Source: Alphaproteobacteria bacterium (GTDB lineage Bacteria > Pseudomonadota > Alphaproteobacteria > UBA9219). Taken from it: DNA of 54,929 bases. The stretch spans positions 1 through 54,929 of the forward strand of contig WREW01000006.1 of NCBI GenBank assembly GCA_009779135.1, given 5' to 3'. Below, piece by piece: positions 1-54,929 of the stretch; positions within the stretch are counted from its first letter, which is position 1, and every line of letters starts with the position of its first letter. The notes under the pieces are model-generated. The model was not told the origin of the DNA. It saw only the letters and a list, made by a program, of their open reading frames with translations, and ran no database searches. The translations under genes and the position numbers were made by a program.

Positions 1-1
1 C

Positions 2-130
2 AGAAACCGCGTCGAACGCTTCTTCTGTCGTCTGAAAGACTTCCGCCGCGTCGCCACCCGTTACGACAGACAGCCTTACACCTTCATGGCCGCTGTCTTC
101 CTCGCTTCCATCGTTGCTTTCTGGATCTAG
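2..130 (+). CDS. IS5-family transposase, C-terminal fragment (cut by window edge)
   Basis: The reading frame open from base 2 encodes 42 residues and a stop. They begin R-N-R-V-E-R-F-F and continue with a basic stretch ending in R-V-A-T-R-Y-D, then a hydrophobic tail. This is the typical C-terminal end of IS5-type (DDE) transposases, in which the E of V-E-R-F-F belongs to the catalytic triad. The rest of the gene lies outside the window, so completeness cannot be judged. The sequence just after the stop (131-155) is where a terminal inverted repeat would lie, but with only one end visible I cannot define it. Confidence 0.75.
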   Translation, partial: RNRVERFFCRLKDFRRVATRYDRQPYTFMAAVFLASIVAFWI

Positions 131-156
131 TTTATGAGTCTATACCCTAGAACCCT

Positions 157-202
157 CTTGTCATCCTCGGGGCTTGCGCAGCAAGAACCCGAGGATGACA
201 AG
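157..202. repeat. Family A palindromic repeat, short form
   Basis: Arms CTTGTCATCCTCGG and CCGAGGATGACAAG face each other around a GGCTTGCGCAGCAAG-type centre. The same arms recur at 27767-27880, 31211-31321 and 54865 onward, and as a half copy at 17583-17615. This copy lacks the internal GGGATCTGACG segment of the long forms. It lies between the IS remnant and the end of yejF. Confidence 0.85.
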
Positions 203-216
203 GGGGGGGGCTTTAG

Positions 217-1778
<1,562 letters not shown>

Positions 1779-1782
<4 letters not shown>

Positions 1783-2828
1783 TTCTTGTCGCTCCTTTCC
1801 ATGATTTTGCGCGGGTCGAAGGCGTCGCGCACGGCCTCGCCCACAAAGATCAAAAGCGTCAGCATGGTTGCCAAGACAACAAAGGCGCTGAGGCCGAGCC
1901 ATGGGGCTTGCAGGTTGTTTTTACCTTGATTGAGAAGCTCACCCAAAGATGGCGATCCGGGCGGTAGGCCGAAACCGAGAAAATCAAGGGCCGTAAGCGT
2001 AGTAATAGACTGGTTAAGTAAAAAGGGCAGGTAGGTCAGCGTTGACACCATCGCGTTGGGCAGGACATGGCGGAACATCACCAAAAGATCCGGCACGCCC
2101 AAAGCCTGCGCGGCGCGGACGTAATCAAGTTTTCTTGCGCGTAAAAACTCGGCGCGCACGACTCCGACAAGAAACATCCAAGAGAAAAACAGCATCAAAG
2201 CCAGAAGCCACCAGAAGTTGGGCTGTACCAGCGAGGCCATGATAATCAAAAGATACAAAACCGGCATGCCGTTCCAGACTTCCATAAAGCGCTGCATCAT
2301 CAGATCCGTCAGGCCGCCGAAATAGCCTTGAATGGCGCCGGCAGTGACGCCGATGATGGCGGAGAAAAAAGTCAGAACCAGACCAAACAGGACAGAAATG
2401 CGAAAGCCGTAGATCAGACGCGCCAGAACATCGCGGCCTTGATCGTCCGTTCCCAGCCAGTTTTCGCGCGAGGGCGTCGCGGGGGCGGGGACTTCAAGAT
2501 TATAGTTGATGGTGTTGTAGGAAAAAGGAATAGGGGGCCAGAGCATGATGCCGCCTTGTTCCTTTATCAGGTTTTTCAAATAGGGTTCGCGGTATTGGGC
2601 TTCTGTCTCGAACGTGCCGCCGAAGGCCGTTTCGGGATAGGTGACGAAAACAGGAAGAAAAACTCTGTTGTTCATATAAATGAAAAGAGGTTTGTCGTTG
2701 GCGATAAGCTCGGCGCAGCTTGTAATCAAAAACAGGATCAGAAAAATCCAGAAAGAAAAAAAGCCGCGCTTGTTGGCTTTGAACTGCACAAGACGCCTTT
2801 GCGTGAGGGGCGAAAGAGTTTTTTTCAT
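1779..2828 (-). CDS. yejE: Peptide ABC transporter permease (YejE-like)
   Basis: 349-aa inner-membrane permease. The N-terminus has a basic cytoplasmic segment, then one membrane helix (about residues 22-42). A large periplasmic loop follows, containing the [11 protein letters not shown] motif typical of the OppC/DppC/YejE class. The C-terminal half is a binding-protein-dependent transport module with the EAA-type loop around A-A-Q-A-L-G-V. The long loop between the first helix and W-L-G-T-D is a YejE trait. The start overlaps the yejB stop (ATGA) and the end overlaps yejF in the same way, giving a compact yejBEF operon. Confidence 0.9.
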
Positions 2829-3946
2829 GCGCCTGACGCCTCGAAATCAATGCGCGGGTCAACGGCAACATAGATAAGGTCGCCGATCAGATTCATAATC
2901 AGACCCAGAAGCGTGAAGAAATAAAGCGTGCCGAAAATCACGGGGTAATCGCGGTTGATGGCCGATTCAAAACCCAGAAGGCCGAGGCCGTCCAGTGAAA
3001 AGATAACCTCGATCAACAATGATCCGGTAAAAAGGATTCCGACAAAGGCCGCCGGAAATCCCGCCACAACAACAAGCATGGCGTTGCGGAAAATATGCCC
3101 ATACAGTACGCGCGTTTGCGTCAGGCCCTTGGCGCGCGCGGTTAAGACATATTGTTTGTTGATTTCATCTAAAAAGGCGTTTTTCGTCAGCATGGTCAGG
3201 CTTGCAAAGCCGCCGATCACCATGGCCGTCAAAGGCAAAGTCATGTGCCAGAGATAATCGACAATGCGCAGCGGCCAGCTTAGATCATGCCAGTTGTCTG
3301 AAACCAGACCGCGCAGCGGAAACCAATCCAAATACCGCCCGCCCGCAAAAATGACGATCAGGAAAACGGCGAAAAGAAAGCTTGGAATGGCGTAGCCGAT
3401 AATAATGGCGGCGGATGACCAGATATCAAAAGATGTTCCGTCCTTGACCGCTTTGCGTATGCCGAGCGGAATAGAAATAAGATAAACAAGCAAAGTCGTC
3501 CAGATTCCCAATGATATGGAAACCGGCATTTTAGAGATCACGAGATCAATAACTTTTTCATCGCGGAAATAAGAAGTTCCGAAATCAAACCTGATGTAGC
3601 TGCCGATCATTTTTATAAAGCGCTCATGCAGGGGCTTATCAAAGCCGAATTGTTTTTCAAGCTCGAGAATCAGTTCGGGATCTACACCCTGCGCGCCTTT
3701 GTAACGCGCATTGACGGCGGACATGGCGGCGGCGTTGCTGTCCTGCATGGTATGTTGCAGTGCAAAATCACCACCGCCTCCGCCTGAAACGCGCGCGGTT
3801 GCATCAACGGCGTGACCTTGCAAGCGCGCAACGATTTGCTCGATCGGGCCGCCTGGTGCAGCCTGAACGATCAAGAAGTTAAGCACCATAATCCCAAGCA
3901 ATGTAGGGACAATCAGCAAAAGCCGTCTGATGATATAAGCGATCAT
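2825..3946 (-). CDS. yejB: Peptide ABC transporter permease (YejB-like)
   Basis: 373-aa inner-membrane permease, partner of YejE. It starts M-I-A-Y-I-I-R-R with a first transmembrane helix carrying the [11 protein letters not shown] signature of OppB/DppB/YejB proteins. Four or five more helices follow, and the EAA loop near T-A-R-A-K-G-L contacts the ATPase. An insertion after helix 1 with a glycine-rich stretch (about residues 55-65) is found in YejB homologues. The ATG at 3946 was chosen because homology begins there; upstream codons to 4060 run into the divergent promoter region. The periplasmic binding protein YejA is not adjacent in this window, so it is either elsewhere or shared. Confidence 0.9.
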
Positions 3947-4012
3947 GCATGCAAGCTTAGTCGCATCAGGGCAAGGGATCAATGGGGCGCTTTTATGAAA
4001 GCATTTACTTTC

Positions 4013-4040
4013 TTGCATGCGGGAAGGGGAAAGGTATAAA
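4013..4040 (+). promoter_or_regulatory. Candidate sigma-70 promoter for the carbonic-anhydrase-like gene
   Basis: TTGCAT at 4013-4018 and TATAAA at 4035-4040 are separated by 16 bases. The predicted start of transcription is about 28 bases before the ATG at 4075. The region lies between divergent yejB and the 555-aa gene. Confidence 0.5.
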
Positions 4041-4074
4041 ACCCCCTCAGCTTTTACCAAATGGGGAAGAATCC

Positions 4075-5742
4075 ATGCAAACGAAGATTTATGAGAAACT
4101 GGGTGAACATCTTGAAGCCATGGAATCGCTTGCGCGTGAGGTGCTTATCAACAGCGAGAAGACCGCGCCTCTTTTGAAGGCTGTTTCTGAAGAAATCAGG
4201 CTGGCGGCAGCCACCGAACAGGCTTATGAGCGCGAGCTCCTTGAGGTGCCGTCTTTCTATTCCGCCGGTTGCGCGTGCTGCGCCGACTCGCGCGAAACAA
4301 AGCCGAGCGGGAGCAATGATTATCTCGGCGATGTCAGTTTTTTGCGTGAGGCTGGATCCTGCGTGACTCGCGCCGATGATCCTGCCCGCGTTACGGTGAA
4401 AGCAGGCGCTTGGCTTGAGGCTCTGGGCAAAAGGGGCGTTCCTGTTGTGGAAGTAAGGCAGCATAGCGGCTGCGGCGCGATGAAAATTATTCATACCTAT
4501 CACAGCATGGATAAGAGCAATATCTATATCAAAGATCATTATGGCGAAGCTTTTGCCCGCATGGCTGCCGGTCGCGGTAATCTGGTTTCGTATGTCGAGA
4601 AGAATCCTTCGCGCTATGACAATATGGGGATTTCTTTTAAAAACGGCACAGATGAGGAAAAGGTTCAGGCGCGGATGGCTCTTTTGCAGGGCATCTGGAA
4701 TTACAACGCCATTTTGAACAAGCACAGGAATGGCAACGCGGAGGGTTATCGTGTTCCCAAGCCTGTTTTGTTCTACCGCCATATTCTGGATGGCGGAAAG
4801 ATGTATGTGATGACGGAGAATCGTCCCTCGCCGCAGCGGTTTCAGGCGATCCCCCATCCTGATGATTCTGATTTCAAGGAAAAGATGAAGGATCTTCTGG
4901 AGCGTTTTGATGATAAAAACATCCGCGATCGCATCACAAGCGCGGCGCAGGAGCAAAAAGACTGGATAGAAGAAAACAAAAGAAACATAGAAGAAGCCAA
5001 ATCCCGCAATGAGATGAATCTGGAATCTATTGACATGTGCCGCGTGCAGCGCCCCACGCGCGCGCTTGTGCGTTCGACAGGCGCTTTTTCAGGCGATCCT
5101 TCCATTCAACCGAGCGGGGCAGGGACAACGCTGAACTTTACGGGCATGGGCGGCGTTATGGCTGTTTTACAGGAAAACGGAAAGCTTGTTCTTGATGATG
5201 AGGCTGAACAATTTACGGAACTTGCGCGCGCTTACGGCGTCAAGACCACGAATATCCGCATGGTGATGAATGCCGCTTGGATGCACAAGCTTTATGATGC
5301 CCATGAGTGTATCGAAAACGGACAGGATCTTTGTAAGAAGTTTCCTCCTGATATGGCGCGTTTGCTTAAACAGCATATGGAACTGCCTAAAGCTGTTTAT
5401 AAGGAGCTTCAAGCAAACGGTTTTTCATCTTACCAAAAAGAAGGCGTGCCTATCAGCCCGCATGCTGAAGACTATAAAGCCAATGTTGTGGCCTGCATGG
5501 TCGTTCAGCAGGGACACTGGAATGTTGAGGCCGTAAGGGAAAAGCGTATCGATGAAATCTCTCAACACAGCAAAAAGATTCCTTGGCCGCTTTTGTCCGT
5601 TGTCGATCCCGAGGGCTACGGACGTACTTATTTTTTCAACAGTCATGCTCAGACATTTGTGAATCTCCGCGACTATATAGCCGCCGCAAAACGGCCTGAG
5701 CTGCCGGCCCGCTCAAAGGTCGAGGATTTTCATTATACCTGA
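4075..5742 (+). CDS. Large protein with beta-carbonic-anhydrase-like zinc site, function unknown
   Basis: 555 aa. Residues 66-73 read C-A-C-C-A-D-S-R and residues 130-135 read H-S-G-C-G-A, matching the C-x-D-x-R ... H-x-x-C zinc site of beta-carbonic anhydrases with nearly normal spacing (C69 to H130 is 61 residues). Between them, F-L-R-E-A-G-S at about 89-95 sits where that family has R-N-A-G-N. An N-terminal helical segment (1-60) also resembles that fold. The C-terminal 400 residues are not recognised. They include a strongly charged helix (about 275-325) and soluble alpha/beta sequence, with no signal peptide or membrane segment. A carbonic anhydrase activity is possible, but a repurposed zinc or dinucleotide-like domain is equally open. 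The start at 4075 follows a GGGGAAG ribosome-binding site. The gene is monocistronic, with a hairpin terminator at 5748. Confidence 0.8.
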
Positions 5743-5747
5743 CGAAA

Positions 5748-5778
5748 AAAAGGCCGGATCTTTGTGATCCGGCCTTTT
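5748..5778 (+). terminator. Rho-independent terminator, probably bidirectional
   Basis: Perfect 13-bp stem AAAAGGCCGGATC / GATCCGGCCTTTT with a 5-base loop, flanked by A-runs and T-runs. It lies just after the stop of the 555-aa gene and just downstream of the convergent YdcH-like gene, so it can serve both. Confidence 0.9.
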
Positions 5779-5793
5779 CGTTGGAGGAAATGG

Positions 5794-5967
5794 TTATGCC
5801 GCGTTTTTGGAAAGCGTCTCAATCTCGTCTTTGATGCTTAGTTTTTCTTTTTTCAGTCTGCTGATTCTGGTTTTATCTTGGGCCGGTCTTGACTCCTCTT
5901 TGTGCAGTTCTTGTTCAATTTCTTCGTGACGCTTTTTTAAAGACTCAATGCGAGCAGAGAGGGACAT
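5794..5967 (-). CDS. YdcH-like DUF465 small coiled-coil protein
   Basis: 57-aa protein beginning M-S-L-S-A-R-I-E-S-L-K-K-R-H, with heptad-like charged helices and an ending around L-K-K-E-K-L-S-I-K-D-E-I-E. This is the usual layout of the short DUF465/YdcH family common in Alphaproteobacteria, whose molecular role is unknown. An AAGGAG ribosome-binding site stands 7 bases before the ATG at 5967. An in-frame ATG two codons earlier is too close to that site. The gene is convergent with the 555-aa gene and shares its terminator. Confidence 0.85.
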   Translation of the reverse strand: MSLSARIESLKKRHEEIEQELHKEESRPAQDKTRISRLKKEKLSIKDEIETLSKNAA

Positions 5968-6130
5968 AGGCATGCTCCTTTATAGTGTTGATCTAGCTTT
6001 CCTTTTATTCTAGCACAGCCTTGTTAAGAAGTTGTAAAGTTTTATTTTCCCATTGAAAAACCATGTACTTGGAGCCTGCGGATTTTTATGGTAAAGGAAA
6101 CCATACGCCAGAAAAGGATGGGTCTGCCTC

Positions 6131-6646
6131 ATGCATACAACGCGGGAAAAACAGAGTTTTAAGTTTGAGGGAGTCCCTCATATCATGATCGTTGAAGCGC
6201 GCTTTAACGCGACGATCTCCGATCTTCTTCTGGCGGGGGCCAAGACCGTGCTTGAGAGGGTGGGCGCGACCTACGAGGTGGTTACGGTTCCCGGGGCGCT
6301 TGAGATTCCGGCGGCTATTCTTTATGCCATGCGCTCGCTTGAGTTTGACGCCGTGCGCCGACGCTTTGATGGCTATACCGCTTTGGGATGCGTTATCAAG
6401 GGCGACACAAGGCATCATGAGATTGTCGGCGATATTTCCGCGCAAGGGCTTCAATCTTTGGCGCTTGAGCATACGCTTGCCATCGGCAACGGCATTTTAA
6501 CTTGTGACACGCTTGAACAAGCGCGTGAGCGGGCCGATCTTTCGCGTTTTGACCGTGGTGGCGCGGCGGCGGAGGCTTGTTTGCGCATGGTCGAACTTAA
6601 ACATGCGTTCCGTCTGGTACCCAAACGGCGCTGGGTCGGGCGCTGA
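6131..6646 (+). CDS. ribH: 6,7-dimethyl-8-ribityllumazine synthase
   Basis: 171 aa, slightly longer than the usual 150-160. It condenses 5-amino-6-ribitylaminouracil with 3,4-dihydroxy-2-butanone 4-phosphate in the penultimate step of riboflavin synthesis. Family motifs are visible: I-M-I-V-E-A-R-F-N at about 18-26, V-P-G-A-L-E-I-P at 53-60, and G-C-V-I-K-G-D-T-R-H-H at 86-96, which holds the catalytic histidine region. There is a small insertion (about R77-Y82) before that last motif. Its stop shares one base with the nusB start, the ribH-nusB pairing common in proteobacteria. No FMN riboswitch is seen upstream. The start at 6131 gives the normal N-terminal length; an internal ATG at 6185 would delete the first strand. 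Confidence 0.93.
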   Translation: MHTTREKQSFKFEGVPHIMIVEARFNATISDLLLAGAKTVLERVGATYEVVTVPGALEIPAAILYAMRSLEFDAVRRRFDGYTALGCVIKGDTRHHEIVGDISAQGLQSLALEHTLAIGNGILTCDTLEQARERADLSRFDRGGAAAEACLRMVELKHAFRLVPKRRWVGR

Positions 6647-7104
6647 TGACTGGACAAGCTAAAAAACTTGCGCGGCTTGCCGCCGTACAGGTTCTTTATC
6701 AGGATTCTTATGAGCAAGAAGATCTTGCCCTGATCCTGAAGCGTTATACGCAGGAGCCGTCCTTGCTGCTCAACGGGGACGAAGCTGACGAACCGCCGAT
6801 CATGCAAAAGCCGGATACGCTTCTTTTAAGCCAGATCGCTTATGGGGTGGTTAAAGACCACGCTGCGCTTTCCGAGATGGTCATGGGCGCGGTGGATCAG
6901 AAGATTTCGGCGGCGCGGCTGGAAAACCTCCTGCGCAGCATCCTGCTGGCCGGTGCTTTTGAGCTTTACAACCATACGGAAACGGACGCGGCGCTTATTA
7001 TCTCGGACTATGTGGATGTCGCGCGGGCCTTCTTTAACGGTAAGGAACCCGGTCTTGTGAACGCTGTTTTGGACAAACTGGCCAAAAAACTGCGTCCGGA
7101 TTAA
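6646..7104 (+). CDS. nusB: Transcription antitermination factor NusB
   Basis: 152-aa all-helical RNA-binding protein that joins NusE (S10) on boxA RNA in rRNA antitermination complexes. The N-terminus has the A-R-L-A-A-V-Q-V-L-Y-Q pattern. The C-terminal half shows L-L-R-S-I-L-L-A-G-A-F-E-L and the I-I-S-D-Y-V-D-V-A ... F-V/F-N-G ... G-L-V-N-A-V-L-D block found in NusB. An insertion of about 20 residues around 30-50 is seen in some alphaproteobacterial homologues. The start codon overlaps the ribH stop by one base, implying coupled translation. Confidence 0.93.
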   Translation: MTGQAKKLARLAAVQVLYQDSYEQEDLALILKRYTQEPSLLLNGDEADEPPIMQKPDTLLLSQIAYGVVKDHAALSEMVMGAVDQKISAARLENLLRSILLAGAFELYNHTETDAALIISDYVDVARAFFNGKEPGLVNAVLDKLAKKLRPD

Positions 7105-7138
7105 CTTGTTATCAAGCATTTAGGCGTAAAAAGGCGGT

Positions 7139-7675
7139 ATGCCTAAGTCTTTTTTGTCGTTTTCCTTTTATGTTATGGCCTGCCTTGTGCTGATGGGGCT
7201 GGCGCTGGCCGTGCCTGAGGGGTCGACGCGGGAGGCGTTTGCCGCCGCCCCTGCGGCTGAAAAAAAATCCTCCAAAGATGATTTTGAGCGGAAAGAGCGC
7301 GAAAAAATCAAAAGGCAGGAAGTTGCGACCGTTACCGGCGGGGAGAATAAAGACGCTCCCATTTACCTGCATATGCCGACCGTCATTTTTCCTATTATTG
7401 ATAAAAGCGGCGCGCAGCAGACCGTGGCTCTGTCTATCGACCTTCATGTGCCGGACAAGAAAAAGGCAGCTTATCTTCAAAGCCGACTTCCTCAGGTGAA
7501 GGATGCCATTATCAAGGTTCTTTACGGCCATCTCGGGGACGGGCGTTTGCGTGATGCTTATACGCTTAATCTGGATGAGGTTAAGATGGCGTCTTTGGAA
7601 TCATTACAAAAAGTTTTCGGCGAAGATTATATTACAGATGTGCTGATCCAATCCATTGAACAGAGAAAATTGTAA
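7139..7675 (+). CDS. FliL-like single-pass membrane protein
   Basis: 178 aa. An N-terminal hydrophobic segment (about 6-27) acts as signal anchor. It is followed by a lysine/glutamate-rich linker and a periplasmic domain from about 75. That domain reads like the FliL fold: a beta strand pattern V-A-L-S-I-D-L-H-V, then a helix with L-P-Q-V-K-D-A-I-I-K-V-L. FliL proteins sit near the flagellar stator, but no flagellar genes are in this window, so the similarity may only reflect a related stomatin-like domain. The gene follows nusB by 34 bases and may be co-transcribed with ribH-nusB. Function is uncertain. Confidence 0.6.
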   Translation: MPKSFLSFSFYVMACLVLMGLALAVPEGSTREAFAAAPAAEKKSSKDDFERKEREKIKRQEVATVTGGENKDAPIYLHMPTVIFPIIDKSGAQQTVALSIDLHVPDKKKAAYLQSRLPQVKDAIIKVLYGHLGDGRLRDAYTLNLDEVKMASLESLQKVFGEDYITDVLIQSIEQRKL

Positions 7676-7791
7676 ATATCCTCTTGCCTTTACGTCTTTC
7701 TTTGGGCATTCTGGCCGGTGACTTTGCGCCGCTTTCCGGCGCGCGCGAGTGATTCTCGTTGTTTCATAAAATTGAGTAAGGAACCATCCCC

Positions 7792-9894
7792 ATGACCATA
7801 GAGTTTATGCTGATCTTTGCCAGCGGTGTTCTGGCCCTGCTTTACGGGTTGTTGACGGCCCGCTGCGTTTTGTCTGCTTCCGCCGGTACGGCGCGGATGC
7901 AGGAAATTGCAAGCGCCATTCAGGAAGGGGCTAAGGCCTATCTGAACCGCCAATACACAACCATTGCCATTGTCGGCGTTGTGATATGCGCCGCGCTTGG
8001 GGCCTTTTTGGGGCTTCATGTGGCGGTTGGCTTTATCGTGGGCGCGGTGCTTTCGGGCGTTGCGGGCTATATCGGCATGAATGTCTCGGTGCGGGCCAAT
8101 GTTCGCACGGCGGCAGCGGCGCAAGTGGGCATGAAGGAAGCTTTGAGCATCGCTTTCCGTTCGGGCGCCGTGACAGGGCTTTTGGTTGTCGGTCTAGGGC
8201 TTTTGGCTGTCGGCGGCTATTATTATACGCTTTTGCAGTGGAAGGGTGAGGCGGAAGTGCGTCCCATTATCGAGGCGCTGGTGGCCTTGAGCTTTGGCGC
8301 TTCGCTGATTTCGATTTTTGCGCGTCTTGGCGGCGGTATCTTCACCAAGGGCGCTGATGTCGGCGCGGATCTTGTGGGCAAGGTCGAAGCCGGAATCCCC
8401 GAAGATGATCCACGCAACCCTGCCGTGATTGCGGACAATGTCGGCGACAATGTCGGTGACTGCGCGGGTATGGCGGCGGATTTGTTTGAAACTTATGCCG
8501 TCACGATTGTGGCCACCATGATGCTGGCTGCGACCTTCTTTGCGGGCGCTGATGTCGGGCTTATGATGATGCTGCCTTTGCTGATTGCGGGGGCTTGTAT
8601 TGTGGCCTCGGTGATCGGGACTTATTTTGTGCGGCTGAATGCCAAGCAAAATATTATGGGCGCGCTTTATAAGGGCCTTGTGGCTACGGGCGTGATTTCT
8701 GCAGGTCTTATCGCGGTGGTGGTTTCCCGTTCTGTCGGGTGGGACGGCCTTGTCAAAACAGTCGATGGCATGGAAATTACAGGCCCGAACCTGTTTTACT
8801 GCGCGTTGATCGGTCTTGCCGTTACGGCGCTGATGGTGTGGATTACCGAATATTACACGGCGACAAATTATCGTCCGGTGCGCTCGGTTTCGGCGGCGTC
8901 GGTCAGCGGGCATGGCACCAATGTGATCCAAGGCCTTGCCGTGTCGATGGAAGCGACAGCACTGCCTGTTTTGGTGATTGCGGTCGGGATTATCGCGTCC
9001 TTTATGTTCTGCGGTCTTTACGGGGTTGCGATTGCGGCGACAACGATGCTGGCTTTGGCGGGCATGATTGTGGCGATTGATGCTTATGGCCCTGTCACGG
9101 ATAATGCCGGCGGCATTGCCGAGATGTCGGAAATGCCCAAGGAAATCCGCGTCACGACAGATGCTTTGGATGCTGTGGGCAACACAACCAAGGCTGTGAC
9201 CAAGGGCTATGCGATTGCCTCGGCCGGACTTGCGGCGCTTGTGCTGTTTGCGGCTTATATTGAAGACTTACGTTATTATTTCCCTGAGCTGATGGGCAAT
9301 GTTTCGTTTGACCTTCAAAATCCTTACGTTGTGGTCGGGCTGTTTATCGGCGGTATGCTGCCCTATCTGTTCGGCGCTCTGGCCATGACGGCTGTGGGCC
9401 GCGCGGCAGGGGCTGTCGTGCAGGAAGTCCGCCGCCAGTTCAAAGAAATCAAGGGCATCATGCAAGGCAAAGCCAAGCCGGAATATGGTCGCGCTGTTGA
9501 TCTTCTGACCAAGGCAGCTATTCGTGAGATGATTGCGCCTTCCTTGCTGCCGATTGTCGCCCCCATCGTTGTTTATGGGGTTGTGACTATGGTCGCAGGA
9601 CAGAAGGAGGCCTTTATCACGTTGGGCGCCATGCTTTTGGGGACGATTGTAACGGGGCTTTTCGTGGCAATCTCCATGACTTCGGGCGGCGGCGCGTGGG
9701 ACAATGCCAAGAAGTATATCGAGGAAGGCCATCACGGCGGCAAAGGCTCCGAAGCCCATAAGGCGGCGGTGACCGGCGACACGGTCGGCGATCCCTACAA
9801 GGATACAGCCGGCCCCGCGATCAATCCGATGATTAAGATCATCAACATTGTGGCGATCCTGTTGCTGGCTGTTTTGGCTCATATGGCGAAGTAA
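7792..9894 (+). CDS. hppA: H+-translocating membrane pyrophosphatase, K+-independent type
   Basis: 700-aa integral membrane proton pump driven by pyrophosphate hydrolysis, with about 16 membrane helices. Active-site motifs are intact: [11 protein letters not shown] near residue 190, followed by D-D-P-R-N-P and D-N-V-G-D-N-V-G-D, and the C-terminal [11 protein letters not shown]. The segment G-N-T-T-K-A-V-T carries lysine where K+-dependent enzymes have alanine, which marks the potassium-independent subfamily. An AAGGAACC ribosome-binding site precedes the ATG. The gene is monocistronic and is closed by a strong hairpin at 9897. Such pumps recycle pyrophosphate and help keep the proton gradient under low energy. 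Confidence 0.96.
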
Positions 9895-9896
9895 GA

Positions 9897-9924
9897 AGTT
9901 TGGCGTTATTTTTAACGCCAAACT
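9897..9924 (+). terminator. Hairpin after hppA
   Basis: Perfect 12-bp stem AGTTTGGCGTTA / TAACGCCAAACT with a TTTT loop, directly after the hppA stop. It is not followed by a U-run, so it may act as an mRNA 3'-end stabiliser rather than a full intrinsic terminator. Confidence 0.65.
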
Positions 9925-9965
9925 CCACACTATCCAGAAGGCGCATAATAGCGTATAATAACGAG

Positions 9966-10631
9966 ATGGATAATGTTATTGCCTTCAACGCATTTGCATC
10001 TGCTGCCGGAAATCCGAAGGAAGTAAGTTGCTGGCTGTGCCAGAGGGGAACTTCGATTCGGGCGCTCTTCTGCCAGCATTGCGGGAGCATCCAGCCCGCG
10101 CGAGCCTTGGATCATTTTACGCGCCTTGGGCTTGAGCGGCGCATTGATCTGGATCAGGCGCAGCTTGAGCGCCAATATCAAGGCCTTAAAAAGGCTCTGG
10201 ATCCCCAGCGCTTTGCCATTCGGGGGCTTGGGGAACGCCGCCATGCCGCGCGGCAGCTTGAGGCTTTAGAGGAAGCCTATCGCACGCTTTCCGAGCCTTT
10301 GCGGCGAGGCCGTTACTGGCTTGAGCTTCATGAAAAGGAAATTGATGAATCTGAAGTCATGAACCCCATGGTTGCCGAACTGCATGCCGAGCTTGAGCGC
10401 GCCGTGGATGCGCAACTGTGCGATCGGATCGCGCAAAGAGCAGGGCAGGCGATGGAGCAGGGGATTGTCGGCCTGATGCAGGCTTTGCGCGCGCAGAACT
10501 GGTCTTTGGCCAATTCTATCCTTCTTGAAGTCGATGGGCTTGAAAATCTTCTGGATGATGTGCGTCGCCAGCGCGGCTCAATCAAGCACGAGCCGTTGAT
10601 CTCGCGGGATGATGTGACTCCGATTAAGTGA
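9966..10631 (+). CDS. HscB-like co-chaperone with zinc ribbon and altered HPD motif
   Basis: 221 aa. Residues about 20-38 form a C-W-L-C ... C-Q-H-C-G zinc ribbon, as in eukaryotic and some bacterial HscB proteins. It is followed by D-H-F-T-R-L-G-L and a J-like helical domain, and then a C-terminal three-helix HSCB-type domain (about 130-205). HscB normally stimulates the Hsp70 HscA to transfer Fe-S clusters from IscU. The J signature H-P-D is replaced by D-P-Q in L-D-P-Q-R-F, so ATPase stimulation may be lost. No hscA, iscU or fdx gene is nearby. The ATG at 9966 was chosen because it sits just before the conserved part; an upstream ATG at 9900 would place coding sequence in the hppA hairpin. 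Confidence 0.75.
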   Translation: MDNVIAFNAFASAAGNPKEVSCWLCQRGTSIRALFCQHCGSIQPARALDHFTRLGLERRIDLDQAQLERQYQGLKKALDPQRFAIRGLGERRHAARQLEALEEAYRTLSEPLRRGRYWLELHEKEIDESEVMNPMVAELHAELERAVDAQLCDRIAQRAGQAMEQGIVGLMQALRAQNWSLANSILLEVDGLENLLDDVRRQRGSIKHEPLISRDDVTPIK

Positions 10632-10642
10632 GTCTCCCTCTC

Positions 10643-10691
10643 TTGTCATTGCGAGGAAGGCCGGCGAAGCCGGCCTTCCTCGCAATGACAA
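10643..10691. repeat. Family B palindromic repeat, short perfect form
   Basis: Near-perfect 49-base palindrome with arms TTGTCATTGCGAGGAAGGCC and its complement around GGC-GAA-GCC. It sits exactly between the convergent HscB-like and EAL-like genes, where its hairpin could work as a two-way terminator. Other copies: 17624-17739, 26921-27024, 41412-41454 and a partial one at 36229-36266. Confidence 0.9.
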
Positions 10692-10696
10692 TGGAT

Positions 10697-11935
10697 TTAC
10701 TTCCGCCACACACGCGCAAGGTCGTCAATCGTCCAGCCTTGGAACTTGGTGACGTTCATCTCAAGACCGGCGTCGAGGGCTGTTTGTGTGTCGCAATGTG
10801 AGAAGATCAATTTGTCTTTGGGGAATTGCTCGATAGCGTTGCGGATGCTGGGGGATTGCAAAGACAGGGCATAGTCGCGCGTGACGTTGATTTTAATGTA
10901 ATCCACATCAAAACGCGCAAGGTTGAAATACATCAAAACGTCCGGCGTCAGGCCGTCAAGCGCGATGTGGAAACCTTCCTGACGCAGCGTGGCGGCAGCG
11001 TTCAAGGTCTGGCTGAAATCCTGCAAAATATCACCGCAATGGATTTCAAAACCGATTTTCTCACGCGCGGCATGGGGTACGCGGCGGGCAAAGTTTGCAA
11101 AGGCCACGCCAAGCACCGTCTGCAGTGAAAGATTGATGCTAAGCTCCATGTCGCTGACAGAGTCGTAGTTTTCCGTCAAGGTCACAAGCAGCCCGTGGTC
11201 AAGGGCACCTGACAGCTCAAGGAAAAGATGCTTGGGGTTTGTCACCTCAATATGCGGAAAATGTTTTTCGCGCAAAGCGTCAAGGCTTATAAAAACTTCG
11301 TCAAACAGAGGCGACCATGAATTGTCCGGCAGATATTCGTAAACAGGCTGCGAGCGTATAAAGGGCGACAGGTCAATATCCTGAAAAAGCTTTTCGATAA
11401 GATCCACGCTGTTTGCGGTAAGAGGGCCGCGCAGATTTCCACTCAGGAGAATATCGGCCGGCTCTTCTTTCGGGTCTTTTTTGATAAGTGTATCGCGTTG
11501 GGCGTTGATATAGTCATCGGCTTTTTCACGCAGCGCCGTATAATCTTCAGGCAAATTGTAAAGCGTGACATAGTTTTCAAAATCATTGTCGCTTGCGCCT
11601 TGCGGCAGGGTCACCATAAGTGCTTGCTGCGGAAAAACCTTGCTCATCGCGCTTGCGGGCCATATCAGAAAGACATCGCCGTTCGTCATATTCGCAAAGG
11701 AACCTTTTTGCGCGACGACAAGCGCTTGCAGGCGGCGTTGCGCGTCATCAATGGAGCCGAAGCCTTCATAATCTTCCGGAATGGTCGAGAGCGTAATAAG
11801 CGCAACCAGCTGCGCCGTGCCAAGACGATGCAGGCGGCGTATGCGCAAGACAAAATCTTGCTCAAGAACTAGGCTTGAGGACAGGCCTCGCGTATCATCT
11901 AAATCCCACATGCGCATGGTCAAAGACGCTAGCAC
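10697..11935 (-). CDS. Degenerate EAL-domain protein, probably catalytically inactive
   Basis: 412 aa (GTG start at 11935; an ATG at 11917 is an alternative). The N-terminal half (about 1-175) is not recognised. The C-terminal half follows the EAL phosphodiesterase fold: S-I-N-L-S for the V-N-L-S strand, I-G-F-E-I-H for L-E-I-T-E, F-H-I-A-L-D-G-L-T for the D-D-F-G loop, V-D-Y-I-K-I-N, and F-Q-G-W for the Q-G-Y segment. The metal-binding and catalytic residues of active EAL enzymes (E of E-A-L, the D-D pair, the E of A-E-G-V-E) are mostly replaced, so cyclic-di-GMP hydrolysis is unlikely. A binding or protein-interaction role is more plausible. The protein looks soluble. It is divergent from the DJ-1-like gene. 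Confidence 0.65.
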   Translation of the reverse strand: MLASLTMRMWDLDDTRGLSSSLVLEQDFVLRIRRLHRLGTAQLVALITLSTIPEDYEGFGSIDDAQRRLQALVVAQKGSFANMTNGDVFLIWPASAMSKVFPQQALMVTLPQGASDNDFENYVTLYNLPEDYTALREKADDYINAQRDTLIKKDPKEEPADILLSGNLRGPLTANSVDLIEKLFQDIDLSPFIRSQPVYEYLPDNSWSPLFDEVFISLDALREKHFPHIEVTNPKHLFLELSGALDHGLLVTLTENYDSVSDMELSINLSLQTVLGVAFANFARRVPHAAREKIGFEIHCGDILQDFSQTLNAAATLRQEGFHIALDGLTPDVLMYFNLARFDVDYIKINVTRDYALSLQSPSIRNAIEQFPKDKLIFSHCDTQTALDAGLEMNVTKFQGWTIDDLARVWRK

Positions 11936-12206
11936 AAAAGAGATTAATTCTCTTTAAATAAAAAACCCCGAGCCCCTTCGCCCGCTATACTGATAACGCT
12001 TTGAAAATAAAAGATAAAATATTTACGATGCTTGCCGGCAACAGATATGTGACCTTTTGGTGTGAAAGCAAAACTTTTGTTTTATTTGGGGTGAAGCTGT
12101 GGCATAGTCCGCCCATCATGAACATTGAAAATCTTCAACATGCGCCCTTTTTTGCGGGTGTTCAGCTATGTTCCAGAAAGAAAATCACTTTGAGGAGATG
12201 TATCTT

Positions 12207-12773
12207 ATGACTTCGCGTGCCGATCCGAGCCTAGCCATTCTTGTTGCCAACGGGTTTGATGAAACCCAGATTACAATCCTTCAGCGGGCGCTGACGAAAG
12301 ACACCATCGCCTATAAAATCATAGCGCCGGAACAGGGGCTTGTGAACGGGTGGCAGAATAACGCTTGGGGGCATTATTTCACGGTGGATGAGATGATCTC
12401 CACAGCCATGGGTTCGGATTTTGACATGCTGGTTCTTATCGGTGGCGAGCGCGGAATCGCCAAACTTCAAGGCAATCTGCATACGCGCCGAATCGTCAAT
12501 CATTTTCTGGAAGCGGGCAAGCCGATTTCAGCCATCGGCGCGGGCGTCAGCCTGCTTGGCCTTTCGCCCAAGAGCGAGGGGCTTGCCGTGGCGGCCTGCC
12601 CAAGCGTGCGCAATGACGCACAGACGGCGCAGCTGCGTTTGTCGGATCAGGCCCTTGTTCAAACGGAAAAGCTTGTCACCTCGGACGGGCAGGATATTGA
12701 GGCTTGGCTTGAGGCCTCTTTGCGCATGGCTAGGGCGCTCGGCGCTCCTGCGGATGATGCGCGGGCGGCTTAG
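12207..12773 (+). CDS. DJ-1/PfpI-like protein lacking the nucleophilic cysteine
   Basis: 188 aa with a flavodoxin-like Rossmann arrangement: strand L-A-I-L-V-A-N-G-F-D-E, then D-M-L-V-L-I-G-G-E-R-G, and an elbow I-G-A-G-V-S-L-L. In DJ-1, PfpI and Hsp31 the elbow reads I-C-x-G with the reactive cysteine; here it is glycine. It therefore resembles the non-catalytic domain attached to large catalases, though no catalase is fused or nearby. The ATG at 12207 has a GAGGAG ribosome-binding site nine bases upstream; the longer frame from 12168 lacks one. The gene is isolated, with a 270-base upstream region. Function unknown. Confidence 0.7.
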   Translation: MTSRADPSLAILVANGFDETQITILQRALTKDTIAYKIIAPEQGLVNGWQNNAWGHYFTVDEMISTAMGSDFDMLVLIGGERGIAKLQGNLHTRRIVNHFLEAGKPISAIGAGVSLLGLSPKSEGLAVAACPSVRNDAQTAQLRLSDQALVQTEKLVTSDGQDIEAWLEASLRMARALGAPADDARAA

Positions 12774-12794
12774 AAAGAGAGCTCTTCAGGCATG

Positions 12795-13097
12795 TTAGCT
12801 TTTGAGCAGCAGGCCAAGAATATGCGCGCGGATGCGCAGATAATCATAGGCAGAGACATCGCGCAGCGTTTTTAAGTCCAGCTCATTCTGGATCGCGCAG
12901 CGCAGCTCCGGCTCGGGTTGCTTGAAATGACGGGCCGCGTAAAAAACGAGCGCATCCAGTTCGGTTTGCTCGTAACGGGTTGTAGGTCTGTGCTTGGCGC
13001 CCGCCATAAACGGGGATTCGGACGCTTTGGGCTTGCGTTCGTAGTTCAGGATTTCGCGTGCTAGGTGAACGATTTTTTCAGTGTGCGGATTTATCAC
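12795..13097 (-). CDS. Hypothetical 100-aa protein
   Basis: GTG start at 13097 with AGGGAGA six bases before it. The product is soluble and mainly helical, with basic and acidic residues mixed (E-I-L-N-Y-E-R-K-P-K; a C-terminal D-Y-L-R-I-R-A-H-I-L-G-L-L-L). There is no signal peptide, membrane segment or motif I recognise. It is convergent with the DJ-1-like gene, 21 bases away. The strong ribosome-binding site supports a real gene. Confidence 0.6.
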   Translation of the reverse strand: MINPHTEKIVHLAREILNYERKPKASESPFMAGAKHRPTTRYEQTELDALVFYAARHFKQPEPELRCAIQNELDLKTLRDVSAYDYLRIRAHILGLLLKS

Positions 13098-13379
13098 TTT
13101 GTATCTCCCTGAAGGCTGTGTGTGAAATAACCTGTCTGTGTCTGGGATATATCACTAGCACATCTTGCAGCATGTGGGAAGAAAAAAGGGCTCACGGCTG
13201 CCAAAAAAGGGTAGTAGAGGGAAAAATAAAACCATAAATAAATTACGCCCCACAATTTATTCTGCCGCGATGTGCAAGTTTTCCTTTAAATCAAGGGACT
13301 ACGTCCCGCGTGTTTTATACACCGTTTTTTTCTATGGATTTCCGATCATTTGGAAAAATCCCTTAACAGGCGCTGATTT
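13098..13379. other. Gene-poor stretch upstream of the 100-aa gene
   Basis: 282 bases, visibly more A+T-rich than the surroundings. It must hold the promoter of the 100-aa gene on its left edge. An 80-codon open frame at 13165-13407 on the + strand lacks a ribosome-binding site and runs into the end of the DUF58 gene, so I do not call it. Nothing else is seen. Confidence 0.5.
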
Positions 13380-14126
13380 TCAGCGCGTATGGGGGAAGCT
13401 TATCTGAAAAAGCTGCGCCAGCGTGGCGGCGGCGGGAACGTCATGCCTGTGGGTGACGACGGGCCACTGGGCCCGCTTTGCGGCTTCAAGCAGGGTTTGG
13501 GCCGGATCGGCATCGTTGAGAAAAAGAAGCCCCTGAAAGCCGAAAGAGGCAAGCGTATGGAGCGTGTGCTGGGTGTTTTTTTCATCTGCGCCGCTCTGGG
13601 CGCTGAGGATCACAAACTTTCCTTTGGACGAGCGTTCGGCAAATATGGCCGCAAGATCATCGCTCTTTTCTTTTTGCGTGTTGTAAGTGTCATGCAGGCC
13701 GTTTTGAAAAAGCGCAGGCAGCGCGGCCAGTGTTTTGGTGCGTTTGCGCTCCGGCGTGATCCAGCCTATTTTCCTTTGACCGTTTGCCAGCGCGTAGGAC
13801 AGCGCTAAAAGGATGGTGGCAGTGTCTTTATAGCGTAGAAAAAGATCCTCGGGCTTTTCCTGAAAATCCTGCGCGGCGAACACAAGCGTAAAAAGGCAGG
13901 TTTTGATCTGGATGGGTTCATGCGCGCGGACAAGCAGCGTCTGGCTGCGCGCGGATTGCCGCCAGTCAATGGAGCTGATGGGATCGCTGCCCTCATAGGT
14001 GCGGTAGAGCCATATTTTTTCCGTATGCGCCACGCTGAGATGGCTTTCCGGCGAAAGACGGAACTGCTGATAAAGCGCCGTAGCTTTGGCGATCAGTTGC
14101 GGCGTTATGAAATCTATGTCGCTCAT
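13380..14126 (-). CDS. DUF58 family protein
   Basis: 248 aa. It carries the DUF58 signature S-I-D-W-R-Q-S-A-R at about 51-59, followed by a von Willebrand A-like alpha/beta region in which the MIDAS residues are not clearly preserved. The start ATG overlaps the moxR stop (ATGA). DUF58 proteins are regular partners of MoxR AAA+ ATPases in presumed chaperone systems that mature metal-dependent or membrane-bound complexes. The usual further partners (large transmembrane or VWA proteins) do not follow here. A longer frame reaching 14297 lies inside moxR and is not the real start. Confidence 0.8.
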   Translation of the reverse strand: MSDIDFITPQLIAKATALYQQFRLSPESHLSVAHTEKIWLYRTYEGSDPISSIDWRQSARSQTLLVRAHEPIQIKTCLFTLVFAAQDFQEKPEDLFLRYKDTATILLALSYALANGQRKIGWITPERKRTKTLAALPALFQNGLHDTYNTQKEKSDDLAAIFAERSSKGKFVILSAQSGADEKNTQHTLHTLASFGFQGLLFLNDADPAQTLLEAAKRAQWPVVTHRHDVPAAATLAQLFQISFPHTR

Positions 14127-15121
14127 GACGCAGGCAGGGCGGCTTTTTGCATGGCTTCGATCACATGATCGAGCGTGATGCCATCGGCCCTTGCGCGGTA
14201 ATTCAGCGCCATGCGGTGCTTGAGAACCATATCCTTCAGTGCAAAAAGATCTTCGATTGTCGCCTGCGTCCGTCCTTTTAAAAGGGCGCGGGCGCACATG
14301 GCCAAACTAAGCGCTTGCGTGGCGCGCGGCCCGGGGCCCCAAGCGACATAGTTTTGAACAAGGCTTGGTGCCTGCGCCGTGGGGCGGCCTGCGCGTATAA
14401 AATCGATGATAAGATTTAAAAGCTGAGGCTCTATCGAAATCTGGCGCGTCAGAGTTTGCATCTCTTTCAAATCATCGGCGAAGAAGGCGGCTTTGGGCAT
14501 AAGGGGCGAGGTTTGCATGCTTGCCTGAACGATCGCGCGTTCAGCAGCAAGATCGGGATAGTCGATGGTGATTTGAATCAGAAAACGATCAAGCTCGGCT
14601 TCGGGCAGGGGGAAGGTTCCTTCCTGCTCCAAAGGATTTTGTGTGGCCAGAACATGGAAAGGACTCGGCAAAGCGCGCTCGCGCCCGTTGAGGGAAACCA
14701 TCTGCTCTTCCATCGCCTGAATAAGCGCGGACTGCGTGCGCGGGCTGGCGCGGTTGATTTCATCCACCATCAAAAACTGGCAAAAGACGGGGCCCGGGAT
14801 AAAACGGAAATTGCGCCGTCCGTAATCGACTTCCTCAAGCACTTCTGTTCCTATGATGTCTGCGGGCATCAGGTCAGGCGTGCATTGGATGCGCTTGTGA
14901 TCCATGCCGATGACTTTGGACAGAAGACTGACGAGTTTGGTTTTGGCAAGACCGGGGACACCGATCAAAAGCATATGCCCGCCCGCCAAAAGCGCCATCA
15001 GGGCGGCTTCGATGATGGGGCCTTGGCCGAATATGAACTTTCCCATCTCTTTTTGGGCAACGTTGAGCTTGTCATAGGCATTCGCAACGGCAATCTCGAA
15101 ATCCTGTTGGGATAAATCCAT
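14123..15121 (-). CDS. MoxR-family AAA+ ATPase
   Basis: 332 aa. The Walker A is atypical of P-loops in general but normal for MoxR (L-I-G-V-P-G-L-A-K-T), near residue 55. Walker B reads F-L-M-V-D-E-I-N-R-A near 118, followed by the sensor-1 A-T-Q-N-P and the MoxR-specific G-T-F-P-L-P-E-A-E-L-D-R-F. A C-terminal lid domain completes the normal length. MoxR ATPases act as chaperones in maturation of protein complexes. The ATG at 15121 has an AAGGAGG ribosome-binding site nine bases upstream, which decides it over the upstream codons to 15202. It is translationally coupled to the DUF58 gene and divergent from cca. Confidence 0.92.
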   Translation of the reverse strand: MDLSQQDFEIAVANAYDKLNVAQKEMGKFIFGQGPIIEAALMALLAGGHMLLIGVPGLAKTKLVSLLSKVIGMDHKRIQCTPDLMPADIIGTEVLEEVDYGRRNFRFIPGPVFCQFLMVDEINRASPRTQSALIQAMEEQMVSLNGRERALPSPFHVLATQNPLEQEGTFPLPEAELDRFLIQITIDYPDLAAERAIVQASMQTSPLMPKAAFFADDLKEMQTLTRQISIEPQLLNLIIDFIRAGRPTAQAPSLVQNYVAWGPGPRATQALSLAMCARALLKGRTQATIEDLFALKDMVLKHRMALNYRARADGITLDHVIEAMQKAALPAS

Positions 15122-15167
15122 TGTATTTGGCCTCCTTCCTCTTTTGTGACAGAATAATACGCAAAGC

Positions 15168-16409
15168 ATGAAGAAAATGGAAACGCCAATGTTAAGCTTC
15201 ACCCTTGATCCTCAAAAGCATGACTGGCTTGGCCGGTCGGGGGTGCGCGCTGTTTTCAGAGCCATAGAAGATGCGGGCGGACAGGCTCTTATTGTGGGCG
15301 GCGCCGTGCGCGATGCTTTGCTCGGGCGGCAGGTGAGAGATGTGGATTTTGCCGTTACATGTCCGCCTTTGCAAGTGATGGCGCTTTTTGAAGCTTTGGG
15401 GGTGAAGGTGGTGCCTTTGGGCCTGACACACGGCACCGTGCTTGTCGTGCTGGATGGGCAGTCTTATGAGATCACAACCCTGCGCGAGGATCAGAAAACA
15501 GACGGGCGGCATGCGCAGGTGGCGTGGACGGATGACTGGCAGGCTGACGCCGCGCGGCGGGATTTTACCTTTAACGCGCTTTATGTTGCGCAGGATGGGC
15601 AGGGCAGGGATTATTTCGACGGGTGTGCGGATCTCAAGGCGCGTCTTGTGCGTTTTATCGGCGACCCTTATGCGCGGATTGAAGAAGATGTTTTAAGGAT
15701 TTTACGCGCCTTTCGTTTTTGGGCTGTGCTCGATGCGCCCATTGAAGAGAAATCTTTGGCGGCATGCCTTGCGCATAAAAATCTTTTGCCTTCGCTTTCG
15801 CGTGAACGAGTCTGTCATGAACTTCTCAAACTTTTAGAGGCTGAGGATCCAAGTATTATGTGCCGTTTTATGCTTGAGCAAGGAGTCTGGGACGCTTTCC
15901 TGCCGCAGGCGCGCGGCGTAAGCCGTCTTGAAAAGCTGGTCAAGCTTGAAAAAAAGTTTCAAGCACCGCCAAACACGCTGCGTCGCCTCGCCGCGCTTTG
16001 GGAAGGGACGGCAAGCGCGGCACAGCAATGTTTGAATCTATCTCACAAACAAACAGAAGCATTGGCGGGGATGAGCAAGCCCTTGTCCTACCCTTCGCAA
16101 GAAACGCTGCGCGATGCGCTATTTGAACGCGGCGCCTCAATAGCGCGCGACGCAATTTTGCTAACGGCCACAAACCGTGAAGACCCACCTGACCCCCCAC
16201 TTTTCGCCGCGATCGAGGCATGGCACGCGCCAGTTTTCCCTCTACGCGGACAGGATCTTTTAAAAGCAGGCCTCCCAGCCGGCCCCGTGATAGGGCAGGT
16301 GCTGCGCGAGGTTGAAACATGGTGGCGACAAGCGGATTTCGTGCCGACGCAAGCGGATTGTTTGGCTGAGGCGCTGCGGGTTTTTGGGGGTTTGAAAATA
16401 GGTTCTTAA
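15168..16409 (+). CDS. cca: CCA-adding enzyme / tRNA nucleotidyltransferase (class II)
   Basis: 413 aa. The N-terminal nucleotidyltransferase domain has G-G-A-V-R-D near residue 41 and the catalytic D-V-D-F-A-V near 54. These are followed by the R-R-D-F-T-F-N-A motif (about 129) and E-E-D-V-L-R-I-L-R-A-F-R-F (about 170), the class II set shared by CCA enzymes and poly(A) polymerases. Alphaproteobacterial proteins of this size that lack an HD domain are normally CCA enzymes, which repair or build tRNA 3' ends. Poly(A) polymerase is the alternative. The exact start is uncertain among ATGs at 15168, 15177 and 15189. Its last four bases overlap the convergent DUF4236 gene. Confidence 0.88.
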   Translation: MKKMETPMLSFTLDPQKHDWLGRSGVRAVFRAIEDAGGQALIVGGAVRDALLGRQVRDVDFAVTCPPLQVMALFEALGVKVVPLGLTHGTVLVVLDGQSYEITTLREDQKTDGRHAQVAWTDDWQADAARRDFTFNALYVAQDGQGRDYFDGCADLKARLVRFIGDPYARIEEDVLRILRAFRFWAVLDAPIEEKSLAACLAHKNLLPSLSRERVCHELLKLLEAEDPSIMCRFMLEQGVWDAFLPQARGVSRLEKLVKLEKKFQAPPNTLRRLAALWEGTASAAQQCLNLSHKQTEALAGMSKPLSYPSQETLRDALFERGASIARDAILLTATNREDPPDPPLFAAIEAWHAPVFPLRGQDLLKAGLPAGPVIGQVLREVETWWRQADFVPTQADCLAEALRVFGGLKIGS

Positions 16410-17506
16410 AAAGATACACGCGCCAGAGTTTCAATACTTGCCCTAAAATGATTACCAAGGCCGCATTTCGAAAGCTGTACCATTTCATTCAGGCCTGTCG
16501 AACTGGAGAAAAGGATTTCTTCATACAAGCAAATTGGGATTTCATGGTTGTTGTTAAAGCGGCGATCAGGCCCGCCCTTCTTATTAACGTATTTCCATGT
16601 CTGGCCTACGATCTGCGCGTCCCTTGGAACGCTGCCCTCTTCAATAAACCGCGCGGATGATACCTTAATATTCAAGTCACTGTAAGATACGGCACCGACT
16701 TTTTTCTTGTCGAACACCAGCAAACGGTCAGGAAAAAAGAACAGCGTTTGCTTTCCAACTTTAATGGACGGCACCGAAATATTCGTCTTCACATAGGGAG
16801 CAGCTGCCATTGAAAGCCGAATGTCTTGCCGCTTGATGGCGAGTGACGCGCCCGCATGCCTTTTCCGGTCATAAATATCGGCCTGAGATTCTACATGCCA
16901 AGCCTTTTTAGTCGATGTCAACGCCGTGAAAGCATCATGCAGCCCCTGATAAGCGCTTTCATATGGCCCCTCTACATCATAGAACAGCACAACACTTTTA
17001 CGGTACTGATCGTAATTATAGGCAAAATAAGTGCCGATCGCTCCCAAGGCCAGCACTGTGCCGGTTATCCATCGCTCAACGCCCTCCGGCAAGAACCACA
17101 AGATCAGGATTGTTGCCGCGATGACAAAAGGGTACAGCGTGATTTTCTTTTGTTTGCTGTCGAACTCGGCCAGAAGCTCCGCCGAAGATGAATCCGTCAT
17201 GGCGCTGACATCGCCACTGTCGATATCAGTGAAAGGGCCATAGCCTGAATTGTCCGGTGCCTGTTGGGGGGGCGGCGTGTTATTTGCGTTTGACACTGGC
17301 GCGCGTGCGGTAGACGGCGATGCAGAGGAGTTATTGCCAAAAGTCTTTCTGTAATAAAAACCACCGCGTCCCATGTGGATGTAGTTTCCACGCGGCCCTG
17401 TACCGAGACGCAAGCCCTTGATGCCCGTGGATACCCCGATGCCGGATTTCGACAGATTGAAACGGAATGGCCCTGCTTTAATGCTCTTTCTTAAATAAAA
17501 GCCCAT
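16406..17506 (-). CDS. DUF4236 membrane protein
   Basis: 366 aa. The N-terminal 55 residues are a DUF4236 domain: M-G-F-Y-L-R-K-S-I-K-A-G, then F-N-L-S-K-S-G-I-G-V-S and a glycine/arginine-rich end. After a low-complexity linker come two adjacent hydrophobic helices (about 120-165) that place the middle in the membrane. The cytoplasmic C-terminal part has a strand-rich region, F-F-F-P-D-R-L-L-V-F, and a conserved-looking W-K-Y-V-N-K-K-G-G-P-D-R-R-F segment that I have seen paired with DUF4236. Function is unknown. The ATG at 17506 was set by the domain start; the longer frame to 17617 is repeat-derived. Confidence 0.75.
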   Translation of the reverse strand: MGFYLRKSIKAGPFRFNLSKSGIGVSTGIKGLRLGTGPRGNYIHMGRGGFYYRKTFGNNSSASPSTARAPVSNANNTPPPQQAPDNSGYGPFTDIDSGDVSAMTDSSSAELLAEFDSKQKKITLYPFVIAATILILWFLPEGVERWITGTVLALGAIGTYFAYNYDQYRKSVVLFYDVEGPYESAYQGLHDAFTALTSTKKAWHVESQADIYDRKRHAGASLAIKRQDIRLSMAAAPYVKTNISVPSIKVGKQTLFFFPDRLLVFDKKKVGAVSYSDLNIKVSSARFIEEGSVPRDAQIVGQTWKYVNKKGGPDRRFNNNHEIPICLYEEILFSSSTGLNEMVQLSKCGLGNHFRASIETLARVSF

Positions 17507-17582
17507 CCCTTTAACCCCTCTTTTGTTAGTCTGGCTGTTATTATAGCATGGCCGTGTCGGACGGGAAGTTCTAACGCTCCCC

Positions 17583-17615
17583 CTTTTGTCATCCTCGGGG
17601 CTTGCGGAGCAAGCC
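17583..17615. repeat. Family A repeat, left half only
   Basis: TTTTGTCATCCTCGGGG followed by CTTGCGGAGCAAG, then the matching right arm is missing and a family B copy begins nine bases later. This looks like truncation by insertion or recombination between repeats. Confidence 0.75.
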
Positions 17616-17623
17616 ACAAAAAA

Positions 17624-17739
17624 ATTGTCATTGCGAGGAGAGCCGCTGTAGCGTAGCGAAGGCGGATGGACGCGGCAATCTCGGCGACATCGGGAACGAG
17701 ATTGCCTCGTCAGGCCTTTGGCCTTCCTCGCAATGACAT
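17624..17739. repeat. Family B repeat, long form
   Basis: Outer arms ATTGTCATTGCGAGG and CCTCGCAATGACAT enclose inner arms GGCAATCTCG / CGAGATTGCC. The same outer/inner design is seen at 26921-27024, so the long form is a two-level palindrome of about 105-115 bases. Confidence 0.85.
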
Positions 17740-17745
17740 GTTTTT

Positions 17746-17791
17746 AGACCCCCCACCCAACCCTCCCCCGCAAGGGGGGAGGGCTAGAGGG
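17746..17791. repeat. Family C G/C-rich hairpin repeat
   Basis: 46 bases identical by eye to 54799-54844. They begin GACCCCCCACCCAACC and centre on a CCCTCCCCCG-CAA-GGGGGGAGGG hairpin followed by CTAGAGGG. In both places the copy is next to an A or B repeat. Confidence 0.9.
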
Positions 17792-17895
17792 AGTGGGCTA
17801 AGGGCTGTAAGAAAAAACAATCATATATGTCTTAGTTTAAGTATATTTCCCTATTTTCCACCCCCCAACCACCCGCATCATAAAAAATAAATCCC

Positions 17896-17925
17896 TTGCT
17901 CCTTCATAGACCTACGGGGCATAGT
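17896..17925 (+). promoter_or_regulatory. Weak candidate promoter for rpoBC
   Basis: TTGCTC at 17896-17901 and CATAGT at 17920-17925 are 18 bases apart, about 36 bases before the rpoB ATG. The match is imperfect. It is offered because no other promoter-like pair is nearer, and the operon must start in this interval since the upstream gene is divergent. Confidence 0.3.
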
Positions 17926-17961
17926 GCTCCACCAATCTTACATGTTTTAGAGGGTTTTCTT

Positions 17962-20900
17962 ATGGCGCAGAGTTCTTCCGCAATGTCCAGCAAAAAGCAA
18001 TCTCATGTCATGCGTTATCGCAAAAGCTTCGGGCGTATTCCCGAAGTGGCGCAGATGCCTAATCTTATAGATGTGCAACGCCGTTCTTATGAGCATTTTT
18101 TGCAGATGGACATTCCTTCCGACCAGCGTGAGCGGGTGGGGTTGCAGGAAGTTTTGCGCTCGGCTTTTCCTATCCGCGATTTTGCGGAGCGTGCGGTGCT
18201 TGACTTTGTCTCTTATGAGTTTGAGACGCCAAAATATGATGTCGAAGAATGCCAGCAGCGCGGGATGACTTATGCTGCGCCTCTTAAAGTGACATTGCGC
18301 TTAACTGTGTTTGATGTGGATGAAACCACGGGCGTTAAATCCATCCGCGACATCAAGGAACAAGATGTTTATATGGGCGACATGCCCTTGATGACCGCCA
18401 ACGGCACTTTTGTCGTTAACGGGACTGAGCGCGTGATTGTCAGCCAGATGCATCGCAGCCCGGGCGTGTTTTTCGATCATGACAACGGCAAGACTCATGC
18501 TTCCGGCAAGTACCTATTTGCGGCGCGCGTCATTCCTTATCGCGGCTCGTGGCTGGATTTTGAGTTTGACGCCAAGGATCTTGTTTATGTGCGTATCGAC
18601 AGGCGGCGCAAGCTTCCTGTGACGTCTCTCCTTTACGCGCTTGATAGCGCCGAGACGGAAAAGCTTCGCGCCAAGCGCGTTAAAAGCGGCAAGCCGCTTG
18701 AAACACATGAGGTTGAGGGCATGTCGCGCGAAGAAATCCTTGCGGCTTTTTACGATGTTCTGACTTACAAGCGCGCCAAAAACAGCTGGGTTGTTGCTTT
18801 TGAGCCTGAACGTATGCGCGGCCAGAAGCTTGTGCATGATATTGTCGATGCCAAGACCGGCAAGGCTGTTGCCAAGGAAGGCACCAAGATGACCGCGCGT
18901 TTGGTTGCCAAGCTGAGCGAGCAGGGCGTCAAGGACATTCTTGTGCAGCCCGCGCAGATGATCGGTTCGTATCTGGCTGCCGATATGATTGACGAGTCCA
19001 CGGGCGTTGTTCTTTTTGAAGCCGGCGATGAATTGACAGCCGCGATTCTTGAGCAGATCGATCAATCCAAAATCAAGGAACTGCAAATCCTCGCTATCGA
19101 CCATGTCAATGTCGGCCCTTATATCCGCAACACTTTGCTTGCGGACAAGAACACCTCGCGGGATGAGGCTTTGATTGATATTTACCGCGTGATGCGTCCG
19201 GGTGAGCCGCCTACGGTTGAAACGGCTGAGGCGCTGTTCCAAGGGCTTTTCTTTGATCTTGACCGCTATGATCTTTCGCCTGTGGGCCGTGTGAAGATGA
19301 ACGCTCGCCTTGGCTTTAAGACGGACGATCAACTGCGCGTTCTGCGCAAGGAAGACATTTTGAAAATCGTGCGCATCATGTGCGACCTCAAGGACGGGCA
19401 TGGCGAGATTGACGATATTGACCATCTCGGCAACCGCCGCGTCCGCTCGGTGGGCGAGTTGATGGAAAACCAGTATCGCCTCGGTCTTTTGCGCATGGAG
19501 CGCGCTATTCGTGAGCGTATGAGCTCGATCGAGATCGACACGGTCATGCCGCATGATCTTATCAACGCCAAACCTGCTGCTGCCGCTGTGCGTGAGTTTT
19601 TCGGCTCATCCCAGCTTTCGCAGTTTATGGATCAAACCAACCCGCTTTCTGAAATCACGCACAAGCGCCGCGTCTCAGCCTTGGGGCCGGGCGGTCTGAC
19701 TCGTGAGCGCGCGGGTTTTGAAGTGCGTGACGTGCATCCCACGCACTACGGCCGTATTTGTCCGATTGAAACACCTGAAGGGCCGAATATCGGTCTTATC
19801 AATTCTTTGGCCACTTATGCGCGTGTCAATCAGTATGGTTTTATTGAAAGCCCCTATCGCCGCGCGAAAAACGCAAAGGTGACGAATGAGGTTGTTTATC
19901 TCTCCGCCATGGAAGAGGGGCAATATGTCATCGCGCAGGCCAACGCGCAGCTTGATAAAAACGGCAAGTTTATCGAGGAAACCATTATCGCGCGCAAAAA
20001 CGGCGAAAACATTGTTGCTACGGCTGAGGAAATTGACTTTATCGATGTCTCGCCCAAGCAGATTGTTTCAGTCGCGGCGGCGCTTATTCCGTTCCTTGAA
20101 AATGACGACGCCAACCGTGCTTTGATGGGATCAAACATGCAGCGTCAGGCGGTTCCTCTTTTGCATAATGATGCGCCTTTGGTCGGTACGGGAATGGAAA
20201 GCGTGGTGGCTCGGGATTCCGGTGTGGCTGTTGTTGCGCGGCGCACGGGCGTTGTCGATCAGGTTGACGCTATGCGCATCGTTGTGCGCGCGACTGAGAA
20301 TCTGGATCCGAATGCGCCGACAGTTGACATTTATAATATGCTCAAGTTCCAGCGCTCCAACCAAAGCACCTGTATCACGCAGCGTCCTATTGTAAAAGTC
20401 GGCGATGTTGTGCGTGAAGGGCAGATTATCGCGGATGGGCCTTCAACCGATCTGGGTGAGCTTGCTCTGGGGCGCAATGTGCTTGTGGCCTTTATGCCGT
20501 GGAATGGATACAACTTCGAAGACTCGATCCTGATTTCCGAGCGGATTGTGAGCGAGGACGTCTTCACCTCCATTCACATTGAAGAGTTTGAGGTGATGGC
20601 GCGCGATACCAAGCTTGGGCAAGAAGAAATCACGCGCGACATCCCCAATGTCGGCGAAGAAGCGCTGAAAAGTCTTGATGAAGCCGGCATTGTTTATGTC
20701 GGGGCGGAAGTGAATCCTGGGGATATTCTGGTCGGCAAAGTAACCCCCAAGGGTGAAAGCCCCATGACGCCGGAAGAAAAACTCCTGCGCGCGATCTTTG
20801 GTGAGAAAGCGGCGGATGTGCGCGATACCAGCCTGCGTCTTCCTCCGGGCGTGAGCGGTACCATTGTTGAAGTGCGCGTGTTTTCTCGCCGTGGTGTTGA

Positions 20901-22212
20901 GAAAGACCAGCGCTCAATCGCCATTGAGCGCGCGGAAATCGAACGGCTTGCCAAAGACCGCGATGACGAACGCGCCATTATTGAACGCGGCTTCTTTGAG
21001 CGTTTGCGTGAGCTTTTGACCGGACAGAAGGCGATCGCCGGCCCCAAGGGCTTTCCGATAGGCCTTGTGACGGATGAGATTCTGAAGGACTACACGCGCG
21101 GCCAATGGCGCCAGATTGCTGTCAAGAATGACAGTGTGATGGGCGAGATTGAAGCCACCAGCAAGGTTTTTGACGATCAGATCACAGCGCTTAAAAAGCG
21201 TTTTGAGGACAAGGTGAATAAATTGCAGCGCGGTGATGAACTTCCTCCGGGCGTGATGAAGCTTGTCAAAGTGTTCGTTGCCGTCAAGCGTAAATTGCAG
21301 CCCGGCGACAAGATGGCGGGCCGTCACGGCAATAAGGGCGTGGTTTCGCGCATTCTTCCTGTTGAGGATATGCCGCATCTTCCGGATGGGACTCCGGTTG
21401 ATCTTGTGCTCAATCCTTTGGGCGTGCCTTCGCGTATGAATGTCGGGCAGATTCTTGAAACGCATCTCGGATGGGCCTCGGCCAATCTTGGCCGCCAGAT
21501 CGGGCAGGCTTTGGATGCTTATTACACTGTGCAGGACAAGAAAGCCGCGATGAGCGAAATACGCGGCAAGCTTAAAGCCATCTATGGCGAAGAATCCTTC
21601 AAGGGCTTTATGGCTGACAAATCCGATGAAGCGCTGGCGGAAGTTGCGGACACTTTGCGTGAAGGCATTCCTTTTGCAACGCCTGTTTTTGACGGCGCGC
21701 GTGAGGCGGATATTGAACGCATGCTGGAGCTTGCGGGGCTTGTAAGCTCGGGGCAGGAGACGCTGATTGATGGCCGCACGGGTGAGGCTTTTGATCGCAA
21801 GGTGACGGTCGGGTATATTTATATGCTCAAGCTGCACCATCTTGTGGACGAGAAAATCCACGCGCGTTCCATCGGGCCTTACAGTCTTGTCACGCAGCAG
21901 CCTTTGGGCGGCAAGGCCCAGTTCGGCGGCCAGCGCTTTGGTGAGATGGAGGTCTGGGCGCTTGAAGCTTATGGCGCAGCCTATACTTTGCAAGAGATGC
22001 TTACGGTCAAGTCGGACGATGTTTCAGGTCGCGCAAAGGTCTATGAATCCATCGTGCGTGGCGAGGATAATTTTGAATCCGGCATTCCTGAATCCTTCAA
22101 TGTTCTGGTTAAGGAGCTTCGCTCACTCGGCCTGAATGTGGATCTTGAGCACAAGAAACTGATTGAAGCGGCTCAGGATGCTGAAAATCCTCAGGCTCTT
22201 TTGGTACCATAA
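17962..22212 (+). CDS. rpoB: DNA-directed RNA polymerase, beta subunit
   Basis: 1416 aa, full alphaproteobacterial length. It forms, with beta', the catalytic cleft of RNA polymerase. Landmarks include R-K-S-F-G at about 22, the rifampicin region with [15 protein letters not shown] followed by [25 protein letters not shown], and the C-terminal [12 protein letters not shown]. The S, D and H positions of the rifampicin cluster are wild type by eye (S-S-Q-L-S-Q-F-M-D ... H-K-R), so no resistance change is evident. The ATG at 17962 was chosen for its GAGGG site and the family N-terminus. The gene is separated by 33 bases from rpoC. Confidence 0.98.
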
Positions 22213-26912
<4,700 letters not shown>

Positions 26913-26920
26913 CCCCCCCC

Positions 26921-27024
26921 TGTCATTGCGAGGAAGGCCTTCAGGCCTGACGCGGCAATCTCTGTACCGGCGTTGCCGAGATTGCCGCGTCAATCCGGCT
27001 GCGCCGGCTTTCCTCGCAATGACA
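26921..27024. repeat. Family B repeat, long form
   Basis: Outer arms TGTCATTGCGAGGAAGGCC / GGCTTTCCTCGCAATGACA with inner arms GACGCGGCAATCTC / GAGATTGCCGCGTC. It lies nine bases after the acetyltransferase stop, between convergent genes, and may end transcription of both. Confidence 0.88.
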
Positions 27025-27045
27025 TGTTTTTTTGGGTGGGCTTGT

Positions 27046-27732
27046 TTAGAAATTACGGAAAGCTAGGGTGAAGTTTTTCGGGGGGATTAGTTTTTCTCGC
27101 TCAAACGCGCGATCCGTCTCGGCTATATTTCCGATTGTTTTTTCGCCGAAGGAAAAGGCGTTTTGGATGTAGTAGGTTCCCTTATAAGACAAATTATCCA
27201 GATGGCGGATGATGGCGTTGATGTCGGTCTCGTCCGTCAAAGGTGTATAGACGGTTGTGCGCACCTCGAAGGTTATGGCGGCTTTGATGAGCAGTTCAAG
27301 CGAGGCTTCGATATTTTCCGCGTGTTTGTTTGTGCCGACAAGTTTTTCCATTTTCTCGGGCGTGGTTTTGTAGTCCATGGCTACATAATCCAAGAGGTTT
27401 TCTTTCAAAAGGCGGGCCAAAATTGTTGGGCGGGTGCCGTTGGTGTCCAGTTTGACAAGAAAGCCCATCTCTTTGATTTTTCTCATCAAATCGGGAAGAT
27501 TTTCGTAAAGTGTGGCCTCGCCGCCGGAGAAGACGACGGCGTCAAGTTTGCCTTGGCGGATTTTTAGAAAGGACAAGACCTCACTTTCTTCCTTTTCGCC
27601 GTGGCTTTGCACGATGGCGGGGTTGTGGCAGAAAACGCAGCGCATGTTGCAGCCTGCGATCCAGACAATGCAGGCTATCTTTTGGGGATAGTCCAAAAGT
27701 GAGAAAGGCGTGATGTCATAGATTTTGGGCAT
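27046..27732 (-). CDS. nrdG: Anaerobic ribonucleotide reductase activating enzyme (radical SAM)
   Basis: 228 aa. It uses S-adenosylmethionine and a 4Fe-4S cluster to create the glycyl radical on NrdD. The radical SAM cysteines C28, C32 and C35 are in A-G-C-N-M-R-C-V-F-C-H-N-P, followed by the F-S-G-G-E-A glycine-rich SAM-binding stretch at about 93. The N-terminal I-T-P-F-S-L-L-D-Y-P resembles the NrdG type found with stand-alone class III reductases and differs from the shorter E. coli type. The ATG at 27732 is placed by homology; upstream codons come from a repeat. It is downstream of nrdD, separated by a 158-base gap filled by repeat A. Confidence 0.92.
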   Translation of the reverse strand: MPKIYDITPFSLLDYPQKIACIVWIAGCNMRCVFCHNPAIVQSHGEKEESEVLSFLKIRQGKLDAVVFSGGEATLYENLPDLMRKIKEMGFLVKLDTNGTRPTILARLLKENLLDYVAMDYKTTPEKMEKLVGTNKHAENIEASLELLIKAAITFEVRTTVYTPLTDETDINAIIRHLDNLSYKGTYYIQNAFSFGEKTIGNIAETDRAFEREKLIPPKNFTLAFRNF

Positions 27733-27766
27733 GAGAACATAATCCAACCATATTGCGCCCCCCCCC

Positions 27767-27880
27767 CTTGTCATCCTCGGGCAACCACGAAGTGGTTGAG
27801 CCGGGGATCTGACGTTAGAACTATGCTCTGGCGTCAGATCCCTGGGTTCTTGCTTCGCAAGCCCCGAGGATGACAAGGGG
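27767..27880. repeat. Family A repeat, long form, between nrdD and nrdG
   Basis: Outer arms CCTTGTCATCCTCGGG and CCCGAGGATGACAAGG, inner arms GGGATCTGACG and CGTCAGATCCC. It would fold into a long hairpin in the nrdDG transcript. It is very similar to 31211-31321. Confidence 0.9.
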
Positions 27881-27890
27881 GGATAGTATT

Positions 27891-29897
27891 TTAGCAGACA
27901 GCCTTGCTTTGCTCCAGATGTTCGCAAATGGCTGCTTCGGTGAAGTGGCGGCGTTCGCGGTGTTCGCCCTTCTTGCCGATGTTAAAGCTGTCCACGGGGC
28001 GGAAATAGCCCATCACGCGAGTCCAGACCTGTGTGCGCTCCTTGCAATGGGGGCAGACGGGTTGTTCGCCTTTTAGGTAGCCGTGCGTGTCGCACACCGA
28101 GAATACGGGCGTGATCGTAACATAGGGCAGCTGGTATTCCGTCAGCACCGCTTTGACGAAACGGCGGCAGGAGTCGGCGGAGTCCAGACGCTCATTCATA
28201 TACATGTGCAAAACCGTGCCGCCTGTATATTTGCATTGCAGCTTGTTTTGAAGGTCAAGCGCGGCAAAGGGATCTTCCGTATGTGTGGCTGAGATCTGGG
28301 AACTATTGGTATAATAGATGTTCATGCCTTCGCCTGATTGCACGATGCCGGGGAAGCGTTTGTGGTCTTCCTTGGCAAAGCGGTAGGTCGCGCCCTCAGC
28401 CGGTGAGGCTTCGAGATTGTAGAGATTTCCCGTCTCTTCCTGATAAGTGCGCAGGCGGCCCCGAATATGGTCGAGAAGACGCAGGGACATGACGATGCCT
28501 TCTTCTTTTGTCATGTCATATCTGCCGCCGGAGAAGTTCAGCAGCATCTCATTCATGCCATTGACGCCGATGGTGCTGAAATGGTTGCGGAAGCTTGACA
28601 GATAGCGGCGCGTGTAGGGGTAAAGGCCGCGCTCGAACATGTCGTTGACGAAGACGCGCTTTTTCTCAAGCGTGCTTTTGGCCATGTCCATCAGGCGGTT
28701 CACCGCTTCAATGAGGCCTGCCTCATCCCCCTTATGCTTGTAGCCAAGGCGCGCCATGTTAAGCGTGACAACGCCGATGGAGCCCGTCATCTCAGCCGAG
28801 CCGAACAGGCCGTTGCCGCGTTTTTGCAGCTCCCGCAAGTCAAGCTGAAGGCGGCAGCACATGGAGCGCACGGCCCCGGGCTTATAAGCATCCGGATTTT
28901 CAACAACACGGCCATTTTCATCCCTTTTATACTGGCTGCCGATGAAGTTCTGGAAATAGGAGCTTCCCACCTTAGCGGCGTTTTCGAAAATTGCGTCAGC
29001 GATTTTGCTGTCCCAGTCGAATTGCTCGGTGACATTGATGGTCGGGATGGGGAAGGTGAAAGTTTGATGGGTGGCATCGCCCTCTGTCATGACTTTGTAG
29101 TAGGCGATGATGATACGCTCCATCTCCGGCACAAAGTCGGCATAGGTCATTTCCGAAAGGCTTTTGATATTCGGGCGGCGATATTTGGCCAGAGCCAGGA
29201 GATGCGTGGCTTCGTCCTCCTTGAGCTTGGTGAAAAGATGATCGCCCCGCGCCATGGGCATTTGCTCCTTGAGGTCGTCGGGGACGGTGATGTCAAACGT
29301 CACGTTGGTGAAGGGCGACTGGCCCCAACGCGCGGGGACATTCAGATTATACACGAACTGGCGGATGGCCTTGATGATGTCCTTGTCGCTAAGCTGATCG
29401 CGGAAGACATAAGGGGCCAGATAAGTATCAAAAGAGCTGAAAGCCTGCGCGCCCGCCCATTCGGATTGCAAGATTCCAAGGAAATTGGCCATCTGCCCCA
29501 AAGCCTCGCGGAAATGACGCGGCGGGCGGGAGGAGACGCGGCCTTGGACGCCGTTAAAGCCCTCGGACAATAACTGGCGCAGACTCCAGCCCGCGCAATA
29601 GCCCGCAAGACAATCCAGATCATGGATGTGATAATCGCCTTCGCGGTGCGCGCGGCCTTCTTCCTTGGTATAGACTTCATCCAGCCAGTAATTGGCGATG
29701 ATCTTGCCCGCCAGATTATTGACGAGGCCCGCTTGACTGAATCCTACATTCGCATTTGCATTGACGCGCCAGTCCGACTTGCTCAGATACTCGTCCACCG
29801 ACTCCGAGCAGTTGATCTGGGTTCCCGTGATCTGGGAATCCCTCACCTCTTCACGAGGCCCGAACGGAAGCACTTTTGCGGTCGCTATCTCAGCCAT
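27891..29897 (-). CDS. nrdD: Anaerobic (class III) ribonucleoside-triphosphate reductase
   Basis: 668 aa. It makes deoxynucleotides without oxygen using a glycyl radical. The radical glycine is G630 in T-R-V-M-G-Y-F, near the C-terminus. Just before it, a zinc site C-D-T-H-G-Y ... C-P-H-C uses C-x-x-H plus C-x-x-C; many relatives have C-x-x-C twice. The active-site cysteine region is M-C-C-R-L-Q-L-D. There is no N-terminal ATP-cone, so dATP feedback through a cone is not expected. The ATG at 29897 (GGGGG ribosome-binding site) is chosen over a longer frame. A perfect FNR box lies upstream at 30023. Together with nrdG it permits DNA synthesis in anoxia. Confidence 0.96.
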   Translation of the reverse strand: MAEIATAKVLPFGPREEVRDSQITGTQINCSESVDEYLSKSDWRVNANANVGFSQAGLVNNLAGKIIANYWLDEVYTKEEGRAHREGDYHIHDLDCLAGYCAGWSLRQLLSEGFNGVQGRVSSRPPRHFREALGQMANFLGILQSEWAGAQAFSSFDTYLAPYVFRDQLSDKDIIKAIRQFVYNLNVPARWGQSPFTNVTFDITVPDDLKEQMPMARGDHLFTKLKEDEATHLLALAKYRRPNIKSLSEMTYADFVPEMERIIIAYYKVMTEGDATHQTFTFPIPTINVTEQFDWDSKIADAIFENAAKVGSSYFQNFIGSQYKRDENGRVVENPDAYKPGAVRSMCCRLQLDLRELQKRGNGLFGSAEMTGSIGVVTLNMARLGYKHKGDEAGLIEAVNRLMDMAKSTLEKKRVFVNDMFERGLYPYTRRYLSSFRNHFSTIGVNGMNEMLLNFSGGRYDMTKEEGIVMSLRLLDHIRGRLRTYQEETGNLYNLEASPAEGATYRFAKEDHKRFPGIVQSGEGMNIYYTNSSQISATHTEDPFAALDLQNKLQCKYTGGTVLHMYMNERLDSADSCRRFVKAVLTEYQLPYVTITPVFSVCDTHGYLKGEQPVCPHCKERTQVWTRVMGYFRPVDSFNIGKKGEHRERRHFTEAAICEHLEQSKAVC

Positions 29898-30299
29898 ATT
29901 TTGTCCCCCAAAAATCCCTTTCTTATGCGGCACATAAGCAGGGCAGTGTTCATGAAATCTGCAATTAACCACAAGATGAAGATGTGATGATGGTATTAAA
30001 CCACAAAATCTAGTGTGCCATCTTGATATAGATCAAGTTAAGACAAAAAGAAAGATTAAGATTCCTTTCTAAAAATTAACGCCCGAACGGCACGTTGATG
30101 ACATGATTCAGCTATGACGCCATTCAAAACGAAAGCGTTCCGAATGTATGAATCTTAATAGCACAAAAGGCCCGCCAAATAAATTGCAGACCATGGGGGC
30201 GGACAAAGATTTCTGGGGACATCTCTGTGGGTAAGCCGCGCGGTGGCGCATACGGGGGAAGGGCGGCTGGAAGGCTTTGGACGGCTCTTTGGAGCTGCC
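29898..30299. other. 402-base regulatory/intergenic region upstream of nrdD
   Basis: It holds the nrdD leader and promoter (about 29985-30040), including the FNR box. The remaining part toward ubiV is non-coding by eye. A 28-codon frame at 30148-30234 on the + strand has no ribosome-binding site and is not called. Confidence 0.7.
30023..30036 (-). promoter_or_regulatory. FNR/ANR box of the nrdDG promoter
   Basis: TTGAT-ATAG-ATCAA is a perfect match to the FNR consensus, extended by C and G to a 16-base palindrome. On the minus strand a -10-like TTTAATAC lies at 30000-29993. The box centre would then stand about 42 bases before transcription start, the classical activating position. The box is about 126 bases before the nrdD ATG. 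Confidence 0.8.
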
Positions 30300-31199
30300 C
30301 TATTTCCCTTTTGCAACGAAAGAAAGGCCCGCTTGGCCGTGGTAATAGCCGTTGAGGGGCTTTAGTGATTCTTTCAGCTCTTTCAGGCGATTAAGGACAG
30401 ATTCGCCCGAGATTCGACCGGCCAGAAAACCCTCATACAGCCGCGCAAGGGCAGTCATATCCATATGATGCGGCGAAATACGGAAATATGTGACTCCGGC
30501 GCAGGCCAGTTCTTGGGCCTCATCCAGCAAGACAAGATAATCATGCGATAGGGTTTGCGTGCCGTTGATGGCCAGAAGCTTTTGGCCGCTTAGCGTGCTT
30601 ACAGCAAGGCCATCGGGATCGTCCGCGCAGGCAAAGCGGCATTCATCTTTGGTTTTTCCATGCGCGCGCGCGTGATAGCAGCGCATAGCGATGGCCAAAG
30701 GCTGGCGCCCGAAAATAAGAACTTCCTTGTGTGTTTGCGGCGCATGCGCGGCGAGGATTTGAAGCGATTGAGCCGAAAGCTCAGATGCAAAGCAAAAGCG
30801 CGTGGCGCCTTTTTGGATCAGCGCTGTCATGGCGCCTTCATTCAGCACATTGATAAAGGGGCCGACCACAAAGGGGCGGTCTTTCAGGATCTGGATGGCG
30901 GCGACATCATTGGCTTCAATCAAAAAGCCTTCCTGCGCCAGCGCGTGCAAAGCCTTTATTTCACGCGGTTGCGTCAGCATGGCGAGGCTTGAAAGAATAA
31001 TCTCTTTGCCGCCACGGTGCAGTCTTTCGATCACCTCGTGAAAATAGGGCGTGAAAAAGGATTCACGTTTGCTGCAAATAACCTGACCGAGATAGACACA
31101 GGAAAAGGGGGCTTCATCGGCAATGCGGAAATAAAAATCGCGCATGGTTTCTGCGGGCCAGTGGAAGAAAAGCGGGCCTAAAGTCAGGCGAGGGATCAT
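30300..31199 (-). CDS. ubiV: Oxygen-independent ubiquinone hydroxylation protein UbiV (U32 family)
   Basis: 299 aa, a peptidase-U32-type protein that works with UbiU and UbiT in anaerobic ubiquinone synthesis. The four cysteines expected to hold the 4Fe-4S cluster are C42, C174, C187 and C191. The last three have the same 13- and 4-residue spacing as E. coli UbiV (C180, C193, C197). The N-terminal L-T-L-G-P-L-F-F-H-W-P fits UbiV, whereas UbiU begins with M-E-L-x-C-P-A-G. It is the third gene of ubiTUV, separated from ubiU by a 142-base gap containing repeat A. The ATG has an AGGGGGTG site upstream. Confidence 0.9.
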   Translation of the reverse strand: MIPRLTLGPLFFHWPAETMRDFYFRIADEAPFSCVYLGQVICSKRESFFTPYFHEVIERLHRGGKEIILSSLAMLTQPREIKALHALAQEGFLIEANDVAAIQILKDRPFVVGPFINVLNEGAMTALIQKGATRFCFASELSAQSLQILAAHAPQTHKEVLIFGRQPLAIAMRCYHARAHGKTKDECRFACADDPDGLAVSTLSGQKLLAINGTQTLSHDYLVLLDEAQELACAGVTYFRISPHHMDMTALARLYEGFLAGRISGESVLNRLKELKESLKPLNGYYHGQAGLSFVAKGK

Positions 31200-31210
31200 A
31201 CTACACCCCC

Positions 31211-31321
31211 TTTGTCATCCTCGGGCAACCGCGAAGCGGTTGAGCCGGGGATCTGACGATGGAACGATGCTTTGGCGTCAGATCCCCGGGCGCTTGCTTC
31301 GCAAGCCCCGAGGATGACAGG
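31211..31321. repeat. Family A repeat, long form, between ubiU and ubiV
   Basis: Outer arms TTTGTCATCCTCGGG / CCCGAGGATGACAG, inner GGGGATCTGACG / CGTCAGATCCCC. It lies in the presumed ubiTUV transcript. Confidence 0.9.
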
Positions 31322-31341
31322 GTGAGGAGAGGTCGATTTTG

Positions 31342-32313
31342 TCATCGCCAGCCCTTTTGATAGGCGCCGAGAGTCTGGCGCGAACCTTCGGCCAGTTCAT
31401 GCAAAGGCTTTGATGCGGGGGTTTTTTGTCCGTCAAGCGCTGCGCGGAACTGGCTGACGACTTGCGCGACATAGGCTTTGGAGCGCTGGCGGCCTTCTAT
31501 TTTCAGGGCGGTGACTCCGGCTTTTTGGAGCTGCTTTAAAATCTCGATGGCGTTCCAGCCTACGGGCTCTTCAAACAGATAGGAGGCTTGGCCGCGCGTG
31601 ACATAGCGTCCTTTGCAGGGCGTGGGATAGGCAGCGTTTTCATGGCGCGCAAAGCGGTTCAGCGTGACATCACCAAGGCAGGAAAGAATGCTATCGCCTT
31701 CCTCCTTATAACGCACATGGGAGGCTGGGGCGCAGACTCCATCGCAGCTTGGCGAAAGGCCGGTCATGAAGGAGGATAGAAAGCATCTTCCTTCCGACAT
31801 GGTGCCGACGCTGCCAAAACAGAAGACTTCCGTTTCAACGCCTGTTTCTTTTGTAAGTGCCGCAATTTCGGGCACGTCCAAAACGCGCGGTAGAACGACA
31901 CGTTTGACGTCATAGACATCACGGTAAAAAGCAATGGAAAGCGCGTTGGATGCCGCAGCTTGAACGGAAAGATGACGCCTTAGATCAGGATAATGGCGTT
32001 TGGCGTAATCAAGCAGGCCGATATCGGCAAGAATGATTGCGTCAACGCCCAAGGCAGCGGCGCGGTCAATGGCGCGGTGCCATGGCTGCGGATTTCCGGC
32101 GCGGGCAAAAGTATTGATGGCGATAAAGATTTTGCGGCCATGCGCGTGCGTAAAGGAAACGGCATTTTCCATTTCTTCATCGTCAAAATTAAGCCCGGGA
32201 TAGTTCCGCGCGTTTGTGGCATCACGAAAGCCGCAATAAACGCTGTCTGCGCCTGCCTTGATGGCGGCCTGCAAGGCGGCGGAGGTTCCGGCGGGGCAGA
32301 CAAGTTCTAGCAA
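31342..32313 (-). CDS. ubiU: Oxygen-independent ubiquinone hydroxylation protein UbiU (U32 family)
   Basis: 323 aa from a TTG start at 32313, chosen because GGGAGG stands five bases upstream and the protein then begins M-L-E-L-V-C-P-A-G, as UbiU does. The start overlaps the ubiT stop. U32 features include N-A-R-N-Y-P-G-L-N-F and M-S-E-G-R-C-F-L-S-S. Cysteines C177, C194 and C233 have the spacing of the last three cluster ligands of E. coli UbiU. The position of the first ligand (about 170) is glycine, with C165 five residues earlier; C190 and C212 are further candidates. It should form a UbiU-UbiV heterodimer that hydroxylates the quinone ring without O2. Confidence 0.9.
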   Translation of the reverse strand: MLELVCPAGTSAALQAAIKAGADSVYCGFRDATNARNYPGLNFDDEEMENAVSFTHAHGRKIFIAINTFARAGNPQPWHRAIDRAAALGVDAIILADIGLLDYAKRHYPDLRRHLSVQAAASNALSIAFYRDVYDVKRVVLPRVLDVPEIAALTKETGVETEVFCFGSVGTMSEGRCFLSSFMTGLSPSCDGVCAPASHVRYKEEGDSILSCLGDVTLNRFARHENAAYPTPCKGRYVTRGQASYLFEEPVGWNAIEILKQLQKAGVTALKIEGRQRSKAYVAQVVSQFRAALDGQKTPASKPLHELAEGSRQTLGAYQKGWR

Positions 32314-32777
32314 AGAGGCCTCCCTAAAGGCCCGAGGGCGGCGCGCATTTCCGCGCAAAGATCTATCGTCTCGCGGTCAAGCGTGTTGCGCAGGCCGACA
32401 ATCGCCTCGGTGTCGCCTGTGATTTGAAGGTCGCGTGTAAAGAAAAGCTGATCGCCATCAACTTCGCCTTCAAGCAGCGCGACAAGGCTTTGAAGCGATC
32501 CTGTGATTTTGGCCTCGTGCGGCGGGTTTTGTTCTTTGGTCAGCGTAAAGGTGAGCGGCGTTTGGCCGAGCGTCAAAAGAAAGCCAAACCGGACGTCTGT
32601 GGGAAGAATATAAACCCGCACCGGCGCAAGCGCCGCAAGGTTTTTCACCAGCGAAGGATGCCGCCGTTTGGTCTGCGCCACCACCATCGCCAGCAGCCGC
32701 TGCGCCAGAGTAAAAGGCACATAACGCGCAAAAACACGCATCAAAGGCAAAGGGAGGGATGTTTGCGATAAAGCCAT
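32307..32777 (-). CDS. ubiT: UbiT-like SCP2-domain protein of anaerobic ubiquinone synthesis
   Basis: 156 aa from the ATG at 32777 (a TTG at 32816 is an alternative). The C-terminal two thirds form an SCP2 lipid-binding domain: F-G-F-L-L-T-L-G, then A-K-I-T-G-S-L-Q-S-L-V-A-L-L-E-G-E-V-D-G-D-Q-L-F-F-T-R-D-L-Q-I-T-G-D-T-E-A by segments. It has the D-L-x-x-x-G-D-T/E ending typical of UbiT and the aerobic UbiJ. UbiT is thought to hold lipophilic intermediates for the anaerobic hydroxylases. It overlaps ubiU and follows an unknown 326-aa gene by a few dozen bases on the same strand. Confidence 0.85.
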   Translation of the reverse strand: MALSQTSLPLPLMRVFARYVPFTLAQRLLAMVVAQTKRRHPSLVKNLAALAPVRVYILPTDVRFGFLLTLGQTPLTFTLTKEQNPPHEAKITGSLQSLVALLEGEVDGDQLFFTRDLQITGDTEAIVGLRNTLDRETIDLCAEMRAALGPLGRPLC

Positions 32778-32819
32778 AAGGCTTAAAGCCTTAAAGATCT
32801 TTAGGGGAAAGTACAAGTC

Positions 32820-33800
32820 CTAGACAGAAGATCTTCCACTCACCCTTGCGCTCTCATTTTGCGGGGGGCGCGGGTGCCATTTGGGGAAAATGTTGCTGTA
32901 GGCTTCGTAAAGGCGGCCAACCCATGCTTTGTCATGCGGCAAGTCCCGCTGCGTAAAGGCGGTTGTGAATTGTTTGGAGGTGGGGATTTTTTCCACATCC
33001 TGACGCGCTTCAGCAAGGATGTTTGCTTTTTCAAGGAAAGAAAAAGCGTCCATAACATGCCGCTCGACAATATTATTGGCCAGAACGCTGATTTCGTCCG
33101 GCGTCATTTTGAGCAGATGCGAGGGATTGTCGATGGGCAGAGCCAGACGGCGTTCCGCTTCGTCACAAGTGCGGTCGATCAGGTCTGATGTATCAAAAGC
33201 GGCTGGCACGGAATAAGTCGTTGTCAGATGCGCGATCACTTCATGGCCGCTGGCGAAAGCGCCGATGGATAAAAGATCCGCCATCACGCGCGCGGTGCGC
33301 GTTGAGCCTGTGCCTTGCGCGACAAACAAAGTGGCTTCTGTGTCCAATCTTGCGCGGTGGCGGTAAAGGCCGTAAAGCTCAGCCACAGGTGAGGGGATCT
33401 CATCGCGGTAGGCCAGAAAATCACGTCCGACAAGACGGTCTGTTTCACGGTGATTGCGTCTGAAATAGTCAATTTCAGCCGCGCTTAGAGGAAGATCAAG
33501 ACCGGCATCCAGAAAATCCTGCGCGCTGTGGCCGATCAGGCTTGTGACGGTCTGCCAGTCATCTGTCGGACGGCATGCCCGCGCAATCAGAAATCTGCTG
33601 CTTTTGGCAAAGGGATTTGATTCCCGAGGTCTATCCTGTTTGGGTGCGGGCGTGTTGCCTGTGCGCGCCGTCATGCGGAAAAGCCATGAAATAATCTTTT
33701 GGTCTGCCGTAATGGCCGGCATGGCCGCATCGCTGTTAGCCGGTTCAGGGAGATGATCGAGAATATCCACCTGTGCGCGTAAAGACTGGACTGTGGCCAC
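32820..33800 (-). CDS. Unknown 326-aa protein heading the ubiTUV cluster
   Basis: GTG start at 33800 with an AAGAGG site six bases upstream. It is a soluble, mostly helical protein with no signal peptide, membrane segment or cysteine cluster, and I recognise no domain. Visible features are a proline-rich linker (about 48-62), R-R-N-H-R-E-T-D-R-L-V-G-R-D-F near 111, a threonine/serine-rich stretch G-T-G-S-T-R-T near 163, and a C-terminal tail. It ends 42 bases before the ubiT ATG (3 bases before the alternative TTG) on the same strand, so co-transcription with ubiTUV is likely. That suggests, without proof, a role linked to quinone synthesis or anaerobic growth. Confidence 0.7.
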   Translation of the reverse strand: MATVQSLRAQVDILDHLPEPANSDAAMPAITADQKIISWLFRMTARTGNTPAPKQDRPRESNPFAKSSRFLIARACRPTDDWQTVTSLIGHSAQDFLDAGLDLPLSAAEIDYFRRNHRETDRLVGRDFLAYRDEIPSPVAELYGLYRHRARLDTEATLFVAQGTGSTRTARVMADLLSIGAFASGHEVIAHLTTTYSVPAAFDTSDLIDRTCDEAERRLALPIDNPSHLLKMTPDEISVLANNIVERHVMDAFSFLEKANILAEARQDVEKIPTSKQFTTAFTQRDLPHDKAWVGRLYEAYSNIFPKWHPRPPQNESARVSGRSSV

Positions 33801-33975
33801 CGAAAAACCTCTTGCTATGAGAAAATAGGGCCTTGTGAGCTGTGGATAACTCTACCACAAAAGCCTTGCGAAGGTAAGAACTAATTTACCAAAATGAATC
33901 AATCTTAAACTTTAAGGCGGCATTTTGGCGTTCTGTGTCGGATGAGTCACAGGCATGCAAAGTCAGTTTTTTTCA

Positions 33976-34440
33976 TTAACTTAGGCGGCGGCGGAGTGTT
34001 TCATAGTTAACAAGCTGGACAATATGACTGGCAAGATCAAGCCCGGGAGTCTGCGTTTGAACCTGCCGGTAGATGGTCATCGCCATGGCGGCAAAGTCGC
34101 GCGGCGCAAGGGGGTGTTTGCGGTCTTCCGTGGTTTCCTGCAGGCGGGCGATGATCTCGGTCAGGAGGTTTAAATCATCTTGACGCAAATCCTGCTCATC
34201 CTCATCCGGCGCGTCAGGGGCGGTGCTGGCCATTAATTGCGCGGGAGTCACCTGCAGCGCATTCGCCAAGGCCTGAATGGTGTTATAGCGCGGGGAGCGG
34301 GCGCGGCCTTCTAAAATATCGCGCACGGCTGTTGCATTCAGTCCTGCCGTCAAGGAAAGCGACCGTGGGTTAAATCCCTTGAGGGCCATTAAAACCCTGA
34401 GATTATGCGTCAGACGCACTGTTTCTTTATCTTTTTCCAT
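33976..34440 (-). CDS. XRE-family DNA-binding regulator
   Basis: 154 aa. The N-terminal helix-turn-helix (about 10-70) reads L-T-H-N-L-R-V-L-M-A, then N-A-T-A-V-R-D-I-L-E-G-R-A-R-S-P-R and Y-N-T-I-Q-A-L-A-N-A-L-Q-V, the Cro/C1 pattern. An acidic linker (D-A-P-D-E-D-E-Q-D) leads to a helical C-terminal region of about 75 residues, perhaps for oligomerisation. The target is unknown. It lies 175 bases upstream of the ubiTUV-heading gene in the same direction and could regulate it or itself. Its start is at the ATG at 34440. Confidence 0.85.
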   Translation of the reverse strand: MEKDKETVRLTHNLRVLMALKGFNPRSLSLTAGLNATAVRDILEGRARSPRYNTIQALANALQVTPAQLMASTAPDAPDEDEQDLRQDDLNLLTEIIARLQETTEDRKHPLAPRDFAAMAMTIYRQVQTQTPGLDLASHIVQLVNYETLRRRLS

Positions 34441-34511
34441 CCCACAAAGTCATAAGGGTAGGGATATTTCCTGTCAAGAAAGCAATTATTTTGCTTTCGT
34501 ATTTTTCCACA

Positions 34512-34545
34512 AAAAACCGGCGCCCCTTCTTGAAAAAGGGGCGCC
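34512..34545 (-). terminator. Rho-independent terminator of the small gene at 34571
   Basis: On the minus strand a 10-bp stem GGCGCCCCTT / AAGGGGCGCC is followed by GG and six T residues. It sits 26 bases after the stop of the 69-aa gene and isolates it from the XRE gene. Confidence 0.88.
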
Positions 34546-34570
34546 ATGGTTAAAATCTTGTTTTAAATGG

Positions 34571-34780
34571 TTAATACGCAACAAAGCCTGCGCGGCGCAG
34601 CGCGTCAAGCCTTTGCGGGCAGGCCGCAAGCTCAGAATCAATCATGCCCCCTGCCGTGGCGCCTTTAAGTTCACCCGCCACGCGCGCGAGAAGGCCACCT
34701 GCATCGCTGTCAATCTCTTGTGCATCGCGAACCAAGCCGCAGAGGACAAGGTAGGTTACGGGGGATAGTTCTACAAACAT
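34571..34780 (-). CDS. Small hypothetical protein, 69 aa
   Basis: Starts at the ATG at 34780, which has AAGGAAGG nine bases upstream; an ATG three codons earlier abuts that site. Sequence features are a hydrophobic start (L-S-P-V-T-Y-L-V-L-C-G-L-V), an acidic middle, and a C-terminal L-D-A-L-R-R-A-G-F. It is probably soluble. I recognise no family. The clear ribosome-binding site and the dedicated terminator support a real monocistronic gene. Confidence 0.65.
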   Translation of the reverse strand: MFVELSPVTYLVLCGLVRDAQEIDSDAGGLLARVAGELKGATAGGMIDSELAACPQRLDALRRAGFVAY

Positions 34781-35027
34781 GGTCTTCATCCTTCCTTATA
34801 TATGTTTGGGCGGGGGATCCGGTCGGAAATGGTTTTTATCCACAAGGCCCCCATACTCTTATCTTATGAACCTATTCTACACCAAATTTTCATGTCGTAA
34901 AAAACTTTCATGAGCAAAAAGTGCATTATTTTGCAATGAAAGTAGTCTTCGCTACCTAAAAAGGGTAAGTTTAGACCAAAAAAAGGTAGCTACCCAAAAA
35001 AAGTAGGCAGGCGCGGGGATTCGGTCT
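34781..35027. other. A+T-rich intergenic stretch with an inverted repeat
   Basis: It contains the promoter region of the 69-aa gene. GCTACCT (34951-34957) faces AGGTAGC (34984-34990) across A-rich sequence, and GGGTA pairs with TACCC within the same block. No gene is seen. Confidence 0.45.
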
Positions 35028-36179
35028 TCAAAGATCGAGGCTTCCGGTGCGCGAGATTCTGATGTTCCGGTGGACGGAAAGGCTTAATAAAAGGCCGCAG
35101 GCCAAAAGCAGGGTTATCATGGCCGTTCCGCCGTAGGAAATCAGGGGCAGGGGGATGCCTACGACAGGAATCGTGCCTGTGACCATGGCCACGTTAACAA
35201 AGACGTATAAGAAAAGTGTTGTGGTCAGGCCAAAAGCGCAAAGCCGCGCGAACTGGCTGCGGGATGTCAAGGCGATCATAAAGCCGTAGCACAGGACAAG
35301 GAAATAAAGCGCCAGCAGCATCAAAGCGCCGGTCAGGCCGAACTCTTCAGCCAGCACGACAAAGATAAAGTCGGTGTGTTTTTCAGGAAGGAATTGAAGC
35401 TGGCTTTGGGTGCCCATGGCAAAGCCTTTGCCCCACAGCCCGCCGGAGCCAAGCGCGATTTTGGATTGGAGAATATTATAGCCGGTTCCCAGAGGATCGG
35501 CCTCGGGGTCAAGAAAGGTCATCAGGCGCGCTTTTTGATAATCATGCAAATAGCGCCAGCCGAAAGGCACGACCAAGGCCGCGAGTGCAAACACGGCGAT
35601 AAACTTCCACAACTGGACTCCGGCGACAAAGAAAATGGCCAGACTTGCAAGGATAAGCAGGCCGGCTGTTCCCAGATTGGGCTGCAGCAGAATAAGGCCT
35701 ACGGGAACCAGAACAAGCAGGCTGGGCAGGACAAGGCGCAGGGGCTTGCGGATTTGTTCGATCTCAAGCCCGTGGAAATAGCGCGCCAGCGCCATGACAA
35801 GGGCGATTTTCATCAGCTCGGAAGGCTGGAGCACAAAGAAGCCGAGATGAATCCAGCGTTGCGCGCCCATGCCGACATGCCCCATAATTTCAACCACGAT
35901 CAAGAGCACAAAGGCGAAGATGTAAAAGGGGTAGGCTATGCGCATCCAAAAGCGTATGTCCACGAGCGCCAAGGCCAGCATCAGCACAAAGCCCATCAGA
36001 AAGCGTGTAAATTGCGGCCATGCCCAAGGGTGCCACTGGCTGCCGCCTGCCGAATAGAGCATTCCCGTGCCGATCAGCCCCAAAAGCCCGACCAGCACCA
36101 CAAACCCCCAATGAATCATTTTGACCTTGTCCCAAAGGCGCATCTGGTCTGTGGATGTGAGGCTTGCGTGGCTGTGCAT
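35028..36179 (-). CDS. rodA: Rod-shape determining SEDS protein RodA
   Basis: 383-aa membrane protein of about ten helices. SEDS glycosyltransferases polymerise lipid II into lateral-wall peptidoglycan with PBP2. Motifs are L-Q-P-N-L-G-T-A (Q-P-D-L-G-T is more usual), I-A-L-G-S-G-G-L-W-G-K-G, L-P-E-K-H-T-D-F-I-F, and the C-terminal P-L-P-L-I-S-Y-G-G-T. The G-T-Q-S-Q-L-x-F-L-P segment marks RodA as opposed to FtsW. The usual partner pbp2 (mrdA) is not adjacent in this window. The start at 36179 is placed by homology; codons upstream to 36392 lie in repeat B and the divergent purQ. Confidence 0.92.
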   Translation of the reverse strand: MHSHASLTSTDQMRLWDKVKMIHWGFVVLVGLLGLIGTGMLYSAGGSQWHPWAWPQFTRFLMGFVLMLALALVDIRFWMRIAYPFYIFAFVLLIVVEIMGHVGMGAQRWIHLGFFVLQPSELMKIALVMALARYFHGLEIEQIRKPLRLVLPSLLVLVPVGLILLQPNLGTAGLLILASLAIFFVAGVQLWKFIAVFALAALVVPFGWRYLHDYQKARLMTFLDPEADPLGTGYNILQSKIALGSGGLWGKGFAMGTQSQLQFLPEKHTDFIFVVLAEEFGLTGALMLLALYFLVLCYGFMIALTSRSQFARLCAFGLTTTLFLYVFVNVAMVTGTIPVVGIPLPLISYGGTAMITLLLACGLLLSLSVHRNIRISRTGSLDL

Positions 36180-36228
36180 GAAAAGGGAAGACCATATTTT
36201 GCGGCGGTTCGTCAAGAGCGGGCTATAT

Positions 36229-36266
36229 TGTCGCGGCAGGCCTTGCGGCCTTCCTCGCAATGACAA
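36229..36266. repeat. Family B repeat, right-half remnant
   Basis: GTCGCGGCAGGCCTTGCGGCC followed by TTCCTCGCAATGACAAGG corresponds to the right part of family B; the left TTGTCATTGCGAGG arm is missing. It lies between divergent rodA and purQ. Confidence 0.7.
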
Positions 36267-36358
36267 GGGGGAGGGGGGAGAGGACGCGGTGCTTGTGAAA
36301 GGGGCGGGAAATGGGTATAAAACTGCAAGATTATGATTCCCCGCAGGAAAGGCGTTTG

Positions 36359-37018
36359 ATGAAGGCGGCTGTTGTTGTTTTTCCAGGGTCAAACTGTGAT
36401 CGTGACGCGGCGCGCGCGCTTTCTCGGCTGACGGGGCAAAAGCCTCTTATGATATGGCATGAGGAGACGGAGCTTCCTGTGCTTGACCTGATTGTGCTGC
36501 CGGGGGGGTTTTCTTATGGCGATTACTTACGCACCGGCGCGATGGCGGCGCGTGCGCCTGTGATGCGGGAGGTTGTGGCGCAGGCTCAAAAAGGCGTGCA
36601 TGTTCTTGGCATCTGCAACGGCTTTCAGATTTTGTGTGAGTCCGGTCTTTTGCCGGGCGTTTTGATCCGCAATACAGGCTTGAAGTTTGTCTGCCGGCCC
36701 GTGCGTTTGAAAGTGGAAAACACGCAAACCGCTTTTACCGGCAAGTATGAAGAAGAGCAGGTTATCACTGTTCCTGTTGCGCATGGGGATGGTAATTATT
36801 TTGCTGCTCCTGACGTTCTCGCGGCCCTTGAAGATAAAGGGCGGGTTGTTTTCCGTTATGTTGATAATCCTAACGGCTCCCTCAATGATATTGCCGGTTT
36901 GATGAATGAGGCGGGCAATGTGCTTGGTATGATGCCGCATCCTGAGCGCGCCGATGATCCTGCTTATCATCGGCAAGACGGACAGCTTTTGTTTGAAAGT
37001 TTGAGGTCAGCCTTATGA
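36359..37018 (+). CDS. purQ: Phosphoribosylformylglycinamidine synthase, glutaminase subunit
   Basis: 219 aa, class I glutamine amidotransferase that supplies ammonia to PurL in purine synthesis. F-P-G-S-N-C-D-R-D at the N-terminus, the nucleophile C in [10 protein letters not shown] (about 89), and H-P-E-R-A near the C-terminus complete the catalytic triad. The ATG at 36359 follows AGGAAAGG. The stop overlaps the purL start by ATGA. The small PurS subunit, required with this PurQ/PurL type, is not upstream here, so it must be elsewhere. Confidence 0.96.
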
Positions 37019-39207
37019 GTACATCCATCGCGCGCCTGATTGAAGAACATAATATGAAACAGGATGAGTATGAGGTTTTGCTGCGCGTTTTGGAGCGTGA
37101 GCCGACCGAGGCGGAGCTGGGCGTTTTTGCCGCGATGTGGTCTGAGCATTGCTCCTACAAATCAACGCGCATCTGGCTTAAAACTTTGCCGACCACGGGG
37201 CCGCAGGTTTTAATCGGCCCGGGTGAAAATGCCGGTGTGATCGACATCGGCGATGGTTTGGCCGCCGTGTTTAAGATGGAGAGTCATAATCATCCTTCCT
37301 ACATCGAACCTTATCAAGGCGCCGCCACGGGTGTGGGCGGGATTTTGCGCGATGTTTTTACGATGGGCGCAAGGCCGATTGCCAATCTCAATGCCTTGCG
37401 GTTTGGGGAGCTTTCTCATCCGAAAACGCGCTCTCTTATCGCCGGCGTTGTAGCCGGTATCGGCGGCTATGGGAATTGTGTGGGCGTGCCGACTGTGGGC
37501 GGCGAGACGGGTTTTCACAAAAGCTATAACGGCAACAATCTTGTCAATGCCATGACGGTGGGGCTTGTGCAGGCGGATCGTATTTTCACTTCCAAGGCTC
37601 AAGGGGTCGGGCGGGCGGTGGTTTATGTCGGCTCAAAAACCGGACGTGATGGAATCAAAGGGGCCACCATGGCCTCGGGTGAGTTTAATGAAAATGCCGA
37701 AAGCCAGCGGCCCACCGTGCAGGTCGGCGATCCTTTTACCGAAAAACTGTTGATTGAGGCCTGTCTTGAATTGATGCAGACAAAGGCCGTGATCGCCATT
37801 CAGGATATGGGCGCGGCGGGGTTGACTTCTTCAGCGGTTGAGATGGCTTCCAAGGGAAAACTCGGCATTGCGCTTGATCTTGATAAGGTGCCTTTGCGTG
37901 AAAGCGGGATGAGCGCTTACGAGATTATGCTCTCGGAAAGTCAGGAGCGCATGCTTTTCGTCCTTAACACAGGTTATGAATCTGAGGCTGAGGCGATTTT
38001 CAAAAAATGGGGTCTTGATTTTGCGGTGATCGGGGAATTGACCGACACAGGCCGCCTTGTCTGCACGCGCCATGGTAAAATTGAGGTGGACATCAAGATT
38101 GATCCTTTGGTTGAAAGCTCGCCTGTCTATAACCGCCCTTATGAAACTACGCCGCCGCAGGAACCGCTTAAAGATGACGCGCTTCTTTTGCAGGAGGAGC
38201 ATACGCTGATTTCGATTCTCAAGACCATGATGGGGACTCCTGATCTATGTTCGCGGCGCTGGATCTGGGATCAGTATGATTGTGATGTGGGCACCAATAC
38301 GATACAGGCTTCGGGCGGTGGCGATGCGGCTGTGGTGCGCGTGGAAGGCACGCAAAAGGGTCTGGCCATGAGTGTGGATTGCAATCCGCATTACTGCTTG
38401 GCCGATCCTGTTTTAGGCGGCAAGCAGGCGGTGGCTGAAACTTATCGTAATATCTCAGCTGTCGGCGCCAAGCCTTTGGCAATTACAGATAATATGAACT
38501 TCGGCAATCCTGAAAAGCCGCGCATTATGGGCCAGTTTGTCGGAGCGTGCGAGGGAATCAAAGAAGCCTGTCTTGCGCTTGATTATCCTGTCGTGTCGGG
38601 AAATTGCTCGCTTTACAATGAAACAAACGGGCAGCCGATTTTGCCGACGCCCACCATCGGCGGCGTGGGACTTTTGGATGACGTCAGCAGATGCATGACC
38701 ATCGGCTTCAAGGGTGAGGGGGAGAGCATTATCGTTCTCGGTGAAACCAAAGGTCATCTGGGGCAGTCGCTTTATATGCGCGCGATGTTCGACTCGGAAG
38801 AAGGGCCGCCGCCGCCGGTGAATCTGACGGCGGAGCGCAGGCATGGGAAGTTTATCCGCCAGCTTATCCACGACCGCGCGATAAGCGCCTGTCATGATGT
38901 TTCCGATGGCGGGATTTTGGTGGCTTTGGCCGAGATGGCTTTGGCGGGCGATCGCGGCTGCAAGCTTGAAGGGCCTTGCGCGGATGTAAGTTTCTGGTTC
39001 GGCGAGGATCAGGCGCGCTATGTGGTCACGACTTGTGATCCTGATGGCGTGATTGCGCGTGCGCAGGCGGCGGGTATCCCTTATATGATTCTCGGCCTAA
39101 CAGGCGGCGAAGACATCACGCTTGAAGAGGATGAGGTGGAACTTCTCTGGCTGCGGGAGATTTTTGAAAGCCGCCTTCCCGATTATATGGACGGACATGA
39201 AGCATGA
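37015..39207 (+). CDS. purL: Phosphoribosylformylglycinamidine synthase, synthetase subunit
   Basis: 730 aa, the small PurL type used with PurQ and PurS. It uses ATP to convert FGAR to [14 protein letters not shown] (near 42) and E-S-H-N-H-P-S near 92 are signature motifs. There are two AIR-synthase-like halves, the second starting around residue 430 with V-D-C-N-P. The length and motifs are normal. The end overlaps the bolA start. The order purQ-purL-bolA-grxD is common in Alphaproteobacteria. Confidence 0.97.
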
Positions 39208-39449
39208 TGGAAGCGCAAGAGATCATTGATCTTATCAAAAAAGAGATTCCCGAGGCTCAGGTGCGGCTGGAGGATGTGCGCGGTGACGGCAATCACTATG
39301 CGCTGACCGTCAAGGCGCCTGATTTCAGGGGGCGGTCGCTGGCAGACCAGCACCGTATGGTTTTTATGGCTCTTGGTGGCCGTGTGGGCGGGATTTTGCC
39401 CGGGGTGACGTTGACAACCCTTGTCTGCGCCCCCCAAGATAAGGCATGA
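39204..39449 (+). CDS. BolA-family protein
   Basis: 81 aa with a class II KH-like fold: [14 protein letters not shown], then [27 protein letters not shown] by segments. The histidines of the G-N-H-Y and Q-H-R-M-V-F positions are those that bind a 2Fe-2S cluster together with monothiol glutaredoxin. The start ATG (39204, or the next one at 39207) overlaps the purL stop. Its partner grxD lies 9 bases downstream. Confidence 0.93.
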
Positions 39450-39458
39450 TAGGCAGCT

Positions 39459-39854
39459 ATGATTCTCCACAACAGTCAGGCCATGTCCACAACTCCCACG
39501 CCCCGCGCGCAGCGTTTGATTGACCCTTCCGTTCTTGACCGCATTCAGGGCGAGGTTGATTCAAACCATGTCGTTCTTTTTATGAACGGGACTCCTGTGT
39601 TTCCTTTATGCGGCCCCTCGGCGCAGGCGGTGCAGATTTTGGGGCTGCTTGGCGTGCGGTATAAAAGCATTGATGTGACGACAGATCCAAGCCTGCGGCT
39701 TGCCATCCGCGATTTCAGCGACTGGCCGACTTTGCCGCAGCTTTATGTGCTCGGGCATTTTATCGGCGGCAATGACGTCATGCGCCAGATGCTTGAAACG
39801 GGTCGGCTTCAGGAATTGTTTGCGATGTGCGCGATTCCTATGGCGGATTATTGA
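39459..39854 (+). CDS. grxD: Monothiol glutaredoxin (Grx4/GrxD-like), variant CGPS site
   Basis: 131 aa, slightly extended at the N-terminus (an ATG at 39483 is an alternative start). Family pattern: V-V-L-F-M-N-G-T-P, then the active site P-L-C-G-P-S, A-Q-A-V-Q-I-L, and later W-P-T-L-P-Q-L-Y-V and G-G-N-D. Standard members read C-G-F-S; the phenylalanine is proline here. With BolA it should form a 2Fe-2S carrier complex. The stop overlaps the end of the convergent Crp/Fnr gene by seven bases. Confidence 0.92.
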   Translation: MILHNSQAMSTTPTPRAQRLIDPSVLDRIQGEVDSNHVVLFMNGTPVFPLCGPSAQAVQILGLLGVRYKSIDVTTDPSLRLAIRDFSDWPTLPQLYVLGHFIGGNDVMRQMLETGRLQELFAMCAIPMADY

Positions 39855-41365
39855 AAAACTTCCCAAGCTTTTTTTGCGATTTGTATAGGCTGGCAGTTGG
39901 TGGCTTCGGCGCGGCAGCAGCGCTGGGACATTTCAGGATCACAAAAGCGGCATAGAGCATGCGCGTGCGGCATGGTGATCTGGTCTTTTTCAATCGTAAA
40001 ACCTTCTTTACGGAAGTTGTTTAAAATACGCGAGAAGGTTTCGGGTTTGATATTCAAATAAGTTGCGATCAAGGCTTTATCAAAAGGAAGCTTTAGCGGC
40101 GCGCCTTCAAGGCCGGTTTCAAGATAAAGATTGGCGAGAAACCATCCCACACGCTCCTGCGCGGTTTTCAAGGTGAGCTGCTCGAACTGAGTCACAAGGC
40201 CTTGCAGGCGCATGGTTGTTGCGACAAGGAGATTTTGCGCAAGCTCGCGCGAGCGCGAAGCGTGATCGCGCAGAACAGGCAAAGAAAGCGCAAGAAGGCT
40301 GGCGCGCGTCACGGCCTTGGCGCTTGCGGCCGCCAAAGAGGCGTGGAGAAAATCCGTATCAAGCAAAGCTTCGCGTTTGCTGACGAGTTGAAGGACGGAC
40401 TCTTGGCCTTCGGCTGAGGTTTTGTAGGTGTTCACCCATCCGTCAAGCACGATGAAAAAGCGGCTCACGGCCTGTCCTTGCGTGATAAAGACGTGACCTT
40501 TGGGCGCGTCAATCAGGCGCGCGCCTTTCAACAGATTGCGCAAGGTTGCTTCGGGCAGGCCTTGGAACAAAGGCATGCTACGCAAGGATGGCAGGCGGTG
40601 CTCGATGTCGCTATCAAGTGCTTTTTCGTAAGGCGCGAGCAGGGCCAGCTCCTGCCCTTGCTGCGCAAGCGCGGCTATTGTTTGCGTTAAGGCCTGATGC
40701 AGGGCGCTGATTTCTTCATTCATGCAAGACAGCCAATCAAGCAGGGGCATGCCGGCCAGAAGCTCCTTAGCGCGGCCTCCCTTGATGGCGCGGACTACAT
40801 GATCTGTTTCGCCTAGAACGCTTTTGTGGTTTATGCGCTCTCTGTCGATCATTTGCTTGAGCGTGTTGTCCGCAAGGCCGAGGTAAAGACGCTCTCGCGC
40901 AAGGTAGCCTGTGGCGTCATTGGTCAGGCGCTTGTTGTCAAAGGGCGTGATTTCAGCTTTGGCGTACACCATCACGCCGTCATCGCGCAGCGCGGAAAGT
41001 TCACGCAAGGCCGCAATGAAATGGACAAGCGCACTGGTTTGCGCCGGTGTAAAGCGCGGGTTGTCGGTGAGCAAAGCTATGGCCGTCTGGTGAACGGGCT
41101 GTTCAAGATGGATGGTGTACCATTCAAACAAAGACGGCGGCGGCATGGATGAAAGAAAAGACGGATCCTGCCTGAGACGCAAAGCTTCTTTAAAGCGCGC
41201 GGGCAGCAGCGTTTGAAACATGTCGTTTTTTTCAAGTACGCGCAGCGTTTCCTGAAAAGTGTCGGGGGGCGTCTCAGGGCGACAAAAGGCGGGAAGGAGC
41301 GCCTGACCGCGTTCTTTTTGCAGGTCATAAAGAAGTGATAGCGTGCTGATAAGGGTTTCTGTCAT
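39848..41365 (-). CDS. Crp/Fnr-type regulator with NIT-like N-terminus and C-terminal cysteine cluster
   Basis: 505 aa, twice the usual Crp/Fnr size. Residues about 1-210 are all-helical. L-L-Y-D-L-Q-K-E-R-G near the start and G-Y-L-A-R-E-R-L-Y-L-G later resemble the L-Q-x-E-R-G and E-x-x-x-x-E-R landmarks of the nitrate/nitrite-sensing NIT domain. A cyclic-nucleotide-like barrel follows (about 250-365; F-I-T-Q-G, F-F-I-V-L-D-G-W-V), then a winged helix whose recognition helix has E-T-F-S-R, keeping the E, S and R that contact TTGA half-sites in FNR/CRP. The end holds C472, C475, C483, C484 and C491, possibly an Fe-S or zinc site; FNR's own cluster cysteines are N-terminal. It may regulate nrdDG through the box at 30023, which is inference. 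The start at the ATG (41365) is preferred to a TTG at 41383. Confidence 0.8.
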   Translation of the reverse strand: MTETLISTLSLLYDLQKERGQALLPAFCRPETPPDTFQETLRVLEKNDMFQTLLPARFKEALRLRQDPSFLSSMPPPSLFEWYTIHLEQPVHQTAIALLTDNPRFTPAQTSALVHFIAALRELSALRDDGVMVYAKAEITPFDNKRLTNDATGYLARERLYLGLADNTLKQMIDRERINHKSVLGETDHVVRAIKGGRAKELLAGMPLLDWLSCMNEEISALHQALTQTIAALAQQGQELALLAPYEKALDSDIEHRLPSLRSMPLFQGLPEATLRNLLKGARLIDAPKGHVFITQGQAVSRFFIVLDGWVNTYKTSAEGQESVLQLVSKREALLDTDFLHASLAAASAKAVTRASLLALSLPVLRDHASRSRELAQNLLVATTMRLQGLVTQFEQLTLKTAQERVGWFLANLYLETGLEGAPLKLPFDKALIATYLNIKPETFSRILNNFRKEGFTIEKDQITMPHAHALCRFCDPEMSQRCCRAEATNCQPIQIAKKAWEVFQ

Positions 41366-41411
41366 AACGGGGTATTGTGTCAATTATTAGCCTTCCTCCG
41401 CAAGGGAAAAA

Positions 41412-41454
41412 TTGTCATTGCGAGGAAGGCCTGAAGGCCTTCCTCGCAATGACA
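41412..41454. repeat. Family B palindromic repeat, short form
   Basis: TTGTCATTGCGAGGAAGGCC and its complement around a TGAA centre. It lies between the end of the unknown gene at 41467 and the regulator gene, both on the minus strand. Confidence 0.9.
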
Positions 41455-41466
41455 GATGGGGAAGGG

Positions 41467-42186
41467 CTAAGAGGGCCTCATATGGTCGCCATAGCCGCGC
41501 ATGTGGGTCATGGGGGCGCGGGTTTTATCGAGATTTTGGAAAATATTCGTGATGGCCTGCTGAAAGGCCAGAAAGCGGTTTTCCATGGCGGCGCAATAGG
41601 GCCAGTTTTTTTCCTTTGTTGCCTCGGGAAGCTGCAGGCCTATGGCGGTTTCGTGCAGAATATGGCTTTGGTCGAGGTGGGCGAGGATGTCGAAAAAAAC
41701 TTCCTCGCGGCGCTTTATGTGTGCGATGTGGGGGAGGGCTTCTTCAAGATTCCAGCCTTTGGATGTAAGTTTTTTTTGGAGATCATTATTCATCGCTTCG
41801 CTTGTTTCGGCAAGATATAGGAAGTGGATCAGGCGCGTGATTTCTTCCTGTATTTTTCGATCAAGCACATCGAGATCATCCTGCGCGGCGCGTGGCGCAT
41901 AATGGCCAAGGGTTATCATCGTCAGGCGATAACCGCCCGCGCGCATTTTCATCAGATGGCGATAAGAAGCGGGCATGTTGGCAACGTCAAGTTCGTCAAT
42001 GGCGAGGTTGTCGGCTTCTTGCAAAATCTCAAACTGGCGCACGGCGGCCCAGCTTACGGTGTTTTCGATAAGATCAGGCGCGTACCATACATGCGTCTGC
42101 GCATTTTTTGCGATGCGCTGGATATAGGAAAAACCGGCTACAATGCGCCGTCCGGTTTGCGGCGTTCTGAAAAAACGCGGAGGCAA
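41467..42186 (-). CDS. Unknown helical protein directly downstream of a TPP riboswitch
   Basis: 239 aa from a TTG codon at 42186. The start is supported by AGGGAG nine bases upstream, which is part of the riboswitch's own 3' strand. The protein is soluble, mainly helical, and rich in histidine and glutamate (I-H-F-L-Y-L-A-E, A-H-I-K-R-R-E-E-V-F-F-D, H-L-D-Q-S-H). I cannot assign it to a thiamine enzyme or transporter; TenA was considered but its motifs are not evident. Position after the riboswitch implies control by thiamine pyrophosphate. The possible operon is pncB-pncA-riboswitch-this gene. An ATG start further in would leave a much shorter protein. Confidence 0.65.
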   Translation of the reverse strand: MPPRFFRTPQTGRRIVAGFSYIQRIAKNAQTHVWYAPDLIENTVSWAAVRQFEILQEADNLAIDELDVANMPASYRHLMKMRAGGYRLTMITLGHYAPRAAQDDLDVLDRKIQEEITRLIHFLYLAETSEAMNNDLQKKLTSKGWNLEEALPHIAHIKRREEVFFDILAHLDQSHILHETAIGLQLPEATKEKNWPYCAAMENRFLAFQQAITNIFQNLDKTRAPMTHMRGYGDHMRPS

Positions 42187-42192
42187 GACAAG

Positions 42193-42266
42193 AAACTCCC
42201 TTCGCCGGCATGATCCGGATCAGGTTCAACGGGTATCATCTCAGCCCAAAAGGCACCCCGGTTGTT
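42193..42266 (-). promoter_or_regulatory. TPP (thiamine pyrophosphate) riboswitch
   Basis: On the minus strand the aptamer reads CCGGGGTGCC, then GGGCTGAGATGATACCC, GTTGAACCTGATCCGGATCATG, and CCGGCGAAGGGAG by segments. These are the conserved THI-box blocks (GGGGUGCC, CUGAGA, ACCCG, AACCUGAUC-UGGAU-like, GCCxGCG-AGGGA). P1 is short. The downstream TTG start at 42186 lies only seven bases past the aptamer, and the AGGGAG ribosome-binding site is inside it. TPP binding would therefore hide the site and stop translation. Confidence 0.95.
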
Positions 42267-42294
42267 GAGAGGTTAGAAAAAGCGGGAAAAATTG

Positions 42295-43101
42295 TCAACC
42301 GGGCATGTATGACTGCTGCGGCATTTTCCCGCGCCTTGGCACAGTGTTGCGGAAGAGGTCTTCGGTTGTTGTGAATGTGGTTCCTTTTTCGGACATTCTT
42401 TTCATGGCAGAAGATACTTCAAAACCGCTTTGTACGAACGCATCGGGAATGCCTGCGCTGATGTCCGTCAGAAGATTTACATTGGCTTTGATGTCGTTCT
42501 TATTCAATGCGGGAATCAGAAGCTTGTAGATGTCGTTATGGGAGAACTCGACACAAAAGTTTGTCGCCAAACCGCCGATATGGATTTGGGCTTTTTCAAT
42601 GCCCCTTCCTTTTAACGTGCCGGCTATGTCTTTAAACACGCGCGGCGCGCGTGTTGTCGAAACGCCATCATTTTCTGTGGCTATGCCGTAGCTGTCGAGA
42701 TTGGGATTCATGCCCTTGCGGATAACAAAAAAGGTGTTTTTGCGTTCGTCCTTTTCCATGAGAACCGGAAGTGTGCTGTCAATATACAATAGTTTTATCA
42801 TGTTGAAAGGAAGCTCGTTCATGACCGATTTCACAAAGGCGGCGCTTTCTGTGCCTTGCACGCAGTGGTCGGGCCAAAGTCCGTTTGGGTGGTTGGATTT
42901 AAAACTGACGTGGTTTTTAGGATGGAAATCCTGACTGAGTATCACAAATGCGTTCTTTAGGTTTCTTATCAGCTTTCCTGCCGGTTTACATACTTTCTTG
43001 CCGTTCGGAACGCCAAGACATCCGCCTTGCTCCGGCGTCAGGTTGTTTCTGATGAAGCCGTTCTGGATATCGATAAGGAAAACAATATTGGCTGTTGTCA
43101 T
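42295..43101 (-). CDS. pncA: Nicotinamidase (isochorismatase family)
   Basis: 268 aa. It hydrolyses nicotinamide to nicotinate for NAD salvage. The triad is D11 (D-I-Q-N-G-F), K129 (R-K-G) and C183 (G-L-A-T-N-F-C-V). Metal ligands are D58 and H60 in D-F-H-P-K-N-H-V-S-F, with H79 in W-P-D-H-C. At 268 aa it is longer than the usual 210 because of insertions around 100-125 and at the C-terminus. It is 11 bases downstream of pncB on the same strand, so both salvage steps are made together. A riboswitch follows its stop by 28 bases. Confidence 0.92.
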   Translation of the reverse strand: MTTANIVFLIDIQNGFIRNNLTPEQGGCLGVPNGKKVCKPAGKLIRNLKNAFVILSQDFHPKNHVSFKSNHPNGLWPDHCVQGTESAAFVKSVMNELPFNMIKLLYIDSTLPVLMEKDERKNTFFVIRKGMNPNLDSYGIATENDGVSTTRAPRVFKDIAGTLKGRGIEKAQIHIGGLATNFCVEFSHNDIYKLLIPALNKNDIKANVNLLTDISAGIPDAFVQSGFEVSSAMKRMSEKGTTFTTTEDLFRNTVPRRGKMPQQSYMPG

Positions 43102-43112
43102 AAGATGGCTCC

Positions 43113-44834
43113 TTAATCTGTGAGGTTAAAGCGCTGGCGTTGTTTTTCCAGATCCAGACGGGTTCTGATATGGCCTACGGCTGCTTTTCTTTTTGCGGCC
43201 AGCTCTTCAGCGATGCCGACACCATATTCATGAGGCATGTCGGGAGGGAGAAGCAAATGGGCGCGGTCGAGGCGGGCGATTGCCGTGGCGCATGTTTCCT
43301 TGCTTGCCGCAAGGATTTTATGGGCGTCACGTTTGGCGTATGACTCTTGGACAAAACTTCCTTGATGAAGCCAAGGTTGCAAAAGGCGGATAAAGGGAGC
43401 GCCTGTGGGGAAGGGCTTTATCTTTCCGGTTTGCGTGTGTTCCGAATAAAGGTCGCGGCTAAGGCGTTCTTTGCCGACGTCAAGATCAGCCGGAATAATC
43501 GTGTCACCGGCCCACAGGCCGTTGCGATCGACATAGCGCACAACATCGATCAATCCGGGCAAAGTCGTTTTCTTTTCCGATTCAGATAGCTTTACCAATT
43601 CACGAACCAGTTTGCTGTTGTCCGGATAATGGGCGGAAAGTTTCATCACGAAATCAAGAAGCGGATTATTGCGGTTTACGGCCACTTCCGAGCCGATGCC
43701 AAAGCCTGTGACGAAGCTTTCACGCTCCGTGATGTCTGCCGCAACACGCCCGAAAAGACTGGCGGCGTTGCGGACGGAGATGCTGTCTGTGGCAAGGATT
43801 TTGGCGTTTGTGAATCCGGCTTCATCCATCAGGGCGCGGGATTCTTTTGAAAGATAGGCCAGATTTCCTGAATCAAGGCGGATGCCTTTAAGGTCAAGCC
43901 CGTGTTTTTTGCATGTGCGGACGGCTGTTTTTACGCCTTCAACAGTATTGTAGGTATCGACAAGAAAAACGGTGGCGTTGGGATGGGCTTTGGCCCAGTT
44001 TTCAAAAGCGTCTTCTTCCGTTTCATGCAACATGACCCAAGCATGGGCAAAAGTTCCCATCACGGGGATTCCGTAACACATGCCAGCATAGTCATTTGAT
44101 GTGCTGTCCCATCCGGCGATGGCGGCGGCGCGGGCGGATTGCAATGAAGCTATGCTGGAAGAACGCCGCAGGGACATTTCAGCCAAAGAGGCGCACTCCT
44201 TTGCGGAGGTTTCTATAAGAGGCGCTCCTGCTTTGGAAGCTTCACGCTGCGCGGCCAGTTTGACTTGCGTTGCAACTGTTGTCAGGTTTGTGCTTGAGGC
44301 AATCAACTGCAATGTTGTGGCTTCGACAGCCATTTGCTGCCACCATAATCCTGTCAACTGCATGGATGGTTCATGGGGAAAGATCAGCTGGCCTTCGGGA
44401 ATAGCCTTTACATCAAGGGTTAATTTCTGTCTGGACAGCCAATGCAAAAACGGATCAGGAAACAGGCGTGTTTTTCCGCCTTTTCCGTCATCCGCATGCT
44501 GGCGGGCCAGATGCCGCAGCTCGCGGTCTTTCCACTGCCAGCCGTCATACCATTCGGCAACGAGGCCCAGCCCCGCATTGACAAGATAGGGGATTTTGAC
44601 GTTGCGAACCTCATCGGTTCCTGAATCCTTGTATGTATCGCCGTTGTTCAGCAGGCTCCGACAGAACACATTTGATGTCGTTCTTTTTTCATCCGCAAAA
44701 CCAAGTTTCCATGCCGCATATGTCATCGTCAGCGCATAACGGTCAGCGGAAAGCGGGCCTATGTCCCGAATAAAGGATTGATAGCCTTGCGGGGCGGCAA
44801 AGTTTTCATAGTCCGGCGGTATATTACGAGCCAT
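43113..44834 (-). CDS. pncB: Nicotinate phosphoribosyltransferase
   Basis: 573 aa, longer than typical (about 400-490). It joins nicotinate to PRPP, forming nicotinate mononucleotide. The N-terminus carries the Y-A-L-T-M-T-Y-A-A-W region that in the family contacts substrate. The phosphate-binding loop region G-I-R-L-D-S-G-N-L-A-Y-L is near residue 310, preceded by a strand with L-V-D-T-Y-N-T. The C-terminal 80 residues are an extension. It is the first gene of pncB-pncA; the upstream intergenic space is 90 bases. Confidence 0.9.
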   Translation of the reverse strand: MARNIPPDYENFAAPQGYQSFIRDIGPLSADRYALTMTYAAWKLGFADEKRTTSNVFCRSLLNNGDTYKDSGTDEVRNVKIPYLVNAGLGLVAEWYDGWQWKDRELRHLARQHADDGKGGKTRLFPDPFLHWLSRQKLTLDVKAIPEGQLIFPHEPSMQLTGLWWQQMAVEATTLQLIASSTNLTTVATQVKLAAQREASKAGAPLIETSAKECASLAEMSLRRSSSIASLQSARAAAIAGWDSTSNDYAGMCYGIPVMGTFAHAWVMLHETEEDAFENWAKAHPNATVFLVDTYNTVEGVKTAVRTCKKHGLDLKGIRLDSGNLAYLSKESRALMDEAGFTNAKILATDSISVRNAASLFGRVAADITERESFVTGFGIGSEVAVNRNNPLLDFVMKLSAHYPDNSKLVRELVKLSESEKKTTLPGLIDVVRYVDRNGLWAGDTIIPADLDVGKERLSRDLYSEHTQTGKIKPFPTGAPFIRLLQPWLHQGSFVQESYAKRDAHKILAASKETCATAIARLDRAHLLLPPDMPHEYGVGIAEELAAKRKAAVGHIRTRLDLEKQRQRFNLTD

Positions 44835-44924
44835 GGTTTATTTTCCGTGATTTTCCCATGAATAAGTTAAAGCCGTGGGCCTTTGTTTTGTCCAGAGCAA
44901 GTTATGGTTAATTTACTTTCAGAT

Positions 44925-45944
44925 CTAAAGTTCGCGGTGCAAAAGGGCTTGTTCGGCCTGACGGATTAAGGTTGTGAGGATGGTTTGCGCGGGTTGTTCT
45001 TCCTTGACCATGCCCACCGTTTGTCCGGCCATGACGGAGCCGTTTTCGGTGTCGCCGTCAATCACGGCGCGGCGCAGGGCACCGGCCCAGAAATGTTCGA
45101 TCTCCAACTGCGCTGCTTCCTTGCTGAGTTTGCCCGCATCAAAAAGGGCGATCACTTCGCGCTGCTTTTCGATAAAATGCCGCATGCCTTCATTGACGAG
45201 CGCGCGCACGGGAATAACGGGAAAACGCTGATCCAGCTGCGGCGTCGGCACGGCATCGCGCGCGGCGGCGCGGATAAAGGCTTTTTTGAAGTTTTCATGC
45301 GCGATGCATTCCGTTGCGCACACAAAAAGCGTTCCCAGCTGAACGCCTGCTGCGCCCATCTCGAGATAAGACAGAACCGCTTCGCCTCGGCCTATCCCTC
45401 CGGCGATGAAGATGGGGATTGTCGATGCCAGATGCGGCAGGATCTCCTGCGCTAAAACAGAGGTGCTGACGGGGCCGATATGGCCGCCTGCTTCCATGCC
45501 TTCAATCACAAGCGCGTCCACGCCCATGCGGGCCAGCCTTTTGGCTACCGCCAGAGTCGGGGTAAAGCACATGACTTTGGCGCCGCCTTCCTTGATGCGC
45601 GTGATGGTTTCAACATTCGGAAGGCCGCCTGCAAGGACAATGTGCGAGACTTTTTCCGCAAGGCATACGCTCACAAGCTCATCCAGCTGCGGGTGCATGG
45701 TCATTAAATTGACGCCGAAAGGCTGGCGCGTCAGCGCGCGCGTGGCCTCTATTTCCTTTTGCAAAAGTTCAGCCGTCATCGCGCCGCAGGCCAGAACGCC
45801 GAAACCTCCGGCGTTTGATATGGCGGCGATGAGATTGCGCTCGCTGATCCAGCTCATGGCGCCGGCCATGATGGCGACCTTGCTGCCTAGAAAGTCACAG
45901 CCACGTTCCATCAAAGGACGAAGGCGAGAGGATAGTGCTACCAT
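44925..45944 (-). CDS. Nitronate monooxygenase / FabK-like flavoprotein
   Basis: 339 aa TIM-barrel FMN enzyme. N-terminal A-G-A-M-S-W-I-S and S-N-A-G-G-F-G-V-L, then E-G-M-E-A-G-G-H-I-G (about 150) and A-G-G-I-G near 185 are shared by nitronate monooxygenases and enoyl-ACP reductase II (FabK). The E-G-M-E-A-G-G-H-I-G form is closer to FabK; substrate cannot be decided from sequence. The ATG at 45944 was chosen because it is one base after the lysC stop. The longer frame to 45962 would overlap lysC. Confidence 0.85.
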   Translation of the reverse strand: MVALSSRLRPLMERGCDFLGSKVAIMAGAMSWISERNLIAAISNAGGFGVLACGAMTAELLQKEIEATRALTRQPFGVNLMTMHPQLDELVSVCLAEKVSHIVLAGGLPNVETITRIKEGGAKVMCFTPTLAVAKRLARMGVDALVIEGMEAGGHIGPVSTSVLAQEILPHLASTIPIFIAGGIGRGEAVLSYLEMGAAGVQLGTLFVCATECIAHENFKKAFIRAAARDAVPTPQLDQRFPVIPVRALVNEGMRHFIEKQREVIALFDAGKLSKEAAQLEIEHFWAGALRRAVIDGDTENGSVMAGQTVGMVKEEQPAQTILTTLIRQAEQALLHREL

Positions 45945-45945
45945 G

Positions 45946-47184
45946 TTACCCGTCTTTATCAAGATTGAAGACCGTGTGCAAGGTGCGCAGGGCCAGTTCC
46001 AGATATTCTTCCAAAATAAGAACCGTGATTGAAATTTCCGAGGTTTCGATCAGGTAGATATTGATAGATTTTTCAGCGAGCGCCTGAAACATTAAAGCAG
46101 CAATCCCGTGACGGGTGCGCATACCCATGCCCACAATTCTGATTTTGGCGACATTGTCGTTGGTTATAATGGTCGAGAACTTGAGCGAGTCTTGTTCGCT
46201 GCGCAGCGTTTCAACGGCGCGCTCCATCTCCGCGCGGACAACAGTTACAGAAATAGAAGCGTCATAGCCATCGCCCGCCGAGGCCTGCGCGATCATATCC
46301 ACATTAAATCCGGCGCGCGCCAGTACGCCCAGAACATTGGCCGCCACGCCGGGCTGGTCGGGCAGGCCGTGAAGCGTTATCTTGGCAATGCCGCGTTCGT
46401 GCGCAATGCCGGAAACGGGGTGTGTGTCCATAATATCAGCCTCTTTGGTTATCAGCGTTCCGGGCAGGTCGCTGCCGATCTGGTTGGAAAAAGTCGAAAG
46501 CACTTGAAACGGCATTTTGTGCCGCAGCGCAAGCTCGATCGCGCGCGCCTGCAAAACACGCGCGCCGAGCGAGGACAGCTCGAGCATCTCTTCATGCGAG
46601 ACTTTTGAAAGCCTGCGCGCGCGGCTTACAATATTGGGGTTGGCGGTGTAGATGCCATCGACATTGGTGTAGATGTCGCAGCGATCCACGCCCAGCGCCG
46701 CCGCAAGCGCAATCGCTGAAGAGTCCGAGCCGCCACGGCCAAGGGTTGCGATGCTTCCGTCTTCCGTCACGCCTTGGAATCCTGCCACGACGGCCACTTC
46801 GCCGGCTTCCAGCCTTTCTTTTATTTTTTTGATGTCCACATGGGTGATGCGCGCGTTGTTGTGGTCGTTGTCCGTCACCAAAGGAATCTGCCAGCCCTGC
46901 CAGGAGCGGGCATTCAGGCCTCTTTGCTCCAGCGCCATCACAAGAAGGCCGGCGGCGATTTGCTCGCCTACGGCCAAAACGGCGTCCAGCTCGCGCGGGT
47001 TGGGGTGGTTTGTGATGCTGCGGCAGTAGCCCATCAGCTGATCCGTGGCACCCGCCATGGCCGCCGTCACGACAACGACCTTGTTGCCTCGGCGGGCTTC
47101 CTGCGCGACTTTGCTTGCCGCGTTTTTAATGTGATCGATGTCGCTGACGGACGAGCCGCCAAACTTGATGACAATAAGCGCCAT
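45946..47184 (-). CDS. lysC: Aspartate kinase
   Basis: 412 aa. It phosphorylates aspartate at the entry to lysine, threonine and methionine synthesis. The N-terminal K-F-G-G-S-S-V is at residues 8-14. R-G-G-S-D-S-S-A near 160 and D-I-Y-T-N-V-D-G-I-Y-T near 183 complete the kinase domain. Two C-terminal ACT domains (from about 265) give feedback control by amino acids. The length is normal for a monofunctional type. It is divergent from ubiG and directly upstream of the flavoprotein gene. Confidence 0.96.
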   Translation of the reverse strand: MALIVIKFGGSSVSDIDHIKNAASKVAQEARRGNKVVVVTAAMAGATDQLMGYCRSITNHPNPRELDAVLAVGEQIAAGLLVMALEQRGLNARSWQGWQIPLVTDNDHNNARITHVDIKKIKERLEAGEVAVVAGFQGVTEDGSIATLGRGGSDSSAIALAAALGVDRCDIYTNVDGIYTANPNIVSRARRLSKVSHEEMLELSSLGARVLQARAIELALRHKMPFQVLSTFSNQIGSDLPGTLITKEADIMDTHPVSGIAHERGIAKITLHGLPDQPGVAANVLGVLARAGFNVDMIAQASAGDGYDASISVTVVRAEMERAVETLRSEQDSLKFSTIITNDNVAKIRIVGMGMRTRHGIAALMFQALAEKSINIYLIETSEISITVLILEEYLELALRTLHTVFNLDKDG

Positions 47185-47245
47185 AGGGATCCTTTCAGGG
47201 ACGGGCTATGTTATGGTATAAGAGGCGCTTGCGCTAGGAGAAAAA

Positions 47246-47956
47246 ATGAAAGCTTTCGTTTGTAATTCGCCGGATATTGAGGCTTTTAACAGAAATGCCA
47301 AGGCTTTTTGGGATGAAAAAGGTGTATTTTCCGGCCTTCACAAGCTGATGTCTGTGCGTATGGCCTATATCAAAGAGCAGTTACCTGAAAACCTTAAAGA
47401 ACTTGAGGTTTTAGATGTGGGCTGCGGCGGCGGGCTTGTGGCTGAGGCTTTGGCGCGCCTCGGGGCGCGTGTCACGGGCTTGGATCAGGGGGAGGCGGTG
47501 CTGGAGGTTGCGCGGGCGCATGCGCGGGAGCAAGGCCTTGATATTGCCTATCATCAGGGCAGCGCCGAGAGCTTTTCGCGGGGCAAGGCGCAGTTTGATG
47601 TGATTGTGGCTTTGGAAGTTGTCGAGCATGTTCCTGATTTAAAAGCGTTTTTTGAGGCGCTGGGGGGGATGCTGAAAAAGGACGGGGTGCTGATCGTGGC
47701 CACGCTTAACCGCACGCTCAAAAGCTATCTTTATGGGATTGTGATGGCCGAGCTGGTTTTGGGGTGGGCTCCGGCGGGCAGTCATGCTTGGGATCAGTTT
47801 GCCAGACCCTCGGAGCTTGCGGCTTTGGCAGCGCCTTTGGGTCTGCGCGCGCGGGATGTTTGCGGGGTTGTTTATAGCCCTTTTAAGGGGGGCTTTGTGC
47901 TGCGCAAGGGGCGCACGGAAGTGAACTATATGATGAGCTTTCAAAAGACGGGTTGA
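47246..47956 (+). CDS. ubiG: Ubiquinone biosynthesis O-methyltransferase
   Basis: 236 aa. It methylates both polyprenyl-hydroxyphenol and demethylubiquinol intermediates. The SAM motif I is V-L-D-V-G-C-G-G-G-L near 55, followed by V-T-G-L-D and motifs V-A-L-E-V-V-E-H-V and L-I-V-A-T-L-N-R-T, all typical of UbiG. The N-terminus is F-N-R-N-A-K-A-F-W-D-E-K-G. The ATG at 47246 has TAGGAG nine bases before it. It belongs to the ubiquinone theme of ubiTUV elsewhere in the window. It ends at a promoter for rpmB. Confidence 0.95.
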   Translation: MKAFVCNSPDIEAFNRNAKAFWDEKGVFSGLHKLMSVRMAYIKEQLPENLKELEVLDVGCGGGLVAEALARLGARVTGLDQGEAVLEVARAHAREQGLDIAYHQGSAESFSRGKAQFDVIVALEVVEHVPDLKAFFEALGGMLKKDGVLIVATLNRTLKSYLYGIVMAELVLGWAPAGSHAWDQFARPSELAALAAPLGLRARDVCGVVYSPFKGGFVLRKGRTEVNYMMSFQKTG

Positions 47957-47981
47957 CTTGCGCGGTTTTGGTTTCTATAAA
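47953..47981 (+). promoter_or_regulatory. Sigma-70 promoter for rpmB
   Basis: TTGACT at 47953-47958 and TATAAA at 47976-47981 with the ideal 17-base spacing. Transcription would start about 30 bases before the rpmB ATG at 48018. The -35 overlaps the last codons of ubiG. Confidence 0.75.
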
Positions 47982-48017
47982 CCGCTGTCTAAGGTTAAAA
48001 TCAAGAGGATAAGCATC

Positions 48018-48311
48018 ATGTCACGGGTTTGCGAAGTGACCGGCAAAAAACCGGTATCAGGAAATAAAGTCAGCCATGCGAACAACAAAACGCGCCGCCG
48101 CTGGCTGCCCAATTTGCAGATTTGCTCGTTTCCTTCGGATATTCTGGGCAAAGCCGTCCGCTTGCGCCTGACCGCGCGTGGCATTCGCACCGTGGAACAT
48201 AAGGGCGGCATTGATGCCTTTATCATGGGCGCGCGCAAAAGCCGCTTGTCTGATGAAGCGCTGAAAATCCGCAAGGCCATGGAAAAGGTTTCTGAGCAAA
48301 AGAGCGCGTAA
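48018..48311 (+). CDS. rpmB: 50S ribosomal protein L28
   Basis: 97 aa, normal for Alphaproteobacteria. It begins M-S-R-V-C-E-V-T-G-K-K-P-V-S-G-N-K-V-S-H-A, then K-T-R-R-R-W-L-P-N-L-Q. The C-terminus has the alphaproteobacterial extension. The ATG at 48018 follows AGAGGATAAG. The promoter is at 47953, so it is transcribed independently of ubiG. It is unlinked to rpmG, as is usual in this class. Confidence 0.96.
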   Translation: MSRVCEVTGKKPVSGNKVSHANNKTRRRWLPNLQICSFPSDILGKAVRLRLTARGIRTVEHKGGIDAFIMGARKSRLSDEALKIRKAMEKVSEQKSA

Positions 48312-48353
48312 GACAATCCGCCAAATATTTTTCGAATGTTGATGTGCGCGTTT

Positions 48354-48572
48354 TTAATGCACGCTTTGCGGCATGATCTCGTGGCGCTTGAGTGTGACGA
48401 AGGCTGAGTCGCGGTCGTCCATAACCGTCAACAAACTGCCGTCGGCGGCGTAGATCCCTTGCGCTTTGCGGCCATCATTCATCACCACCGGACGGACATA
48501 GGCCATGAACTCAAGGCCGAAGGCCTCAAGCTCTTCAACGCTTACGCTATGGGTTTTGAACGGTTCCATCAT
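48354..48572 (-). CDS. DUF1150 family protein
   Basis: 72 aa (an ATG three bases later, 48569, is possible). M-A-Y-V-R-P-V, Y-A-A-D-G-S-L-L, and H-E-I-M-P-Q-S-V-H at the C-terminus match DUF1150, a small protein family essentially restricted to Alphaproteobacteria. Function unknown; in other species it is often near a small heat-shock gene, which is not the case here. Convergent with rpmB. Confidence 0.88.
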   Translation of the reverse strand: MMEPFKTHSVSVEELEAFGLEFMAYVRPVVMNDGRKAQGIYAADGSLLTVMDDRDSAFVTLKRHEIMPQSVH

Positions 48573-48707
48573 GACCTTATTTTACAGGACAAACAGTCAA
48601 TCAATTGTTAATATTTTGCCGTTCATATAGAATAAAACCTCGAATCAAGCCCTTATAGGCGTCATCCCGATGCTGAAAACAGGGAAAAATCAAGGAGATT
48701 CATCACT

Positions 48708-49028
48708 ATGACCAGTAAAATCCTTTATTGGACAACATCCGTTTGTGCTGCTTTGGCATTGCTGCTTCTGCTGACGATCATGTATGTGGTATGTGGAAAC
48801 CGCACGATTCAACAGACCATTAATGACAGGCAGAGCAAAATCAATCTGGCTTCCACAACGGTCGGGCCGCTTAATGTTCAGCTTTCCAACGCTCTTTTTG
48901 CGGCTTCGCAGGAGAAAAAGGATGCGGCTGTACGCGAGCTTTTGGTTTCTCTGGGCTTTCAGCTGCCTGAGCAGGCGTCCAAGCCCGCCGTGACCAAGCA
49001 AAAACCATCAAAGACGACTGAGGAGTAA
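48708..49028 (+). CDS. Small single-pass membrane protein
   Basis: 106 aa. An N-terminal transmembrane helix (about 8-29) is followed by a soluble helical part and a lysine-rich, disordered C-terminal tail. AAGGAG stands ten bases before the ATG. No family recognised. The stop is five bases before the next small membrane-protein gene, so the two form a pair. Confidence 0.75.
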   Translation: MTSKILYWTTSVCAALALLLLLTIMYVVCGNRTIQQTINDRQSKINLASTTVGPLNVQLSNALFAASQEKKDAAVRELLVSLGFQLPEQASKPAVTKQKPSKTTEE

Positions 49029-49033
49029 GGATC

Positions 49034-49414
49034 ATGGCACAAGCTTCAAAGAATAAAGATAAAGATCATGTCACATGTGATGCTCTGCTTATGCCTGTCG
49101 GGATTATGGCTGTGGCGATGGCGTTTTTCTTTGCCTTCCAGCTCTCTTTGGTACTCAAGGAGCGGGAGGCTCTTAATCAGGCTCAAGCGAACCAGAATCC
49201 CATCTTTATGCAGAGTGAGCGGTTGTTGGGGCAGTTCAGCGGCCTTGTCGCCGGTACCAAGACTCTTTCAGAGCAAGGCAACAAGACTGTGGCGCCCATC
49301 GTGCAAAGGATGCGGGAGATAGGTCTTTTGCCGCCCTTGCCGCAAGAAGGGGATCTTTCCAAAGCGCCTGTAGCGGCTGCGGATGATGTCATAAGCGGGC
49401 CGGTGAAGCCGTAA
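49034..49414 (+). CDS. Small single-pass membrane protein, partner of the preceding gene
   Basis: 126 aa. A charged N-terminus is followed by one transmembrane helix (about 18-42), then a coiled-coil-like stretch (K-E-R-E-A-L-N-Q-A-Q-A-N-Q-N) and a proline/alanine-rich tail. An AAGGATC site precedes the ATG. The layout is parallel to that of the preceding gene, suggesting they interact in the inner membrane. No family recognised. ettA follows 67 bases later. Confidence 0.75.
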   Translation: MAQASKNKDKDHVTCDALLMPVGIMAVAMAFFFAFQLSLVLKEREALNQAQANQNPIFMQSERLLGQFSGLVAGTKTLSEQGNKTVAPIVQRMREIGLLPPLPQEGDLSKAPVAAADDVISGPVKP

Positions 49415-49481
49415 ATTGTGATTTGTAATTTGCGTTGGTTCATGCTTTAAGGAATCCTCTAAAACAGGGGGTTCTTTAAAG

Positions 49482-51161
49482 ATGGCATCCTATCAATATA
49501 TTTATGTGATGAATCGCGTGACCAAAAGTTTTTCTAACGGTAAAACCGTTTTGAAAGACATCAGGCTTTCTTTTTTTCCCAACGCTAAAATCGGTATTTT
49601 AGGCCCTAATGGCGCGGGTAAATCGACTTTGATGAAGATCATGGCCGGTCTTGATAAGGATTTCGGCGGTGAGGCTTTTGCAGCCGAAGGTGCAACAGTC
49701 GGGTATTTGCCGCAGGAGCCTCAGCTCGATCCCAACCTTACGGTTGAGCAGAATATTCTTGAAGGCCTCGGCGCCATCAAGAAAATCGTTGATCGGTTTG
49801 AGGAAGTCAGCCTTAAACTCGGCGAAGTTGAAGATCCTGATGAGATGGAAAAATTGATTGAGGAGCAGGGCGCGCTTCAAGAAAAAATAGATGCTGCCGA
49901 TGCGTGGGATCTTTCACGCACGGTTGAGATTGCTATTGATGCTTTGCGCTGTCCGCCGGGTGATGCGGATGTAACCAAACTTTCGGGCGGTGAGCGGCGG
50001 CGCGTAGCGCTTTGTCGTCTTTTGCTTTCAAAACCTGATTTGCTTTTGCTTGATGAGCCGACCAATCATTTGGATGCTGAATCCATTGCGTGGCTCCAGC
50101 GTCATCTTGTGGCGTATGAGGGCGCTGTGATTTTGGTGACTCATGATCGTTATTTTCTGGATCAGGTTACGGGATGGATTTTGGAGCTGGATCGCGGCCA
50201 TGGGATTCCCTATGAAGGCAATTATTCGGCTTGGCTTGAGCAAAAACAAAAGCGGCTTATGCAGGAAGCGCGTGATGAAGGGGCGCGGCAGCGTACTTTG
50301 GCGCGTGAACTTGAATGGATCCGGCAATCGCCTAAGGCGCGTCATGCCAAAAGCAAGGCGCGCATTACAGCTTATGAAAATCTTTTGGCGATCAACAATG
50401 ATAAAGCGCCTGAGACGGCGCAGATTGTTATTCCTACGCCGCCGCGTTTGGGGCAGGTTGTGGTGGAAGTAGAAAAACTGTCAAAAGGCTATGGGGGTCG
50501 TTTGCTGATTGACAATTTGTCTTTCAAACTTCCGCCCGGTGGCATTGTCGGCGTGATCGGCGCCAATGGCGCGGGTAAATCGACTTTGTTTAAGATGATT
50601 ACGGGGCAGGAAAAACCGGATCAGGGAACCATCCGCATGGGCGATAGTGTCAAGCTCGGTTATGTAGATCAAAGCCGCGACAGTTTAAGCGGCAGCAAAA
50701 ATGTCTGGGAAGAAATCTCGGGCGGGGCGGATGTTATCGAGCTTGGCAAAAGCACGATTCCAAGTCGCGCTTATGTGGCTTCGTTCGGCTTTAAGGGGCC
50801 GGATCAACAAAAAAATGTCGGCAAGCTTTCGGGTGGCGAGCGCAACCGCGTGCATCTGGCCAAAATGCTGAAAGAGGGCGCGAATGTTTTGCTGCTTGAC
50901 GAGCCGAGTAATGATCTTGACATCGACACGCTCCGCGCTTTGGAAGATGCTTTGGTTGATTTCCCCGGATGCATTGTTGTCATCAGCCATGATCGCTGGT
51001 TTCTGGATCGCATCGCAACGCATATTCTGGCGTTTGAGGGCGACAGTCAGGCGGTGTGGTTTGAAGGAAACTACCAAGACTACGAAGCCGACCGCCACCG
51101 CCGCCTCGGCACCGAAGCCGATCAGCCGCACAGGTTGAAATATAAGCCGCTTGAGCGGTAG
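49482..51161 (+). CDS. ettA: Energy-dependent translational throttle protein EttA
   Basis: 559 aa, an ABC-F ATPase without membrane domains that binds the ribosomal E site and gates entry into elongation by ATP/ADP ratio. Two ABC domains: Walker [10 protein letters not shown] at about 41 with L-S-G-G-E-R-R-R, and G-A-N-G-A-G-K-S-T at about 362 with L-S-G-G-E-R-N-R. Between them are the EttA linker with the [14 protein letters not shown] basic motif and an arm insertion (about 90-145). The length and N-terminal Y-Q-Y-I-Y-V are typical of EttA. Confidence 0.96.
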
Positions 51162-51171
51162 CCTGAAAATC

Positions 51172-51813
51172 TTATGTTTTCGTGAGGATTCTATGGTGGT
51201 GTGATGTTTCCTTGCGGCACACTCTGACAGGCGTAGTTCCTGAAAGATCATGATGGCAGATATTCCAGGGAAAAGGCTGCTTGATGGCAGCAGGGGAGAA
51301 GCTGTAGATAGAACAGTTTTTGACTCTGTCAATTGTGCATTGATAGTTCTGAAATAATGCTCTGAAAACACCGCTGTGCGTTACGATAAGAACCGGCTCA
51401 TCAGGCATGGTAAGGATTTCTGAAAGGCTGGTCAGGGTCCGGTTTGTAAATATGTTCATGGATTCACCGTTTGGAGGTTCTTCGCCGGATATAAAGCGAT
51501 TGCGAAGGATTTCTCGCGGCTGGCCCGTCCAATCTCCGAAACATCGTTCCGCTATGAAAGGATTTTCGATCTGTGGCAGGCTGGCGTTTTGATTGAGGAT
51601 GCTCGCCGTATCTTTGGCGCGCGAACGATGGGAATGGATAATCAACATGGGGCGGGGCGCAAGCCTTTCGAAAATCCGGCGCGCCTTGAGTGCCTGATGG
51701 CGTCCCTTTTCTGTCAAGGGCGTATCAAAAGAACCGGCTACGCAGCCCGCCGCATTCAACTGGCTCTCGCCATGGCGCATCATATAAAAGGTTTTGAGCG
51801 GTATCTGTATCAT
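51172..51813 (-). CDS. Histidine phosphatase superfamily protein
   Basis: 213 aa. The catalytic M-R-H-G-E-S is at about 12-17 and the second histidine is in V-T-H-S-G-V, near 144. Typical phosphoglycerate-mutase-like residues P-L-T-E-K-G-R and S-H-R-S-R-A-K-D-T-A are present. The substrate is not identifiable; similar proteins are sugar-phosphate or broad phosphatases. The C-terminal 40 residues are histidine-rich and not conserved. Convergent with ettA and followed upstream by tRNA-Val. Confidence 0.88.
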   Translation of the reverse strand: MIQIPLKTFYMMRHGESQLNAAGCVAGSFDTPLTEKGRHQALKARRIFERLAPRPMLIIHSHRSRAKDTASILNQNASLPQIENPFIAERCFGDWTGQPREILRNRFISGEEPPNGESMNIFTNRTLTSLSEILTMPDEPVLIVTHSGVFRALFQNYQCTIDRVKNCSIYSFSPAAIKQPFPWNICHHDLSGTTPVRVCRKETSHHHRILTKT

Positions 51814-51832
51814 GTCTTTTAAAAAAAAAGCG

Positions 51833-51907
51833 TGGTGGGTGCGACAGGGATTGAACCTGCGACCCCTACCGTGTGAAGGTAATGCTCTCCCGCTGAGCTA
51901 CGCACCC
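51833..51907 (-). tRNA. tRNA-Val (anticodon CAC)
   Basis: 75 bases including an encoded CCA. Cloverleaf: acceptor GGGTGCG / CGCACCC, D stem GCTC / GAGC, anticodon stem TTACC / GGTAG with loop TTCACAC (anticodon CAC), variable GGGTC, and T arm GCAGG-TTCAATC-CCTGT. It reads GUG codons. Confidence 0.97.
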
Positions 51908-51960
51908 ACGCCAAAGACTGGTATTAACAGGATTTACCTCTTGCCTGTCAAGGGAAAGTG

Positions 51961-52548
51961 CTAGTGGGGGTTGGTAGCGTAACAGCGATAAATGATATAG
52001 GACGTGCCGGGCGTGGGGGAGTCCGTTGCTACTTTTACGGATGTCTGGCCTGGTGGGCAGCCACATATGAGGCTGACGGCGTGAGGAATCAGGCAGGTAC
52101 GTTCATTCCCACCGGTCTGCCGTACGGTATAAGCCAGCCCCTCAGAAGAAGCGTTTGTGAGGCCGCCGGGTACTGTGGCGCATATGGGCTGGCCGTCCAT
52201 GATGCCTTGCATGGCCTGGTCTGAGCTGGCGCAGGTCATGTTGGGCGTCATATTCGGGAGATCCACGCAAACAGGTTCGTTGTTATTGATGCCGATCATC
52301 ATTTTACCAGGATTGCACTGCATATTGCGCAGCGAGGCCGGCAGCCAGCGCGATTGCCCATCGGCATCAATAAGACAGGCCAGAATGCTTTTCAGATTGT
52401 AATCCATGGCGGTGGTACCGACCTTGTCCCTTTCACAGGACTGGCCGATACAGGTTTGTTGCCTTGGGTTGCATTGTGCCTGAGCCAGAGAAGGGAGCAG
52501 GAAAAGAAATCCCAAAAGGGCCAGAAGACAAAAGCGGATATGCAACAT
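51961..52548 (-). CDS. Secreted cysteine-rich protein
   Basis: 195 aa with a clear signal peptide (M-L-H-I-R-F, a leucine-rich core, cleavage after A-Q-A near 25). The mature part has eleven or more cysteines, beginning C-N-P-R-Q-Q-T-C-I-G-Q-S-C, and includes A-C-L-I-D-A-D-G-Q-S-R-W-L-P, M-Q-C-N-P-G, and C-G-C-P-P-G near the end. Such paired cysteine patterns suggest disulphide-bonded periplasmic or surface protein. The segment with L-A-C-L ... W-L-P is reminiscent of C-terminal tails of shufflon-type minor pilins, which is only a weak resemblance. The ATG at 52548 follows GGGAG; the longer frame to 52656 lacks support. Confidence 0.75.
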   Translation of the reverse strand: MLHIRFCLLALLGFLFLLPSLAQAQCNPRQQTCIGQSCERDKVGTTAMDYNLKSILACLIDADGQSRWLPASLRNMQCNPGKMMIGINNNEPVCVDLPNMTPNMTCASSDQAMQGIMDGQPICATVPGGLTNASSEGLAYTVRQTGGNERTCLIPHAVSLICGCPPGQTSVKVATDSPTPGTSYIIYRCYATNPH

Positions 52549-52689
52549 CGGAAGAACTCCCTGGATCAAAGAAAGAAGAGGAAGTATTCTAGCATTGTAC
52601 GCAGGAATTTCAAAAAAGATTTTCAAGAGCGTTTTAAGCGGGATGGGCGATATCATTGTAACACATTGAAATATATCGAATAAATAGAG

Positions 52690-52710
52690 TGCGCGACTTT
52701 TTTGCGCGAC
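52690..52710. promoter_or_regulatory. Direct repeat upstream of the response regulator gene
   Basis: TGCGCGAC occurs twice (52690-52697 and 52703-52710), 13 bases start to start. A TATAAA at 52727-52732 follows, only eight bases before the ATG at 52741. This arrangement could be an OmpR-type tandem binding site for autoregulation, but the -10-like element would give a nearly leaderless mRNA. Confidence 0.4.
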
Positions 52711-52740
52711 AGGCGCGGTTTGCTGCTATAAAGGGTTATT

Positions 52741-53463
52741 ATGTCCGGTTCTTTGTCGCCTGCTTTGAAGCCTCATATTCTGGTTGTTGATGATGATGAC
52801 CGGCTCAGGGGATTGCTGCAGCTTTTTTTACATGAGCATGGGTTTTTGGTTGTCATGGCCTCTGGCGCTGCGATGGCGCGCGCGGCGTTGCGGTCTCTGG
52901 CTTTTGATTTGATCGTGCTCGACGTTATGATGCCGGGGGAGTCAGGGCTTGAGTTTGCACGGTCTTTGCGCGCGCGCGGGCAGGATGGCGTTGCCGAGCT
53001 TCCTGTTCTTTTTCTGACAGCGCGCGCGGAGCCGCAGGAGCGTATCGAAGGCCTTGAAACCGGCGCGGATGATTATCTGACAAAGCCTTTTGAGCCGCGC
53101 GAGCTTCTTTTGCGCATTCATGCTATTTTGCGCCGCAAGCCGCAGGAGAAACCCAAGCTAAAACCGCTTCGTCTTGGGGCTTGGATTTACGATCCGGCGC
53201 GCGACATTTTACGCGGGGACAAGGATGTTTTGCGCCTGACGGATGTGGAAGCGCGATTGATGCGGCTTTTGGTTTTGCATGCGGGGCGACCCGTCAGCCG
53301 CGAGGCTTTAGGCGAGGCGGGCGTGGCCGAGCGCACGATTGATGTGCAGATCACGCGCCTGCGCCGTAAAATTGAAGGTGACGCGCGCAATCCGCGCTAT
53401 CTTGTGACTGTGCGCGGTGAAGGCTATTGTTTGATGCCGGATGAGGAAGGTTTGTGTTCATGA
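52741..53463 (+). CDS. OmpR-family response regulator
   Basis: 240 aa. The receiver domain has V-V-D-D-D-D-R near 17-23, the phosphorylated aspartate in V-L-D-V-M-M-P near 61, and T-K-P-F-E near 114. The C-terminal winged helix (about 140-235) has L-T-D-V-E-A-R-L-M-R-L-L, V-D/T-I-D-V-Q-I-T-R-L-R-R-K-I-E and Y-L-V-T-V-R-G-E-G-Y, as in OmpR. It pairs with the histidine kinase that overlaps its stop. Stimulus unknown; OmpR-type systems of Alphaproteobacteria often respond to envelope or pH stress. Confidence 0.94.
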   Translation: MSGSLSPALKPHILVVDDDDRLRGLLQLFLHEHGFLVVMASGAAMARAALRSLAFDLIVLDVMMPGESGLEFARSLRARGQDGVAELPVLFLTARAEPQERIEGLETGADDYLTKPFEPRELLLRIHAILRRKPQEKPKLKPLRLGAWIYDPARDILRGDKDVLRLTDVEARLMRLLVLHAGRPVSREALGEAGVAERTIDVQITRLRRKIEGDARNPRYLVTVRGEGYCLMPDEEGLCS

Positions 53464-54794
53464 TGTTCAAGCGTTCTTTTTTTTCTTGGAACTGGCTTAA
53501 AGGGGTGATGCCCAAAGGCCTTTATGCGCGCGCCATTTTGATTATCATTGTGCCGACATTTTTGACTCTTGTGGGCGCGACTTTTGTTTTCTTTGACAGG
53601 CACTGGACGACAACGTCCACACGTCTTGCGCAGGCTGTTGTGGGGGATATAAGGGGCATCAAGATGCTTGCGGATGCGCAGGATTTGCCCGATCACGCGG
53701 CGCTGCTTGCGGCGTTTTCTACGCAGACGGGCATTCAGGTTGTTTTTGAAAAAGGAAAAAAAATTGAAGATTATGCGAAGCTTTCTCTTGATCCTTTGGT
53801 TTCTATTCTCAGCCGCGAACTTTCTCTTCATATTCCGCCCGCGCATCGCATACACGCGCAGCGCAAGCCGCCTATGCTGCTTGTCATCCTTCCGGCTGAT
53901 GAGGGCGTTTATGTTTTTTATGTGCCGATGCGCCGCATTTATACGCCGACCACAAAGGTTTTTATCAGCTGGATGATCGGAAGCTCGCTCTTGCTTTCTG
54001 TGATTGCGCTTTTGTTTATGCGCAACCAGATGCGTCCTGTGCGCAGACTTGCGCAGGCGGCTGAGGCGATCGGCAAGGGGCAGGATGTTCCTTTGTTCAA
54101 GCTTGAGGGCGCGACCGAAGTGCGTCAGGCCGGCAGGGCTTTGCTTGTGATGCGCGATCGTATCCGGCGCTCCATGAACCAGCGCACGACCATGCTGGCG
54201 GGCGTTTCGCATGATTTGCGCACGCCGCTGACGCGGATGAAACTTCAGCTTGCCATGATGCCGGAGAGCAGCGCCACGCGCGGCTTTACTTCTGATATTG
54301 CCGAGATGGAAGCCATGCTTGAAGCTTATTTAGCGTTCGCGCGCGGTGAAGAGGAAGAAGCTAGCGTTGAAGTTGATATGGCGCAGCTGCTGCAGGAAGT
54401 TGTGCAAAATATCGCGCGGGGCGAGCAGCCTGTGACGCTGAACATTGAAAATACGGCGCGGCTTTTTGTACGTCCTTCGGCGATTAAGCGCTGTATCGGC
54501 AATCTTATTCATAACGCTCTGCGCTATGGAAAGAAGGCGGAAGTTTCCTTGCTTGTGCGCGATCATGTGATTAATATTCTGGTGGATGATGAGGGCGCGG
54601 GAATCCCTGTTGATCGGCGCGAAGATGTTTTTCGTCCTTTTTATCGTCTGGATGAATCGCGCAATATGGAAACCGGCGGCGTAGGGTTAGGCCTGAGCAT
54701 CGCGCGTGACATCGCGCATGCGCATGGGGGGAACCTTGTGCTGGAAGACGCGCCTGAGGGGGGATTGCGCGCAAGGCTTTGGTTGCCGGTTTGA
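53460..54794 (+). CDS. EnvZ-type sensor histidine kinase
   Basis: 444 aa. Transmembrane helix 1 is at about 22-43, then a periplasmic domain of about 120 residues, and helix 2 at about 170-190. HAMP follows (M-R-P-V-R-R-L). The phosphorylated histidine is in G-V-S-H-D-L-R-T-P-L-T-R-M near 248, with a proline-containing EnvZ-like box. The ATPase motifs are N-L-I-H-N-A-L-R-Y, D-D-E-G-A-G-I-P and G-G-V-G-L-G-L-S-I. The ATG at 53460 overlaps the regulator stop by ATGA. The ligand of the periplasmic part is unknown. Confidence 0.93.
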   Translation: MMFKRSFFSWNWLKGVMPKGLYARAILIIIVPTFLTLVGATFVFFDRHWTTTSTRLAQAVVGDIRGIKMLADAQDLPDHAALLAAFSTQTGIQVVFEKGKKIEDYAKLSLDPLVSILSRELSLHIPPAHRIHAQRKPPMLLVILPADEGVYVFYVPMRRIYTPTTKVFISWMIGSSLLLSVIALLFMRNQMRPVRRLAQAAEAIGKGQDVPLFKLEGATEVRQAGRALLVMRDRIRRSMNQRTTMLAGVSHDLRTPLTRMKLQLAMMPESSATRGFTSDIAEMEAMLEAYLAFARGEEEEASVEVDMAQLLQEVVQNIARGEQPVTLNIENTARLFVRPSAIKRCIGNLIHNALRYGKKAEVSLLVRDHVINILVDDEGAGIPVDRREDVFRPFYRLDESRNMETGGVGLGLSIARDIAHAHGGNLVLEDAPEGGLRARLWLPV

Positions 54795-54798
54795 GGGG

Positions 54799-54844
54799 TA
54801 AGACCCCCCACCCAACCCTCCCCCGCAAGGGGGGAGGGCTAGAG
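54799..54844. repeat. Family C G/C-rich hairpin repeat
   Basis: Second copy of the 46-base element at 17746-17791, identical by eye. It lies right after the kinase stop and before a family A copy, and may act as a terminator. Confidence 0.9.
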
Positions 54845-54864
54845 GGGGCGTAACCCTTTTCCTT

Positions 54865-54929
54865 TTTGTCATCCTCGGGCAAGCGCGAAGCGGTTGAGCC
54901 GGGGATCTGACGGTGTGGCGATGTTCTGG
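54865..54929. repeat. Family A repeat, long form, cut by the window end
   Basis: Begins TTTTGTCATCCTCGGG, then the GCGAAGCGGTTGAGCC segment and GGGGATCTGACG, as in 31211-31321. The right half lies outside the window. Confidence 0.88.

Follow-up and report, generated by a model that had tools for sequence, protein, structure and literature searches.

The 54,929-nucleotide contig analyzed here (the window), from an alphaproteobacterium of the UBA9219 lineage, encodes a regulator that we read, with a probability of roughly 0.6, as a one-component, FNR-like activator of anaerobic genes with a variant domain order: an NIT-type sensor bundle, a Crp/Fnr barrel with its dimer helix, an FNR-type helix-turn-helix (HTH), and a C-terminal cluster of four cysteines (Cys4) (Table 1). 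The grounds for this reading are the homology of the N terminus to NIT domains, the conservation of the four cysteines, synteny of the family with nar, ubiTUV-nrdDG, or hemN, FNR boxes, a PETFSR recognition helix, the standing of the protein as the only Crp/Fnr member of its genome, a low dN/dS for the NIT part, and the precedent of ubiTUV in Escherichia coli. Weighing against it are the absence of an FNR box within one mismatch upstream of ubiT or of the regulator in the window species, the position of most exact boxes of the genome inside unrelated genes, the boxes near 12 of 30 non-Cys4 homologues, and the lack of nitrate metabolism among the genes found. Judged from alignments, the combination of C-terminal cysteines with NIT and Crp/Fnr is a genuine and conserved architecture. 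The NIT-Crp fusion is undescribed in the open-access literature searched, although such an absence is weak evidence; within that literature the full NIT/Crp-Fnr/Cys4 combination is likewise undescribed, and it is a variant of the FNR/NarR kind.

Table 1. Positions in the window of the regulator, its parts, and the linked anaerobic genes
Feature	Position	Strand	Basis and remarks
NIT-like/Crp-Fnr/C-terminal Cys4 regulator gene	39848..41365	-	ORF, 505 aa from ATG
Diverged NIT sensor domain (by homology)	40616..41365	-	Residues 1-250; hhalign, and orthologue L064 above Pfam cut-off
cNMP-type barrel	40265..40507	-	Residues 287-367; PF00027 (cNMP_binding), 1.1e-11
Crp-type HTH	39947..40156	-	Residues 404-473; PF13545 (HTH_Crp_2), 2.5e-10; recognition helix PETFSR
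C-terminal cysteine cluster C472-x2-C475-x7-C483-x7-C491 (plus C484)	39893..39952	-	Conservation in homologues
nrdD, anaerobic ribonucleotide reductase	27891..29972	-	TIGR02487, 6.5e-127; likely target
nrdG, activating enzyme	27046..27927	-	TIGR02495, 3.9e-65; likely target
ubiV, O2-independent ubiquinone synthesis	30300..31199	-	NF047965, 1.8e-100; ubiTUV faces the regulator in relatives
ubiU	31342..32358	-	NF047963, 3.9e-144; synteny with relatives
ubiT	32307..32816	-	NF047962, 1.7e-21; divergent from the regulator in L063, L064, L066, and L067
Perfect FNR-type box TTGATATAGATCAA	30023..30036	.	ubiV-nrdD gap; sole exact box in the window; likely target site (predicted)

The initial annotation had proposed a 505-aa reading frame with a barrel, a Crp-type HTH, the landmarks LQKERG, ARER, and ETFSR, and five C-terminal cysteines. 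All of these were located as claimed: the reading frame is real and lies on the minus strand, the plus strand being interrupted by stop codons throughout, and the three landmarks fall at residues 15 to 20, 156 to 159, and 442 to 446. The cysteines of the whole protein are residues 28, 214, 472, 475, 483, 484, and 491. A Pfam search returned the barrel followed by the HTH, both above their cut-offs, which places the protein in the Crp/Fnr superfamily, and a profile search of the host genome (G000; 1.545 Mb, 100% complete) found it to be the sole protein with a Crp/Fnr HTH. The true start may be a TTG at 41383, six codons upstream of the ATG, which would give 511 aa and is preceded at 11 nt by GGAGG. 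Just upstream of the gene lies a 239-aa reading frame (41467-42186, minus strand) with no Pfam or NCBIfam family above cut-off; a TPP riboswitch (RF00059, 70.8 bits; 42180-42270, minus strand) directly precedes that frame. An intergenic palindrome, GTCATTGCGAGGAAGGC with its complement, has 9 matches in the window where 0 are expected (sites at 41413-41454, 10645-10689, 17627-17737, 26922-27023, and 36248-36264); the one in front of the regulator forms a perfect 20-bp inverted repeat.

Judged by homology, the N terminus is a diverged NIT domain, as the initial annotation had held, even though the curated profile does not reach it in the window copy: PF08376 was absent in a Pfam search with E values up to 5, whereas whole-domain comparison with true NIT domains does join the protein to them. 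The assignment rests on two results. A profile of six N termini, from the window protein and its closest relatives (L063 to L067; four from its genus and one from a neighboring genus), was compared by hhalign with five true NIT domains and matched them with an E value of 6.3e-10 (96.6%, 235 columns; profile positions 5 to 241), versus 0.21 for the reversed profile and 0.13 or worse for 20 column-shuffled profiles. In addition, the same-genus orthologue L064 exceeds the PF08376 cut-off (28.4 versus 24.9 bits). L063 and L067 score below it (22.3 and 18.4 bits), and L065 and L066 gave no match in the Pfam search. Alignment revealed six residues invariant in both the window group and true NIT proteins (R65, Y83, R127, G130, R146, and W211) and three nearly so (Q16, E18, and G20). 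R19, the arginine of the LQxERG motif, is present as well and presumably corresponds to R49 of NasR. The ARER residues, cited earlier as an NIT landmark, do exist but had been misread, as they align with a later NIT helix ('AEQKAYF') and not with the 'ERAL' motif, and R127...G130 occupies the ERA.G place; the conclusion drawn from them was nonetheless right. An AlphaFold model built from three sequences, the window protein and two relatives, was all-helical in this region, with a mean pLDDT of 44.7, too poor for fold comparison. That uninformative prediction and the missing Pfam matches in the window protein, L065, and L066 would fit an N terminus that is an unrelated helical bundle resembling NIT by chance, but we consider this very improbable in view of the margin over all 21 hhalign controls, the PF08376 scores of L064 and L063, and the membership of the window protein in an orthologous family with true NIT-Crp proteins.

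Strong NIT domains are fused to the same Crp/Fnr part in five other Alphaproteobacteria, namely, an uncultured Kordiimonas and a Sphingomonadales MAG (PF08376, 5e-36 and 1e-37), genomes G709 and G753 (1e-40 and 4.9e-28), and genome G324, where the protein is incomplete at a contig end. A tree of the Crp part, built with the cysteine tail left out and rooted by midpoint only, placed the NIT proteins in one group (97/88 support) with those Cys4 proteins of the window's family that lack NIT, and the labels required 4 changes compared to 25.4 in shuffles. The simplest reading of this tree would be a single gain of NIT followed by one loss in sister genera.

Gene neighborhoods tie this group to life without O2. 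At the four strong-NIT loci with readable neighborhoods (4 of 5; L001, L002, L083, and L084), the regulator is divergent from narK-narK-narG, with narH next where the locus reaches and moaA downstream (narK, narH, and moaA named by NCBIfam); in L083 and L084, further downstream genes resemble molybdenum-cofactor genes. Among the closest relatives, L063, L064, L066, and L067 carry the regulator divergent from ubiT-ubiU-ubiV, followed by nrdD-nrdG where the contig reaches. In the window these genes occupy 27046-32816, 7 to 14 kb from the regulator and on its strand. NIT-less Cys4 relatives of the window's family adjoin hemN in several genomes, and in L077, from another family, the NIT-less Cys4 regulator sits among narK, ubiVUT, and narGH. 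In three genera, Cys4 regulators that lack NIT have a separate conserved gene downstream of them (L072 10704-11660, L073 1077-1748, and L074 10401-11282); it has no Pfam family in the two of three copies scanned, and in L072 and L074 an exact FNR box follows the regulator.

Exact FNR boxes, defined as TTGAY-N4-RTCAA, fall at these same junctions: between the regulator and ubiT (L063, L064, L066, and L067), before nrdD (L063, L064, and L066), between the regulator and hemN (L068, L069, and L075), and, at all four nar-linked loci, both between the regulator and narK and between the regulator and moaA. Overall, an exact box lies at −350 to +150 of the ORF start in 17 of 26 Cys4 loci, versus 0.05 expected. 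As 12 of 30 non-Cys4 homologues also have one near the gene, the box characterizes the wider group and is not distinctive of the Cys4 clade. In the window species, no box within one mismatch was found upstream of ubiT or of the regulator, so that only nrdDG is a clear target there. The window genome contains 12 exact boxes; with the nrdD site set aside, the majority are embedded in unrelated genes and look accidental. A further candidate in that genome is an exact box some 260 bp upstream of the gene for a NiFe hydrogenase large subunit (L110 2471-2484; G000:C10:6370). By sequence, then, the regulator has both features of the FNR type, an E..SR recognition helix (PETFSR) and TTGAT-N4-ATCAA-type sites at anaerobic genes. 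The regulator dimer would bind TTGAY-N4-RTCAA and probably activate O2-independent pathways, with predicted targets in nrdDG in the window, ubiTUV in sister species, nar/narK/moaA in NIT orthologues elsewhere, and hemN in NIT-less relatives. Precedent comes from E. coli, where ubiTUV is under FNR control (PMC10470549), and from Pseudomonadota at large, where most ubiTUV loci are preceded by FNR-like sites (PMC11707229).

The five-cysteine cluster first described reduces to four that are general. C472, C475, C483, and C491 are invariant in 11/11 aligned NIT-Crp proteins, while C484 is restricted to the window's genus and one neighboring genus. The motif C-x2-C-x7-C-x7-C also occurs in 14 NIT-less Crp/Fnr relatives; the other homologues collected, which are mostly more distant, lack it, with one retaining three of the four cysteines. 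A second Crp/Fnr group (L030, L032, L061, and L062) carries a different C-terminal three-cysteine motif, of the C-x2-C-x5/6-C type, nearer in form to that of Bacillus FNR. RedB (PMC9603854) was considered as a C-terminal-cysteine relative and dropped, as the word 'cysteine' does not occur in the text of that paper. The C-terminal location had been called unusual, but it has precedent: Bacillus Fnr holds a C-terminal [4Fe-4S] cluster through three Cys and an Asp (PMC3520743), and a C-terminal Fe-S cluster is described for Gram-positive FNR in a 2026 review (PMC12937710).

By analogy, the four cysteines of the window protein would hold a [4Fe-4S] cluster in the absence of O2, keeping the DNA-binding domain active, and O2 would destroy this cluster as it does in Bacillus FNR. 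The same spacing could hold zinc equally well, and an account in which the cysteines bind structural zinc or serve as redox thiols, leaving NIT or the barrel as the only sensor, has to be weighed. We regard it as unlikely, given that the linked genes (ubiTUV, nrdDG, hemN, and nar) belong to O2-free life and that the one C-terminal cluster for which precedent was found in the Crp/Fnr superfamily is Fe-S (PMC3520743).

If the cysteines supply a redox input, NIT would be a second one: nitrate/nitrite in the nar-linked orthologues, and another or re-tuned ligand in the window's genus. The initial annotation had seen one protein integrating nitrate/nitrite with a redox or metal signal. For the nar-linked orthologues, genomic context strongly suggests the involvement of nitrate, and integration of nitrate with O2/redox is well motivated; for the window organism, which has neither nitrate reductase nor NarK among the genes found, the idea holds less well. 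A search for NarG in 24 genomes of the family came back empty, an answer that is by itself not proof. In the window's genus, a PF00384 protein occurs once per genome and measures about 690 to 730 aa, which we take to be the size expected of NuoG, and because this sole protein is NuoG-sized (positive controls were detected), the genus shows no sign of a Nar, Nap, or Nas enzyme. Likewise, the family members searched yielded no NarK, while the same search recovered its positive controls, and the genus yielded no haem-copper oxidase or NorB-type protein; a bd oxidase is present. From this gene content the organism looks micro-aerobic to anaerobic and non-nitrate-respiring. For want of a nitrate reductase, NarK, or haem-copper oxidase, the effector of NIT in this organism is uncertain, and the ligand may have changed; the redox half appears plausible there.

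One could suppose instead that NIT in this genus senses nothing and persists as a structural or dimerization part of an ordinary anaerobic regulator. Such a role would suit a genus without nitrate reductase or NarK, a domain below Pfam detection in the window protein, and the complete loss of NIT in sister genera. Selection speaks against it. NIT and Crp divergence stand in like proportion within the genus (e.g., 0.47/0.63) and in the nar-linked group (0.63/0.80 and 0.43/0.63), dN/dS for the pair L065-L066 is 0.136 in NIT and 0.076 in the Crp part, and the residues common with true NIT domains are retained. Relaxed selection on NIT was considered and is unsupported, given proportional divergence and the dN/dS of 0.136 in one species pair. 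NIT is kept by purifying selection and therefore does something, even without nitrate respiration, and we judge a non-sensing role somewhat unlikely.

The FNR-like activator reading can be extended, tentatively and with odds that we put below even, to a single AND-gate factor that would sense nitrate/nitrite through NIT and O2 through a Cys4 [4Fe-4S] cluster, replacing FnrP plus NarR, with NIT re-tuned in descendants free of nitrate reductase. At the genomic position of NarR, the protein family joins an overt nitrate-sensor domain to a candidate O2 sensor in a single chain, so that nitrate-dependent Crp/Fnr control becomes directly testable. Its cysteine cluster, at a C-terminal site that has otherwise been described for Gram-positive FNR, belongs to an alphaproteobacterial Crp/Fnr clade. 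The family also offers a natural experiment after loss of nitrate respiration, in which sister genera have dropped NIT and the window's genus has retained it in diverged form.

Among known systems, Bacillus FNR, a Crp/Fnr regulator of anaerobic genes, resembles the window protein in the placement of its cysteine cluster C-terminal to the DNA-binding domain. It differs in its ligands, C-x2-C-x4-C plus Asp, a motif that the window protein lacks; the latter has four Cys in C-x2-C-x7-C-x7-C, is alphaproteobacterial, and bears NIT, and its Fe-S cluster is putative. In FNR of the E. coli/FnrN type, N-terminal cysteines and one in the barrel hold the [4Fe-4S] cluster, an arrangement not seen here. 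The best sequence matches to the Crp part belong to the FtrB/DNR group (FtrB profile NF006901, 3.8e-28, but 98 bits against a cut-off of 211; DNR structure 3dkw, 1.6e-22); these cover residues 258 to 478 only, leaving out NIT and the cysteine tail. NasR of Klebsiella (NIT-ANTAR, PDB 4AKK), which the NIT domain of L002 matches at 6.6e-16, shares with the regulator a soluble, one-component design that begins with NIT, but its output is RNA antitermination by ANTAR, whereas the output predicted here is DNA binding by Crp/Fnr.

Expression of nar in Paracoccus requires two Crp/Fnr proteins, the O2-sensing FnrP and the nitrate-responsive NarR. NarR, a Crp/Fnr activator of nar, is held to sense nitrate/nitrite and is without an Fe-S cluster (PMC8139620). 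The Paracoccus Crp/Fnr protein that is NarR by position is encoded back to back with a narK1-narK2 fusion and narG, FNR boxes lying between them, and has neither an NIT domain nor terminal cysteines; two such NarR-like genes (L121 4992-5756 and L122 3935-4693) adjoin the fusion and are unannotated in their plasmid records. In Sphingopyxis granuli, an Fnr-like gene named 'ftrB' is divergent from narU (PMC7713065), and its product may be of the NIT/Cys4 kind. The window organism has no narG or narK among the genes found, and its regulator does not stand in this position, whereas the nar-linked orthologues in L001, L002, L083, and L084 occupy the place of NarR, divergent from narK-narG with FNR boxes between, and add to it the NIT domain and the terminal cysteines that NarR lacks.
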